Source: Candidatus Woesearchaeota archaeon (lineage in GTDB: Archaea; Nanobdellota; Nanobdellia; Woesearchaeales; GW2011-AR4). Taken from it: a DNA stretch of 54,542 bases. Every line of letters begins with the position of its first letter. Within the stretch, counting starts at the first letter, position 1. The DNA lies in NCBI GenBank assembly GCA_002688775.1, contig NZDH01000004.1, forward strand, positions 1 to 54,542, given 5' to 3'. This document shows, one piece after another, positions 1 to 54,542 of the stretch. The position numbers and the translations under genes were made by a program. The notes below the pieces were generated by a model. It was not told where the DNA came from. It did not search any database and saw only the letters and a list, made by a program, of their open reading frames with translations.

Positions 1-2700
1 TTCTTACTTGGCTTATTAAAGATAAAATTAAACTCTAAGGAAGGAAATGCCGGTTATGGGATATTATTATTTTTAATTTCTGCTATATTTGCTGTAAAAC
101 TTGGAAATCAATGGATTTGGGATCAAGCTGTGTTAAGTCAGTTCCTCGGATACTTTTTTGGATCGGAAGGAATTCTGAATCCAAGCGGTCCAGAATACAG
201 ATTGTGGGTTTTTATTGGTAGTTTTACTATGCTTTCGTTCTTCTTTACAGGATTCTTATTAAAAGAAGGTGTTGGCGCTGGCGGTAAAAATTTCGTAAGT
301 TATGCTTTAGCTTTTGTAATGGCTTCTAACATGGCTAGTGAAGGTGCCACAATTGGAGCTGTTATAGTTCTTGGAGAAATTTTCTTTGTAATAATGATAT
401 CACAAGCTCTTTACAAAACATTTGGTGGTGGAAGCAGATGGGCCCTAGCTGGAGCAATAATTAGTGCAATAATACTAGTTGGCTGGGCATCTGCTGCTGT
501 TACTTTAAGCGCACCAGAATATAGAGGATACATAGGTGAGTTTGCATGTGCAACACCGCTCCTTGATTGTGAACAACTTGCAGGAGAAGTTGCTGTAACT
601 GCTGCCCCAGAGGTAGTTGGTGGGGCTTTTGAAACTATAAAATCATTTGCTAAATGGGGCTTCGGAATTATTATATTAATCATAGTTGCTGTTATTGGTA
701 TTTTTGTTTTCGGAGGTGAAACAGCTCAAAAAGCTGTAGGTTGGGGATCTGTTGGAATTGTTCTTTTAATACTAGGGACAATGTACTTAATCGGTGGACC
801 TACTTTCTTAACAATTGGTCTTTGGATGTTTGTACCTTTATTATTACTTTTCCTTCTGCTTTTTGCTATATTCGGTAGAGAAAGAGGCGATCAGAGATGG
901 AGTATGCTAAAGATTTATGGTTTCGGTCCATTTTTACTTGCCCTAAGAAAATCAAATTGGGAACCGATTAAAAAACTTTTAGAGCGTTTCCGCTCTTGGC
1001 ATAATCCTTTCATAAGCGATGCTTTACCATTAGCATTTAGACAAATGAGAGTTGAATTATTGGCCCTAATGAACTGGCAGACAAGATTGCATACATATTT
1101 TGGAAAACATGGATTGGTAAAAAAATCTCTAAAAAAGGTTGAAGCAATTGAAGATCATTTCAGGTCAACGCCAAGAACACATGAAGATTTAAGCTATGTT
1201 TTAGATATAGAGAGGTTGGGCGAAAAAGATAAACCTCAAGCAGAATTATTTGGCTGGTCAAAAAATATTGATTTAGTGGAAGATTTTTTCAAGGCAGTTA
1301 AACAACAAGTAGAAGATGAGCATGTTATTGAAAGATCTCAAGAGGACCAGTTAACAAGTTATAATAATCTGGTTAGGCCCAACTTCGTGAACAAATTAAG
1401 AGCAATGTCAAAATCATTTGAGCAATACCAGACAGATTGTAAAAAGATGGGATTAGTGCACGTCCTTAGAAGCATAAAAATTAGCATACTTGATCTTGTA
1501 ACCCTATTTGGAGTATTTAAACATTATTACAGATTTGCACATGAAGATTCAATTTTTGAGTTATGGGAATTCGACGATGACAGTCTTAACAAAAAGTATG
1601 AAGATGATAAAGTAGTTGTATGGGGATTAAGTACTGACAAGATGAAAAGAGTCGATGATTGGTCAGGAACTCTGCTATATGACCGTGAAAAAGAGTTATT
1701 ATTAGAAAAATTAAAAGCAAAAAAGAAAGATGAATGGTTAACTGAAGAAACTAATCGGCAGGTTGGTAGAGCATCTGTTAATAGATGGAATGAGGATTCA
1801 AAGGTCAGATATTCAAAAAAATTGACCCAAGCTCAAATAAGGCAATTAATATTAGATGCAAGAGCAGAAGTAGAACTACATAATCAAGAGATAACTTATG
1901 AAGCTGAAGCAGAACTTAAATCAAGAACTTCAAGACAAATAATCCGTGATAGAGTAGCAGTTAAAATGAGGGATGATACTTATGGAAGGGGAAGTCTAAG
2001 GAGGGATGATACTTATGGAAGGGGAAGTCTAAGGTTAGGTTTTGCCACAACCATATCGGATGGTCAATTGAGGCATGAAGTGAATATACATGGTTTTGTT
2101 CTAGAGGATATCCACAAAATAGAAGTAGACCATAATGAAAATCCATTAGGAGCAGGATTTCCTCCTAAAACGATTAGAAGAGTAAGAGTTGAAGACATAG
2201 AAGACCTGCCAGGAAAATTTAGATCTGCTGAATTAGAGAAATGGGGTTGGGTTTATAATATGATATCCACAGAATGGGACTTTTTCCTTGAAGACCTTAG
2301 ATATGGTGAATTTCATCCCAGCAGTAGAAATCATCGTAATTACACAGAGTATGTCTTAAGTAGGGGCTCTTTGGATTTCAGAGATCCAACAATACCAAGG
2401 TCACCTCCAAAAATGGCAGGTGAAAGCAGAGCTGCTTTTGATGTAGAAGCATTAGCATATTCAGGAAAGTATGTTTATTGGGGAAGAAGAAACTATTGGG
2501 ACAAAGAACCCGATGATGGAAATCCTTATCCTACTCTTTCAACAATTGCACTTTCCAGAATAATAACCTCAATTGCAAGATTGCAAGAAGGTCTAATCCA
2601 AAATACCGATGATTTCCTTAAATCCTGGGTGTATGATACTGGTGCTACAGACACACAATTTACCACTATATTAAAAAAAGAAGGTCCAGGTGCTGAATGA
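1..2700 (+). CDS. Large multi-TM membrane protein of unknown function, 5'-truncated by window edge
   Basis: Listed ORF starts at 130 (GTG), but the same frame is open back to base 1 (FLLGLLKIKLNSKEGNAGYG...). Many hydrophobic segments in the first ~270 aa, then a hydrophilic C-terminal region. Confidence 0.75.
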   Translation, partial: FLLGLLKIKLNSKEGNAGYGILLFLISAIFAVKLGNQWIWDQAVLSQFLGYFFGSEGILNPSGPEYRLWVFIGSFTMLSFFFTGFLLKEGVGAGGKNFVSYALAFVMASNMASEGATIGAVIVLGEIFFVIMISQALYKTFGGGSRWALAGAIISAIILVGWASAAVTLSAPEYRGYIGEFACATPLLDCEQLAGEVAVTAAPEVVGGAFETIKSFAKWGFGIIILIIVAVIGIFVFGGETAQKAVGWGSVGIVLLILGTMYLIGGPTFLTIGLWMFVPLLLLFLLLFAIFGRERGDQRWSMLKIYGFGPFLLALRKSNWEPIKKLLERFRSWHNPFISDALPLAFRQMRVELLALMNWQTRLHTYFGKHGLVKKSLKKVEAIEDHFRSTPRTHEDLSYVLDIERLGEKDKPQAELFGWSKNIDLVEDFFKAVKQQVEDEHVIERSQEDQLTSYNNLVRPNFVNKLRAMSKSFEQYQTDCKKMGLVHVLRSIKISILDLVTLFGVFKHYYRFAHEDSIFELWEFDDDSLNKKYEDDKVVVWGLSTDKMKRVDDWSGTLLYDREKELLLEKLKAKKKDEWLTEETNRQVGRASVNRWNEDSKVRYSKKLTQAQIRQLILDARAEVELHNQEITYEAEAELKSRTSRQIIRDRVAVKMRDDTYGRGSLRRDDTYGRGSLRLGFATTISDGQLRHEVNIHGFVLEDIHKIEVDHNENPLGAGFPPKTIRRVRVEDIEDLPGKFRSAELEKWGWVYNMISTEWDFFLEDLRYGEFHPSSRNHRNYTEYVLSRGSLDFRDPTIPRSPPKMAGESRAAFDVEALAYSGKYVYWGRRNYWDKEPDDGNPYPTLSTIALSRIITSIARLQEGLIQNTDDFLKSWVYDTGATDTQFTTILKKEGPGAE
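1968..2033 (+). repeat. Perfect 33-bp tandem duplication inside the CDS (RDDTYGRGSLR x2)
   Basis: gagggatgatacttatggaaggggaagtctaag occurs twice back-to-back with no mismatch. Confidence 0.97.
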
Positions 2701-4445
2701 CTGACCAATACAAAAATTTACAAGTAAAAAGGCGCAAAGGAATTGGTGGAGTAATTGGCAGTATTTTGGGTAGAAACATATCAAATAAAGATATAGAAAA
2801 AGATATAGAAAGAGTCCTCCAGTCTTTTGAACAATTATTAGGAACAAGATCAGAAGCATTAAAAAGACGTGATTCTAGAAGAATAGAGACTGCTAAGGCC
2901 TTACAAGATGAATCAACATTTATGGCAAGAAATCCAAATTTAGCTTTAGTTGGTTTTATTCAAAATACTTTAAGAATAAGCAATAGGAGTCCAGTAGTTT
3001 TCTTAAGAAATTTAAGAACTCAGGTACCTGTAATACGAAGATATCCTGGTGAATTATGCACATATATATTAAATGAATTGGCTGCAGCAGAAGCACAACT
3101 TGGAGAAACTGATTTTGGAGCATTAGCCAAACTTCATTCAGAGATAGAAAGCGGGAAAAGTGAAGAACACATAGTTGGATTGCTCAAAACACCTCCTGGC
3201 AGCATACAACTAGACAAAGAAATAGCAGGTATTAGAGATCGAAAGGTTCGAAATAAGATTAGAGCTGTAAGGGCTGCTTTAACTGATGATGAAGTAACTT
3301 ACTTGGAAAGATATCAAAAACAAGTCAGATCATGGCAACAAAGGGGAATTTCTCCACAAGATGCTATTAGAGAAACAAAAGTTTTCCTTAATGGAGGAGT
3401 GCCTGGCTACCTGGGCCTTTTATCACATTTTCACGATGAAGAATTAGAGGAAAGATTGAAATCAAATCCTGCTTTCTTAGCACTATTTAGGCATGAGTCA
3501 ATGCCAATATACTTAACGAGATTGAGAGATAAAGTAGCTACTTATGAGAGAGAAGGTGGTTGGGAAGATTTTGATGACTATTACAGAAATATTCCTAGAA
3601 TATCTAAAGTATTTATTGAGGAGTTCGGAAATACTAAAATCGCTGATTTACTAAAATGGGAGAAAAAACGTATAAGAGAAAATCCAAAAGCATGGGTGGA
3701 ATTTTTGGATAAAGAAATAAGGGAGGTTACCGCTCCAGGATATTTAGCTGAACATGTTATAGGACCATACATTTTTGCATTATATAGTATATTTGGGCAA
3801 AGAATTGCTGAATTAAAAGCTAGAAAGAAGCCTGAACTTGCTGATTTAAAAGATGCACTAGATTCATTTTTTGGTTTTTACAAAAAATTAGCTAGAAAAA
3901 TCATAAAAAAAGCAGCTTCAATGAGAAGGGATGCCAGGAGTGAATTAAAAAAATTAAGGAAGGCTTATGATATCTTAAACAATAGATGTACTGATGCTTT
4001 ATTTAATTTTTCAATGGCACAGATAAAAATTCTTCATCAAGATTTAAAAAATGAAATGTTAAGAAGAGCTAGAAATGCAAGAGACTTCGCTAGAGTTACA
4101 CAAAAATATATTGAAAAATTTAAACAGATTATGGGTTCTGATGTTGCTGCTGCTTCTGTTTCTCCATATAGAGGGGCAGCCCTTCTTTTCAGTGCAGAAA
4201 GATCTTATTGGGTAGCCCAGGGCATTACAGCAAATTTGCGATCAATAAGGTCCTTATTCAGTTGGGACAAAATGTCAAAAAAGATTGATGAACTCAACAC
4301 ATACTTGGTAATTGCTGAGAAAAGATTTGATGAACTTGATAAATTTATAAAAGAGAATTTACAGTTCCTGGCACCACAGCAATTAATAAAAGATCAAACA
4401 AGGAGGTTAGATATTCATGGCAGACCCGCAACCAGAACAGCCTAA
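2697..4445 (+). CDS. Unknown 582-aa charged, largely helical protein
   Basis: Long ORF; ATGA overlap with upstream gene. Confidence 0.75.
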   Translation: MTDQYKNLQVKRRKGIGGVIGSILGRNISNKDIEKDIERVLQSFEQLLGTRSEALKRRDSRRIETAKALQDESTFMARNPNLALVGFIQNTLRISNRSPVVFLRNLRTQVPVIRRYPGELCTYILNELAAAEAQLGETDFGALAKLHSEIESGKSEEHIVGLLKTPPGSIQLDKEIAGIRDRKVRNKIRAVRAALTDDEVTYLERYQKQVRSWQQRGISPQDAIRETKVFLNGGVPGYLGLLSHFHDEELEERLKSNPAFLALFRHESMPIYLTRLRDKVATYEREGGWEDFDDYYRNIPRISKVFIEEFGNTKIADLLKWEKKRIRENPKAWVEFLDKEIREVTAPGYLAEHVIGPYIFALYSIFGQRIAELKARKKPELADLKDALDSFFGFYKKLARKIIKKAASMRRDARSELKKLRKAYDILNNRCTDALFNFSMAQIKILHQDLKNEMLRRARNARDFARVTQKYIEKFKQIMGSDVAAASVSPYRGAALLFSAERSYWVAQGITANLRSIRSLFSWDKMSKKIDELNTYLVIAEKRFDELDKFIKENLQFLAPQQLIKDQTRRLDIHGRPATRTA

Positions 4446-6249
4446 AGAAAAAAAAGAATGGAAATGGCCTAGAAGATTAAAGAATCTGTTAGTTTTTAAT
4501 ATTAACAAGCTAGGTGTCAGTAGAAAAATTCAAAGCATGACAGGAACTCCTCTAACCTATGCAAGATATAAAGATCAGCCTATACTTGATCCACAACCTG
4601 TCAGTCAAGAGTTGATAAGAAGAAAGGATCTACTTACATTAAATGAGAGCCTTATGGTTGCAGTTAGTGAAGTGGAAAATAGATGGGAGGAAACAGACAA
4701 ACTTGTATTTGGGAGTAAAAAAACAGGTGCGGAAGGGTTTGAGGACGACTATAGGGCAGCTATGATCTTTCTTGATGGCACAACTAGTTTATGGGAATAT
4801 GCTCTTCATGAGGGTGAAAAATTTGAAGATGGTTTTGATGATGCAAAAGATCCAGATTGGAGAAGAATTAAAATTTTTGATAAAACTTATTGGTTTCCTG
4901 TCCCTCACAAATATAAAATAAGATATCCAATGGCAGGATTAAAAAGAGAATGGATTGTAGAGATAAGTCCATTTGGATATCGGGCAGCTAACCAATATAT
5001 CAAGAGATATCAAAGAATAGTTAAGGAAATATGTGATGATGCAAAAGAAAAATGGATTCACGACTATCCTGATAAAGAAGATAACATTAGGGAAAGACTT
5101 GATTATGTGCAAACACTTTTCGAGCGTTTAGCAGCTGAACTAATTGGAGATTATTGTGGTTATGATCCAAAGAATCCGCAACAAACAGCCTTGTACGATG
5201 CTCAATTTGAAGTTAAAATGCGTGGCTTTATGAAAGAGGCTTCTGAACTTTCTGGGAAAATACCAGGAAAAAAATCTCAGTTGTATGCAACAGAAAAAAA
5301 GCTAGGGCATGATGAAATTGATTATTATAGTAGTTATCAAGTTATAGAACCAATTATTTACGGTGAAAAAGAGAAAAGTGGCGAAGTAATAGATGATATA
5401 AGGAATCATGGATGGGTTACGAGGGATGGTGAACCTGGACCTGGACTTGACAAATTTAGTTATCCATTAGAGGTAGATTATGATGGAATAGTAATGCTGG
5501 ATAAACGAAATGGTGATCCAAATCCTAGACTTGTACCAAAACAATTCATAAAAGATATAGACCTTTTAGAGAGGGCACAATATGTGGCGAATTGGCATGA
5601 TACTTACAGAGATTCTCTTAGGGATGGCCGTTATCATAACAAAACTTTAACCGTCATGGATTATGTGCAAGCTAAAAATCCCTCAATATGGAATTTATGG
5701 CATATGATTAATGAGAAAAAATTAATTAAGGGCTGGATAAAGCCTGGTACTCCAGAAAGAAGATATCAGACTGAAATGAAGATGAACCTTACACACAGAG
5801 TGCCAAAAGTTGTTACTGCCGGTATTCCTGAAGTACCAAGTCCAATTACGTATCTTGTGAATTCAACTGATAAAAATCCTGCGTTTGATATGCGAGCTCT
5901 GCACAGGCCTTGGAAATATGCAGGCAGAAAATATTACTATGATACACCTGATGCATCAGCTCTTAGTAAGGATCCCCATATATCGTCTAGAGGAATTTCG
6001 ATGTATATAATTGAAAATGTAACAAGACAATACACTAGATGGAGTGAAGTTAATGCCACTTTAAACGAAATTGGTCTTACTTTTAGGGGCTTTGATTATG
6101 GGCCAAGGCCATGGGATATGTGGGGTAAAGAAGAAGCAATGCCATTACACCCATATGAATGGAGCGAAAAACTTATGGAAAGGATCAATCAACCTATGCC
6201 AGATGATTACGGTCCGCAAGACTATAAGGAAAAATACAAGCTGCCATGA
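4417..6249 (+). CDS. Unknown 610-aa protein; C-terminal region resembles the C-terminal region of the first ORF
   Basis: Long ORF overlapping previous gene by 29 nt. Confidence 0.75.
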   Translation: MADPQPEQPKEKKEWKWPRRLKNLLVFNINKLGVSRKIQSMTGTPLTYARYKDQPILDPQPVSQELIRRKDLLTLNESLMVAVSEVENRWEETDKLVFGSKKTGAEGFEDDYRAAMIFLDGTTSLWEYALHEGEKFEDGFDDAKDPDWRRIKIFDKTYWFPVPHKYKIRYPMAGLKREWIVEISPFGYRAANQYIKRYQRIVKEICDDAKEKWIHDYPDKEDNIRERLDYVQTLFERLAAELIGDYCGYDPKNPQQTALYDAQFEVKMRGFMKEASELSGKIPGKKSQLYATEKKLGHDEIDYYSSYQVIEPIIYGEKEKSGEVIDDIRNHGWVTRDGEPGPGLDKFSYPLEVDYDGIVMLDKRNGDPNPRLVPKQFIKDIDLLERAQYVANWHDTYRDSLRDGRYHNKTLTVMDYVQAKNPSIWNLWHMINEKKLIKGWIKPGTPERRYQTEMKMNLTHRVPKVVTAGIPEVPSPITYLVNSTDKNPAFDMRALHRPWKYAGRKYYYDTPDASALSKDPHISSRGISMYIIENVTRQYTRWSEVNATLNEIGLTFRGFDYGPRPWDMWGKEEAMPLHPYEWSEKLMERINQPMPDDYGPQDYKEKYKLP

Positions 6250-6303
6250 AAAATAGACACTTAGATAAATTTTTAAATTATGATATGTAAAATAATAACG
6301 TCA

Positions 6304-7101
6304 ATGACAAGCAAAAAAATTTCCTTCATCGGAACCGGAAAGATGGCAACAGCTTTGATTAGTTCTATTTACAATAAACAACTAGCAAAAACAATTATTG
6401 CAAGTGATAAAAACAATAAAAATCTAAACAATGTCAAAAAGAACTTTGGAATTAAAACAATCAAAGATAATAAAGAAGCAGTAAGAAATTCTGATGTTGT
6501 TTTTATTTGTGTAAAGCCGCAGGATTTTGATGAAGTTTTGCATGAAATAAAGAATGTAGTAAAAAACCAGCTGATTGTTTCAATTGCAGCTGGAATAAAA
6601 ACAAAACATATCGAATCGATATTAGGAAATAAGAGAATAATTAGAGTAATGCCCAACATTAATTGTTTAGTTGGGGAGATGGCAGCTGGTTTTTCCAAAG
6701 GAAAATTTGCAACTAAAAAAGATGTTGATTATGTTGAAAAACTGCTCAGCGCTTCTGGTTTAGCATACTTAGTAAAAGAAGATTTAATGGATGCATTATC
6801 TATAATTAGCGGCTGTGGACCAGGTTTCTTTGCTTATTTCATGAAATATTTGGCTGAAGCAGGTATAAAAGAAGGGCTACCTAAACAAATGGCTTATAAA
6901 CTAGCAGCGAAAACTGCTTTAGGTACAGGTAAGTTACTCTTAGAAAAAAACATGTCACCTGATGATTTAATTGCAATGGTGGCATCAAAAAAAGGGATAA
7001 CTTCAGAAGGACTTAAGGTTTTAAACAAGCATAAAGTAAACAAAATAATTCAAAAAACATCAGATGCTGCTTACAAAAGAAGCAAGGAACTTGGAAAATG
7101 A
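6304..7101 (+). CDS. proC: Pyrroline-5-carboxylate reductase
   Basis: MTSKKISFIGTGKMATALISS N-terminal Rossmann motif; VSIAAGIK, RVMPNINC and SGCGPGFFAYF motifs. ORF track starts at 6280; ATG at 6304 fits better. Confidence 0.93.
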   Translation: MTSKKISFIGTGKMATALISSIYNKQLAKTIIASDKNNKNLNNVKKNFGIKTIKDNKEAVRNSDVVFICVKPQDFDEVLHEIKNVVKNQLIVSIAAGIKTKHIESILGNKRIIRVMPNINCLVGEMAAGFSKGKFATKKDVDYVEKLLSASGLAYLVKEDLMDALSIISGCGPGFFAYFMKYLAEAGIKEGLPKQMAYKLAAKTALGTGKLLLEKNMSPDDLIAMVASKKGITSEGLKVLNKHKVNKIIQKTSDAAYKRSKELGK

Positions 7102-8381
7102 GCATAGAAAAACAAGCGCAGCTAGCGAAAGATGCATCTCTAAAACTGGCTGTTTTGTCAACAAAAGCAAAGAACAGGGCATTAAAAGCAATAGCTAAAG
7201 CTCTAAAAAATAATTCAAAGCTTATTCTGAATGCAAATAAAAGGGATGTAGAAGCTGCTAAAAAGGCAAAACTAAATTATGTATTAGTAAATCGATTGAT
7301 GTTGAACAAGCATAAAATAAATGAAATGATTGAAGAAGTGAAAAGTGTCACAAAACTAGAAGATCCTGTTGGAAAAGTTTTATCACAAATTGAATTAGAC
7401 AAAGGATTGAATCTCTACCAAGTTACGTGTCCAATTGGTGTAATCGGGATGATATTTGAATCAAGGCCAGATGTTGTTTCTCAAATAAGCGCTTTGTGTT
7501 TGAAATCAGGAAATTCTGTAATCCTGAAAGGCGGCTCTGAGGCAAAGAACTCAAACAGAATCTTGGTAAATATAATCTCGAGAGCTGCAGAGAGAAATGG
7601 AATTACAAAAGGTTCAATCCAGCTGATAGAGACAAGGGAACAAGTAACTCAGATGCTGAAGCTAGATGAATATGTCAGCTTAGTCATACCCAGAGGAAGC
7701 AATTCCTTTGTAAAATATGTGCAGGAACACACCAAAATACCTGTGCTGGGACATTCAGAAGGCATTTGCCACTTATTTATTGACAAAAATGCAAACTTAA
7801 GGAAGGCAATCGGCATAAGCTTTGATGCAAAATGCCAATACCCTGCTGTGTGCAATGCAATAGAAACTTTGCTCGTGCATAAAGATATTGCCAAAAAGTT
7901 TTTGCCAAAGGTAATAAAGAAATTAAAACAAGCAAAAGTTGAAATCAGGGGAGATGAGAAAACAAGAAAGATTGTGAAAGAAATCAGTAAAGCAGCTGAA
8001 AAAGACTGGTCAACTGAATATAATGACCTGATACTTTCAATCAAGGTAGTAAATGATCTGAACGAAGCGATAAATCACATAAACAGATATGGATCAGGAC
8101 ATACAGACGGGATTGTTACAGAAAATAAGCAGAATGCGAATATTTTCATGGATCTGGTTGATTCTTCGTCTGTAATGTGGAATGCTTCAACAAGGTTTGC
8201 AGACGGATTCAGATATGGAAAAGGCGCTGAAGTCGGGATAAGCACTTCGAAAATACACTCAAGAGGGCCTGTTGGTTTAGAAGGTTTAGTGATCTACAAG
8301 TACAAATTGATAGGCAAAGGGCAGATTGTAAAAAACTATTCCGGAAAGAATGCAAGGAAATTCAAGCATAAAGTAAAATGA
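7098..8381 (+). CDS. proA: Gamma-glutamyl phosphate reductase
   Basis: IGVIGMIFESRPDVVSQISALCLKSGNSVILKGGSEA; CNAIETLLVH; SSVMWNASTRFADGFRYGKGAEVGISTSKIHSRGPVGLEGL. Confidence 0.96.
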   Translation: MSIEKQAQLAKDASLKLAVLSTKAKNRALKAIAKALKNNSKLILNANKRDVEAAKKAKLNYVLVNRLMLNKHKINEMIEEVKSVTKLEDPVGKVLSQIELDKGLNLYQVTCPIGVIGMIFESRPDVVSQISALCLKSGNSVILKGGSEAKNSNRILVNIISRAAERNGITKGSIQLIETREQVTQMLKLDEYVSLVIPRGSNSFVKYVQEHTKIPVLGHSEGICHLFIDKNANLRKAIGISFDAKCQYPAVCNAIETLLVHKDIAKKFLPKVIKKLKQAKVEIRGDEKTRKIVKEISKAAEKDWSTEYNDLILSIKVVNDLNEAINHINRYGSGHTDGIVTENKQNANIFMDLVDSSSVMWNASTRFADGFRYGKGAEVGISTSKIHSRGPVGLEGLVIYKYKLIGKGQIVKNYSGKNARKFKHKVK

Positions 8382-9172
8382 AAAGAAACTTTAAATCAAG
8401 AAAATTAGTAATTAAAATAGGAACAAATACTTTGTCAGATAAAAGAGGATTGTTAGATGCCAAAGTGATGAAGAATATTGCCTCTCAGATCGCTAAGATC
8501 AGGAAGAACAGGCAGATCATATTAGTTACAAGCGGCGCAATAGGGGCTGGCATGAAGGAACTCAAAGTCAGGAAAAAACCTAAAGATATAGTCATGAAAC
8601 AAGTTTGTGCCGGTGTCGGGCAAAGCATACTTATGGCCAAGTATCATGACTTGTTCCAGAGATATGGCATCAAAATTGCGCAGATATTATTGACGCACGA
8701 TGTTTTCAAGAACAAAACAACATTCAAGAATTTGAGGAATAGCCTGAACAGATTGCTTAATCTGGGTGTTGTAACAATAATCAATGAAAATGACCCTATT
8801 TCTGTAGATGAGATCGGACCGGCTTTTCCAGCTGTCGGTGATAATGACCATATGTCTGCCTTAATTGCAACCAAACTTAAAGCTGATGCCTTGGTTATCC
8901 TGACAAACGTAAATGGACTGTATGATAAAGATCCAATCAACAAAGGCGCTGTCTTAGTCAGAGAAGTCAGGAAAATTGACAGGAAAATTGACAGGATGTG
9001 CGGAAAAGAAAGCCATTTGGGTGTCGGAGGCATGAAATCCAAAATCCAGGCTGCTAAAGAGACAACTAAAGCAGGTATCATAGTTGTTGTAGCTAATGGC
9101 AGGCATAAGGATGTCTTGCCTAGGATCCTTAATAATGAAGAAGTAGGGACTATTTTCTATCCGGGAAACTAG
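8378..9172 (+). CDS. proB: Glutamate 5-kinase, short form without PUA domain
   Basis: KIGTNTLS, VTSGAIGAGM, NENDPISVDE, GDNDHMSALIATKLKADALVILTNVNGLYDKDP, GVGGMKSKIQAA; 264 aa. Confidence 0.94.
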   Translation: MKRNFKSRKLVIKIGTNTLSDKRGLLDAKVMKNIASQIAKIRKNRQIILVTSGAIGAGMKELKVRKKPKDIVMKQVCAGVGQSILMAKYHDLFQRYGIKIAQILLTHDVFKNKTTFKNLRNSLNRLLNLGVVTIINENDPISVDEIGPAFPAVGDNDHMSALIATKLKADALVILTNVNGLYDKDPINKGAVLVREVRKIDRKIDRMCGKESHLGVGGMKSKIQAAKETTKAGIIVVVANGRHKDVLPRILNNEEVGTIFYPGN

Positions 9173-9220
9173 TATAATATCATAGAAACCTTTTTATACA
9201 AAAACACTGCAGATTTATGC

Positions 9221-10222
9221 ATGGTCATTGCAGCTTTTCCTTTCAAATATTATTGTATGTTGCCTGATTCTACTCTAACAACAAAAATCAGGGAAGAAAC
9301 CTGGAAATTAAAGGATCTTTATCCATTGTTAAAAACCACCAAACAAGAACTTAAAAAATTAACAAAGGAAATTAGGTCAAATATACACGCTGTAGTAAAG
9401 TTATATCCGGTAATTTCAAAATTGGCAACAGAAATCAGAATTTCAGTTAAAGAATTGAAATTCATAAATTTTTATGACAGCACCATACTATATCTTTATT
9501 ATAAGCTGTTAAATCATCTCCTTGAAGTATGCAAAAAAGAGCATGAAAGACTAAAGGAAGAATCAGAAAAAGCGCTTTTGGATGAAACAAATTTAAAAGG
9601 CAAAAAAGATCTTAAAAAAATAAGGAAAGATATTGAAAAGAAGATAAATGAATACAAAAAAGTAATCCGTGGATTGGATGTTGGAGAAAATGAACTGGTC
9701 AAAACCGGTGCAATCCTTGTCAACAAACTGAGAAAACTTAAGTGGAAGACAGAAAAACAGGCACAGCATGAGTTTTCATTCGGAAAACTTTCTTTTAGGG
9801 GAATTGAAAATCTTACTAGGAAAATTAAAGTTGGCGCTATCAGTGTTAAGAATGAAGTAACATCACAACAGATCGACTTGATGAAAAAAGTAAACCAAGG
9901 CCAAGTTGATCCAAAAGATATTGTGACACTTGCAAGACTTGTTGCAGAAGGGATTGAAAAAATCAGTGATAATGTGGCTTATTCGGCAAAACTTATTTCA
10001 AAATTTGAAAATGAAAAGAAAAAATTGCATAAATTAGTAGAAAAACTTAAAAAGATGATAAAAAAGAACAAGGAGATAAATAAAAAAACAGCAAAAAGGA
10101 TTATGGGGCCTTGGGATGAGGCAATTAGATACGAAGAAAGAGAAATCGACAAAGATCTGATGCAGATTTTCAGGAATATTTTTGTCGAATACAAGTATGT
10201 CGGAACAAGGCAACCAAAATAA
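9221..10222 (+). CDS. Coiled-coil protein, unknown
   Basis: Lys/Glu-rich heptad-like 333-aa ORF; ATG at 9257 is an alternative start. Confidence 0.6.
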   Translation: MVIAAFPFKYYCMLPDSTLTTKIREETWKLKDLYPLLKTTKQELKKLTKEIRSNIHAVVKLYPVISKLATEIRISVKELKFINFYDSTILYLYYKLLNHLLEVCKKEHERLKEESEKALLDETNLKGKKDLKKIRKDIEKKINEYKKVIRGLDVGENELVKTGAILVNKLRKLKWKTEKQAQHEFSFGKLSFRGIENLTRKIKVGAISVKNEVTSQQIDLMKKVNQGQVDPKDIVTLARLVAEGIEKISDNVAYSAKLISKFENEKKKLHKLVEKLKKMIKKNKEINKKTAKRIMGPWDEAIRYEEREIDKDLMQIFRNIFVEYKYVGTRQPK

Positions 10223-10235
10223 AAAAAGAGGGCAG

Positions 10236-10949
10236 ATGATGGAAGTAAAGTTATGGAAAAAGCCTAAGAACTGCACTATAGTCGAGGGCTTTCCTGGTTT
10301 TGGACTGGTTGGCACGATTGCCACAGAATTCTTGATTGACCACCTAAAAACAGAGCAGATCGGCAAGATCTTGCTTGATGACGCGCCTGCAATGGTCGCA
10401 ATACACGGCAACAAGATCGTTGAGCCATTGGGGATCTTTTACAACCAGAAATATAATCTAGTGATAATACATGCCATTACAGCAGCAACGCATCACGAAT
10501 GGGAAATGGGCAGTACAATCAGCAAAATAGCCTCTGATTTAAATGTAAATGAGATATTATCTCTCGAAGGTGTCGGTTCAGGAGAGAAAAGCCAGGGTTC
10601 GAGAGTGTTTTACTATTCCAATAACGACAAGAATTCCAAATTATTTGAAAAATTAAAGATAGAATCTTTAAAAGAAGGCATAATCATAGGCGTAACAGGG
10701 GCTGTTCTTCTCAGGGCAGAAAAAATTCCAGTCAGCTGTTTGTTTGCAGAGACGCATTCCAATCTGCCGGACAGCAAAGCTGCTGCAAAATTAATTGAAG
10801 CGCTTGACAAGTATCTTGGGATGGATCTCGACTACAAACCATTGCTTGAGCAGGCGCAGAAGTTCGAGACAAAGCTCAAGACAATATTGCAGAAAGGCCA
10901 GGAAGCCCAGGACATAAGTGATAAGAAGAAACTGAGTTATTTGGGATGA
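10236..10949 (+). CDS. PAC2 family protein (proteasome-assembly-chaperone-like)
   Basis: EGFPGFGLVGTIATEFLIDHL ... SLEGVG ... GVTGAVLL ... SCLFAETHSNLPDSKAAAKLIEALDKYLGM. Start moved from 10182 to ATG at 10236. Confidence 0.85.
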   Translation: MMEVKLWKKPKNCTIVEGFPGFGLVGTIATEFLIDHLKTEQIGKILLDDAPAMVAIHGNKIVEPLGIFYNQKYNLVIIHAITAATHHEWEMGSTISKIASDLNVNEILSLEGVGSGEKSQGSRVFYYSNNDKNSKLFEKLKIESLKEGIIIGVTGAVLLRAEKIPVSCLFAETHSNLPDSKAAAKLIEALDKYLGMDLDYKPLLEQAQKFETKLKTILQKGQEAQDISDKKKLSYLG

Positions 10950-11012
10950 ATTACTACTTTCTAGTAGTTGTAAATCGAAAGGTTTAAAAAGGGTAATCTC
11001 TATAGTAAGTGT

Positions 11013-12200
11013 ATGGATAGTGATACCGATAGTCCAGAAGAACAATATATGGCTTTATCTAGTGTTATTGCTTCACTTTCTGAGGAAAAGCAGCAAGCTG
11101 AGGCTAGATTAAAAAAGTTAAGTGATTTAGGTGGCTCTGTTTATCGTGTAAATCATTCAAAAGCTACTAGCCTTGAAGGTGAATTAGCAACTCCAGCAAC
11201 AAGATACCATAAGTTAACAAGTGGGTGGCTTGGTGGTAGATTTAAAAGACCTAAAAAATGGTGGAATAGGAGAGAAATAAGGAAATTAGACAGAGATATT
11301 GAAGAAAGAACCCATGCTCTTGATTCTGAAAGATATAGTGTAGAATATGCTCAAAGGGGAATTCAAAGAATTTCTCAAGAATTAGGAATTTCTCCTGATG
11401 TTTCTAAAGGTGGAGTTAAAAGTTTAGAGCATGAAACTATAGGACAAATTAGAACTCTAGACGATAGAATTCAATCAGCAAAAGTTAAAAAAATGGGATT
11501 AAGTGCTCAAGTTTACAATTTAAGTGAAGCTCATACTGTTTTTGGAGACAGGCTTTATGGTCCTCAACATTTCTATGATGTATTTGGTTATGATATAAAT
11601 CCACAAGATATGCCAAAATTACCGACTAGAACAGTAATGGAAAAAACAAGAGATTTAGGAGCTGTCTTGGCATTAAGAGTTTATGATACTCCTCTAGACA
11701 GAGGAAAGCAAAGAAAATCTGAATGGGTAATGTTTTTACCAAGATTACATCCTGATACCGTCGACAGAGATTATTTTGAGCAAACAAAAGTTATAAGAGA
11801 TTATTTGCAACAAGAAGGTCTGATATCTGATGAAGAATTAACAGGAAGTTCTGATGAAAGGTTAAGTGAGTTAAGAGCATTGGCAGCAACTGAACCGGAG
11901 AGAGCTACAGGTTTAATGTCGCAATTAGCAATAAATCAAAATCACCGTCATAGTCCGTCAGATATTATATATTTTAACAGATTACTTGAAGATTTAGGGG
12001 AAGATAATTTTGAGGCTACTAATGCTGATCCAAATGAATATGGAGGACCATACCTCCCCACTCATTTTGTTACCGTCGGGAAATTCAAGCGTACTCCTGG
12101 TAGGGGAGAAGATAGTGGAATGAGAGTGGATTCTTCTGTGGATCGATGGTCACCTCCGTATAAGCAGGGAGTTAGGATTATTCTAGGTAAATTTCGATAA
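11013..12200 (+). CDS. Unknown 395-aa protein
   Basis: Long ORF with N-terminal helical region; no family recognised. Confidence 0.6.
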   Translation: MDSDTDSPEEQYMALSSVIASLSEEKQQAEARLKKLSDLGGSVYRVNHSKATSLEGELATPATRYHKLTSGWLGGRFKRPKKWWNRREIRKLDRDIEERTHALDSERYSVEYAQRGIQRISQELGISPDVSKGGVKSLEHETIGQIRTLDDRIQSAKVKKMGLSAQVYNLSEAHTVFGDRLYGPQHFYDVFGYDINPQDMPKLPTRTVMEKTRDLGAVLALRVYDTPLDRGKQRKSEWVMFLPRLHPDTVDRDYFEQTKVIRDYLQQEGLISDEELTGSSDERLSELRALAATEPERATGLMSQLAINQNHRHSPSDIIYFNRLLEDLGEDNFEATNADPNEYGGPYLPTHFVTVGKFKRTPGRGEDSGMRVDSSVDRWSPPYKQGVRIILGKFR

Positions 12201-12235
12201 TAGTCTATTTAAAGCCATTATTACTCTTCTATAAT

Positions 12236-12565
12236 TTAGATCGAAACTTTTAACTTTTGTTTTTCAATCTCCTCTTGCATTAACTTTTTAGAAATTGTTG
12301 CATCAATATCAATAAGTTTCTTTACTAGTTGACTTTTCATGTTCAATTTATAGAGTTCTGCTCTTCCAATTCTTCTTGTTTTTGTTACAACGTCTAATTT
12401 AACTAAATCTTTCCAAAAGCCGTGTAATGTACTCCAGCCAATGTCTGCGTTTTTTGCTATATCTGTTAAGCTGTAGTCAAATTCTCTGTTGTCTAGGAAA
12501 AAGTCGATTACTTTAACTATTGGAGACTCTCCAAATACTACTCTAAAAGAGGTTTTTTCTTCCAT
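12236..12565 (-). CDS. Winged-helix transcriptional regulator
   Basis: FDYSLTDIAKNADIGWSTLHGFWKDLVKLDVVTKTRRIGRAELYKLN pattern. Confidence 0.7.
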   Translation of the reverse strand: MEEKTSFRVVFGESPIVKVIDFFLDNREFDYSLTDIAKNADIGWSTLHGFWKDLVKLDVVTKTRRIGRAELYKLNMKSQLVKKLIDIDATISKKLMQEEIEKQKLKVSI

Positions 12566-12613
12566 AGTAATGTATTATTATATTAACTTATTTATATATT
12601 TTTCTATATTTGA

Positions 12614-12633
12614 ATGTTCATTATAATGAACAT
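12614..12633. promoter_or_regulatory. 20-bp perfect palindrome between divergent genes (candidate operator)
   Basis: ATGTTCATTA|TAATGAACAT, immediately followed by TATA-like aactataaatac. Confidence 0.75.
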
Positions 12634-12669
12634 AACTATAAATACTTAATTGTATTAACAGAGTTAATG

Positions 12670-12921
12670 GATGTAGCAAAAATTATTTTAAGAAAATTAT
12701 ACCGACGAAGAATTATAGGCGGAAAGCATACGGCGGTTGAGCATTTAACAAAAGGTTTGCCAAAACATGTTGTTGGATCTGCAAAAGAGGTTGTTAAAGA
12801 ATTGATTAAGGAAGGTTTTATTCTTCCAAAGAAAACTTCATATGGTTTACAAGTTAGTTTAAATCCTGAAAAGATTGATGAGATAACTAGGATTATTGAA
12901 GATGGATCAGGAAGTTCATGA
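12670..12921 (+). CDS. Small basic HTH-like conserved protein
   Basis: MDVAKIILRKLYRRRIIGGKHTAVEHLTKGLPKHVVGSAKEVVKELIKEGFILPKKTSYGLQVSLNPEKIDEI. Upstream start at 12610 overlaps the palindrome and is unlikely. Confidence 0.6.
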   Translation, partial: DVAKIILRKLYRRRIIGGKHTAVEHLTKGLPKHVVGSAKEVVKELIKEGFILPKKTSYGLQVSLNPEKIDEITRIIEDGSGSS

Positions 12922-13721
12922 TATTAAGTTAAAAGAAGAATTGGGATAGTTGTCGTCGACAAATTAAGAAAATAAAATTTTATGAAGGTGGATTATTCTT
13001 CAATGTGTACCTTGAAAACTCACTTTGCAGTTAACTCGTCAGAATATATGCTGATTGATGGATTGCTAGAACGTCTAAAAGGGCTAAATTCAAGGTTTTT
13101 AGAGCTTATATAGCTGAATTATATAGGGAATTTCATAGTGCCTAACTAAGACTCACTTTACGGTTTGAGTGTATGATTTACCTATCAACTGAGTACACTT
13201 ACCCATGAAAGCTGTCAACTGCTTAGTAGGGCCTAGGATTTAGCTTTGTTATGAGTGATTAGTCTATATATGGAATTCTCACTTTTACTATGGCAAACTG
13301 TCAAAATGCACTAGTAAGGCATGTTTAGCTCTAAAGAGTGGCCTTCTGATAGGAATCAGCCAATGGCACTATTCTGGCCTATCTCCAACCCTCGCTGTTT
13401 TGCTCGTATACTACCCTGAAAACCCTGATTTGGGGCTCTTTTTAGTACTCATTTCTCTATTTTAACTCTCACTTTTTACCTAGGGAAAGTGAGTTTAATA
13501 TATAATTTTCAATATAGAAAACATATATTACGAGTGATAATATATAATTTAAAATATATATTGGTAAATATGTTTAATAAACACATTAATTTAAAGATTG
13601 TATTAATTCATAAATATAATAGTGGTATAATACATCTAAACTATATAATTAATAACTAAATATTATAATAAATTCTAATTGTAAAATTTTTAAAAAAGTT
13701 TATAAAAGTTGAAAAAAATTA

Positions 13722-14171
13722 ATGAAAAAAATGAGGAAAATCTTAATAATTTTTTTGCTGATTTTTGTAATTGGATGTACAAAAAATATTGATAAAAATC
13801 TTGGTGAAATTCTTATAGAAAACGGTGAAAAAACAGTCAGGATCGCTGTTGAAATTGCCGACGATGATGAAGAAGTAACAATGGGCTTGATGTTCAGGGA
13901 AAATTTAGATGAAAATTCCGGGATGTTTTTTGTTTTTGGTGATGAAAATTACCGGTCGTTTTGGATGAAAAATACTCTGATTCCGTTAGACATAATTTTC
14001 ATTGGTGAAAATTTTGAAATTGTTGACATTGAATATGCTGTTCCTTGCAAAGAAGATCCTTGCGCTTTGTACAAATCCTCAAAGCCGGCAAAATATGTGC
14101 TGGAAGTCAATGCTGATTTCACAGCAAAAAACAACATTGGTATAGGCGACAAAATAGCATTTAAACAATAA
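13722..14171 (+). CDS. DUF192 family lipoprotein
   Basis: N-terminal hydrophobic segment with lipobox-like VIGCT; GLMFRENLDENSGMFFVFGDENYRSFWMKNTLIPLDIIFI. Confidence 0.85.
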   Translation: MKKMRKILIIFLLIFVIGCTKNIDKNLGEILIENGEKTVRIAVEIADDDEEVTMGLMFRENLDENSGMFFVFGDENYRSFWMKNTLIPLDIIFIGENFEIVDIEYAVPCKEDPCALYKSSKPAKYVLEVNADFTAKNNIGIGDKIAFKQ

Positions 14172-14207
14172 TTATTTAAAGTCCGATGGACTTAATTTTT
14201 GATAAAA

Positions 14208-14372
14208 ATGAATGAAGTGAAATGCAAGAAATGCGATAAGAATATGAGCAAGAAAGGGATTATGCAGAGCGGCAATTCAAAGTACGAGATTTATCATTGC
14301 GAATATTGCGGAAACGAGGAAATGAAGGCAATCGGGATCAATCCGAAATATCATCGCGATGAACTGAAATAA
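14208..14372 (+). CDS. Small zinc-ribbon protein (54 aa)
   Basis: MNEVKCKKCDKNMSKKGIMQSGNSKYEIYHCEYCGNEEMKAIGINPKYHRDELK*; CxxC...CxxC. Below the length cut-off of the ORF track. Confidence 0.65.
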   Translation: MNEVKCKKCDKNMSKKGIMQSGNSKYEIYHCEYCGNEEMKAIGINPKYHRDELK

Positions 14373-14468
14373 CGACGTTGTGATTTGATAAAAAAAGCCT
14401 GCTTAAATTGCCAGAATGTGTTCTTCGACGAGGTTTTACGAGTAAAATCTCAAATTCTTTTGAAAAAT

Positions 14469-14984
14469 TTAAGATTTGACATAATTTGTTGGGTGTACTT
14501 TTGAAACATCGTATCCTTTTTTCTCAAGATTATTTTTAATTTCTTCATAATATTCATACATATGGATTAATTTATGGCAATTAGGGCATAATCCCACTAT
14601 GTTTTTTAGGTCGTTGTTTCTAGTATTCCCGTCCAAATGATGGATTTGAACAATTTTAGAAAAACCACAACTATTACATTTTTCCGTCGTCTTTTTGTAT
14701 AATTGATAATCTATCCCATGATATCTTTTTGCATTTCGTGCAAGAGTTTTTTCATAATGGTGGAGCCTTACATGACATCCTCCACAAAGACCAAATGCTT
14801 TGTGATGTCGTCTTCTGTTGCAGTTACTGCAAAGAATTTTTTTTCGTTTCCATCCAACGCGCTTATAACATCTGTAGCAATAACCCCTTGCATGATGATC
14901 CTTAATTTCATTACACTCCTTGCATTTCACCTGGGCCTTTCCATTGGGGCTTTTTGAAGGTAGTAACTCATAGTCTCTAATCAT
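14469..14984 (-). CDS. HNH endonuclease-like protein with N-terminal zinc-finger repeats
   Basis: CKEC..CYRCY, CSNC..CGGCH, then CNSCGFSKIVQIHHLDGNTRNNDLKNIVGLCPNCHKLIH (HNH). ATG at 14984. Confidence 0.8.
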   Translation of the reverse strand: MIRDYELLPSKSPNGKAQVKCKECNEIKDHHARGYCYRCYKRVGWKRKKILCSNCNRRRHHKAFGLCGGCHVRLHHYEKTLARNAKRYHGIDYQLYKKTTEKCNSCGFSKIVQIHHLDGNTRNNDLKNIVGLCPNCHKLIHMYEYYEEIKNNLEKKGYDVSKVHPTNYVKS

Positions 14985-15006
14985 GGGAAAAATTAGCTTT
15001 ACCTTA

Positions 15007-15074
15007 TATATAAATGTTCGCTTTTTTGATTGATACGAACTTCTTTTAATGCGTATTAGGCGAACATTTATATA
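15007..15074. promoter_or_regulatory. 15-bp perfect inverted repeat between divergent HNH and recombinase genes
   Basis: tatataaatgttcgc (15007-15021) and gcgaacatttatata (15060-15074). Confidence 0.8.
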
Positions 15075-15099
15075 CCAGTATACACATTTGTGGGTAAAA

Positions 15100-15915
15100 A
15101 TGCTCAAAAAGCTGGAGACTGAGCTCAAAATAAGAGGTTTTAGTGCAAGAACAGTCGAGACTTACCTATACCACAATAAGAGATTTCTGGATTACGTCAA
15201 GAAAGATCCTAAGGAAGTTATTGAAGATGATGCCAAAAACTATATGGCATATTTGATGTCAGAGCTAAAATACAGCCCCAGGAGCGTTAATTTGGCGCTA
15301 AGCGCCCTAAAGTTCTCTTTTAGCGAAATATTGCAAAATACGGCATTTAACGCGGTCAAGGCGCCAAAGTCTGAGAAGAAACTGCCCACTGTTTTGACAA
15401 AAGACGAGATAAAGAAAATCCTGGATGCTGTGGAAAATCCGAAGCACAGGCTGCTTATTGAGTTCATGTACTCGTCAGGATTACGAGTTAGTGAGTGTGT
15501 CAGCCTGAAAATTGACGATCTCGATTTAAAGGAAAAGATGGGAAAAATAAGGCATGGGAAAGGAAATAAGGAAAGGCACATCATCCTTTCCAGCAATCTG
15601 ATCGGGCATTTCAATGATTATTTGTCGACGAAGAAAGACAAAAGCCAGTTCATTTTTTCAGTCAAAGGAAGGCCTATTTCAGTAAGGCAAGCGCAGAAAG
15701 TTGTCAAGGGAGCTGCGGAAAAAGCCGGAATAAAAAAACGAGTTTTCTGTCATGCGTTAAGGAGCAGTTTTGCGACGCATTTGCTGGAAGCAGGAACCGA
15801 CATTCGAGTGATTCAAGAACTGCTCGGCCACTCTGATTTATCGACGACACAGATCTACACAAAAGTATCGACGCAGCAGCTAAAGAAGGTAAAAAGCCCC
15901 TTGGATACTCTGTAG
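15100..15915 (+). CDS. xerA: Tyrosine recombinase, XerA/XerC/D-like
   Basis: SSGLRVSECVSLKIDDLDL, RHGKGNKER, HALRSSFATHLLEAGTDIRVIQELLGHSDLSTTQIYTKV (R..HxxR..H..Y core). Confidence 0.9.
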   Translation: MLKKLETELKIRGFSARTVETYLYHNKRFLDYVKKDPKEVIEDDAKNYMAYLMSELKYSPRSVNLALSALKFSFSEILQNTAFNAVKAPKSEKKLPTVLTKDEIKKILDAVENPKHRLLIEFMYSSGLRVSECVSLKIDDLDLKEKMGKIRHGKGNKERHIILSSNLIGHFNDYLSTKKDKSQFIFSVKGRPISVRQAQKVVKGAAEKAGIKKRVFCHALRSSFATHLLEAGTDIRVIQELLGHSDLSTTQIYTKVSTQQLKKVKSPLDTL

Positions 15916-15945
15916 ATTAAAACTTTTAATCAAAAATGAAAGGTT

Positions 15946-16503
15946 TTAAAATCCAAATTCTGCAAGACTCAACTGCAGAATGTTCTCTTTTGCCTGCAAA
16001 GTCTTGAACTCAGGATCGAGTTTCAAAAAAGGTTTTGAGTTGATGTATCGCTTTATTATGGGAACTCCTTTCTCGATGATAGAAGTCACATAATCGCCTG
16101 CCAACTGCTCTGAAATGCTGAGCTTTTTTGCAATGTCTTCATATGTCAAATTTCCTTTTTCTTCTTCAAGCGTGTAGATGACCAGAAAAACTTCCTGCTC
16201 TTTCCTATTAAGTCTTTTGACGTCGAACTCTTTCTTTTTTTCAACAACAATTCCTGAAGTTGACTGCATATACAACTGAATATTGTCAAGCCTTGAGCTT
16301 AGCTTGTCCAGCTTGTTTTCAATCTCGCAGGTGTACTCGTAATTTGCAGTTATCTCGTTTGAATTCTCATTTATCGCCTGTAAATGCTCTTCAAATTCGT
16401 GCCTTATTTTTGTCAATTCGTGCTTAAAAGATCTTCTCACCCTACTTAAATCTAAAAATTTGCCTCTAAGAAAAATTTTTCCAAAAATGTTAAACACCCC
16501 CAA
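15946..16503 (-). CDS. Coiled-coil plus HTH protein
   Basis: N-terminal coiled coil, C-terminal LNRKEQEVFLVIYTLEEEKGNLTYEDIAKKLSISEQLAGDYVTSIIEKGVPI. Confidence 0.6.
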   Translation of the reverse strand: MGVFNIFGKIFLRGKFLDLSRVRRSFKHELTKIRHEFEEHLQAINENSNEITANYEYTCEIENKLDKLSSRLDNIQLYMQSTSGIVVEKKKEFDVKRLNRKEQEVFLVIYTLEEEKGNLTYEDIAKKLSISEQLAGDYVTSIIEKGVPIIKRYINSKPFLKLDPEFKTLQAKENILQLSLAEFGF

Positions 16504-16547
16504 AATTTTCGGGTGTGATGGTGGTTTAAATAGATTTCTATTTGCTA

Positions 16548-17243
16548 TTATTCCTGCCTGACTCGCTTGTAATTCTTTGAAATATAATGCTTTTCCTTGC
16601 CCTGTTTTATGACCCCTATGTCGTCGAGGTCCTCTATCTCGTTCAGCAGGCGATAGAACGAGCTTTTTGAGCAGAAATGCTGCTCATCCACAACAATTTC
16701 TTTCAGCTGGAGCGCCGATATTTTACCATATTTTTTGATGTAGGAAATCATCACACTTTTGACATATTCCTTTGAATTTCTGGTTAATCTTTTCATGATT
16801 TTTTCCTTGATTGAGAGCTTTTTTTGCTCAAGTTTTTCCAGTCTTTTTTCTATCTCTGATAGCCCAGAATAGGCTTCTTTTGGCGCTTCTCTATGAATAT
16901 GTTGCGCTGATTGCTGCTGCAGCTTTAAGCTCTCTACTGTATGTTGTAAATTCGCTAATTTGTCTACTTTATGGTCCAATTCCCTCATCCTGCCCATGAT
17001 GCCTTCAAAGGAGTAATAATCGTCAATAATTCTTCTTATTTCCTCCCTTGTTTTTGGCACGTAAGAGAGCTCTAATTGGAGTTTTTTTATGGTGTTTTCC
17101 TGCTCCAAATTTTTCCTGTAGAAATAATTTATCCATTGAAAAATATGAGCTGTATCTCTTTTGACATTTGCAAATGATTTTTTCAAAAGCAGATTCATTT
17201 GATTCAGTTTTTTTTCAGTCCTATCGTCTCTTTTCCAGAACAT
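16548..17243 (-). CDS. Coiled-coil plus winged-helix-like protein
   Basis: Coiled coil then VKSVMISYIKKYGKISALQLKEIVVDEQHFCSKSSFYRLLNEIEDL. Confidence 0.6.
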   Translation of the reverse strand: MFWKRDDRTEKKLNQMNLLLKKSFANVKRDTAHIFQWINYFYRKNLEQENTIKKLQLELSYVPKTREEIRRIIDDYYSFEGIMGRMRELDHKVDKLANLQHTVESLKLQQQSAQHIHREAPKEAYSGLSEIEKRLEKLEQKKLSIKEKIMKRLTRNSKEYVKSVMISYIKKYGKISALQLKEIVVDEQHFCSKSSFYRLLNEIEDLDDIGVIKQGKEKHYISKNYKRVRQE

Positions 17244-17245
17244 AT

Positions 17246-17400
17246 TCCCAATTTATAGTCCCAATTATTTAAATCTTTTCTTTTATGGGAATATACTGGG
17301 AATATGATGGGACTTATAGGGGAATAATTATATTCGAAAAATATTTAAATTTGAGACTGTAATGGGACAGTCTTAGGAATATAATGGGACTGTGATGGGA
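17246..17400. repeat. Array of short GGGAaTAT/GGGACt repeats upstream of 16548-17243
   Basis: GGGA at 17287, 17298, 17309, 17319 (GGGGA), 17364, 17386 and 17397; TCCC at 17246 and 17259. Includes dyad GACTGT-aatggg-ACAGTC. Confidence 0.65.
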
Positions 17401-17626
17401 ATGATGGATTTTATGAGTTATTGTGATTAATTGCAACATTATAAAAATTTTCAAATAAATTTTTTAGAAAATTTTCGGAAAAAAATTTTAGAAATTTTTG
17501 AAAATAATTTGATGAAAAAATGATCAAAAATTTTTAGTGTTTTAATAGTAAGTTAAATAAAAACAAGAGTTTGACCAGTTGATAGGCAAAAATAAGGGGC
17601 AAAGGCAGGGTATAGGGTAAGAGTTA

Positions 17627-17642
17627 TTTTCAATATTGAAAA
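17627..17642. promoter_or_regulatory. Palindrome TTTTCAATATTGAAAA, copy 1
   Basis: Recurs at 41800 and 52557; degenerate copy near 13506. Confidence 0.65.
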
Positions 17643-17684
17643 TATATAATGACGGAAGTTTACTCGTGAAAAGTGAGAGTTAAA

Positions 17685-18317
17685 ATGAAGGAAATAGTGT
17701 CAAAATCAAGGCTGGCAATCGTTTTATCGGGCCTGGAGGGCTTCTACGAGCCAAAAGTGAGGGAGGAGCAATACCCTATGGACAGCGAAATAGGGGCTTC
17801 TACGCTCTGGAATGCCTCTTTATTGGGAGATATAGAAGGAAAAGTGATAGTTGACCTAGGGTGTGGCACAGGGATACTAGGTATTGGGGCCTTGTTACTA
17901 GGTGCTACGAGTGTTTCACTCGTAGATCTTGATAAAAAAGCTCTGGGAACAGCTAAAAGCAATGTTTTAAAGGTGAAAAGTGAGGGTTACAGCTTAGGAA
18001 ACGCGGAGTTTATAGAGCAAGACATAGGTAAGGTGGATATGAAGGTGGATATAGTACTTGAAAATCCTCCTTTTGGCACTAAAATAAGGCATAATGACCT
18101 TCTTTTCCTTGGAAAGGCCCTTGAAACAGCCCCAGTTGTCTACTCTTTCCACAAAAGTGAGAATAAGGCCTTTTTGGAGCAGTTTGCAGCTAAAAATAAC
18201 GCCAAAATCACCCATATTTGGGACTTCAAGTTCCCGTTGAAGGCCAGTTTTGCGTTCCACCGACGACAAATACACAGGATTGATGTAAGCTGCTTCAGAT
18301 TTGAAAGGCAAAACTGA
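17685..18317 (+). CDS. METTL5-like SAM-dependent RNA methyltransferase
   Basis: QYPMDSEIGASTLWNA; VDLGCGTGILGIGALLLGA; VLENPPFGTK. Confidence 0.82.
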   Translation: MKEIVSKSRLAIVLSGLEGFYEPKVREEQYPMDSEIGASTLWNASLLGDIEGKVIVDLGCGTGILGIGALLLGATSVSLVDLDKKALGTAKSNVLKVKSEGYSLGNAEFIEQDIGKVDMKVDIVLENPPFGTKIRHNDLLFLGKALETAPVVYSFHKSENKAFLEQFAAKNNAKITHIWDFKFPLKASFAFHRRQIHRIDVSCFRFERQN

Positions 18318-18406
18318 ATTTTGTCGTCGGGGAATCAAGAAAATTAATATGCTGTTCAACAACAAAAGATTTTTAAATAAGGCTGAAGTCCTTGTTAACA
18401 GATAAA

Positions 18407-18685
18407 ATGGAAATCAAAATTCTCGACGATAAAAAGAACAAACTCATGCTTGAGGTAAAGGATGTGGATCATACATTATGCAATGCTCTGAAAACAGAAC
18501 TTTGGAATGACAAGCATGTCAAGATTGCAACATACAGCATCAGGCATCCTCAAATTAGCGTACCCCAGATAATTGTAGAAACTGATGGGGAAGAAACACC
18601 AAAGAATGCGTTGATTGGTGCTGTGCAGCGCCTGCACAAAACCAATGAGAAATTCAAAAAAGAATTTTCCAAAGAAATAAAGTAA
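18407..18685 (+). CDS. rpoL: DNA-directed RNA polymerase subunit L (Rpo11)
   Basis: DVDHTLCNALKTELWNDKHVKIATYSIRHPQISVPQIIVETDG. Confidence 0.88.
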   Translation: MEIKILDDKKNKLMLEVKDVDHTLCNALKTELWNDKHVKIATYSIRHPQISVPQIIVETDGEETPKNALIGAVQRLHKTNEKFKKEFSKEIK

Positions 18686-18788
18686 ACTCTTTCTGATAAA
18701 AAGTTCGTCTAATTTGCCAAATTATATATGAAAATAAATCATTTTCAGCACCAAAAAGCTTATAAATTCATAGTGCCTAACTCCATAT

Positions 18789-19307
18789 ATGGCCTTCTTT
18801 CGGATTAAAAAAATCAAGGGAAAAGAGTACGCATATTTGGTTGAAAATGAATGGAGCAAGAAAGGCAGCAGACAAACAGTTAAGGGCTATCTTGGCAAGA
18901 TCCACAGATTTCAACTGAAGAATGATGTTGGATTTTTACAGCATCTCGGGATTGGTAATTTTGAGAATTATGTCAATGAGAATGATGCCAGCAAAATCAT
19001 CTATGATTTATTTGAATGGGAATTTTTCAAGTTTGGAATCAGCAAGGAAGAATTCTCATTGGACCTGGATGAAAGAAGAATACAGCAACATAATAAAAAA
19101 ATTGTTTTGCTGATAAATGATGGATATATGTGCAATCTTACGCTAAAAAATCTTCTGGACTTCAAATCCGAGAATGACGAGGAAAAAGATGGATATATGT
19201 ATGCAAGAGCTTTTGTAGAAGCAGGAATAAAAGTTCCGCAGGAAGTTTTTGTAGGTTTGTTTGGAAAGCTATATAAAACCAAGGAGGAAGTTAAAGAAAA
19301 TGGTTAA
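18789..19307 (+). CDS. Unknown protein with N-terminal FRIKKIKGKEYAYLVENEW...KGYLGK motif
   Basis: Clean ORF; N-terminus resembles that of some transposases. Confidence 0.55.
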   Translation: MAFFRIKKIKGKEYAYLVENEWSKKGSRQTVKGYLGKIHRFQLKNDVGFLQHLGIGNFENYVNENDASKIIYDLFEWEFFKFGISKEEFSLDLDERRIQQHNKKIVLLINDGYMCNLTLKNLLDFKSENDEEKDGYMYARAFVEAGIKVPQEVFVGLFGKLYKTKEEVKENG

Positions 19308-19533
19308 GGTCATAGGTCTGCTTTTAATATCTGTAAGTTTGGTTTTGCTAGTGGCAGGTGTTTTTGTAGACATTAACTACGGATCAAAGGTCCAGATAAC
19401 AGGAAATGTCGTGTCGAATATCATCAATCAGCCTGATGTTCCGCTGAATGCGCCCTATTATGCTCAGGCGACTTTGTTCTCATTTTCCATAGTGGCTATG
19501 ATAATGGGAGTTATGTTTTTGTTTAGGGTTTGA
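19300..19533 (+). CDS. Small two-TM membrane protein
   Basis: MVKVIGLLLISVSLVLLVAGVFVD... and a second hydrophobic segment at the C-terminus. Confidence 0.55.
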   Translation: MVKVIGLLLISVSLVLLVAGVFVDINYGSKVQITGNVVSNIINQPDVPLNAPYYAQATLFSFSIVAMIMGVMFLFRV

Positions 19534-19572
19534 GTCAAAACCTATTTAAACAATTATTTGTTTCTTTCTTTC

Positions 19573-20274
19573 ATGGTTTCAAAAGTTCCCAGGCATATAG
19601 CTATAATCCTCGACGGAAATCGTCGCTATGCAAAGAGACTAGGATTGCAGCCATGGAAAGGCCACGAGTATGGCATCAAGAAGCTGGAAGAGCTGCTGGT
19701 TTGGTGCCAAGAAATTGGAATTAAGGAACTGACACTTTATTCTTTCTCAACAGAGAATTTCAAAAGGTCAAAAACCGAAATAGACTTCCTGTTCAACCTA
19801 TTCAAGCAGAAATTCCGCAATATGAGCCATAGCGGGACATTTGATAAGGGAATAAGGGTCAATGTCATAGGCAGGCTTGAGATGTTTCCTGAAGGTATAA
19901 GGAATGCGATGCTTGATATAATGGAAAAAACAAAGAATAATGACAAATTGACAGTCAATTTCGCCATGGCCTATGGCGGAAGGCAGGAAATAACAGATTC
20001 TGTGAAAAAGATTGCTGAGAATGTGAAAAAAGGCAAATTAAATGCCAATGATATTGATGAAAATCTGATAGCAAGCAATCTTTACCTCAAAAGCGAGCCG
20101 GATTTGGTGATAAGGCCTGGCGGGGAGATAAGAACATCCAATTTTCTGACATGGCAAAGCACATATTCTGAGTGGATATTCCTCAAAGACAAGTTATGGC
20201 CTGAATTCACAAAGGAAGACCTTCTTAAGTGCATTGAGGAATTTAACACGAGAGAAAGGAGATTTGGAAGTTAA
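19573..20274 (+). CDS. uppS: Isoprenyl (undecaprenyl-type) diphosphate synthase, cis-prenyltransferase
   Basis: HIAIILDGNRRYAK, LTLYSFSTENFKRS, DLVIRPGGEIRTSNFLTWQSTYSEW. Confidence 0.94.
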   Translation: MVSKVPRHIAIILDGNRRYAKRLGLQPWKGHEYGIKKLEELLVWCQEIGIKELTLYSFSTENFKRSKTEIDFLFNLFKQKFRNMSHSGTFDKGIRVNVIGRLEMFPEGIRNAMLDIMEKTKNNDKLTVNFAMAYGGRQEITDSVKKIAENVKKGKLNANDIDENLIASNLYLKSEPDLVIRPGGEIRTSNFLTWQSTYSEWIFLKDKLWPEFTKEDLLKCIEEFNTRERRFGS

Positions 20275-20372
20275 ATCACAAAGTATAAAAATACCAGCCA
20301 CCTTAAAAATTCATGTTTTCGGGTTAATTATCTAAAATTTATTTTGCAATTTATTATTTAATAGGTGTTTTG

Positions 20373-21794
20373 ATGGATGCTTATGAAAAATTCAACGAAA
20401 ATCTAAAAAATGCTGCCAAGGCCTTTAAGAATATAGGAAAAAAAGAGGTTATAAGAGTTATTAGCCACTTGGATGCTGACGGCATAAGCGCGTGTTCTCT
20501 TATGATAAAGCTGCTCAACAATGAGAACAGAAAGTATTCGGTTTCCATAATACAACAATTAAACAAAGAAGTTTTAGATCAATTTGCAAAAGAATCCTAT
20601 AATTGCTTTATATTCACAGATATCGGCTCTGGATTGGTTGATGAAATCAAGGAAGTTCTTAAGGATAGGAAGGTGTTTATTCTTGACCACCACAGTATTG
20701 CAGATTCCAATGATTTTGGGGATATAGTATTTGTCAACCCCCACATTCATGGGATTGATGGGGGCAAGGAAATTAGCGGCGCAGGAGTTGTATTCAAGTT
20801 TGCATGCGCTGTTGACAAAAGCATGGAAGGATATGCCCATATAGCAATTGTCGGTGCATTGGGCGATATGCAGGACCAAGGCGGATTTTTGCGCCTGAAC
20901 AGTGAAATTCTCAGCACAGCTGTTGAAAAGAAAAAGATTGAGGTTGTAAAGGGCTTGAGAATATTTGGAACACAGACAAAACCATTGCATAAGGCTCTTG
21001 AGTATTGCACAGATCCATTCATACCTGGTGTGAGCGGAAGCGAGAGCGGAGCCATACAATTTCTTCATCAGATAGGGATTGACCCGAAAAACGGAAGCGG
21101 CTGGAAGAAGATAGTCCATCTGGATCAGGAAGACATGAAAAAACTGGTTACCGGCATCATAATGAAAAGGCTTAACGAATCAAAGCCGGAAGATGTGCTT
21201 GGGGATGTGTACATACTCCCTCATGAAAAAGAAGAAAGCCCTACAAGAGATGCAAAAGAATTTGCAACACTGCTTAATGCATGCGGCAGGTTAGGAAGAG
21301 CATCGCATGGGATTGGAGCTTGTCTTGGCGATCCAAAAATTAAGAAACAGGCGATAAGAAGCCTTGGTGATTACAAAAAAGAGATTGTAATCGCTTTGAA
21401 CTGGTACAATGACAATAAATTCACCAATGATGTGTTCTGGGGCAAGCAATTCGTGATAATAAACGCAAAGGACAAGGTAATGTCCACTATGATAGGGACT
21501 TTGGCTTCCATCCTGTCAAAATCAAATGTCATGACAAACAACAGGTTCATAATGTCCATGGCGCAGGCCGTTGACGGCAACACAAAAGTCTCTTTGAGGT
21601 CAGCCAATAATCTGGATGGAGTGCTTGACCTGAGAAAAGTAATTGAAGAAGTCATAGACGGGATTGATAATTCTGAATGCGGCGGACATAAGAACGCAGC
21701 AGGCGCAGTAGTTCCGACTGAAAGTGAAGAGAAATTAATTGAAGTTGCGAAAGAAGTTCTTGGGAGATATGCTGTGGAAGAGAAGGTTAGTTGA
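20373..21794 (+). CDS. DHH-family RecJ-like single-strand nuclease
   Basis: VISHLDADGISACSLM, DHHSI, GGHKNAAGAVV. Confidence 0.88.
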   Translation: MDAYEKFNENLKNAAKAFKNIGKKEVIRVISHLDADGISACSLMIKLLNNENRKYSVSIIQQLNKEVLDQFAKESYNCFIFTDIGSGLVDEIKEVLKDRKVFILDHHSIADSNDFGDIVFVNPHIHGIDGGKEISGAGVVFKFACAVDKSMEGYAHIAIVGALGDMQDQGGFLRLNSEILSTAVEKKKIEVVKGLRIFGTQTKPLHKALEYCTDPFIPGVSGSESGAIQFLHQIGIDPKNGSGWKKIVHLDQEDMKKLVTGIIMKRLNESKPEDVLGDVYILPHEKEESPTRDAKEFATLLNACGRLGRASHGIGACLGDPKIKKQAIRSLGDYKKEIVIALNWYNDNKFTNDVFWGKQFVIINAKDKVMSTMIGTLASILSKSNVMTNNRFIMSMAQAVDGNTKVSLRSANNLDGVLDLRKVIEEVIDGIDNSECGGHKNAAGAVVPTESEEKLIEVAKEVLGRYAVEEKVS

Positions 21795-22079
21795 TTATAA
21801 TACCATCCTTATGCCATCAATCTTTTCTGCTACTTCCTGGCCTGTCTTGGTCAATGTAAGAAGTTTTAATCTGCCCTGTTTTTCGAAATTGATAAGGCCT
21901 GCTTTCTGCATCTCCTGAAGAATCTTTACAACATGAGAATAAGTGCAGTCAACTATCTTTGCGATTGAAGAAGCGTAAATTTCGCCTTTTGCATTTTTCA
22001 ACTCAACCAGCATCATTGCCGGCTTCTCTCTGAAAAACACGTTAAATATCTCTTTATTATTCATAACTATAACCCCCAA
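21795..22079 (-). CDS. HTH transcriptional regulator (MarR/ArsR-like)
   Basis: ASSIAKIVDCTYSHVVKILQEMQKAGLINFEKQGRLKLLTLTKTGQEVAEKI. Confidence 0.7.
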   Translation of the reverse strand: MGVIVMNNKEIFNVFFREKPAMMLVELKNAKGEIYASSIAKIVDCTYSHVVKILQEMQKAGLINFEKQGRLKLLTLTKTGQEVAEKIDGIRMVL

Positions 22080-22155
22080 AGTATCTTTTTTAGAATATAT
22101 ATTACAATAGATGAGTAGTATTTAAAGATTTCTATTTTTGGTGTAATCTTCGTTT

Positions 22156-22725
22156 CTAAGAATATCTGCCTGCGCTGTAATCTATAGCCAGGTTAGTCAA
22201 GGAATCCAGCTGTTTTTGTATTTCTGCTTCGCTTTCATCTCCGTAAGAAATCAAGTATTTATCCAAATCCCCTATTACTTTGTTATCAAACTCTTTGTTT
22301 AATTTCCCATTGACAAAAAATTTTAGTTTTTTATCGCCGTCATTGCAATAGCTGGTTTCTTCCAATATGATGCAATCTCCGGTAAAATTCATATTGAGAG
22401 AATTGAACATATGGCCTAAAGTTAGGCCAGTCGCATGGGTGTGGATTACATCTCCAAGACCCTCTTCGAAATGAATAAAGCTTGTTGTAATCTGATATTT
22501 TTTTTCGGAAAAATCAATTAAATCATCATTGATGTAAACTTTTACATCAGCATGCTGGTGAGTTGATCTTAATTCCCCTATGCCGCTCAAAAGATGAAGC
22601 TGATTGTTGTAAAACTGAAATTCATTATTGGCTCTTAGCAAATCCCCTTTTGAAACCCATTGCCACATAAGCGTTATAGCTAAAACCAGAATTATAAAAT
22701 ATAATATAATTTCTTTTGTCTTCAT
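22156..22725 (-). CDS. Membrane-anchored protein with HxH/HTHATG motif, possible metal-binding domain
   Basis: N-terminal TM; RSTHQHADVKVYIND, IHFEEGLGDVIHTHATGLTLGHMF. Confidence 0.6.
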   Translation of the reverse strand: MKTKEIILYFIILVLAITLMWQWVSKGDLLRANNEFQFYNNQLHLLSGIGELRSTHQHADVKVYINDDLIDFSEKKYQITTSFIHFEEGLGDVIHTHATGLTLGHMFNSLNMNFTGDCIILEETSYCNDGDKKLKFFVNGKLNKEFDNKVIGDLDKYLISYGDESEAEIQKQLDSLTNLAIDYSAGRYS

Positions 22726-22740
22726 AATAACACTTCTATT

Positions 22741-23946
22741 TCAGCCTTGTTGCTGGGCTATAACAACTTCATCTGTTGTCAGATCCTTATAATTTCCCAT
22801 GACTGAAGGTCTTCTGAAAACATATGAATTATCTTCTTCAACTGAAAAAAACTCGCTTAACGCAAGCCTTGAAGGATATGCGTCTATTTCTTCAGATAAA
22901 ATAACTGTAGGAACTTGTGTAATGTCATACTTAGCAATAAGCTCTTTTCCTTTAACATCGCTTATGTCAACTGTTTCTTCTTTACCAAGGATCATGGCAA
23001 AGCTTTGAGGACTTGTAATAATCTCTTTATGTGTATTAACATCATAACATTCTATACAGGTGCTGTCAGTCAAATAGGTAATATCGATTAAACCTCGCAA
23101 TTTTCCTGTTGTTATGTTGATGTAAGGTGGATTGACTACTCTCATCACATGCGTGCCGTCGCTTTCTATGCTTCCAATCTGAGGCCATGCCTGCTGAATT
23201 ATTGGATAGATACCAGCATCTTCTGAGAATAAGATTATCGGAATAAAGTCAATTTTGTATTTATCAATCAGCTCTTTTCCTTCGGCACTGTTGGAATCAA
23301 TATTCTTTTCTTCAGTGATTGTTATGCCGGAACTCTTTATTTGATTTACCAAAGTTGCCAAGTCATTGCAATCAATGCATGCTGGATCATTTAAGTTATA
23401 AAGCGTGACTCTGCCTTGTATCTCGCCTGTTTCAGCATCTGTGTATGGTGGCGTGATTTCAGGCAGCAATAATGAGTCATCATTCTTTACAAGGCCCTGT
23501 ATGTTTATTTTGTCAATCTCGCCTGTTATAACAATTGCTGGAATTTGTTGGATATTATACTTGCTTATTATCGCTTTGGCTTCATTTGAATCAAATTCAA
23601 GAGAATTTTCAGATGTAATCTCTACATTTCCTGTCTTAACATGGCTTGAAACAGCTGTAATGTCAAAACAATCAGTGCATGTTGGATTTACAATAGTGGT
23701 AAGCTCAATTTTTGCAGGCTTTGCTGCTTCTTCAGCATCTGCTGCACCTTTATTGATATCCTTATTAATGTTGAAAGTGATAACTAAGTTAACCAGGACT
23801 ACAACACCGAGAATTAAGGCCACAGCAACAAAAATATTGTCATAATTAAGCCTTTTCAGCTTTTGAGAAATGGGTTTTTTAGGGTGATGTTCGTGATGAT
23901 GTGCATGCTCATGGGGCTTATGCTCTTCTTTTTTTTCATCTGCCAT
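22741..23946 (-). CDS. His-rich membrane protein with three tandem thioredoxin-fold-like repeats
   Basis: N-terminal HEHAHHHEHH, one TM, CTDC/CIDC/CIEC each followed by a IPAIVI/IPIILF/VPTVIL cis-Pro-like motif ~45 aa later. Confidence 0.75.
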   Translation of the reverse strand: MADEKKEEHKPHEHAHHHEHHPKKPISQKLKRLNYDNIFVAVALILGVVVLVNLVITFNINKDINKGAADAEEAAKPAKIELTTIVNPTCTDCFDITAVSSHVKTGNVEITSENSLEFDSNEAKAIISKYNIQQIPAIVITGEIDKINIQGLVKNDDSLLLPEITPPYTDAETGEIQGRVTLYNLNDPACIDCNDLATLVNQIKSSGITITEEKNIDSNSAEGKELIDKYKIDFIPIILFSEDAGIYPIIQQAWPQIGSIESDGTHVMRVVNPPYINITTGKLRGLIDITYLTDSTCIECYDVNTHKEIITSPQSFAMILGKEETVDISDVKGKELIAKYDITQVPTVILSEEIDAYPSRLALSEFFSVEEDNSYVFRRPSVMGNYKDLTTDEVVIAQQQG

Positions 23947-23947
23947 T

Positions 23948-24424
23948 TTAACCTTGTAATTTACAGCCTGTTATTGCAGCTAAACTTTCAAATGACTGGA
24001 CATTCTCATACCATTTATCCTGATAAACCCACGTTGGAGTTTTTTTAATTCCGGGAAGGTCTTGATATTCATGATATTCTATTTCGTCAAAAGATTTTCC
24101 AAACATCCCTTTTTGAGCTTGAGTGTACTGGCACCAGTCCATTGCACCATACATAACAGCGCCTTTTTCAGTCAAGCATTTTGCAAAGCCATCATATTGG
24201 CCGGGCTTGCTTATTGAATAAACAGAAAAACCGCCAACAGCCAATATTAATATCCCAACAATAGCTCCGATAATATAATATTTTGATTTACGTGATTTAG
24301 TTTTTTGCTCTTGAAATTGTTTTTGATGCTCAAGCCTTTGCTCATGCTCTTGTTGGACTTCCTGGCTTTCATGTCTTAACTTCTCCAGCCTAAGCTTTCT
24401 TTTTTCTCTTTTAGTCAATTCCAT
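23948..24424 (-). CDS. Membrane-anchored thioredoxin-like domain with WCQYT active-site variant
   Basis: FAKCLTEKGAVMYGAMDWCQYTQAQKGMFGKSFDEIEYHEYQDLPGIKKTPTWV. Confidence 0.7.
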   Translation of the reverse strand: MELTKREKRKLRLEKLRHESQEVQQEHEQRLEHQKQFQEQKTKSRKSKYYIIGAIVGILILAVGGFSVYSISKPGQYDGFAKCLTEKGAVMYGAMDWCQYTQAQKGMFGKSFDEIEYHEYQDLPGIKKTPTWVYQDKWYENVQSFESLAAITGCKLQG

Positions 24425-24468
24425 TGTGTATTAATCCAAGTAAGTTAACTTATCCCCACCCACAGCAC

Positions 24469-24675
24469 TTAAAATGCAGAATCTGATGGTGCCACAGCTT
24501 CTATTGGTGTGTCTTCGTAATCAGCATGCGGAGCAACTCCACAACCTCCACCTACAAATGGCTGTTGCTGTCCCTGCTGCTGGTTAAATGCCCCACCTGT
24601 AGTGTTAGGAGATGTGCAACCAAAAAGAAAAACACCAACCAATAAAACTACAACCATTAAAATTTTTACATTCAT
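24469..24675 (-). CDS. Small lipoprotein-like protein with GGGCG motif
   Basis: MNVKILMVVVLLVGVFLFGCTSPNTTGG... lipobox. Confidence 0.55.
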   Translation of the reverse strand: MNVKILMVVVLLVGVFLFGCTSPNTTGGAFNQQQGQQQPFVGGGCGVAPHADYEDTPIEAVAPSDSAF

Positions 24676-24693
24676 TTTTACCTCTTTATTTTA

Positions 24694-24897
24694 TCAGCAT
24701 CCACCAACCATACTCGGTAGATCTTCTAAGTTTGATGGAAGACTAGCTCCACCACCAGAACTACTTGCTGGTGCACTACCAACACTAACCTTGCCTGTGC
24801 TTATGCTTGTCTTCAAACTGCTCAATTGGATTGCCTGAACTGCTGTCAGCATAACTAAAACAACGAGCACAATCACAATAATAACATTTCTGTTCAT
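24694..24897 (-). CDS. Small single-TM protein ending in DLPSMVGGC
   Basis: MNRNVIIVIVLVVLVMLTAVQA...LPSNLEDLPSMVGGC*. Confidence 0.65.
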   Translation of the reverse strand: MNRNVIIVIVLVVLVMLTAVQAIQLSSLKTSISTGKVSVGSAPASSSGGGASLPSNLEDLPSMVGGC

Positions 24898-25169
24898 TTT
24901 TCTCTTACCTCCGTATAAGTTTTTAATATGAATTTATAAATATTTGGGTTTGATTTTTTATATTGAATTTTTTAATTTTTTATTATTGTATTTTTAGTTA
25001 TTGGAATTTTTTAGTAGTACATTAACGATTAACTAACTCCTACATTAACAATCATTTGTTCATTTATTTCTTCTGTATTGTATTTATTTTCTAATATCAA
25101 TAAAAATTAAATTTGTCAAAAATCACCCATCATTGGTGGAATTCCGTTGTTTAAAAAATAAAATAATTA

Positions 25170-26273
25170 TTAACATCCACCTACCATTGAAGGTAGATCG
25201 TCTAATGGTGTTACTTGCGCATGGGTTTGTTGTTGAGTGTTAGGAGCTTGCTGCAAGAATTGCTCTCTTATACCTATAGCTCCACCATGATTTAAAATTG
25301 TTGCTGGTTGCTGGCCTGTAAAAACTAAATAATCTTGTATCATGCCCTTGGGATACCAAAGTGCCTTCCATTTTGTCATCTCGCCTAATATTTCCTCGTC
25401 ACTGTATTCTGGATAATACTTTATGAAGAATTTTGCCATGCCCTGCCATGCATAACTATGTGCACAACCGCATCTGTTTATCGTTGTAACTCTGCTAGGA
25501 CCGCCACAGCAAAAATCGCATGTAAACACACTTGTAAGCTTATTCCATCTCTGCTCTTCTTCTGGAGTAAGCTGAACAGCATTGTCAGTACCAAACCTTC
25601 TTGAGCCTAGCAAAGAAGCCCAAACCTTTTGACTTGCTATTGGATCATCAAAACTAGCGCCTTGTATTTTTTCACTACCAGAACCCCCTAAGACATAAGA
25701 GGGTGTTCCAGTTGGAACTACACTTGTTATTGCATCCTGCGTTGGGTTGTTAGTATTTATTGGAGCTGGCGTGTCACTTATTGTGGGCCATTCCACAAGC
25801 TTTGTTGTTCTTCCATCAGGGTTTATCTGAGGTCCAATTACAGCTCCGCCTTTGCCAGAGCCTAATTTTAATGGGGAAGAGACAGACTTTACAAAACTGC
25901 TAACTGGCAAAGGAGATGTGCCACTCATCGAAGCATTTACTTGAGAAATCTGGAGCTGATTAAAAATAATTAATATTGCAATAATCCCAATAAAACCAAA
26001 GTTTATTTTTTCATGAAGGCTTAAAGGTATTTTTTCAGCTTTAACAGGATGCTCTACAACATGTCCTATATGATGTTTTTCCTTTTTCAAAAACAGCCAT
26101 GCAACTAATGCTATTAGCGCAAAAATTAACAAGAACGAAATAGAATTAAGGAAAATGCTGGATGAGAGCTTAGCAAACTGAAATTGGCTGAAAATAAGGA
26201 CAACACCAACTAAAATAATTAAAAAGATTATAACTTTCTCTAAAAATGTGTCTTCTTTAGCTTCGTGAGTCAT
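25170..26273 (-). CDS. Membrane protein with Cys-rich domain (CDFCCG...RCGCAHSYAWQGMAKFFI) ending in DLPSMVGGC
   Basis: N-terminal hydrophobic segments and Cys-rich domain; loosely similar to PCYCGC-motif proteins. Confidence 0.65.
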   Translation of the reverse strand: MTHEAKEDTFLEKVIIFLIILVGVVLIFSQFQFAKLSSSIFLNSISFLLIFALIALVAWLFLKKEKHHIGHVVEHPVKAEKIPLSLHEKINFGFIGIIAILIIFNQLQISQVNASMSGTSPLPVSSFVKSVSSPLKLGSGKGGAVIGPQINPDGRTTKLVEWPTISDTPAPINTNNPTQDAITSVVPTGTPSYVLGGSGSEKIQGASFDDPIASQKVWASLLGSRRFGTDNAVQLTPEEEQRWNKLTSVFTCDFCCGGPSRVTTINRCGCAHSYAWQGMAKFFIKYYPEYSDEEILGEMTKWKALWYPKGMIQDYLVFTGQQPATILNHGGAIGIREQFLQQAPNTQQQTHAQVTPLDDLPSMVGGC

Positions 26274-26368
26274 TTTATTGTGGTTTTTCTATATTTTTAT
26301 ATATTTTACTTGAAATACAGTATAATTTAAAAACCTTATTTTAACAAAAAAAGGCTTAAAATGGTTTA

Positions 26369-27316
26369 TTATCGTTCATAGGCTGTTATTCTATGGTTTT
26401 TGACAAATTTGTAAAATATGTACCATAACAAGGCTAGGAGTACTATGCCCAGAACATTCCCTAGGGTAGTTGAAATTCCTAGGTTCAGCAACCACTCCTG
26501 ACCGAACCTTGCCAATACCATGGTTTCTGCTGGGTCTACTGCATTGAAGATGAATGTTCCACGAAACACAACAAAGAGAAGCCCAAAAAAGACAAAGAAA
26601 AGTGCAGATACTATGCTAGGGATTGAGGTAGTTATAGGCCCAAGAGACAAGGTATTTTTTCTTATCCATTCTACCCTGGAAACATGGAAGTAATCGTATA
26701 GCAAGGCAAGAGCCATCATAGGAAGAAATAAGCCTACAGTATACATAAACATCAATGCAGCTGCATTCAACGAGCTAAATGCATTGTTGCCAATAACCAA
26801 GATAGCTGCTGAGATGGGAAAAACACAAGGTGTATAACCAACAGCGAATAAAGCACCAAAGGTAAAGACTCCCCAGAGGTCATTTCCATCTTTGTTCGGC
26901 TTGAAGAATGGAATAGTTTTGTTAAGGAAAATAAAGACAGCCCATACTAAAAAGACGATGCCAACACCTAATGCTATCTCATAACGATGGACTCTCAAAA
27001 AGCTGCCTATGCCAAGGCCGCCCAATGCAAAGAGAGATGAAACAATTCCAACTCCTAATAGAAAAATACCGAATGTTTTGGTCAGGTTTTTTCGTTCTTT
27101 ACCTGCAACAGCAATGAAAGCAAGAGTTATGGAAAGTACACATGGGCTGAGCAAGGCAATGACACCTCCGATTAATGCAACTAAAAAATTCATAGCTGCA
27201 ACTTGCCTACCCTGCTCCTCCAACAGCTGGACTAAACCAGGAGGAAGGTCGAGCTGGGAAAAGACACTGGGCAGTAAAAGCAAGAATAAAAAAAATATAA
27301 GGATGTATTTTTTCAT
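26369..27316 (-). CDS. CcdA/DsbD-like membrane thiol transporter (1)
   Basis: ALLSPCVLSITLAFI and AVGYTPCVFPISAAIL paired SPC/TPC motifs; multi-TM. Confidence 0.85.
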   Translation of the reverse strand: MKKYILIFFLFLLLLPSVFSQLDLPPGLVQLLEEQGRQVAAMNFLVALIGGVIALLSPCVLSITLAFIAVAGKERKNLTKTFGIFLLGVGIVSSLFALGGLGIGSFLRVHRYEIALGVGIVFLVWAVFIFLNKTIPFFKPNKDGNDLWGVFTFGALFAVGYTPCVFPISAAILVIGNNAFSSLNAAALMFMYTVGLFLPMMALALLYDYFHVSRVEWIRKNTLSLGPITTSIPSIVSALFFVFFGLLFVVFRGTFIFNAVDPAETMVLARFGQEWLLNLGISTTLGNVLGIVLLALLWYIFYKFVKNHRITAYER

Positions 27317-27344
27317 TTTGGTTCACGCAGTTTAAGATTTCTAC

Positions 27345-27794
27345 TCAGAAGCATTTTGCATGTTCATTTTTGGTTATAGATGTATCATCTTCTTTCATTG
27401 CCATATAAACTCCTGTAGTGAAGAGTTCTGAATTGATTATATCATCTCCTGATAGCTTTCCGCTATCATAAACAACGCAGCTCTTTCCTTGCTGCACTTG
27501 GGCGTTAATTATTCCCTCTATGTTGACAAGACCATAAAAAACAGTATCTGAGCAGGATATGCATGACAGCCCATCTATCCTTAGTTGGAGATTATGAAAA
27601 TTCCCACTTTCGATTTCTGCTTGGGTTAATTCCCTGCCTTCTATTCTTGTTTGAGTGAGTTTTGCTATGGCTTCAAAGTTGCTTAACTTATTTGAAGAGT
27701 CATTAGATTTTCCAGTAACAGATTGAAAAACAACAACTACAGCAACAAATAATACGGCTGCTATAATTACGTAATGCAATGTTTTAAGTTTCAT
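27345..27794 (-). CDS. Membrane-anchored HMA-like domain protein
   Basis: LQLRIDGLSCISCSDTVFYGLVNIEGIINAQVQQGKSCVVYDSGKLSGDDI (GxxCxxC, HMA-like). Confidence 0.65.
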   Translation of the reverse strand: MKLKTLHYVIIAAVLFVAVVVVFQSVTGKSNDSSNKLSNFEAIAKLTQTRIEGRELTQAEIESGNFHNLQLRIDGLSCISCSDTVFYGLVNIEGIINAQVQQGKSCVVYDSGKLSGDDIINSELFTTGVYMAMKEDDTSITKNEHAKCF

Positions 27795-27832
27795 TTGCCA
27801 TCTCTCATTTCTTTTGTGAAGTTCATATTTGT

Positions 27833-27974
27833 TTTGTCAAAAACCAACAGACAATTTTGTTCCAGTTCATCGAAAATTAAAAATTTTCGACTGTGATCAA
27901 AAATGTTTTGCATTTTTGACATTTGAGCATGATCGGAAATTTTTGCAATTTTAATAGATAATAAAATTTCCGAC
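27833..27974 (-). repeat. Hairpin-rich leader element, copy A (upstream of HMA-like gene)
   Basis: Shares ...ttttgtcaaaaacca and gagcatgNtcggaaattttt[ga]caatttt...aatagataataaaa(a)tttccgaca with copy B at 29134-29253. Confidence 0.65.
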
Positions 27975-27982
27975 ATTTTAGA

Positions 27983-28855
27983 TTACCTCATCATGCTCAT
28001 CCCTGACAAGTCCATACTTGGAAGAGAGATTATTGTATAGATGATATAAGCTGCAGTGGCAAGCATAACGATGCCAGCTACTTTTTTAAGCATTTCTGTG
28101 GAAGCCATGAATTTTTCTGTTAATATTTTTCTGGACCTGCTTATCAGCACAGTAGCAAGTATCATGCTTATCCCCAATGCCAAGGAGAAAATGACAAAAC
28201 TAGTGATGCTTGTCAGAAGATCTCCACCAACTAGTGGGTAGATAATCAAAGGAACCATCAACAGCAAGGCACACATGAAAGCTTCTATGCCATAAAAAAT
28301 GCCAAAGAAGAAAACACCCTTTTCATGGCTAGTGCTAAGGCTTTGCTTAGAAAGCTTCTTTGCATTGAGGAATGGAATATATTTTTTTACGTTTATTGAA
28401 AGATTAAAAAGCAATGTTACTCCCACTATTATCAATATGGCGGCAGATATCTCACGGTTATATGCCATTAACCACATACCAACAATCTGGCCAAAAATAA
28501 TGATCAATACTCCTAATACAAGGTAAAATGATACTAAGCCAAGTGCTGCAAAGCTTCCATAATACACTGCTTTCTTATTGCCCACTTCCTTGATGTTGAG
28601 ATAGTACGCAAGATATGCAGGCAAGATTCCTATGGCACAAGGAGCGAAGAATGAAACTACACCGGCAAATAGAGCAAAACCATAAAACACTAAAGGAGGC
28701 AAAAGGCCGATTCTTGTCACATTTGCAGCTGCATATCTAAGATAACCAAAGTAACCAAACCAAGCCAAAATAACAAAAGATAAAAAAATCCCCAACAAGA
28801 TAAAAAAGTAAATATTTCTATTTTTGTTTTTTTCCATCATCTTTAACATAAACAA
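27983..28855 (-). CDS. CcdA/DsbD-like membrane thiol transporter (2)
   Basis: SFFAPCAIGILPAYLAYYLN; multi-TM. Confidence 0.8.
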   Translation of the reverse strand: MFMLKMMEKNKNRNIYFFILLGIFLSFVILAWFGYFGYLRYAAANVTRIGLLPPLVFYGFALFAGVVSFFAPCAIGILPAYLAYYLNIKEVGNKKAVYYGSFAALGLVSFYLVLGVLIIIFGQIVGMWLMAYNREISAAILIIVGVTLLFNLSINVKKYIPFLNAKKLSKQSLSTSHEKGVFFFGIFYGIEAFMCALLLMVPLIIYPLVGGDLLTSITSFVIFSLALGISMILATVLISRSRKILTEKFMASTEMLKKVAGIVMLATAAYIIYTIISLPSMDLSGMSMMR

Positions 28856-28862
28856 TAAAAAA

Positions 28863-29006
28863 CTAAACTAAGACAAAATTTTCACTTTTCATGATGTTTC
28901 CAAATACGTCAAATTTAAATGTTTTATTGCTGCGACATTTTGGGCAGCAGCAGTTCTTGTAGCTGCATTCAAATACCAGTTTGCATATCTTACATTTGTT
29001 TTTCAT
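28863..29006 (-). CDS. Tiny Cys-rich protein (47 aa)
   Basis: MKNKCKICKLVFECSYKNCCCPKCRSNKTFKFDVFGNIMKSENFVLV*; not in ORF track. Confidence 0.5.
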   Translation of the reverse strand: MKNKCKICKLVFECSYKNCCCPKCRSNKTFKFDVFGNIMKSENFVLV

Positions 29007-29023
29007 TTATCATCACCTTTTTT

Positions 29024-29101
29024 TTATTTGACAACTATTTTACCTTTCATTCCACTATGGACTGAGTCGCAAAATACTGAGCAAAATGTTGTGAAATAAA
29101 A
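29024..29101 (-). pseudogene. C-terminal remnant of a CuA-type cupredoxin
   Basis: Minus frame reads FYFTTFCSVFCDSVHSGMKGKIVVK*; C-x3-C-x3-H-x2-M motif; in-frame stops upstream (MGVE*EK*). Confidence 0.6.
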
Positions 29102-29133
29102 TTATTTTTCTCATTCTACCCCCATAAATCATG

Positions 29134-29253
29134 TTTTTGTCAAAAACCACAAGTGAAATATAGTGAAATGTTGCTTACGCAAATTTAATTCGTGGTTTTT
29201 GAGCATGCTCGGAAATTTTTACAATTTTCAATAGATAATAAAAATTTCCGACA
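29134..29253 (-). repeat. Hairpin-rich leader element, copy B (upstream of cupredoxin remnant)
   Basis: See copy A; also contains perfect 10-bp inverted repeat caaaaaccac (29141) / gtggtttttg (29192). Confidence 0.65.
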
Positions 29254-29374
29254 TATATATAATTTAGCATGAAAATTGTGTTTTTTAAAGTTTTATTTTT
29301 TAATAAAATAGCCTAAATTGGTTTATTTGCGTTCATAAAGGTTTATTTGGACTTTTCGTATGGGTATATAGATT

Positions 29375-30181
29375 TCATAATGCTACAAGCCATCTTAAAA
29401 AAAATCCAACATAGTAAGCTATGAAAGCTGCTACACCCCCAATAAACACCGTCCCTAGTGCTGATTTCCACAAATCTTTTTTTGTGACATAACTTTTTAT
29501 CGTGCCGATGATGAATAAGGCAATTACTGTCATGATAATTGCTATTGTGAATGTGTTTTGTTTGAATAAAGGGACAAAGTATGAAATAACATAAGCCAGC
29601 AGTGGGATGACCCCTATTATTACAAATCCGAAATATGTGCTGCCTGCGGTAACCCATGGACTTTTTGAGCTTTCCACAAGCCCAAGCTCATCAGCCATCA
29701 TGGTGTCAACCCACACTTTCTTGTTTGATGTTATGATTTTAACAGCTCTGTCAAGATCTTTTCCCTTAAATCCTTTTTTTCTGAAGATTTCCCTTATTTC
29801 TTGTTTTTCACCTTCAGGCACTGTTTCAATTTCCCATTCTTCCCTTTCCCTTTCTTTTGCAATAAGATCACGGTTTGTTCTTTCACTTAAGAAATTACCA
29901 GCAGCCATTGAAAAACCATCTGCTATCAAATTAGCAAACCCAAGAATAATCACTATTACTGGAGACAGCACAGCTCCTGCAGCTCCTGCAACAACTGCAA
30001 AGGTAGTAATGGTTCCATCTATTGCGCCGTAAACGAATTCTCCCAGATATTGGCTCTTAGTGGCTATATGACCTTCTTCTTTAATATGTTTTTTAATTAG
30101 CTCCTTTTTATGAGCCAGTCTAGCTAAGTTTATATCTTTTTTATCAAAAGCTCTTTGAGCTTTCTTGATTCTCTTTGACAT
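29375..30181 (-). CDS. VIT1/CCC1-family iron/manganese transporter-like protein
   Basis: YLGEFVYGAIDGTITTFAVVAGAAGA...ADGFSMAAGNFLSERTNRD. ATG at 30181 preferred over GTG at 30196. Confidence 0.85.
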   Translation of the reverse strand: MSKRIKKAQRAFDKKDINLARLAHKKELIKKHIKEEGHIATKSQYLGEFVYGAIDGTITTFAVVAGAAGAVLSPVIVIILGFANLIADGFSMAAGNFLSERTNRDLIAKEREREEWEIETVPEGEKQEIREIFRKKGFKGKDLDRAVKIITSNKKVWVDTMMADELGLVESSKSPWVTAGSTYFGFVIIGVIPLLAYVISYFVPLFKQNTFTIAIIMTVIALFIIGTIKSYVTKKDLWKSALGTVFIGGVAAFIAYYVGFFLRWLVAL

Positions 30182-30182
30182 A

Positions 30183-30278
30183 TTAGCAGAATTCACAAAC
30201 GTTCGGTTTTTTCTTGCTTGATTTTTTTGTGCTTGATTTCTTTTTTGCTGACTTTTTTGCTTTCTTAGATTTTGCCAT
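30183..30278 (-). CDS. Tiny Lys-rich peptide ending in CEFC (31 aa)
   Basis: MAKSKKAKKSAKKKSSTKKSSKKKPNVCEFC*; stop 1 nt before the VIT1-like ATG. Confidence 0.45.
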   Translation of the reverse strand: MAKSKKAKKSAKKKSSTKKSSKKKPNVCEFC

Positions 30279-30342
30279 GGATTTCACCTCTTTTTCATAT
30301 ATGCTGAACCAGAACATGGATTATATAAAAGTTGCTATAGAT

Positions 30343-31017
30343 TCACCTTTTCTTGCAGATAAAAAAGCAGTGGTCTTTTTGAAAGGGGTCAAGCTCCCTG
30401 TAATCTATGATTGTCAAAGTTTTTTCCAGTTTTTCTCTTACTTCCTTGAAAATATGGGCTGGTTTTTTTGTCACGTCTATGCTTCTTGCCTTGACAGCCA
30501 ATATGGCATAACCTCCATGCTTCAGAAATAAATCTATGTTTTTCAGGAAAATATTGGTCTGGTCTTTTTGGGCAATATCCTGGTAAATGACGTCAACTTC
30601 AGATATTCTTTCCTGGATTTCTTTTATTTTATTTGCATCAGCCAAGATAGGAGCTATATTTTTTCTTTGGTAGCATAAGAAAATCAAGTCGCGCATTACT
30701 CTTGGAGCAAGGTCAACTGCAAAAATAAAGCCTTCATTGCCTAAAATATCCGAGACATGGGAAACTGTTGTTCCTGAAGCTGAGCCAAGATATAATACTA
30801 CGTCGTTTTTTCTAATGCAGATATTAAGGCTTCCTTTCAAAATAGATGCAGCAAGCTTGCTTTTGGAAGCATCCCATTCCCTGTATTCAGTATTGTTCTC
30901 TTTGACAAGCCTTTCACCATAGACATTTTTGGTCGGCACTAAATTACGAGTGTATAATCTCTTTTTTCTTCCTTCCTGCGATTCAAAAACCTCAAATATC
31001 TTGGATGGCTTGATCAT
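30343..31017 (-). CDS. flpA: Fibrillarin-like rRNA/tRNA 2'-O-methyltransferase
   Basis: REWDASKSKLAASILKG, VLYLGSASGTTVSHVSDI, AVDLAPRVMRDL, DVIYQDIAQKDQ. Confidence 0.95.
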   Translation of the reverse strand: MIKPSKIFEVFESQEGRKKRLYTRNLVPTKNVYGERLVKENNTEYREWDASKSKLAASILKGSLNICIRKNDVVLYLGSASGTTVSHVSDILGNEGFIFAVDLAPRVMRDLIFLCYQRKNIAPILADANKIKEIQERISEVDVIYQDIAQKDQTNIFLKNIDLFLKHGGYAILAVKARSIDVTKKPAHIFKEVREKLEKTLTIIDYRELDPFQKDHCFFICKKR

Positions 31018-31961
31018 TTTGTGTTTTGCTTAAACTTTTCTTCTAATTCCTTTCTCAGCTTGTCTCCTATGAATTTTCCCTGGAAATAATCGATTTTTGA
31101 AGCTATAGATATCTTGTTTGCCAAAGCCCTTGCAATCACACCATGCATTCTTTCAGGAGAGCCAGCTATCAAAGTATGGGCTATTATTACTCCGTGTCTT
31201 GGCGGCCTTGCGCCTGTTTTCATGTGCCTGAAAAGCGCTTTTTCTGCTCCAAGAATCTGGATTGTTGAGGCAGGCATCTCGCTCAATCTCTTCAGGCTGC
31301 CTGCATGCTCTATGAGTTTTGCGCATACAAGGACATCGCAGACAGCTCTTGTGTTAGGACAGGATTCATCCATCAAAGCTGAGATGTAATCCAATTGGCT
31401 TTTCCTTAACTGGTATAAATCGTATAATTGATGCGTCAAACCTTTTAATGGCTCTAAATTTTCCTGCTCAAAATCAGCACCAATTGAATCAGACTCCTTA
31501 ATGTTTAATCTTTTCAGAAGATCCTTTTTTTCATTTTCAAGGATTTCCTCTACAAATTTTTCATGATTCCTTATTGATCTTGAAAACTCAGGATTGTACA
31601 GATCATACCATTCCCTCAACCTTTTTGCCAAAAGATTAGTTGTCTTGTCAAGCTCGTCAACTGACTTTATCGCTTGTATGATCAAAACATCGTCTTTTAC
31701 AGAAGCTTTTACATCAATTTTTGTCAATTGGAGGTTTTTATTATAGAAGCCGTTGAGGTATTGCTTATTTTTGAAATGGTTCAGTATATTCCTTAATTCT
31801 TCTTTTTCCGGTGTTTTCAGGTTTTTATGCTTGTTTTTTATTTTATCAGCAAATTTGTCTTTGCTGCTGTAATCTTCAGTATTTTTGAACAATAGCTTGT
31901 CAACTACATTAAATTTATCATCGAATACGAATATTCCAAGTATGTTTGAAAATATGTACAT
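31014..31961 (-). CDS. nop5: Nop5/Nop56-Nop58 C/D-box RNP protein
   Basis: CPNTRAVCDVLVCAKLIEHAGSLKRLSEMPASTIQILGAEKALFRHMKTGARPPRHGVI; next to fibrillarin. Confidence 0.94.
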   Translation of the reverse strand: MYIFSNILGIFVFDDKFNVVDKLLFKNTEDYSSKDKFADKIKNKHKNLKTPEKEELRNILNHFKNKQYLNGFYNKNLQLTKIDVKASVKDDVLIIQAIKSVDELDKTTNLLAKRLREWYDLYNPEFSRSIRNHEKFVEEILENEKKDLLKRLNIKESDSIGADFEQENLEPLKGLTHQLYDLYQLRKSQLDYISALMDESCPNTRAVCDVLVCAKLIEHAGSLKRLSEMPASTIQILGAEKALFRHMKTGARPPRHGVIIAHTLIAGSPERMHGVIARALANKISIASKIDYFQGKFIGDKLRKELEEKFKQNTK

Positions 31962-32030
31962 ATCGCAGAGAAGTGATTGCTGTTTTTTAAAGATGTCGAT
32001 ATGTCACTTTTAATTTCATAATTTATTAAC

Positions 32031-32153
32031 CCAACAACAATAATGGCAGGCAAACACGGTTTTTCTTGGTGAAAAACCTACTCACAAAGGATTTTTCCAC
32101 ACTGTGTATGGAAAAATCCTCTGCATTCGATTTGCCGCCATTATTGTTGGGTG
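32031..32153. other. Nested inverted-repeat element (outer stem plus two internal hairpins); candidate structured RNA or ITR/MITE-like element
   Basis: acaataatggc-a-ggcaaa (32037-32054) pairs with tttgccgccattattgt (32131-32147); GGTTTTTC/GAAAAACC (32058-32078); AGGATTTTTCCA/TGGAAAAATCCT (32088-32120). Confidence 0.75.
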
Positions 32154-32206
32154 GTTTACTTTATAATATCAATAAATTAATATACCGAAAAGATTATTAA
32201 ATTGAT

Positions 32207-32509
32207 ATGACCTTAGTATATATCACCTGCAAAGATAAAAAAGAGGCTGAGAAGATATCATTGCATTTATTAAAAAGAAAACTTATTGCATGCGCCAATA
32301 TATTCCCGGTCACAAGCATTTACAGATGGAAGTTCAAAATCGTGAATGAAGATGAAAATATCCTTATAGTCAAGACAAACAATAAAAAATTCAACAGGGT
32401 TGCTAATGAGGTCAAGAGAATCCACTCATATGATATTCCGTGCATTTTAAAGCTGGGAGCAACTGCAAATAAAGAATACGAGACTTGGGCAAATAAAGAA
32501 TTAAAATAA
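32207..32509 (+). CDS. cutA: CutA1 divalent-ion tolerance protein
   Basis: MTLVYITCKDKKEAEKISLHLLKRKLIACANIFPVTSIYRWK. Confidence 0.92.
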   Translation: MTLVYITCKDKKEAEKISLHLLKRKLIACANIFPVTSIYRWKFKIVNEDENILIVKTNNKKFNRVANEVKRIHSYDIPCILKLGATANKEYETWANKELK

Positions 32510-32528
32510 ATTTTGATATAAAAAAGAG

Positions 32529-34208
32529 ATGTTTCATCTAATAAAAGACATAAGGGATATAGACAGGTTTAATCAGATACTTGTAGTTCTGCTTGAAGAG
32601 GGTTTTGAATTTTTGCTGGTCAAAACAGAGCTGAAGCACAATATTCCGCTTACAAAAAGCCTGAAAGCAAAGATCAAGAGCAGGCAGAACATAAAGCCAG
32701 AGGTAAGGCTAAGAAGGACCCTTGAAAGGCTTGGACCTACTTTCATAAAATTTGGTCAATTACTGAGTGTAAGGCCGGATTTGATACCAAAAGAGTATGC
32801 CCAAGAGCTGGAAAAGCTCCAGGACAAAGTTCCACCAGTATCATTCAAGGATGTCAAGGCAATTATCGAAGCAGAATTTGGTAAAAGTATTGAGCACTTA
32901 TTTTCTGATTTTGAAAAAAATCCAATAGCGTCTGCTTCTATCAGCCAGGTGCATAAGGCAACCCTAAAAACAGGCCAGAAAGTTGCTGTCAAAGTGCAAA
33001 GGCCTTATGCTAAAGATATTATGGAAACTGACATTGAGATATTGTCTTATTTTGCAAGGCTTCTTGAAAAAAAGGCAGAGAAAGTAAGGAGATTCAGGCC
33101 TGTCAAGATTGTTAATGAATTCAAGGAATGGACAGAGAAAGAGCTGGACTTCAGGCTAGAGGCCAGAAACGCAAAAAGATTTTACCAGAATTTTAAAGGG
33201 AGCAAGACAGTCCATATCCCAGAAATATATGATAAATTCACAACTGAAAAGATATTGACTTTGGAATTTATAGACGGTGTTGAGCTTCACAATATAAAAG
33301 AGATCAAAAAAAGAAAGCTTCACTTCAATGAAATAATAAAAAATGGTTTTGACGCCATAATGACCCAAGTTTTTGTGCAGGGCATATTTCATGCGGATCC
33401 TCATCCTGGGAATATCATCATAATGGACGATAATTCCATTACTTTTGTGGATTTCGGAATTGTCGGTTATTTTGATGAAAAATTAAGGAATAAATGCATA
33501 GACATGCTTTACGGGATAGTGGAGCAGGATGAAGACTTGATAATGGACACTTTATTGAGCATGGGAATAGAGAGTGAAGATGCCAACTATGAGCAGTTAA
33601 AATCCGACATTAGCTTTGTGCTGCAACCATTACAAGGGTCATCGATAAAAGATGCGAAAGTAAGCAAGATAATCGAAGAGTTGCTTGATATAGGGCTTAG
33701 GCACCATATTAAAATTCCTGCCCCGTTAGTTCTGTTCGGTAAAACACTTGTAACTTTGGAAGGTGTAGCTCTTGAGTATGATCCTAAGTTTAAATTGATT
33801 GGAACTGCAAAGCCGTTTATGGAAAAGCTCATTGCGAAAAGATCAAATCCAGTTTACTTATGGAAAAATTTTGTGCACAGCATGAACAGATACAAGAGAT
33901 TTGCAGAAGATTTCCCAGATAAAGCAGAAAAAGCCCTTGATAAATTTCAAAGAGGGTCTATCAAGGTTGATATTGAAGACACAGATATACAGAAATTATC
34001 TTTGGAAATAGACAGGAGCAGCAACAGGGTAGCCTATGGATTGCTTATTTCGGCCTTACTTATAACATCTGCGATACTGATACAAGTTGAGAAAGGGCCT
34101 TCAATATTGGGCATCCCCTTGTTGGCTTTTTTTAGTTTCCTTTTTGCTTCCATACTTGTGCTAATACTATTTGCATCAATTGTAAGAGAAAAATTTATTC
34201 ATTGGTGA
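32529..34208 (+). CDS. ubiB: ABC1/UbiB/AarF family atypical kinase
   Basis: LGPTFIKFGQLLSVRPDLIP, ASASISQVHKATLKTGQKVAVKVQRP, GIFHADPHPGNI, FVDFGIVG. Confidence 0.93.
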   Translation: MFHLIKDIRDIDRFNQILVVLLEEGFEFLLVKTELKHNIPLTKSLKAKIKSRQNIKPEVRLRRTLERLGPTFIKFGQLLSVRPDLIPKEYAQELEKLQDKVPPVSFKDVKAIIEAEFGKSIEHLFSDFEKNPIASASISQVHKATLKTGQKVAVKVQRPYAKDIMETDIEILSYFARLLEKKAEKVRRFRPVKIVNEFKEWTEKELDFRLEARNAKRFYQNFKGSKTVHIPEIYDKFTTEKILTLEFIDGVELHNIKEIKKRKLHFNEIIKNGFDAIMTQVFVQGIFHADPHPGNIIIMDDNSITFVDFGIVGYFDEKLRNKCIDMLYGIVEQDEDLIMDTLLSMGIESEDANYEQLKSDISFVLQPLQGSSIKDAKVSKIIEELLDIGLRHHIKIPAPLVLFGKTLVTLEGVALEYDPKFKLIGTAKPFMEKLIAKRSNPVYLWKNFVHSMNRYKRFAEDFPDKAEKALDKFQRGSIKVDIEDTDIQKLSLEIDRSSNRVAYGLLISALLITSAILIQVEKGPSILGIPLLAFFSFLFASILVLILFASIVREKFIHW

Positions 34209-34215
34209 GGTAAAA

Positions 34216-34521
34216 ATGAAAGAATTAATCAAAAAAAGCATGCTGCTTGGATTAGGGGCAGCTTCATTAAGCAAAGATAAGGTAGATAAGCTTGTAAAGC
34301 GGTTTGTAAGGAACAAGACAATAACAGCAAAAGACGCCAAATGGGTCAAAAAACAGGTCCTTAATGAGTTGGCTAAAAACAGAAAAAGACTTGAGAAATT
34401 AAGCAGACTGAAAACTGAGAAATTAAAGAAAAAGGCAAAGATTCTGGAAAAAGCGCTGACCAGAAGGGGCAAAATCACTGCAAACGAGATCTTAAGGCGC
34501 ATTGAAAAGGAACTAAGCTAA
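34216..34521 (+). CDS. Phasin-like small helical protein
   Basis: Helical Lys-rich ORF directly following ubiB-like gene. Confidence 0.5.
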   Translation: MKELIKKSMLLGLGAASLSKDKVDKLVKRFVRNKTITAKDAKWVKKQVLNELAKNRKRLEKLSRLKTEKLKKKAKILEKALTRRGKITANEILRRIEKELS

Positions 34522-35027
34522 TGCCGCAAGCAGTTGTTCATGTATTGTTTACAATTATTGTATTAGACTTGATTAGAGATCACTTCATAAAAGATAAAAA
34601 GAAAATACCGCTGCACTATATCTTTATCGGAGGTGTGGCTGGATTATTGCCAGACATAGACATTCCATTGTTTTGGCTGTTAAATAATTTTTTAGGAATT
34701 GATGTGCCTTGGTTCCATAGGGTTTTTACACACACATTTCTCTTTATCGGCGTATTTTTACTGCTCTCAATTGTATTTATTTTCATTAATAAGAGACTGA
34801 GTGAGATATTCGGGATAATAACTTTCGGTGTTGCCTTTCATATATTCCTGGACTGGTTTTTTTCAGGCGGGATTGCTCCATTATATCCATTCTCAAGCGC
34901 TACATTCGGATTGAACTTGTTTGGAATAATCAACTTGCCTGCTATAGTTGAAGGGTTGGAAGCAATTGTATTATTATTGTGGCTCTGGCATGAAGAAAAA
35001 ACGCACAAGATAAGCAATTTTATCTAA
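34521..35027 (+). CDS. YdjM/DUF457-like membrane metal-dependent hydrolase
   Basis: AGLLPDIDIPLFW, WFHRVFTHTFLF, AFHIFLDWFFSGG. Confidence 0.75.
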   Translation: MPQAVVHVLFTIIVLDLIRDHFIKDKKKIPLHYIFIGGVAGLLPDIDIPLFWLLNNFLGIDVPWFHRVFTHTFLFIGVFLLLSIVFIFINKRLSEIFGIITFGVAFHIFLDWFFSGGIAPLYPFSSATFGLNLFGIINLPAIVEGLEAIVLLLWLWHEEKTHKISNFI

Positions 35028-35272
35028 ATAATCCCTATCCTATTTAGAAATCTTACAATCAAAGCGATTAAAACAACTATTGCAATCGCATTGAAGATAT
35101 TGTTCTTTTTCTTGTCTTTGAAATAGATGATAGCGCCTGTTATGATCAAGCCTGTTATCAAGGCTGTCCATCTCAATCCTTTGCTTATGTCTATGTAAAA
35201 AAAATACCCTACAATTATCGATATGGGTATTGATACTTTAAGGATCAGATTCCAGTTGTATTCTTGGTTCAT
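35024..35272 (-). CDS. Small membrane protein
   Basis: 82 aa, three hydrophobic segments. Confidence 0.55.
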   Translation of the reverse strand: MNQEYNWNLILKVSIPISIIVGYFFYIDISKGLRWTALITGLIITGAIIYFKDKKKNNIFNAIAIVVLIALIVRFLNRIGII

Positions 35273-35273
35273 T

Positions 35274-35951
35274 TTATTCTATGATAGTTCCTCTAAATTT
35301 CTTGCCTTTTAACAATTTTTCAAAATTCCTTAGATTTGATCCTATAATATTCACCCTTATTTTTGATTTTTGGGCTTCTTTTGCTGCAACAGGGTCAAAC
35401 GGGACGTTCATGCCTGCTTTCCATGTCTGGTTCAATAGCTTGTTGAAAGTGCTCCAGTTCGTCTTTTCAATCTTCTTTGCGTTCTTGAATTTTTTAGGGT
35501 CTTTGTCATAAAGATAATTCACATTGCTCATGTTAATTATTTCAGTAACACCCAAGTTTTTAGCCAATAAAACAGTGTCGTAGTCTGTGCTCCATCCCGG
35601 AAGCCAGCCGGCTGCTACAAGCACATTTTTATTGAAATTTATCCTCATGATCGGATTTTTGACAATGAAGTTCTCTGCATTTTCCTTGAATATTGATTTT
35701 ACTAATTGTGCATTCAGATTTGTTGCATGAATGCCGAGCCAGTCCAAGTCTTTTTCATTCAGTTTGACAATTCTAGAAGCTGATTGCTGCAGTTTTCTTG
35801 CTAATTTTCCCCCTCCGCAGATGATTGCAAACTTGTGCCCTTTTTTGATAAAAGAATCTATAACTTTTTTAAAGCCTTTTAAGAATTTGATGTCTACATC
35901 ATTCGGCACAATCAAAGAGCCTCCCAGGGATAAGACAAATATCTTTGGCAT
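35274..35951 (-). CDS. pyrH: UMP kinase, archaeal type
   Basis: LSLGGSLIVP, IICGGGKLAR, GWSTDYDTVLLAKNLG, NVNYLYDKDPKKFKNAKKI, FDPVAAKEA. Confidence 0.9.
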   Translation of the reverse strand: MPKIFVLSLGGSLIVPNDVDIKFLKGFKKVIDSFIKKGHKFAIICGGGKLARKLQQSASRIVKLNEKDLDWLGIHATNLNAQLVKSIFKENAENFIVKNPIMRINFNKNVLVAAGWLPGWSTDYDTVLLAKNLGVTEIINMSNVNYLYDKDPKKFKNAKKIEKTNWSTFNKLLNQTWKAGMNVPFDPVAAKEAQKSKIRVNIIGSNLRNFEKLLKGKKFRGTIIE

Positions 35952-35990
35952 ATTTATTAATGTAAAATGAGAATATAAAAACTTTCTGAT

Positions 35991-36341
35991 TTAACTTCCA
36001 TATCCGATAAAAGTGACACCAGCTATAATTAATACAATCCCCACCCATTTGAGCTTGTTCATCTTTTCTCCCAAGAATTTAACGCTTAATAAACTCACCC
36101 AGATGTATATTAGCGCAACAAATGGGTACAATACAGACAATTCGCCACCTTTTAGGGCTGGGATGAATAAAACTGTGCCAACACCATATAAGGCAACGCC
36201 TCCAAAAAGATGATAGTTGGTCATTAACGAGCTTATCTTTGACAATCTTTTTGCAGATGCTTTTTTCAGCAAAATTGGCCCAAAAGCCCCTATTAAAGTC
36301 GCTAAAATTACAAGTCCTATTGCCCATAATTGTGTTGCCAT
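35991..36341 (-). CDS. SMR/EamA-type 4-TM transporter subunit
   Basis: ALYGVGTVLFIPALKGGELSVLYPFVALIYIWVSLLSVKFLGEKMNKLKWVGIVLIIAGV. Confidence 0.8.
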   Translation of the reverse strand: MATQLWAIGLVILATLIGAFGPILLKKASAKRLSKISSLMTNYHLFGGVALYGVGTVLFIPALKGGELSVLYPFVALIYIWVSLLSVKFLGEKMNKLKWVGIVLIIAGVTFIGYGS

Positions 36342-36342
36342 C

Positions 36343-36717
36343 TTATGCAGCTCCTGGAACTGAGTTTTTGCTTCCGATACCTATTGAGACGATGCCTGCA
36401 ATTATTGTTATCACACCAATCCACTTGAAAACATTCATTATTTCGCCTAAAAATATTATTGACAAAAAGCTGACCCAGATGTAGCTTGTTGCGATTATTG
36501 GATACAAAACAGAAACTTCACCGCCTCTGAAAGATATTATCATCATAGTGCCACCAATTGCGTAAAGAATCAACCCGCCAATTATGTGGTAATTCGTTAT
36601 AAGGTCTATGATGTTGAAAGTCAGAGTTTCAGAGCCGTATTTATACAAAAGCTGAGCTGAAGATGTTAAAAATGTAGTAATCAGCATCAACAATGCCGCC
36701 CATAGTTTTGTTGTCAT
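36343..36717 (-). CDS. SMR/EamA-type 4-TM transporter subunit, paralog of neighbour
   Basis: LYAIGGTMMIISFRGGEVSVLYPIIATSYIWVSFLSIIFLGEIMNVFKWIGVITIIAGI. Confidence 0.8.
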   Translation of the reverse strand: MTTKLWAALLMLITTFLTSSAQLLYKYGSETLTFNIIDLITNYHIIGGLILYAIGGTMMIISFRGGEVSVLYPIIATSYIWVSFLSIIFLGEIMNVFKWIGVITIIAGIVSIGIGSKNSVPGAA

Positions 36718-36788
36718 TTTGAGTTTGATAAAAAGGTGGTATTTATAGTTTTAGATTTTCTTAATATTTGTTTTTAACGATTTAACAT

Positions 36789-38516
36789 TCACTTTAACAT
36801 TATCTCTATAAAATTAGAGTATGCAGGTCTTGTGATGAAAACACCAACTGTAACTCCGATGATTGTTGTGATTGCAAAGCCCTTCAATAATCCAGCTCCT
36901 GCGAATATCAATGGGATCATTGCGACTACAACTGTCAGATAAGCAAGCATGATTATTGAAAAAGCTCTTTTGATTTTTTCTTTCCAGTTATAGATATTGC
37001 GAGTTACACCTCTTAAAGTCTCATCGGTTATGATAATTTGGTGATCAACTCCAGTTCCAATGGCAACAATGATGCCTGCTATTGCCGCCAAATCAATGTT
37101 CCATCCGATAATTGCCGCCACACCTAAAAGAATTACTACTTCCGAGATCATTGTTACCAAAATTGGCAAAGCTATCGTATACTTTCTGTACCTTATGCCG
37201 ACAACAATTGCAACTGAGGTTATCGCTACTAATGACATTAAAATTGCGTTTTTGACAAATTCTTCCCCTAAGACTGGAGAAATCGCGTCAATCTTTACGA
37301 TATTCAGCTTTACAGGCAATGATCCTGTTATAAGGATTGTCTGCAGCCTTTTCATGCTTTCCAATGAATTGAAAATTGCCTGCTGCTGATTTGGTCCTGA
37401 ACCAGAGCCTGAGATGGCAATTTGAGTCACAGCTTCCCCCCTTAAATCAGCGCCTATATTCAATTCGTCAACTTTAACATCATCAAGGAAGAGCTCTATT
37501 GGCTGGCTTAAGTAGTCGCTTCTGCCAGTATCTGGATCAAAAATTACTTCCAGATTTCTGGTTGCATCTGCCTGCCTTTGCGCAGCTTCCTGGGTTAAAG
37601 TAATTGAAAACCTGAACCTGCAGAACCATTGAGAACCGGATTGTGAGCAGCCTGCAACTGGGTCAATGCCTGCTTCTTGTGCGCTTCTTGCAACAAAAAT
37701 AATATCCTGGCCGCCCTTGAATACTGTTGCATTGCCGACCTTTGCTTCGAATTTTCCTTGTTTTGCTAAAAGATCCCTTAGCTCTTCTTCAGTTGCGCCT
37801 GCAATCTCAACAACAATGAACTGGTTGCCGCTCAAGTCTCCTGCATCCCTGACAACTATGTCGCTCAATCCAAAAACATTAAGCCGTTGCTTCATGTTGT
37901 CTATCAAAGTGCCAATATCAAATTGGCTTAGCTTGACTTCAGGCTGCAAAACAACCCTTGTACCACCCTGCAGATCAAGCCCTTTCCTGATGTTTGTTTT
38001 CGGAGCGTCATAAATCCTTAATCCCAAGTCTTCTGTGCCTTTACTTATTTCCTTGGTTTTAGGCACAGTTATTGTTTTTGTTATTGTCTCATTAATAAGC
38101 TGTGATGTGCCGTTAATCGTGACGTTTCTTTGTATAATCTCTGTAATTGTTTTTTGTTCTGTTTCATTCAATTCAATGGTTTCAATGTCTTCTCTTGTTG
38201 TGAGCTTATATGAGTCACTTGTCGTCTTTATCTGTATTGTCCTGTTAGGGCTTAAAGCAGAAACATAATCGTAGTAATCTTCTATACTGTTGATCGGGAC
38301 ATTGTTTATTGATGTGATTATCTCTCTTGAAACAGGCTGTACATTTGGTTTTGGCTGAGGAATGCCGGCGATGCTTGCAGAACTGTTTGTCAGCACGCTT
38401 CTTATCGCAACTCCCTCGCTTACTACAGGATGTATGGCTACTAATGAGATCACTATGAATACTAATAACAAAATTATTCTCCAGTTTGTAAATATTTTTT
38501 TAATTTTTTGATTCAT
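36789..38516 (-). CDS. secD: Protein translocase subunit SecD
   Basis: GLDLQGGTRVVLQPE, IIVAIGTGVDHQIIITDE; C-terminal TMs. Confidence 0.95.
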   Translation of the reverse strand: MNQKIKKIFTNWRIILLLVFIVISLVAIHPVVSEGVAIRSVLTNSSASIAGIPQPKPNVQPVSREIITSINNVPINSIEDYYDYVSALSPNRTIQIKTTSDSYKLTTREDIETIELNETEQKTITEIIQRNVTINGTSQLINETITKTITVPKTKEISKGTEDLGLRIYDAPKTNIRKGLDLQGGTRVVLQPEVKLSQFDIGTLIDNMKQRLNVFGLSDIVVRDAGDLSGNQFIVVEIAGATEEELRDLLAKQGKFEAKVGNATVFKGGQDIIFVARSAQEAGIDPVAGCSQSGSQWFCRFRFSITLTQEAAQRQADATRNLEVIFDPDTGRSDYLSQPIELFLDDVKVDELNIGADLRGEAVTQIAISGSGSGPNQQQAIFNSLESMKRLQTILITGSLPVKLNIVKIDAISPVLGEEFVKNAILMSLVAITSVAIVVGIRYRKYTIALPILVTMISEVVILLGVAAIIGWNIDLAAIAGIIVAIGTGVDHQIIITDETLRGVTRNIYNWKEKIKRAFSIIMLAYLTVVVAMIPLIFAGAGLLKGFAITTIIGVTVGVFITRPAYSNFIEIMLK

Positions 38517-39457
38517 ATTATGATTCCTTTCTTGGCTTTTTTTTCAACATAAATTCTTAGCAAGCCGACATTCTGAAGCCATGTCGTGAAAAGATCAGCG
38601 ATCAATCCAATCAGCAAAATTGTCATGATCTGTCTTATGATCTCTGACTGGGTTACAAACATTGCAACTGTTACTGCAACTATTGCTGTACCGGTCATTG
38701 TCAATCCTGTATTCATGGAGCTCATTATCCTTTCCATCACAGTCCCTTCCTTTCTTTTTAGAACCCTTATGGTCAGCAAAATGTCAGTATCAACAGAATA
38801 ACCAATCAACATCAGAAAAGCTGCAATTCCTGCTGTTCCAATTCTTATATCCAATAAGTTTGTAACTGCCAATGCGATCACCATGTCAGAGAACGCTGCC
38901 AAAACTATTGCTATGCTTGGGATGTAAGTCCTGAAATAAATCAAGACAACCAATCCCATGAATAAAAATGCAATTGCCAAAGCAATCAAAGATTCCCTGA
39001 AAAAGCTAGCTCCCAAGGATGATCCAATGATTTCAATGCCTAGCTCAAGTTTGCTTAAGTCTGTATTCAGCGATGCTCCAATTGAATCGAGTAAAGCATC
39101 AAGCTGGGCTTTGTCGCTTCCATCGATATCTACTTCGACAATAACTCCGGCAATCGAGCCTGTGCTTCTTAATATCCTTGCAACAACATCATTATTCGGA
39201 AATTGCTTGGAAACCTGATCTTCAAGCTTATCAATATCAACATCCTTGTCAAATGGAACTGTTATTGTCACTCCTCCTTTCAATGAAACATCTTTTTTTA
39301 TGAAATCTCCAGTTGTTGCAATCTGATAACCAACCTGGGTCAAAGCCAGAATCAGGAATATGAATGGAATAATGAGTAAGGTTTTGTATTTCTTCTCATA
39401 AAATTCATATAAAGTATGCTTAAAGCTTTTCTTTTGTTCTTTATCCTGTTCTTCCAT
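38513..39457 (-). CDS. secF: Protein translocase subunit SecF
   Basis: DVSLKGGVTITVP, LIGYSVDTDILLTIRVLKRKEG, MNTGLTMTGTAI. Confidence 0.93.
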   Translation of the reverse strand: MEEQDKEQKKSFKHTLYEFYEKKYKTLLIIPFIFLILALTQVGYQIATTGDFIKKDVSLKGGVTITVPFDKDVDIDKLEDQVSKQFPNNDVVARILRSTGSIAGVIVEVDIDGSDKAQLDALLDSIGASLNTDLSKLELGIEIIGSSLGASFFRESLIALAIAFLFMGLVVLIYFRTYIPSIAIVLAAFSDMVIALAVTNLLDIRIGTAGIAAFLMLIGYSVDTDILLTIRVLKRKEGTVMERIMSSMNTGLTMTGTAIVAVTVAMFVTQSEIIRQIMTILLIGLIADLFTTWLQNVGLLRIYVEKKAKKGIII

Positions 39458-39612
39458 AAAACCCCACTAAAGAATGTTTTATAGAAAAATAGAGGGTTAA
39501 TAAAGGTTTTTAAAATCAATAGACCACTGGACAAAAGAAGGCCACTGGACATGGACGCGTGAACTATTTAAAGTAAAGAATTATACTATTAAATTAAAAA
39601 TAAAAGAAAAAA

Positions 39613-39657
39613 GCCGCACAAACTGGCGGTACAGGAGACTGAGAACCTCAATAGCCT
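39613..39657 (+). pseudogene. Degenerate tRNA-Leu-like 5'/anticodon-arm fragment
   Basis: gccgcacaaactggcggtacaggagactgagaacctcaatagcc versus the tRNA segment ...cgggagtctgagaacctcctgcc. Confidence 0.45.
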
Positions 39658-39689
39658 GAATATAATGTCAACTATTTAAAGTTTACTAT

Positions 39690-39803
39690 GCCGCGGTCGC
39701 ACAGCTTGGAAGTGCGGGAGTCTGAGAACCTCCTGCCAGCGATGGCATCTGGGTTCAAATCCTTTAAAGGATTACTTTCTGGGTGAAACTCCCAGCCGCG
39801 GCG
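39690..39803 (+). tRNA. tRNA-Leu(GAG) with a 30-nt T-loop intron (39760-39789)
   Basis: Acceptor GCCGCGG/CCGCGGC, D-arm GCAC/GTGC, anticodon loop ctGAGaa, long variable arm TGCC/GGCA. Removing the intron restores CTGGG-TTCAAAT-CCCAG. Confidence 0.88.
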
Positions 39804-39818
39804 CTACTTTATTATATC

Positions 39819-41543
39819 TTACTTTGAATATTTTAATGCATCTCTCACAAAACCATAAAATAAGGGTGATGGGTTACCTAAACGTGACTTAAATTCAGGG
39901 TGCCCCTGAGTTCCTCGAAAGCTTTGTCCTGGAAGTTCTATGTATTCCATAAGTGGGGTATGGTCTGCTCTCATGTAATATCCTGAAAATATCAGACCGT
40001 TTTTCTCCAATAAATCAACATAATCTGGATTTACTTCGTATCTGTGCCTGTGGCGTTCTAAAACGATTTTTTTGTTTTTTTCTAAAATCCCGATTCTAAA
40101 GGCTTGTTTTTTGTCTTTCATCAATTCATTCAATTTTTTTGTATCTTCTTTCAATCTTCCAGTGTCTTGATATAATTTTAAAACCTGGCTCTTGTCTTTC
40201 ATTATTGCAGCATAAGCACCTAGACGCATCGTACCGCCGTACATGCTTTTTTCAAGAATCTTTCTTTGTGTTGGCTGGACATCTATTATGGGAACTTTTG
40301 TTTTTGGAGCTATCTCAGTTGTGTGTGCATCTTTTAGATTGCAGACATTTCTTGCAAATTCAATTGCTGCCATCTGAAGACCATAACATAATCCAAGATA
40401 TGGAATTTTATTTATTCTTGCATAATTAATAGCTGTAATTTTTCCTTCAACACCAGAACCGCCAAAGCCGCCCGGAACAATAACACCATCATAATTTTTC
40501 AATTCAGCCACTGATTTTTTATTGTCTTCGAATTTCTTTGAATCAAGCCAGTTTATCTCAACGCCTGTGTTTAAGGAAGCGCCTGCATGCAGCAGCGCCT
40601 GGTTGATTGAGATGTAAGAATCCGCTAAGTTGTAATCACCAATGTCAATATATTTACCAACAATTGCAATTTTGACGGTTTTCTTAGGATTCAGGATATT
40701 TTCCACAAGTTTTTTCCATTCTGACCATTGGGGTGACTTTTTAGACTTCATTTTAAACTCTTTCAGTATCTTTTCCCCAAATCTTTCCTTTTCCAGATCA
40801 AGAGGAATCTGGTAAACACTCTCTATGTCCGGCTCGGAAATTACGTGCTCTGAGATTATATTTGCATATGTCTCTATTTTCTTTTTCCTTACTGAGTCCA
40901 ATGGCCTTTTTGCCCTGCATATTATGAAATCCGGAAAGATCCCTGATTCGCTGAGCAATCTTATCGCCTGCTGTGTCGGCTTTGTTTTCATCTCCTCAAT
41001 ATGGCTGGGAATCGGCAGATAAGTGACAAGAACATAAGACAGATTTTCAGTTCCGATATCCCTTTCAAGGCTTTTCAACGCAAACAGGAATGGGATGTTT
41101 TCATAATCCCCGATTGTTCCGCCGACTTCAACCAAAACAAAATCATTATGATCGCTGGCTTCTTTTATTCTCTTTTTTATTTCGTCTGGAATATGAGGTA
41201 TGAACTGGACAGTCTGCCCAAGATATTCGCCTTGTCTTTCCCTGTCGATGACTGTCTTGTAGACTTGGCCAGTTGTTATATTGTTTCTTTTTGGAATCTC
41301 CAAATTCAGAAATCTTTCATAAGTTCCAAGATCCTGGTCAATCTCGCCGCCATCATCTGTGACCCAGACTTCACCATGCTCTGTCGGCCTTAGAGTTCCT
41401 GCATCATAGTTGAGATATGGGTCAATCTTTATTGCAGTCACTGTGTAGCCATGTTCCTGCAGGATCTTTCCTATCGATGCTGTTGTAACTCCTTTTCCAA
41501 CACCGCTCATCACTCCGCCAGCTACAACAATGAATTTAGTCAT
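39819..41543 (-). CDS. pyrG: CTP synthase
   Basis: MTKFIVVAGGVMSGVGKGVTTASIGKILQ, DPYLNYDAGTLRPTEHGEVWVTDDGGEIDQDLGTYERFL, PGGFGGSGVEGKI, GLCYGLQMA. Confidence 0.97.
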   Translation of the reverse strand: MTKFIVVAGGVMSGVGKGVTTASIGKILQEHGYTVTAIKIDPYLNYDAGTLRPTEHGEVWVTDDGGEIDQDLGTYERFLNLEIPKRNNITTGQVYKTVIDRERQGEYLGQTVQFIPHIPDEIKKRIKEASDHNDFVLVEVGGTIGDYENIPFLFALKSLERDIGTENLSYVLVTYLPIPSHIEEMKTKPTQQAIRLLSESGIFPDFIICRAKRPLDSVRKKKIETYANIISEHVISEPDIESVYQIPLDLEKERFGEKILKEFKMKSKKSPQWSEWKKLVENILNPKKTVKIAIVGKYIDIGDYNLADSYISINQALLHAGASLNTGVEINWLDSKKFEDNKKSVAELKNYDGVIVPGGFGGSGVEGKITAINYARINKIPYLGLCYGLQMAAIEFARNVCNLKDAHTTEIAPKTKVPIIDVQPTQRKILEKSMYGGTMRLGAYAAIMKDKSQVLKLYQDTGRLKEDTKKLNELMKDKKQAFRIGILEKNKKIVLERHRHRYEVNPDYVDLLEKNGLIFSGYYMRADHTPLMEYIELPGQSFRGTQGHPEFKSRLGNPSPLFYGFVRDALKYSK

Positions 41544-41588
41544 AGAAGTTTTCACCCATAATCATTTTTGGTTTTAGAATTAATTTAA

Positions 41589-41660
41589 CCCGTTCGCTTC
41601 GCTCACAGTATTTAGTGCTCGTCCTCGCTTCTCTGCCATATCGCTCGGGCTCGCCTATAC
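41589..41660. repeat. Intergenic GC-richer repeat, copy 1
   Basis: cccgttcgcttcgctcacagtatttagtgctcgtcctcgcttctctgccatatcgctcgggctcgcctatac; compare 43391-43471. Confidence 0.65.
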
Positions 41661-41799
41661 ATAACATTACTTTAGAAAACAAATAAGAGAGAAATGTGTC
41701 TTTGAATAATCTAGAATTTGAAAAATTACCTAGTTGCATTATTTGGAAATGAAACAGGTTTTATTTATAGTTTATGGTTTGGTGAGTAAAGTTATATTG

Positions 41800-41814
41800 T
41801 TTTCAATATTGAAA
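41800..41814. promoter_or_regulatory. Palindrome TTTTCAATATTGAAA, copy 2
   Basis: Located ~80 nt upstream of the rhomboid gene. Confidence 0.6.
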
Positions 41815-41891
41815 GGAAAATGTCAAAAATCAAGTGTTTAGGTAAAATGTTAAAACAAAGATTAAAATACAACTAATTAATTACAAAGACT

Positions 41892-42539
41892 ATGGAAGTT
41901 TTTGGTTATAAAATAAGGACAGTTGTAATGCCAATAATAGTCATTAATCTTATTGTGTTCCTTCTTCAATTGACTTTAGGAAGTGCATTCACTAATTCGT
42001 TTATCTTGATTTCAGAAGATATTTTTACAAGACCTTGGATTTTGGTTACATCCATGTTTTTGCATTCAACTTTCGGATTCAGCCATATATTATTCAATAT
42101 GTATGCCCTGTTCCTTTTCGGACCACTGCTTGAACAGAGGATTGGCGCTAAAAGATTTCTATTCCTTTATCTAGGGTCAGGATTTGTAGCTGCATTTTTA
42201 TCAAGCTTTTTTTATGCACGTGCTTTAGGTGCAAGCGGAGCTATTATGGGGATGATTGGAGCTATGATAATCTTACTGCCGCATCTTAGATTGTTATTAT
42301 TTTTTGTAATTCCAATGCCGCTTTGGATGGCAGGGATTGCATGGGCTTTGATTGATTTGTTTGGAGTGTTTTTCCCTTCTGGTGTGGGCAATATAGCGCA
42401 TTTGGTCGGTATGGGCATTGGCTTGTTGTATGGATTTTACCTTAAGAAAGAAAAAAAGAACTTTGACAGGAAATTCCATTCCAAAAAGCATCTTGGGAAG
42501 GATGACATAGAAGAATACCTGAATACAGGAAGGATATAG
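41892..42539 (+). CDS. Rhomboid-family intramembrane protease
   Basis: HILFNMYALFLFGPLLEQ, GASGAIMGMIG, GNIAHLVGMGIGLLYG. Confidence 0.88.
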   Translation: MEVFGYKIRTVVMPIIVINLIVFLLQLTLGSAFTNSFILISEDIFTRPWILVTSMFLHSTFGFSHILFNMYALFLFGPLLEQRIGAKRFLFLYLGSGFVAAFLSSFFYARALGASGAIMGMIGAMIILLPHLRLLLFFVIPMPLWMAGIAWALIDLFGVFFPSGVGNIAHLVGMGIGLLYGFYLKKEKKNFDRKFHSKKHLGKDDIEEYLNTGRI

Positions 42540-42584
42540 TAATATTCCATAAAATATTTAAATGGAATTGGATTAGCAAATCAA

Positions 42585-43343
42585 ATGGGAAAAGAAAATT
42601 ATTTGACAACAATTCTTGTCGTAGGTTTGGTCATTGTAGCTATAGTTCTTGCATCAAGTTCAAATACAAGTGTCAGTAGTCAGGAAGAAAAGAGCAAAGT
42701 AAGCGTTTCAGGAAGCTCTTCGGTGACTGTTGACCCTAACAAGGCAGAAGTCTATGTCAATATCCTGACTCTTGAAAAAACAGCCGAGCAGGCCAGGGAC
42801 GAAAACAGCCAGATTTCCAGTGATGTTACCAAAGCGTTAAAGAAGGAAGGTGTGAAAGACAAGGACATCGAGACATCCAGGTTCACAATATCCCCGAGAT
42901 ATGAATATGAAGATGTCATTGAAAGCGGCTTAAGGAGATCAAAACAAATACTTGTTGGGTATGAAGTCAGCAATGTTTTGAAAGTAACAACTCAGGATTT
43001 AGAAAAAGTCGGAAATTTAATCGATGCTGCAGTTGACAATGGCGCAAATGATATTGAAAGAGTTTCATTCGGATTGACAGATGACAAGGAGAAAGAAGTA
43101 AAGCAGCAGGCCATGATCCTTGCCTCAAATGACGCAAAAGAAAAAGCTGTTGCATTGACAGCAAACTTAGGAGTAAGACTGGTCAAGCCGCTTTCGATTT
43201 CAGAATCAAATTTCTTTTACCAGCCATATGAGATTTCTGTAAGAAGCGCTTTCTTAGAGAATGCTGTTGCTGAAGATACTGTCATAAACCCGCAAAAGCT
43301 TGATGTTTCAGCTTCGGTCAGCCTGGTTTATGAGATAAGATGA
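42585..43343 (+). CDS. SIMPL/DUF541 domain protein
   Basis: VSVSGSSSVTVDPNKAEVYVNILTLEKTAEQARDENSQISSDVTKALKKEGVKDKDIETSRFTISPRYEYE. Confidence 0.85.
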   Translation: MGKENYLTTILVVGLVIVAIVLASSSNTSVSSQEEKSKVSVSGSSSVTVDPNKAEVYVNILTLEKTAEQARDENSQISSDVTKALKKEGVKDKDIETSRFTISPRYEYEDVIESGLRRSKQILVGYEVSNVLKVTTQDLEKVGNLIDAAVDNGANDIERVSFGLTDDKEKEVKQQAMILASNDAKEKAVALTANLGVRLVKPLSISESNFFYQPYEISVRSAFLENAVAEDTVINPQKLDVSASVSLVYEIR

Positions 43344-43390
43344 CAGATTTAGTAATATGAAGTTAATATTTTATTTTCTTTAATTTTTTC

Positions 43391-43471
43391 AATCCGTTCG
43401 CAGCTTAGCTGCTCACAATATCTAGTGCTCAGGTCTCGCTTTGTTGCCATTGCGCTCGACCTTCGCCTATC
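43391..43471. repeat. Intergenic GC-richer repeat, copy 2
   Basis: ccgttcgcagcttagctgctcacaatatctagtgctcaggtctcgctttgttgccattgcgctcgaccttcgcctat. Confidence 0.65.
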
Positions 43472-43542
43472 TATTCAATAATTATTCAATCAATTAGCTG
43501 ATTTTCGACACATTAATATATTTTTATAATATTCTAAACAAT

Positions 43543-43899
43543 ATGACAGACTTAGTAGCTTGCTTATCATCCAATGAAAAGATATGGCCTTTTATTGAGA
43601 AACTAGTCAATGAGCAAGACTGGAAAAAAGTATTTCTTGTTACCAGCGAATTCGGGAAAAATAATTTTAAATGCAAAAAAGAGATTGATTTTATCGTGAT
43701 TGACACAGGCAAACCTGTTTCTGAATTGGTTGAGAGCGTAAGGAAAAATCTTAATGGAAAAATAACTGATCTTGAAGTTGCATTGAATCTGGTTTCCGGC
43801 TCTGGGAAAGAGCATATGGCCATCTTGTCGGCATTGCTGAAGTTAGGAGTCGGAATAAGATTAATGGCTGTGACTAAAGAAGGAGTTATGGAATTATAA
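43543..43899 (+). CDS. Small Rossmann-like conserved protein
   Basis: LVACLSSNEKIWPFIEKLV...VFLVTSEFG...ALNLVSGSGKEHMAILSALLKLGVGIRLMAV. Confidence 0.5.
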   Translation: MTDLVACLSSNEKIWPFIEKLVNEQDWKKVFLVTSEFGKNNFKCKKEIDFIVIDTGKPVSELVESVRKNLNGKITDLEVALNLVSGSGKEHMAILSALLKLGVGIRLMAVTKEGVMEL

Positions 43900-43901
43900 A
43901 T

Positions 43902-44495
43902 TTAATTAATCTTCTCACTCAAATAAACAGAATATCCTGATTTCTTTGCTATGACTTTAACATTTCCGAAAACTTCCTGCATTTTCCCGCTCAATGATTT
44001 TCCGCCTTTGTTATGGCGGGCAACCAACTGCAGATTTCCATCTGTTTTCAAATGATCTTTAGATTGTTCTATCAGTGCAAAGCAAATTTCCTTTCCTGCA
44101 GTCTGGGGTGGGTTTGCTAAAATTACATCAAAGTCATCTTGTTTTATCGGTTCATACAGATTTCCCTGGAATATGCTGGCTTTTATATTGCTTAATTTAA
44201 TATTTTTTTTAGATAACATTACAGCCCTTTGATTTACGTCACTCATTATTACGTGTGCACTGAATAATTTTGCTGCTGCAATTCCAAGAATGCCTATTCC
44301 GCAGCCAATATCCAAAACATCTGAATCTTTATCAATGATCATATTTTCTGCTAATATCAAAGTTCCTTTGTCAATTTTATTTTTCGAGAACACTCCTGAA
44401 GAAGTGTAGAATTCAAAATTAATCCCTTTAATCCTATGATTAATCTTTTTAAGCTTCAATGAAGATTTTTGTTTTTCAGAATAATAGTGTTCCAT
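43902..44495 (-). CDS. RsmC/HemK-like SAM-dependent methyltransferase
   Basis: VLDIGCGIGILGIAAAKLF, DVILANPPQTAGKE. Confidence 0.82.
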   Translation of the reverse strand: MEHYYSEKQKSSLKLKKINHRIKGINFEFYTSSGVFSKNKIDKGTLILAENMIIDKDSDVLDIGCGIGILGIAAAKLFSAHVIMSDVNQRAVMLSKKNIKLSNIKASIFQGNLYEPIKQDDFDVILANPPQTAGKEICFALIEQSKDHLKTDGNLQLVARHNKGGKSLSGKMQEVFGNVKVIAKKSGYSVYLSEKIN

Positions 44496-44498
44496 TTC

Positions 44499-45329
44499 TT
44501 ATACTTCTTCCTGCCCCATGATAGTGTATAGGTTGTACAAAATCCTGTCAACGCCCTTGACTAAGTCAAAACCACTTCCTTCTACAACAATGCAATTGTT
44601 GTTATAGTAAGTCCTGAACCTGGCTGATTCTTTTACATAAAGAACAAGCTTGTCTGTATCATCGCAGGTTACAATTGGTCTTGTCAAGCAAGGCAGTGTT
44701 TCATTCCTGTCACATGCTGCAATTGGCTTTTTTAAAAAGACTTTTGACATATGGGTTCCAAAATCCGCAACTGCCAGCGATACATACGATAATTCATCCC
44801 CAACAGGGTTGAAAGTTACATAAAACTCGCCTTGTTCATCAAAAAACCCATCATCCAGATTGCCTTCTATCACTATATCTTCCAGGTCTGCAGGAGAATA
44901 ACGCAAAGCCAAGTTGAATATCTTTGTTCCGCCTGGTGAATTCAGTTGTGTGTACCATAAATCATCAAGGGTTACAAAGCTGTAAACCCCTTTATAGACA
45001 TAACCTTGTGATGCCTTGAGTTTTCCTTTAAGATTCAAGATATGCAAATCCTCAAGAGTTTGCGGCTCTTCCTTGTTGAAAAAAACATTATAAGAAAGAA
45101 TAGCTATCAATACTAATGCAATCACTATTATGCTGATGACCAAAGTCTTATCTGATGATTTTTTTGGCTCTTCCTCTTTTGGCTCGGATTTGTTCATTTC
45201 TTCCACTTTTTTGTCAAATTCTTTTATATCTGAGTCTAATCCTTTCTTGGCTTTTTCAAACTCGTCTTCCTTTATAACCCCTGATTCAAGGCTTTCTTTC
45301 AAAACACTAAGCTTTTTTCTTGGATCCAT
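44499..45329 (-). CDS. Single-TM protein, paralog of 45329-45907 gene
   Basis: Shared RPIVTCDDTDKLVLYVK...CIVVEGS...DRILYNLYTIMG. Confidence 0.65.
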   Translation of the reverse strand: MDPRKKLSVLKESLESGVIKEDEFEKAKKGLDSDIKEFDKKVEEMNKSEPKEEEPKKSSDKTLVISIIVIALVLIAILSYNVFFNKEEPQTLEDLHILNLKGKLKASQGYVYKGVYSFVTLDDLWYTQLNSPGGTKIFNLALRYSPADLEDIVIEGNLDDGFFDEQGEFYVTFNPVGDELSYVSLAVADFGTHMSKVFLKKPIAACDRNETLPCLTRPIVTCDDTDKLVLYVKESARFRTYYNNNCIVVEGSGFDLVKGVDRILYNLYTIMGQEEV

Positions 45330-45907
45330 TATTTTATCACGCCTAATATTCCGTATAACAATCTGTCTTTTAGTCTGATGAAATCTGCATTTGTTGAGGC
45401 TTCTGCAATCACGCAGCTGCCTTCAAGATGAATATTGGTCGTATTTCCATACTTAAAATACACAACAGGGACGTTTGAAGTTGCATCATCGCATGTAATG
45501 ATCGGCATATTGAAAGTATTATTTGCTGTAAACCCCTGCCTTAAAAAAATATTGTAGCTATTCAATGTCAAACCCATTTGATAGTGCGCAAGTGCAATAG
45601 GCTCCCTAAATGAGCTGTTAAAATCATATGTAGCATCTATTTCAAACTTGTTTTGCAGTAAACTGGAAAAATCATCAAATGCAAATATGCCTTCAACATC
45701 AGTTGGCAGGAAACTGAAAGCGGCATTTACCCCGTTAATTTGAGCAACCCATACGTTGCCATTAGTCCTGAAGGTTAGGTCATTGTATTTGACTTTGTTT
45801 GAAGTTGGTGAAAAACCAAAGAACACAAAACTGGAGGTCAGACCCACCATTATAAATATCAGAAACATTATTGTTCCCCACTTCTTTTTTTCTTTCTTTT
45901 CCCTCAT
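45329..45907 (-). CDS. Single-TM protein, paralog of 44499-45329 gene
   Basis: Shared MPIITCDDATSNVPVVYFK...CVIAEAS...DRLLYGILGVI. Confidence 0.65.
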   Translation of the reverse strand: MREKKEKKKWGTIMFLIFIMVGLTSSFVFFGFSPTSNKVKYNDLTFRTNGNVWVAQINGVNAAFSFLPTDVEGIFAFDDFSSLLQNKFEIDATYDFNSSFREPIALAHYQMGLTLNSYNIFLRQGFTANNTFNMPIITCDDATSNVPVVYFKYGNTTNIHLEGSCVIAEASTNADFIRLKDRLLYGILGVIK

Positions 45908-46042
45908 TGGAATTGCGAATAAAGGTAGTTATTTAAAAGTTTCTAACTATGCGTTCAATAGAATTTTCCAAAACATTTATATAGTACTTTTACTTCTTTT
46001 AATATATACTAAAAGTTATAAAAATGTTAAAAATCGACAAAT

Positions 46043-46519
46043 ATGAGCGAAATCAACAAGAAATTCATAGAGCTGTATAAGGAGATCGACCGAGGCCGAG
46101 GCTTAGATGAGTCGTTGGCAGTGATATTTGCCAGAATCTATATAGAACCAGGTGAAGTTGCTATGGAGGACATTGCAAAGGAAACAGGGTATAGCCTTGC
46201 TTCCATAAGCAACAAGGTAAAGTTCATCTCAAGTTTTTGGCCCATAAAAAGGATAAGAAAACCAGGTTCAAACAAGATATTCCTGCATATGGACAAGGAC
46301 ATCATAAATATGTGGAGGGACACAATAGTCACAAAGGAGGAATATGTGTTTAAAGTTGTGAAAGAAAAGATGCCCCCTATGATAAAAGAGTTCAAGGATA
46401 AATCCAAATCTGGCAAAGACAAAAAGAAACTGGAGATACTTAAAAACTATTATGATCAGATATTGAAAGTTGAGCTTGTCTTGAAAGATATGGTCAAGGC
46501 TATTGATAAGATTGGATGA
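46043..46519 (+). CDS. HTH transcriptional regulator (MarR/GbsR-like)
   Basis: VAMEDIAKETGYSLASISNKVKFISSFWPIKRIRKPGSNKIFLHM. Confidence 0.7.
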   Translation: MSEINKKFIELYKEIDRGRGLDESLAVIFARIYIEPGEVAMEDIAKETGYSLASISNKVKFISSFWPIKRIRKPGSNKIFLHMDKDIINMWRDTIVTKEEYVFKVVKEKMPPMIKEFKDKSKSGKDKKKLEILKNYYDQILKVELVLKDMVKAIDKIG

Positions 46520-46524
46520 TAAAA

Positions 46525-47216
46525 TGAGTAGAACAAAAAAAAGCATAATAAAACTTGAAAACGTCTGGAAAATCTACAAGATGGGAAATGTAAATGTCAA
46601 TGCGCTTCAAGGATTAAGCCTTGACGTGAAGGAAGGCGAATTTTTGGCTATTATGGGTCCATCTGGATCTGGGAAATCAACTGCTGTTAATATGATTGGA
46701 TCCTTGGATATTCCGACTAGGGGCAAAATATTTCTTGACAATCATGACATTTCAAAGCTTTCAGAATCTGATTTAGCGCAAATCAGAGGCAAAAAAATAG
46801 GATTTATATTCCAGCAATTTAATTTGATCAATACTTTAACTGCCCTTGAAAATGTTGCTTTGCCAATGATGTTTCAAGATGTTGATCGAGAAAAAAGACT
46901 GGAGACTGGAAAAAGGCTTTTGCAGATGGTTGAATTAGGCGATAGAATGGACCATAAGCCAACTGAGTTGAGCGGCGGCCAGCAGCAAAGAGTTGCTATC
47001 GCGAGAAGCCTTGCCAACGATCCTGAAGTAGTTTTAGCTGATGAGTTAACCGGCAACCTTGATTCAAAAACCGGCCAAACTGTCATAAAATTTTTGAAGA
47101 AACTGCATGAAAAGGGCAAAACTATTATACTGGTTACCCATGATTTAAATGTTGCAAAACACGCTGATAGATTTGAATTACTAAAAGACGGTAAAATAAT
47201 CAAACATAGAAGGTGA
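46525..47216 (+). CDS. ABC transporter ATPase (MacB/LolD-like)
   Basis: GPSGSGKSTAVN, LSGGQQQRVAIARSLANDPEVVLADELTGNLDSKTG, VTHD. Confidence 0.95.
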
Positions 47217-48463
47217 CAAAAATGAAAAAATTTTGGTACATAGCAATACTGGCGATGTTGATATTGAGTTTTAGTGTTTTAGCACAGAAAAGAACGTCAA
47301 TATCTTTAAGCTCAGATGTAAGAATAAGCTTTGTCAGCCAGGATCCTGATCCTGCAGAGCCCGGCCAGTATGTTGATGTCAGATTCAAGATTGAAAATAA
47401 CGGCTCTGAGCAGGCAGAAGATTTTGTGTTTGAATTATTGCCGGAATTTCCATTTTCATTGGATCCGGGTGTTGACGCAGTTGAAAAATTGGGAGCATTG
47501 CATTCAAGGCAATTAGGGGAAACTGCTGTCATTGTAAAATACAAAGTAAGAATTGATAATAATGCTGTTCAAGGAGATAATGAACTAAAGTACAGATACA
47601 AATTCGATAATAATGAATGGATAGAGGTAGATTTAACATCAATAGATGTGCAAACTCATGACGCAATTCTTGCTGTAGAGTCAGTTCTTGTCAACAGGAA
47701 AGCTATCGAGCCAGGATCAAGCAATGTTGTCAAAATAGTCCTTTCAAACAGGGCTGATTCTGTACTGAAAGACATAAAAATAAATCTGGATTTGGGTGAT
47801 GTGCCTTTTATCCCATTAGGTTCTACAAATGAGAAGAGCATTTATCAAATAGAGGAAAAGGAGAACTATGAACTTAGTTTCAATCTGCTGGCAAATCCAG
47901 AAGCTGAATCAGGAGCTTATCAAATCCCCATGAAAATTGAATATTCCGATGAATTAGGAAATGGTTATACCAAAAACAGCACAATAGGGCTTGTTATAAA
48001 CGCAAGACCTGACTTAAGTGTTACACTAGATGAAACGGATATTTTTGAAGCAGGAAAATCCGGAGAAGTAGTTGTCAAGATTGTAAATAAAGGGGTTACA
48101 GATATAAAATTTATGAACATCAAGCTTGAGCCAGGAGAGGATTATAAGATTTTGTCTAATGGGGAAGTCTATCTTGGCAATATAGACTCTGATGATTTTG
48201 AGACTTCGGATTTTGATTTGTTTGTTGAAAAGACAAAAAAAGATCAAGTAATGCTGCCAATCATCCTAGAATATAAAGATGCTAACAACAATAATTACAT
48301 AGATAGTTTAGAATTAAGATTGGACCTTTATTCATCTTCCGAAGCTAAAAAATTTGGCTTAAGGGAAGGCAATGGGTTTGGAAAAATCATTGTTGTAATC
48401 ATAGTTTTAGCGGTTGGATTTTTCTTGTATAGAAGGTATAGGAAGAATAAGAGAAGAGCCTGA
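47213..48463 (+). CDS. Secreted/anchored CARDB/S-layer-like domain protein
   Basis: Signal peptide, repeated Ig-like segments (DPAEPGQYVDVRFKIENNGSEQAEDFVFEL), C-terminal TM and basic tail. Confidence 0.75.
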   Translation: MTKMKKFWYIAILAMLILSFSVLAQKRTSISLSSDVRISFVSQDPDPAEPGQYVDVRFKIENNGSEQAEDFVFELLPEFPFSLDPGVDAVEKLGALHSRQLGETAVIVKYKVRIDNNAVQGDNELKYRYKFDNNEWIEVDLTSIDVQTHDAILAVESVLVNRKAIEPGSSNVVKIVLSNRADSVLKDIKINLDLGDVPFIPLGSTNEKSIYQIEEKENYELSFNLLANPEAESGAYQIPMKIEYSDELGNGYTKNSTIGLVINARPDLSVTLDETDIFEAGKSGEVVVKIVNKGVTDIKFMNIKLEPGEDYKILSNGEVYLGNIDSDDFETSDFDLFVEKTKKDQVMLPIILEYKDANNNNYIDSLELRLDLYSSSEAKKFGLREGNGFGKIIVVIIVLAVGFFLYRRYRKNKRRA

Positions 48464-48465
48464 AA

Positions 48466-49686
48466 ATGCTTTGGGACTATTTTTTGCTAGCTTTTGAGAG
48501 TTTGAAACATAAAAGACTGCGAAGCTGGCTTACTATGATCGGGATTTTCATAGGCATAGCTGCGGTCGTTTCATTGATTGGATTGGGCGAAGGTCTGAAG
48601 CTTGCCATCAACTCGCAATTTGGTGTTTCAAGCGTTGAAGTGCTTACAATACAAGCAGGGGGAATTACAGCTGCAGGTCCGCCAGGTACAGGGGTAGTTA
48701 ACCCTTTGACTGATGATGATGTTGAGGTGATTGAGGATCTGCCTCAGATTGAAAGTGCAATTCCAAGGCATCTTGAAACAGGACGGCTGGAGTTCAATGA
48801 CAATGTTGTGTTTGGTCTTGCTATGAGCATACCTGACGGCGATGACCGTAAATTCGCATACGATGCTTTAGATATTAAAACTGAAGAAGGCCGTCTGCTA
48901 AAAGATGGGGATTCCAGCAAGGTTGTTCTTGGATATAATTTTCTTGATGATGCTGTCGGTCTTGAGAAGCCAGTGAGAGTCGGTAACAGGGTCATAATCC
49001 AAGACAAATCGTTTGATGTTGTTGGAATAACAGAAAAAAAGGGAAGTTTCATTTTTGACAATATTGTGCATATGAATGAAGAAGTGCTTAAGGATGTCTT
49101 TGAGCGTAATGAAAGCGTTGATGTCATCATTGCGCGGGTAAAGGAAAATGTCGGGATGGATGACGCGAAAGAATCTGTGGAGAGAGTATTGCGGGAGCAA
49201 CGTGATGTAAAAATTGGAGAAGAGGATTTTAGTGTCCAGACACCAGAGGCTGCACTATCAACCCTAAACGATATATTACTGGGTGTACAGATATTCATTG
49301 CAATGATTGCAAGCATCTCAGTATTGGTGGGCGCTCTTGGGATAGTTAATACCATGTTCACTTCTGTCCTGGAGCGCAGGAAGAACATAGGAACAATGAA
49401 GGCTGTCGGTGCAAGAAATAGCGATATATTCAAAATCTTCTTCATAGAATCCGGTTTATTGGGACTGATGGGGGGGATTATTGGTGTTATCCTTGGATCC
49501 ATTGCATCTTACTTCGGAATTGTGGCGATAAATAATTTTGTTGGAGCATCAACAACCCCCCAGATTAATTTCGTTTTAATTGCAAGTATGCTTATCGCAA
49601 GTTTTGTAATAGGCTCTGTTGCAGGAATCATACCTGCCATGCAGGCAGCCAGAAAAAAACCAGTAGACGCGCTGCGAGGATTTTAA
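48466..49686 (+). CDS. ABC transporter permease (MacB/FtsX-like)
   Basis: LKHKRLRSWLTMIGIFIGIAAVVSLIGLGEGLK; C-terminal FtsX domain ERRKNIGTMKAVGARNSDI. Confidence 0.9.
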   Translation: MLWDYFLLAFESLKHKRLRSWLTMIGIFIGIAAVVSLIGLGEGLKLAINSQFGVSSVEVLTIQAGGITAAGPPGTGVVNPLTDDDVEVIEDLPQIESAIPRHLETGRLEFNDNVVFGLAMSIPDGDDRKFAYDALDIKTEEGRLLKDGDSSKVVLGYNFLDDAVGLEKPVRVGNRVIIQDKSFDVVGITEKKGSFIFDNIVHMNEEVLKDVFERNESVDVIIARVKENVGMDDAKESVERVLREQRDVKIGEEDFSVQTPEAALSTLNDILLGVQIFIAMIASISVLVGALGIVNTMFTSVLERRKNIGTMKAVGARNSDIFKIFFIESGLLGLMGGIIGVILGSIASYFGIVAINNFVGASTTPQINFVLIASMLIASFVIGSVAGIIPAMQAARKKPVDALRGF

Positions 49687-49687
49687 G

Positions 49688-50905
49688 ATGATAATCTTAG
49701 AAGCGATAAAATATGCAAAAAACAATTTACTAAGGCGCAGGATACGTACAGGCCTGACTATCCTTTCCATATTTGTGGGGATAACCACTGTTTTCATATT
49801 CATCAGTTTTGGGTTGGGACTTTTCAGTTATGTCCAGGAGCTTACCGGCGAGACAAGCGTAGACAAGTTTATTGTGCAAGCGCGCGGTGTTGGCGCTCCA
49901 GGACTGGACCAGACATTTGCCCTGGATGAATCTGATCTTAATGAAGTTGAAAAAACACTTGGTGTGGAGCAGGCCCTTGGCTTTTATGCTGATGTGGTGG
50001 AAGTTGAACATAAAAGAGAGAAAAAATTCGTTTTCATTTCAGCGTATGATCCTACATTAGTGAACAATCAGCTGCTTGAAGAGGCCTTTGGTGTTTCTGT
50101 CACTCCGGGAAGGCAGCTTCGCGAAGGTGATGACGGAAAGGTTGTGCTGGGCCATAATTATCAGGTAGCGCAGAGGATTTTTGATGATACTTTGGATATA
50201 GGCGACAAAATAGAACTCAATGATGAGAGATTTGAGATTATCGGTTTTTATGAAAAGATAGGAAATCCGCAGGACGATTCAAATGTGTACGTAACGGATG
50301 TGGAATACAAACGGCTGATGGGTGATGACAGCAAATTCGCCATGGTATTTGGGCAGGTCTATAACCAGGACCAAATCAATACTGTTGTGGAACGTATTGA
50401 AAAAAACATCAGGAATAACAGAAACCTTGAGGAGGGAAAAGAAGATTTTTTTGTACAAACTTATGAAGAGCTTATAGAGCAATTCGGAGTTGTCCTCAAC
50501 ATAGTCATAGGTTTCATCATTATCATAGCTTTGATCTCTGTCATTGTTTCTGCAGTGAATACTGCCAATACAATGGTAACCTCTGTTCTTGAGCGGACAA
50601 AAGATATAGGGGTCATGAAAGCCATAGGGGCAACCAGGCCCATGATAAGAAATATGTTTTTGATAGAATCCGGAATGGTCGGTCTTGCAGCAGGAATATT
50701 AGGAGTAATATTGGGGTGGGCCATTTCAGCTGGTGCAGGATTTGTTCTCTCAGCAATCGGGTGGAGTTTTCTTGCACCCAAATTTACAGTGTCACTCTTT
50801 GCAGGGCTTATTGTGTTCTCCACCATAGTCGGAGTGATATCTGGAGTAACTGTAGCAATCCAGGCATCACTGTTGAAGCCTGTGGATGCTTTACGTTACG
50901 AGTGA
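49688..50905 (+). CDS. ABC transporter permease (MacB/FtsX-like), second subunit
   Basis: NLLRRRIRTGLTILSIFVGITTVFIFISFGLGL; ERTKDIGVMKAIGATRPMIRNMFLIESG. Confidence 0.9.
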   Translation: MIILEAIKYAKNNLLRRRIRTGLTILSIFVGITTVFIFISFGLGLFSYVQELTGETSVDKFIVQARGVGAPGLDQTFALDESDLNEVEKTLGVEQALGFYADVVEVEHKREKKFVFISAYDPTLVNNQLLEEAFGVSVTPGRQLREGDDGKVVLGHNYQVAQRIFDDTLDIGDKIELNDERFEIIGFYEKIGNPQDDSNVYVTDVEYKRLMGDDSKFAMVFGQVYNQDQINTVVERIEKNIRNNRNLEEGKEDFFVQTYEELIEQFGVVLNIVIGFIIIIALISVIVSAVNTANTMVTSVLERTKDIGVMKAIGATRPMIRNMFLIESGMVGLAAGILGVILGWAISAGAGFVLSAIGWSFLAPKFTVSLFAGLIVFSTIVGVISGVTVAIQASLLKPVDALRYE

Positions 50906-50969
50906 AACGAGTAACGGAAAGTCACGAACGATAGTGAGATTACGCTGAGATATGAGTGAGGTTGAAATT

Positions 50970-52487
50970 CTATTTTTTATTATTCTTATGCATCTCCCTT
51001 AACATATTCTTCTGTATCTTGCCCATTGTGTTTTTTGGCAATTTATCCAGGAAATCAACGTACTTTGGTTTTTTAAATGAAGCAAGTTTTTCCTTGCAGA
51101 ATGCAATGACTCCGTCATCTTTTATTTTCTTGCCTGAATTTAAAACAACATAGGCCTTGACAGATTCTCCGAATTCTTTGTCAGGAACGCCAACAACAGC
51201 GCATTCTTTTACATGGGGCATTGATTCAATGACTTCTTCAATTTCTCTGGGGTAGATGTTTATTCCTCCTGAGATTATTACGTCTTTTGATCTTCCTATA
51301 AGATAAACATAACCCCTTTCATCGACTTTGCCAACATCTCCTGTCACAAACCAGCCATCCTTGAATACTTGTTTGTTGTAATCTGGTTTGTTCCAATAGC
51401 CATGAAAAACATTTGGACCTTTTATCAGAATTTCACCTTCTTTGTTAACTGGCACTTCGTTCCATTCTTTATCAGTGATTTTCACTTTTACTCCAGGCAA
51501 GCAAGGACCAACACTTCCCGGAACTCTGTCACCATGGTAAGGATTTGAGAAATTCATCATTGATTCTGACATGCCGGCCCTTTCAAGAATTTCACTTTTA
51601 AGCTCTTTCCTGAGCTTGTTAAACAAGTCTTTTGATAATGGCGCAGAGCCTGAAACAAAAAGCCGCATTGATGACAGATCATATTTTTCAAAACCTTCAA
51701 CTTCCAGTAATTTGAAATACATTGTCGGGACTCCCATAAATAATGTTATTTTTCTTTTTGTTATTGTCTCCAGGGCTTCTTCTGCATTAAATTTCTTTTT
51801 TAGAATTATAAAGTTGCCAACGTATAATGATGTCAGCAAAGCAACACCAATCCCATGAATATGGTAGAGTGGCAATGTGAGAAGGAAAACATCGTCTTTT
51901 GTCAGTTTCCATGCCTGGACCAGAGCTTTAACACCAGAAGTAACGTTTAATTGACTTAATGCAGCTCCTTTTGGCTTGCCTGTTGTTCCTGAAGTATAAA
52001 ATGTGATTGAGTAATCATCATCTTTGATCATGACATTTGGATCTTTGCCAGAAGCTTTTTTCATCAATTCATGAAAATTAATTGTTTCTTTTTCATTTCC
52101 ATCAATCAAAATAATATTCTTTAAATCAGGCAGTTTATCCTTGATTTTGTTGACAATTGGCAGTCTTGCCTTGTCAACTATTACTGCCTTGACTCCGCTG
52201 TCACTTAAAATATGGTGTATTTCGTCTTCCTTGAAATTGATATTCATAGGAATCACTATGCTTCCGTTCTTAAAATTTCCAACCATAGAATAAACAAGCT
52301 CCAAACAGTTCGGAATGAACTGAGCTACCCGGTCACCTTTGATTATACCTAAGCTCTTGAAGGCGTTAGCAACTTTATTTCCAATTAAATCAATTTCTTT
52401 GTAAGTTACTTTTTTGTCCTCAAATTCAATTGCCACCTTGTCAGGCAATGCGCCGGCTTTTTTCTTAAGTAATGCTGCTATTCCCAT
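50970..52487 (-). CDS. AMP-forming acyl-CoA synthetase/ligase
   Basis: SITFYTSGTTGKPKGAALS, GAGMSESMMNFSNP-type A5 region, GWFVTGDVGKVDERGYVYLIGRSKDVIISGGINIYPREIE, KNTMGKIQKNMLRE. Confidence 0.93.
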   Translation of the reverse strand: MGIAALLKKKAGALPDKVAIEFEDKKVTYKEIDLIGNKVANAFKSLGIIKGDRVAQFIPNCLELVYSMVGNFKNGSIVIPMNINFKEDEIHHILSDSGVKAVIVDKARLPIVNKIKDKLPDLKNIILIDGNEKETINFHELMKKASGKDPNVMIKDDDYSITFYTSGTTGKPKGAALSQLNVTSGVKALVQAWKLTKDDVFLLTLPLYHIHGIGVALLTSLYVGNFIILKKKFNAEEALETITKRKITLFMGVPTMYFKLLEVEGFEKYDLSSMRLFVSGSAPLSKDLFNKLRKELKSEILERAGMSESMMNFSNPYHGDRVPGSVGPCLPGVKVKITDKEWNEVPVNKEGEILIKGPNVFHGYWNKPDYNKQVFKDGWFVTGDVGKVDERGYVYLIGRSKDVIISGGINIYPREIEEVIESMPHVKECAVVGVPDKEFGESVKAYVVLNSGKKIKDDGVIAFCKEKLASFKKPKYVDFLDKLPKNTMGKIQKNMLREMHKNNKK

Positions 52488-52556
52488 GTTTCAGTCAGCA
52501 TAGCAGAGAAAGGAGTTGTTTTTAAAATTAACCTAATCTATATATGAAAATAGTTA

Positions 52557-52571
52557 TTTTCAATATTGAAA
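52557..52571. promoter_or_regulatory. Palindrome TTTTCAATATTGAAA, copy 3
   Basis: ~70 nt upstream of acyl-CoA synthetase gene. Confidence 0.6.
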
Positions 52572-52580
52572 TTAAATATA

Positions 52581-52655
52581 AGCCTCCGAGGAGATTTGAA
52601 CTCCCGACCTACTGCTTACGAGGCAGTCATTCTAACCGGACTGAACTACGGAGGC
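52581..52655 (-). tRNA. tRNA-Thr(CGT), intronless
   Basis: GCCTCCG TA GTTCAGTCCGGTTAGAAT G ACTGC CTCGTAA GCAGT AGGTC GGGAG TTCAAAT CTCCT CGGAGGC T. Confidence 0.93.
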
Positions 52656-52668
52656 GTAAGAAATAGCT

Positions 52669-52827
52669 TTACTTTATCGCTTTTAAAATTTCTTCTTTTG
52701 AACTGAACTTTTTCTGGCATTCAAAGCAAACAGGATGTAATTTTCCATTCTTATCCTTAACATAAGTGCCTACTATCTTGCTCAAAAATGTTGTATCTAT
52801 TGACTTGCTGCAAATGGAACATTTCAT
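52669..52827 (-). CDS. Small zinc-ribbon protein
   Basis: MKCSICSKSIDTTFLSKIVGTYVKDKNGKLHPVCFECQKKF; ATG at 52827. Confidence 0.65.
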   Translation of the reverse strand: MKCSICSKSIDTTFLSKIVGTYVKDKNGKLHPVCFECQKKFSSKEEILKAIK

Positions 52828-52870
52828 TTTAATAGTAAGATTTTTATTATTTTTATAATTCTTTCTCTTT

Positions 52871-53287
52871 ATGAAGAGGTTGATGTGCTTTTTATTGGTT
52901 ATTTTCCTATTTAATCTTGTTATTGTCAATTCTCAGCCTTTTGGGCCTCCTACTTACATTGCAGATCCTGAAAAGATGGAATGCAGGTATTATTTTGCAG
53001 GCAATGAAAGGCATTTTAATCCAAGACCGGAGAATTATACAATAGATATAGGGTATACAACAGATTTTGAAAATGAAGGCCATGCATGCGAATTCTGGAG
53101 ATGCATCTACACTGACGGCACTGTAAAAGTTGACCAAAACCAAAGACCGGTAGAAAATGACTTATGCGTCTGCAATCCGGGGCATTACTGGGATGATGTT
53201 TTTGGATGTGTAAAGCTAAAGGAGCAGCAAGGGCCAATCACTTTCCTGCAGCTGATTCTTGGATGGATTTCCGGAATTTTTCGCTAG
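52871..53287 (+). CDS. Secreted Cys-containing protein, unknown
   Basis: Signal peptide MKRLMCFLLVIFLFNLVIVNSQ; several Cys; C-terminal amphipathic/hydrophobic tail. Confidence 0.6.
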   Translation: MKRLMCFLLVIFLFNLVIVNSQPFGPPTYIADPEKMECRYYFAGNERHFNPRPENYTIDIGYTTDFENEGHACEFWRCIYTDGTVKVDQNQRPVENDLCVCNPGHYWDDVFGCVKLKEQQGPITFLQLILGWISGIFR

Positions 53288-53394
53288 CAACAATAAACTT
53301 TAAAAACAACAAGTGATAATTACAATAATATGTTTAAAAAGTTAAAAGTTAAAAAAATAATTGGATTTTTCTAGTATCTTCTACTTATACCCCA

Positions 53395-54542
53395 ATGACA
53401 CGAATAGCTATAGTGGACAACGAGAAGCTGAAGGATATGCACCAAAAACTGCACATTCAAGGCATTTGCCCTGTTAACAGAACAGGCAAAGAATGCATCA
53501 AGATAATGGATGATAAAAAACTGGTGATTGATGAGCTGCTATGCACAGGATGCGGGATTTGTCCAAAAGCAGCTCCTGATGCTATAAAGATAATTAATTT
53601 GCCAGAAGAGCTGAAATCAAAGCCAATCCATAGATATGGAGAAAATAAATTTGTGCTTTATTCAATACCGACTCCAACAAACGGCAAAGTAACCGGGATT
53701 TTAGGGGTTAATGGGATTGGCAAGTCAACTGCGATAAAAATTTTAGCGAGTGTCGTGAAGCCGAATTTCGGCGATTGGAATGTGTTAGTGACTGATTATG
53801 ATGAACTTATCTCTTTCTTTAAGGGAACTGAAGCACAGGGTTTTTTTGAAAAAATAAAGAAAAATGAGATTAAAGTTGCATATAAACCGCAGCAGGTTGA
53901 TCTGATCCCTAAAACAACAAAAGGCAAGGTTGTTGACCTGTTAAAAAAAGTTGATGAGAAAAATAATTTTAAGAAAATTTCTGGTGAACTTGAATTAAAT
54001 GATATATTAAGCAATAATATTGAAGAGATTTCAGGAGGGGAGTTGCAGAGAGTTGCAATTGCAGCAACTGTGCTGAAAGACGCAAATTTGTATATTTTTG
54101 ACGAGCCAACCAGTTACCTGGATATCAAGCAAAGAATCAAAATAAGCAAATTCATCAAATCACTGATTGATGAAGGCACTTCTGTATTAGTTGTTGAGCA
54201 CGACTTGATAATTCTTGATTACATAGCTGATCTTGTGCATCTGATGTACGGCAAAGAAGATGCTTATGGAATTGTAAGCGGTGTAAAGCCAGTAAGAAAC
54301 GGAATCAATGTCTATTTATCCGGCTATATCAAGGAAGAAAATGTAAGGTTCAGGGATTCTAAGATCAAATTTGCTGAAAAACCGCCGATAAAGAAGAAAC
54401 ATGTCAAGGAAGTTATCACTTCATGGAGCAAGATTGATAAAAAACTTGGAAAGTTTGAATTGAAAGCTGGTGAAGGTGCCATCCATAAGAATGAAATCAT
54501 CGGGATTTTAGGAGAAAACGGGACTGGCAAGACAACTTTTGT
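53395..54542 (+). CDS. ABCE1/Rli1 ribosome-recycling ATPase, 3'-truncated by window edge
   Basis: MTRIAIVD...CPVNRTG...CTGCGIC..., NBD1 GVNGIGKST, ISGGELQRVAIAA, FDEPTSYLDIKQR, VVEHDL, hinge RNGINVYLSGYIKEENVRFR, NBD2 GENGTGKTTF. Confidence 0.93.
   Translation, partial: MTRIAIVDNEKLKDMHQKLHIQGICPVNRTGKECIKIMDDKKLVIDELLCTGCGICPKAAPDAIKIINLPEELKSKPIHRYGENKFVLYSIPTPTNGKVTGILGVNGIGKSTAIKILASVVKPNFGDWNVLVTDYDELISFFKGTEAQGFFEKIKKNEIKVAYKPQQVDLIPKTTKGKVVDLLKKVDEKNNFKKISGELELNDILSNNIEEISGGELQRVAIAATVLKDANLYIFDEPTSYLDIKQRIKISKFIKSLIDEGTSVLVVEHDLIILDYIADLVHLMYGKEDAYGIVSGVKPVRNGINVYLSGYIKEENVRFRDSKIKFAEKPPIKKKHVKEVITSWSKIDKKLGKFELKAGEGAIHKNEIIGILGENGTGKTTF

Follow-up and report, generated by a model that had tools for sequence, protein, structure and literature searches.

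We describe a gene cluster that is conserved across DPANN archaea and has at its core a cysteine-rich membrane protein, here termed CysR, together with a protein ending in the short tail MVGGC. This core is accompanied by a triple thioredoxin (triTrx), a GGGC-tailed mini-protein with a WCxxT thioredoxin-like protein, a protein containing the motif HTHATG and one CcdA transporter. On balance, we slightly favour the reading that the locus constitutes an extracytoplasmic reductive thiol relay with membrane-tethered mobile cysteines, which likely binds and hands over Cu(I). The window analysed here is the whole 54,542-nucleotide stretch of contig NZDH01000004.1 from a Candidatus Woesearchaeota archaeon (assembly GCA_002688775.1). 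An original prediction had proposed a one-strand thiol-relay or metal-handling locus, and an ORF check of the window placed all of the ORFs described there on the minus strand at the expected positions (Table 1).

Table 1 Genes of the CysR locus and its neighbours, with positions in the window.
Gene	Position	Strand	Features
wHTH protein	21795..22079	-	possible regulator; position conserved in genus only
HTHATG protein	22156..22725	-	one TM and a predicted beta-grasp-like domain; invariant His/Cys
triTrx	22741..23946	-	membrane-anchored; three thioredoxin domains (CTDC, CIDC, CIEC)
WCQY	23948..24424	-	membrane-anchored VKOR-type thioredoxin domain; monothiol WCQYT instead of WCxxC at the active site
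lipo68	24469..24675	-	lipobox/anchored mini-protein; VGGGC near C-terminus; partner of the WCxxT protein
tail67	24694..24897	-	one-TM mini-protein; flexible linker; C-terminal MVGGC
CysR	25170..26273	-	membrane protein; three predicted TM; CDFCCG...RCGCAHS; ends in MVGGC; system core
CcdA2	26369..27316	-	thiol-electron transporter of the membrane; SPC and TPC motifs contain the Cys
HMA-like anchored protein (CISC)	27345..27794	-	similarity to copper-ATPase metal-binding domain
CcdA1	27983..28855	-	second, divergent CcdA-like transporter; accessory
47-aa zinc-ribbon-like ORF	28863..29006	-	neighbour
VIT1/CCC1-type transporter	29375..30196	-	PF01988; neighbour, doubtful member

CysR was detected in 104 of 380 genomes of the phylum and is thus carried by about a quarter of the genomes sampled. 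In an alignment of 106 rows, C252, C255, C256, G257, C268, C270, H272, E298, W302 and P308 were invariant, and the invariant signature reads CxxCCG...CxCxH. The 106 members showed no consistent Pfam match, and comparison with the PDB gave no credible match by sequence and nothing at E ≤ 0.001 by fold. CysR is a previously undescribed protein outside any named family or system that could be found with the tools used. The structural model was confident in the core, and the last seven residues reached a mean pLDDT of 83 compared to 66 in the linker preceding them. The Cys/His core is predicted to be extracytoplasmic.

The arrangement is more than chance, as dozens of genomes from other genera, families and orders share the neighbourhood. 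Two types of locus, paralogous to each other, contain CysR. Type A, to which the window belongs, comprises CcdA, the triple thioredoxin, the monothiol thioredoxin, the His/Cys protein and HMA, whereas type B comprises DUF411, a Cu-ATPase, cupredoxins and other Cys proteins. CysR and the tail are the common core of these two otherwise unlike loci. Synteny and co-occurrence across genomes were strong rather than absent and independent, and the earlier idea of a dedicated thiol/metal pathway survived this comparison. No viral carriage of the locus was found.

The strongest feature of the locus, overlooked in the original prediction, is that CysR and the 67-aa tail67 share the C-terminus DLPSMVGGC. 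A DNA pattern for C-terminal MVGGC was present in 100 of the 104 genomes with CysR and in none of the 276 without it. Among the matches listed for the 60 nearest genomes, all 80 sites lay beside a CysR gene, and a control scan with the reversed pattern returned one match. Selection acts on the peptide, as 235 tails between them use every codon available for V and for each G. A small GGC-tailed ORF lies downstream of CysR in 108 of 111 cases. All 125 small GGC-tailed ORFs beside CysR have exactly one TM segment, and a positive-inside test supported the tail orientation with only moderate clarity (71 ORFs for, 29 against and 25 tied). In tail67-type proteins the N-terminal part is free to vary while MVGGC is kept. 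Wherever the flanking sequence sufficed, CysR was accompanied by a tail of its own (in cis), by one on a separate protein (in trans) or by both, and the tail of CysR itself changes four times on the tree. Literature searches for MVGGC, or for Woesearchaeota with copper and CcdA, found nothing in the library consulted.

A second pairing involves WCQY, which had been predicted to be thioredoxin-like and indeed matched the thioredoxin domain of VKOR (PDB 3kp9, 1e-22). Its active-site threonine aligns with the second cysteine of CPHC in 3kp9; instead of a CxxC dithiol it carries WCQYT in the window, and 38 homologues that form a clade have CxxT/S. C83, C98 and C154 are retained in 33 of 33. We read WCQY as a VKOR-type thioredoxin domain that has lost its resolving cysteine. 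The adjacent lipo68 (68 aa, with a lipobox) carries VGGGC near its C-terminus with residues following the cysteine, unlike MVGGC. Mini-proteins of this type adjoin every tested CxxT/S gene of the WCQY family: in a held-out set, with active-site states read from the alignment, an adjacent anchored GGC mini-protein accompanied 23/23 CxxT/S but 1/77 CxxC members. As the CxxT/S members form a single clade, the link to the tail represents one evolutionary event and the Fisher p-value of 3e-19 is discounted accordingly.

Both of the predicted CcdA/DsbD-like transporters were recovered. CcdA2 matched DsbD_TM (PF02683; 8e-8, 32.2 bits against a cut-off of 27.1) and the CcdA structure 5vkv (8e-9), and its C59 and C164, one in each membrane half, are kept in 26/26. 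CcdA1 had no Pfam match; it keeps both membrane cysteines and is homologous, according to phmmer, to those CcdA proteins from sister loci that score above the DsbD_2 cut-off. Such DsbD_2-type homologues adjoin CysR in five loci of the same genus. The triple thioredoxin repeat likewise held, as triTrx belongs to Pfam Thioredoxin_3 (PDO family) and its three CxxC motifs are 95–100% conserved in 38 homologues. In the HTHATG protein, H56, H58, H85, H95, C118 and C127 are invariant among 32 homologues and probably form a metal site. Its model reached a pLDDT of 88.6; assignment to a known fold was rejected, with weak beta-grasp matches (E 0.02 at best). The HMA-like protein matched copper-ATPase metal-binding domains (3e-9), in agreement with its predicted identity.

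The predicted boundaries of the locus did not hold. VIT1 is what it had been taken for (PF01988, 3e-66) and lies near CysR only in a few loci of the same genus. The wHTH protein, with weak HVO_A0114/ArsR-like matches, was found in 13 loci of that genus only, and the 47-aa protein had no family match and no homologue in the 40 sister loci searched. These three genes are peripheral, and the presence of two CcdAs together is not constant across sister loci.

The same redox genes could also belong to a system for disulfide formation or isomerisation, in which VKOR-derived thioredoxins and CcdA manage the disulfides of surface proteins while CysR and the tails act as redox buffers with no dedicated metal role. 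The VKOR-type domain of WCQY, the CcdA and PDO-like thioredoxins and the presence of VKOR in 29 of 60 relatives fit this account. We nevertheless consider it rather unlikely: VKOR was not detected in the genome to which the window belongs (73% complete), nor in many genomes with CysR, and HMA, HTHATG and the copper-linked genes of type B are left unexplained.

With regard to the metal, genomes with CysR more often encode DUF411 (14/37 compared to 0/23 without CysR), Cu-ATPase (30/37 compared to 9/23) and CuA-type cupredoxins (24/37 compared to 4/23), an association that is confounded by kinship. These genes often sit in sister loci. Type B loci and this genome-level association account for most of the links to metal; the window itself offers HMA and HTHATG only. 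Of the copper or iron loading originally suggested, copper is favoured over iron, given the similarity of HMA to Cu-ATPase domains and the co-occurring copper genes. COX1 was absent from all 60 relatives, and assembly of an oxidase or CuA centre was therefore rejected.

Detoxification of another soft metal such as mercury, silver or arsenic appears improbable. A MerT-like membrane part fused to HMA adjoins CcdA2 in four type A sister loci (L043, L044, L048, L050), and mercury-handling MerA and HgcB possess C-terminal Cys arms (PMC7305189); however, the MerT match falls under the Pfam cut-off, the HMA of the window is closest to Cu-ATPase domains, and cupredoxins and Cu-type P-ATPases co-occur. 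Still a little less probable is that MVGGC, a short, invariant and tag-like motif on membrane-anchored, probably surface-exposed proteins, is a signal for sorting, lipidation or covalent attachment with no redox or metal role: CysR and tail67 are already TM-anchored, no TM segment follows MVGGC, no constant processing enzyme was seen in both locus types, and a genome-wide sorting tag was rejected as within the 60 nearest genomes the motif is confined to CysR and the mini-protein beside it, and across the phylum to CysR-bearing genomes.

The conservation of the locus, the two pairings and the invariance of the cysteines are observed; from these we infer, for the favoured thiol relay, the detailed topology, the direction of electron flow, the tail chemistry and the identity of the metal as follows. 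CcdA would shuttle cytoplasmic electrons through the membrane to the triple thioredoxin, which would hand them on to the surface metal/thiol proteins CysR, HTHATG and HMA. The unusual step would be the use of mobile cysteines tethered to the membrane. The MVGGC tail, on CysR and on the separate tail67, may swing into and out of the CxxCC/CxCxH site of CysR as a thiol or metal ligand, and the GGGC tail of lipo68 may give in trans the resolving thiol lost by the WCxxT thioredoxin domain. The likely purpose would be to maintain these sites in the reduced state and to bind Cu(I) and pass it on, either to confer tolerance or to load copper proteins at the surface.

Such a relay would resemble Scs (ScsB/ScsC with CueP), in which a membrane reductant of the DsbD/CcdA type maintains a protein with a thioredoxin fold in reduced form, and which binds Cu(I) and confers tolerance to copper (PMC8900818); here, CcdA2 would have triTrx/WCQY as its thioredoxin-fold partner. 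However, Scs is bacterial, its description includes no CysR, GGC tail proteins or triple thioredoxin, the copper role suggested here is putative, and general family scans named no window protein as an Scs member. CcdA2 is a CcdA by sequence with both membrane cysteines, as in the CcdA/DsbD pathway, but the downstream partners are new and the relatives are devoid of COX1. WCQY shares its domain family with the VKOR thioredoxin domain and differs in its threonine and the separate GGC mini-protein next to it. In MerA and HgcB, a flexible C-terminal Cys is thought to bring soft metal to the active site (PMC7305189), whereas the tails described here have one Cys within the fixed sequence MVGGC, which often belongs to a separate mini-protein tethered to the membrane. 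CcdA1 weakly resembles TsoB of the Tso selenoprotein operon, and HMA resembles a UxxU metal-binding protein, with scores far below the curated cut-offs.

It may be speculated, tentatively, that genetically encoded, tethered C-terminal-Cys peptides are a protein-borne stand-in for small thiols at the DPANN surface, with dedicated mini-proteins that provide particular partners in trans with the resolving thiol or metal ligand they lack (MVGGC to CysR, GGGC to the monothiol thioredoxin). If true, active sites split in this way would represent a new principle, and WCQY/lipo68 is a clear case for testing whether a tethered peptide supplies the second cysteine of a thioredoxin in trans. The system gives a concrete, testable role to tiny proteins of a kind likely to be dropped by automatic annotation. 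The gene set is widespread in tiny DPANN archaea, yet unnamed; it probably handles copper and disulfides at the cell surface, and suggests how minimal archaea may manage copper and thiols there.

All ORFs assigned to the cluster by the original prediction are present on the minus strand, from the upstream side in the order VIT1, a 47-aa ORF, the CcdA-like transporter CcdA1, an HMA-like anchored protein (HMA), CcdA2, a Cys-rich membrane protein (CysR), a 67-aa protein (tail67), a 68-aa lipobox protein (lipo68), a WCxxT protein (WCQY), a triple-thioredoxin protein (triTrx), the His/Cys protein HTHATG and a wHTH protein. In CysR, tail67, lipo68, WCQY, triTrx, HTHATG and HMA, a membrane or signal segment precedes the thiol- or metal-type part. 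The genome comprises 1.04 Mb (about 73% complete), and relatives of the system carry the labels Woesearchaeota, Pacearchaeota, Aenigmatarchaeota and other DPANN archaea. An intergenic repeat with inverted arms and a core around TTTCCGAGCATGCTCAAAAACC occurs in two copies in the locus and as fragments at about ten further places of this genome. The genome also contains two copper P-ATPase matches with equal scores on separate contigs, which reflect either duplication or assembly redundancy.

Absent from the prediction was the C-terminal end DLPSMVGGC, which CysR and tail67 have in common; lipo68 contains VGGGC. In sister loci from other genomes, anchors and linkers are variable and the final five residues are constantly MVGGC. 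The GGC-ending ORFs of both locus sets comprise 235 with MVGGC and 3 with other ends; QVGSC and MVGAC are rare related variants. The V, G and G of the tail are encoded by every possible codon, so selection acts on the tail peptide. Among the 60 nearest genomes, the MVGGC-stop DNA pattern was detected in 37, exactly those with a CysR homologue, and all 80 sites adjoin a CysR gene; the reversed pattern, used as a control, gave one chance match. In a sample of 380 genomes of the phylum, all 100 genomes with the pattern fall within the 104 containing CysR (Fisher about 1e-87, with genomes taken as independent despite kinship). Of the 111 CysR genes followed by 1 kb of available sequence (about six loci entered twice), 108 precede a small GGC/GSC-tailed ORF on the same strand, 96 carry their own tail and none lacks both. 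Each of the 125 tailed mini-proteins has exactly one TM segment. Since the tail on CysR was gained or lost in four changes across the CysR tree, tails in cis and in trans seem partly interchangeable.

C252, C255, C256, G257, C268, C270, H272, E298, W302 and P308 are invariant in 106 CysR homologues and read as a metal or redox site. These homologues have no consistent Pfam match, and no PDB relative of CysR was found by sequence or by fold. In the AlphaFold2 model the core is confident, and the last seven residues reach a mean pLDDT of 83 compared to 66 for the preceding stretch, which hints at docking of the tail. CysR also occurs on contigs labelled Bacteroidetes and Thaumarchaeota (L094 and L103), which are probably misbinned DPANN; no viral contigs carry it.

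After removal of duplicates, 31 CysR genes (window included) had triTrx in their vicinity (type A), 69 had a different gene set (type B), 6 had both and 9 had neither. The types lie apart on the tree, with two changes, and share CysR plus its tail. Near neighbours in the 30 type A sister loci are tail67 (29), WCQY (22), lipo68 (21), HTHATG (19) and CcdA2 (15). In the 69 type B loci they include a small membrane protein with HCPLCT (62), a membrane-bound wHTH protein of DUF7343 (59) and DUF411 (39). The multi-TM HCPLC protein, which starts with this motif after a likely signal peptide, belongs to no Pfam family. The DUF7343 protein adjoins CysR, has two Cys behind its first hydrophobic segment and is a possible surface thiol/metal sensor-regulator. 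Type B loci also encode a second class of MVGGC mini-proteins, and Aenigmatarchaeal loci a second CysR-like protein.

Coordinates of additional features of the locus, its genome and the sister loci
Feature	Position	Remark
Repeat with TTTCCGAGCATGCTCAAAAACC core	window 29100-29270, 27922-27976	
Copper P-ATPase matches	G000:C2:53060-54853, G000:C18:21562-23355	window's own genome
MVGGC mini-proteins, second class (examples)	L075:2382-2639, L088:6629-6922, L121:4092-4334, L140:6685-6927	TM and tail separated by a conserved segment resembling GWTENEIMNYEMHGTIPAR
Second CysR-like proteins	L070:5769-6317, L074:6915-7523	PCCD...CQCGHH; no MVGGC, end AGSC plus two residues; upstream of HCPLC protein
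HCPLC protein	L042:5152-5682, L057:10693-11244	also other type B loci
DUF7343 winged-helix protein	L060:9631-10137	also other type B loci

By sequence, WCQY is a VKOR-type thioredoxin domain (3kp9, 1e-22) in which Thr takes the alignment position of the second Cys of CPHC. In the first loci, 29 CxxT members adjoin a GGGC mini-protein by search and a thirtieth (L033) has an overlapping one; 0 of 3 CxxC members have such a neighbour. Among 100 additional homologues, retrieved after this pairing had been seen, 22 of 23 CxxT or CxxS members have a partner by the earlier pattern and the remaining one (L161) has GAGGCGR, and the single match among 77 CxxC members was caused by an unrelated Cys-rich ORF. 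As the CxxT members form one clade (98% support), their link to the partner represents a single event that every one of the 38 tree members has retained. On the simplest reading, the role of resolving thiol in WCQY passed to the tethered peptide.

CcdA2 and triTrx retain their catalytic cysteines, and reducing equivalents can therefore flow outward. Regarding the metal, MerT-like HMA fusions in four loci are consistent with mercury or another soft metal as a possible alternative to copper. Copper is favoured because the HMA of the window best matches the metal-binding domains of copper ATPases, DUF411 and copper-ATPase genes lie near CysR in several genomes, and genomes with CysR more often contain DUF411 (14/37 versus 0/23 without CysR), a copper ATPase (30/37 versus 9/23) and CuA-type cupredoxins (24/37 versus 4/23), associations partly due to kinship among genomes. 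A copper stress response of a DUF411 protein was described in Pseudomonas (PMC6444534). COX1 was found in none of the 60 genomes. Invariant residues of HTHATG are H56, H58, H85, H95, C118 and C127.

Among open-access journal papers in the library searched, we found nothing on the MVGGC peptide or the gene set. In its working, the locus would most resemble the bacterial Scs system, in which Cu(I)-binding ScsC is held reduced by DsbD-like ScsB (PMC8900818). The tails have a parallel in the C-terminal cysteines by which MerA and HgcB carry metal (PMC7305189). Both comparisons describe a likeness rather than established membership. The analysis establishes the parts, their conservation and their pairings; the detailed topology, direction, chemistry and metal are inferred in a proposed scheme in which electrons would pass from cytoplasmic thiols via CcdA and triTrx to surface acceptors. 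MVGGC tails may be mobile and provide the CysR site with a thiol or a Cu(I) ligand, GGGC tails may supply the resolving thiol of WCQY in trans, and HTHATG and HMA would be the metal carriers.

Follow-up and report, generated by a model that had tools for sequence, protein, structure and literature searches.

The locus and its genes

The window analyzed here is a stretch of 54,542 nucleotides from an archaeal genome of 1.04 Mb (19 contigs, 73% complete), whose publicly named relatives belong to Woesearchaeota, Pacearchaeota, Aenigmatarchaeota, Diapherotrites, and other DPANN archaea. Two of its genes encode proteins with the same C-terminal tail, and genes for CcdA and thioredoxin-like proteins flank them. 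The features of the locus are the following:

22741-23946, minus strand: membrane-anchored protein with three thioredoxin-like CxxC domains (Thioredoxin_3 over the cut-off)
23948-24424, minus strand: thioredoxin-like protein with a single-Cys 'DWCQ' site (conserved cluster c2; assigned by eye, no Pfam match above the cut-off)
24469-24675, minus strand: small lipoprotein with lipobox LFGC and an internal VGGGCG at 24538-24555 (conserved in relatives)
24694-24897, minus strand: small tail carrier of 67 aa, with an N-terminal membrane anchor, a Ser/Gly-rich linker, and the MVGGC tail (ORF; ends in ...NLEDLPSMVGGC)
24694-24711, minus strand: MVGGC and stop codons of the small protein (pattern match and amino-acid conservation)
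25170-26273, minus strand: large tail carrier of 367 aa, with membrane anchors, a conserved Cys/His domain, a linker, and the MVGGC tail (ORF; ends in ...PLDDLPSMVGGC; homologs)
25170-25187, minus strand: MVGGC and stop codons of the large protein (pattern match)
25350-25520, minus strand: core of an undescribed domain, CxxCCG-(11)-CGCxH ... E ... W ... P, residues 252-308 of the large protein (conservation; AlphaFold)
26369-27316, minus strand: CcdA/DsbD-type membrane electron carrier (PF02683 DsbD_TM, 32.2 bits, cut-off 27.1)
27345-27794, minus strand: membrane-anchored protein with a GLSCISC motif (from the sequence; HMA-like by eye, no Pfam match over the cut-off)
27983-28849, minus strand: second CcdA-like membrane protein (groups with the CcdA family; weak match to the DsbD region of TsoB)

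The shared tail DLPSMVGGC had been noticed in a preliminary description of this DNA, and we confirm it: the 67-aa protein ends in LEDLPSMVGGC and the 367-aa protein in LDDLPSMVGGC. The internal GGGCG reported there for the neighbouring lipoprotein is also present. In at least 6 relatives (loci L061, L064, L067, L068, L073, and L074), this lipoprotein family keeps both the N-terminal lipobox LFGC and the internal motif, as [YF]VGGGC[GS]V, and the lipoprotein of the window is probably a third Gly-Gly-Cys carrier. A putative counterpart (L071:1139-1291) ends in IGGGCGG, close to the C-terminus of SoxY. Lgt occurs twice in the genome of the window with equal score and length (G000:C2:55774-56520 and G000:C18:24276-25022), possibly a duplicated segment of the assembly.

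An invariant C-terminal motif

We searched for the tail with a degenerate DNA pattern for MVGGC and a stop codon, run blind, with the reversed pattern as a control. The pattern occurred in 25 of 39 relatives, and the control had 0 matches. Among 371 genomes taken evenly from the phylum of the window, 99 have the motif, 92 of them in at least two copies, while the reversed pattern gave 3 matches and QVGGC with a stop codon, a near neighbour of equal complexity, was found in 6 genomes. The reversed-pattern controls and the comparison with QVGGC rule out a chance origin of the tail.

The conserved unit is MVGGC: this is the exact ending of 195 of the 197 ORFs that terminate in [MLIV]VGxC (101 loci). 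The preceding residues vary freely and 'DLPS' is specific to a clade. Most tails have G, S, A, Q, or T directly before the motif, behind a variable and unconserved low-complexity linker of Gly, Ser, and Ala. There are 1 to 4 carriers per genome, confined to one or two loci. A search of the literature for 'MVGGC' returned nothing relevant.

The nucleotide sequences that encode the tail are diverse, with at least 112 different 18-mers and all three stop codons. In the two genes of the window, the tail is written AGT ATG GTT GGT GGA TGC TGA and TCA ATG GTA GGT GGA TGT TAA, the serine before MVGGC coming from two codon families. Such codon differences, together with the number of 18-mers, rule out a recent duplication. 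The preliminary description had named two conditions that would refute its idea, a motif missing from homologs and two genes that are recent partial duplicates; neither holds, as the homologs have the motif and the diversity of the 18-mers speaks against the duplicates. Wobble positions are identical at a rate of 0.45 between tails of the same locus vs 0.34 between loci, a modest excess that probably reflects the codon use of the genome and the use of the tail as a Shine-Dalgarno site. In statistics covering 93 non-redundant loci, the glycine codons read GGAGG in 54 of the 84 tails with a next start at -10 to 15 bases, vs 16 of the 50 whose next start is more than 40 bases off, with no enrichment in the latter. 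Since GGAGG is enriched only near the next start, codon choice in coupled genes is under selection at the DNA level, and the tail codons double as the Shine-Dalgarno site of the coupled next gene, which is a real secondary use. The gene following the large gene of the window starts 272 bases away, and the tail of this gene is therefore not the ribosome-binding site of its neighbour.

Tail carriers

The motif is strictly C-terminal, with neither a membrane helix nor a basic cluster behind the cysteine, and is borne by three kinds of proteins: large proteins with an extracytoplasmic domain, small anchored proteins that consist of only a linker and the tail beyond their anchor, and small anchored proteins with an extra motif, e.g., GWTENEKMNYEMHGTIPARL. 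Some small carriers (L087:2382-2639, L104:5445-5735, and those of L113, L142, and L146) share a conserved Met/His-rich motif before the tail, either GWTENEKMNYEMHGTIPARL or ETYEEMMARMHPDQ. The density of lysine and arginine is 0.184 ahead of the membrane helix vs 0.051 behind it, and by the positive-inside rule this excess places the N-terminus inside and the C-terminus, hence the tail, outside. Large and small genes are close neighbours. Of 93 non-redundant loci, 80 have the small counterpart adjoining the large gene, and all but one of 101 small carriers lie at most 1.5 kb from a large gene (median distance of 6 bases).

The two proteins had initially been described as otherwise unrelated. 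This is probably not so: their middles differ, and their N-terminal membrane anchors are alike (profile comparison, E about 3e-9, the best of 16 control anchor families reaching 1.4e-6). Because the anchors resemble each other beyond these control families, the small protein may be a large protein that lacks its domain.

The Cys/His domain

The extracytoplasmic domain of the 367-aa protein is defined by the motif CxxCCG...CGCxH. Homologs of the large protein are found in 25 of 39 relatives and in 103 of the 371 genomes of the phylum. In an alignment of 98 sequences, C106, C107, C119, C121, H123, E149, W153, and P159 are invariant, and C103 is kept in at least 90% (numbering of the modeled crop, to which 149 must be added). 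AlphaFold models are all-helical, with a pLDDT of 83 for the crop from the window and of 90.5 for a homolog (L084). The cysteine loops of the former have a lower confidence (pLDDT about 70), which is often seen where a metal is missing from the model. In both models the tail block reaches a pLDDT of 79, vs 65 for the linker before it in the window protein and 54 for the N-terminal linker in L084, which hints that the tail docks on the domain in these predicted structures.

Searches of Pfam, NCBIfam, PHROGs, and PDB sequences assigned no family to the domain or to the tail, and a fold search of the PDB with the two models gave nothing better than E = 2. The bacterial PCYCGC proteins, considered as possible relatives, were rejected, with no Pfam match at E up to 1 and no useful literature. 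Some shorter relatives of the domain (L104:5769-6317, L119:9963-10493, and L173 of genome G109) have CCDV...CQCGHH and, further, SYEEMM.AHHG as an internal motif, with GSC close to the C-terminus; they are a possible ancestral or side branch of the domain. A search of one side-branch protein against plasmids gave no match. The literature that we searched, whose coverage leaves out most subscription journals and preprints, holds no description of a system made of this tail and this domain.

Concerted changes in tails and domain

Tail and domain are almost always found together: every one of the 99 genomes with MVGGC has the domain, and of the 103 genomes with the domain all but four have MVGGC. 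The four exceptions among the 371 genomes are G048, G336, G358, and G111. Two of them carry pairs of altered tails that share QVGGC, i.e., LPGQVGGC with LPKQVGGC in G048 and LPGQVGGC with LPSQVGGC in G336. In G358 the tails are VPDQVGGCF and IPDQVGGCF, and the cysteine motifs of the domain are altered too. The fourth, G111, has a single carrier ending in IVGEC. No other QVGGC pairs exist among the 371 genomes. As congeners (G216, G294, G092, and G223) retain MVGGC, the tail changed at least three times, each time in both proteins. The concerted changes represent compensated co-evolution of the two proteins, and the tail is thus explained by neither chance nor recent duplication.

Some large proteins lack the tail and the adjacent small protein still ends in MVGGC; in two loci with a tail-less large protein, the small one ends in QVGSC. 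The concerted changes, together with the tail-less large proteins next to MVGGC small ones, exclude the neutral inheritance of a copied 3' end. These patterns of change and loss fit one shared recognition event. The tail had been suggested to be a recognition tag, an idea that is now well supported by its strict C-terminal position, its near invariance, its modularity, and its concerted change in both proteins. An obligatory role of the methionine as a copper ligand is weakened by its change to glutamine in three lineages. Given that the cysteine never changed, the methionine would more likely be a recognition residue than a metal ligand.

Gene neighbourhoods: thiol and copper

Two types of loci recur. 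Type A, to which the window belongs, has CcdA-like proteins, triple-thioredoxin and single-Cys thioredoxin-like proteins, and the [YF]VGGGC[GS]V lipoprotein; in 21 of 93 loci, a gene for the triple-thioredoxin protein (Thioredoxin_3) lies no more than 6 kb away. Type B is commoner. It has a membrane protein with an AHCPLC motif, encoded directly downstream in 60 of 93 loci (e.g., L120:6017-6547, and 59 others), in which A-H-C-x-x-C is invariant. This protein is found in 62 of the 99 genomes with MVGGC vs 7 of the 272 others. It is uncharacterised, and a signal peptidase could leave it with an N-terminal histidine. Other type B neighbours are a membrane-bound HTH protein (64 of 93 loci) and cupredoxins (52 of 93, by clustering).

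Motif tests for copper markers were made on the 74 loci of at least 9 kb. They revealed copper ATPases of the P1B type, bearing a CPC or CPH motif, in about 30 of the 74, DUF411 proteins, a family that includes CopG, in 19, and HMA proteins in 11, with at least one copper marker in 43. Cupredoxin genes are generally widespread (230 of 371 genomes), and among the matches listed in MVGGC genomes 25 of 79, by manual count, lie within 10 kb of the locus, where 2-4% would be expected (p at most 2e-16). We recognised no copper ATPase or cupredoxin near the locus of the window itself, and its genome, which is 73% complete, has neither the AHCPLC protein nor a match to Cupredoxin_1. The link to CcdA genes put forward initially is particular to the locus type of the window; the commoner type is marked by copper genes. 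In contrast to the frequent copper genes, those for rhodanese and DoxX/DoxD-like proteins are sporadic, being present in only some loci.

On three contigs with a bacterial label (L118, L137, and L145), the large protein ends in MVGGC or MVGDC and is accompanied by the AHCPLC protein and by a copper ATPase of the CPH type, but by no small carrier. The large gene is 18 to 1273 bases from the ATPase, and the system therefore also exists outside archaea, in a compact form to which copper export belongs. Bacterial housekeeping genes (e.g., obg, typA, uppP) were confirmed on L118 and L137. A transfer between DPANN archaea and CPR-like bacteria is likely.

A proposed cysteine arm and its alternatives

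The reading that we favor, tentatively, is that MVGGC tails are mobile C-terminal cysteine arms that work with the CxxCCG...CGCxH domain in a Cu(I)/thiol relay outside the membrane. The arm and the partnership of tail and domain are well supported. The nature of the cargo, the direct docking of the tail, the metal or thiol chemistry, and the direction of transfer are parts that we infer; Cu(I) is the most likely cargo, proposed because the neighbours in type B loci fit it. The arm would be tethered outside the membrane by its N-terminal helix and a flexible Gly/Ser/Ala linker, and would act on the domain or be recognised by it. The domain's own arm would serve in cis, and the arms acting in trans would come from its small anchored companions, one to three in number. 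The thiolate of the terminal cysteine would bind the cargo and swing it to and from the Cys/His site of the domain. Copper leaving the cell through P1B-ATPases would reach this site and go on from there to cupredoxin-like or DUF411-type partners, the arms shuttling between the exporter, or membrane proteins, and the acceptors. In type A loci, CcdA and the thioredoxin-fold proteins would keep the cysteines reduced. A more specific version, which we regard as possible though somewhat unlikely, is that MVGGC is a portable peptide ligand, with the terminal cysteine of the protein's own tail or of a companion's tail completing the Cys/His metal site of the domain. Such a metallosite, with two components and a new fold, would be undescribed, and would move copper or electrons across the cell-surface space in DPANN archaea and some bacteria.

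Other readings account for part of these observations. The tail could be a signal for C-terminal processing or modification, as in dedicated sorting systems, with an enzyme, perhaps the CxxCCG/CGCxH domain itself, modifying or cross-linking the terminal cysteine. The near-perfect co-occurrence of tag and domain is the type of evidence used for GlyGly-CTERM and rhombosortase (PMC3237569), and the invariant Cys, His, and Glu of the domain could be catalytic. We nevertheless consider this unlikely: nothing resembling a membrane helix or a basic cluster follows the tag, the candidate enzyme is itself tagged, and the carriers are few per genome, confined to one or two loci, and already anchored in the membrane. 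A SoxY-like sulfur carrier, with the Gly-Gly-Cys arm bearing persulfide or thiosulfate intermediates and CcdA and thioredoxin resetting it, is likewise unlikely. SoxY does end in GGCGG with a sulfur-carrying cysteine (PMC6067878), the lipoprotein next to the window's carriers has VGGGCG and its putative counterpart a similar ending, and thiol and sulfur genes are found at the locus or at some of its relatives. However, Pfam scans of the carriers and of the domain gave no match to SoxY, SoxZ, or other Sox proteins, and the sulfur genes are sporadic when compared with those for copper.

Lipidation of the terminal cysteine by Lgt or a prenyltransferase, which was among the functions first suggested, is very unlikely; the two others, transfer of a metal and exchange of thiols, agree with the neighbouring genes. 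VGGC does match the lipobox pattern, Lgt is near some loci, and an Lgt-like transferase has been proposed for the cysteine of MYXO-CTERM (PMC11980579). But Lgt is present in 22 of 25 genomes with MVGGC vs 9 of 14 without it (Fisher p = 0.11), only about 8 of 93 loci have it at a distance of up to 6 kb, and the cysteine is the last residue of a protein that is already anchored. Even less probable is a copper-responsive nascent-chain element causing translation arrest, by analogy with the C-terminal Pro motif and the Cys motif of CutF. This idea draws on the small extracytoplasmic proteins, the copper loci, and the strictly C-terminal conserved motif, such a motif being essential in CutF (PMC8456105), and it is countered by the presence of the same tail on a large, well-folding domain protein and on several tandem genes, with all three stop codons in use. 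Finally, the GGNGG codons might be kept as the Shine-Dalgarno site of the next gene, the amino acids being incidental. The enrichment of GGAGG near the next start agrees with this, yet conservation extends to Met, Val, Cys, and the stop through 112 different 18-mers, tails with no start in the next 40 bases, that of the window's large gene among them, still read MVGGC, and the concerted change from Met to Gln would go unexplained. A purely DNA-level constraint is thus hardly credible.

Comparison with known systems

The cysteine arm that we propose resembles SoxYZ in having two glycines before a cysteine that carries cargo (here a proposed one), in the flexible C-terminal arm, in the extracytoplasmic location, and in the thiol reduction relays nearby. 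It differs in that MVGGC carriers have no homology to SoxY or SoxZ and no two glycines after the cysteine, and in that the motif ends several membrane-anchored proteins, is paired with a novel Cys/His domain, and is surrounded mostly by copper rather than Sox genes. Like the sorting systems GlyGly-CTERM/rhombosortase, MYXO-CTERM/myxosortase, and PGF-CTERM/archaeosortase, it is a short C-terminal motif that tracks one partner family. Unlike them, it forms the very end of the protein instead of a tripartite arrangement of motif, helix, and basic cluster, the anchor of its carriers is N-terminal, and the partner itself is tagged. In lipoproteins modified by Lgt, the lipobox cysteine is residue +1 after an N-terminal signal peptide, whereas the cysteine of MVGGC is the C-terminal residue.

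The copper modules (CopA with CusF; CopG/CutG of the DUF411 family; CutF) share with these loci extracytoplasmic Cys-rich proteins whose genes adjoin those for P1B copper ATPases, DUF411, and cupredoxins, as judged against the operon contexts described for copper chaperones (PMC7558416, PMC8456105). According to Hausrath et al. 2020, as cited in PMC8456105, CopG binds a Cys-bridged tetranuclear copper cluster. The likeness to periplasmic copper chaperones lies in the linkage to copper export, i.e., to the P1B-ATPases and DUF411 counted above, with the exception of the window's own locus. The domain and the tail are, however, unrelated to CusF, CopG, CutF, Sco, and PCuAC in Pfam and NCBIfam scans and in the fold search.

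An exact five-residue C-terminal motif on different proteins across a phylum, with compensating change, is a rare sign of a dedicated recognition system. Uncultivated DPANN archaea have many surface proteins without annotation, and the motif offers a way to approach some of them from function first. Together, tail and domain point to an undescribed cysteine relay of the cell surface, probably one linked to copper. This suggests that, outside the membrane, these small host-dependent cells handle the chemistry of copper or thiols with components that the family and structure libraries searched do not contain.
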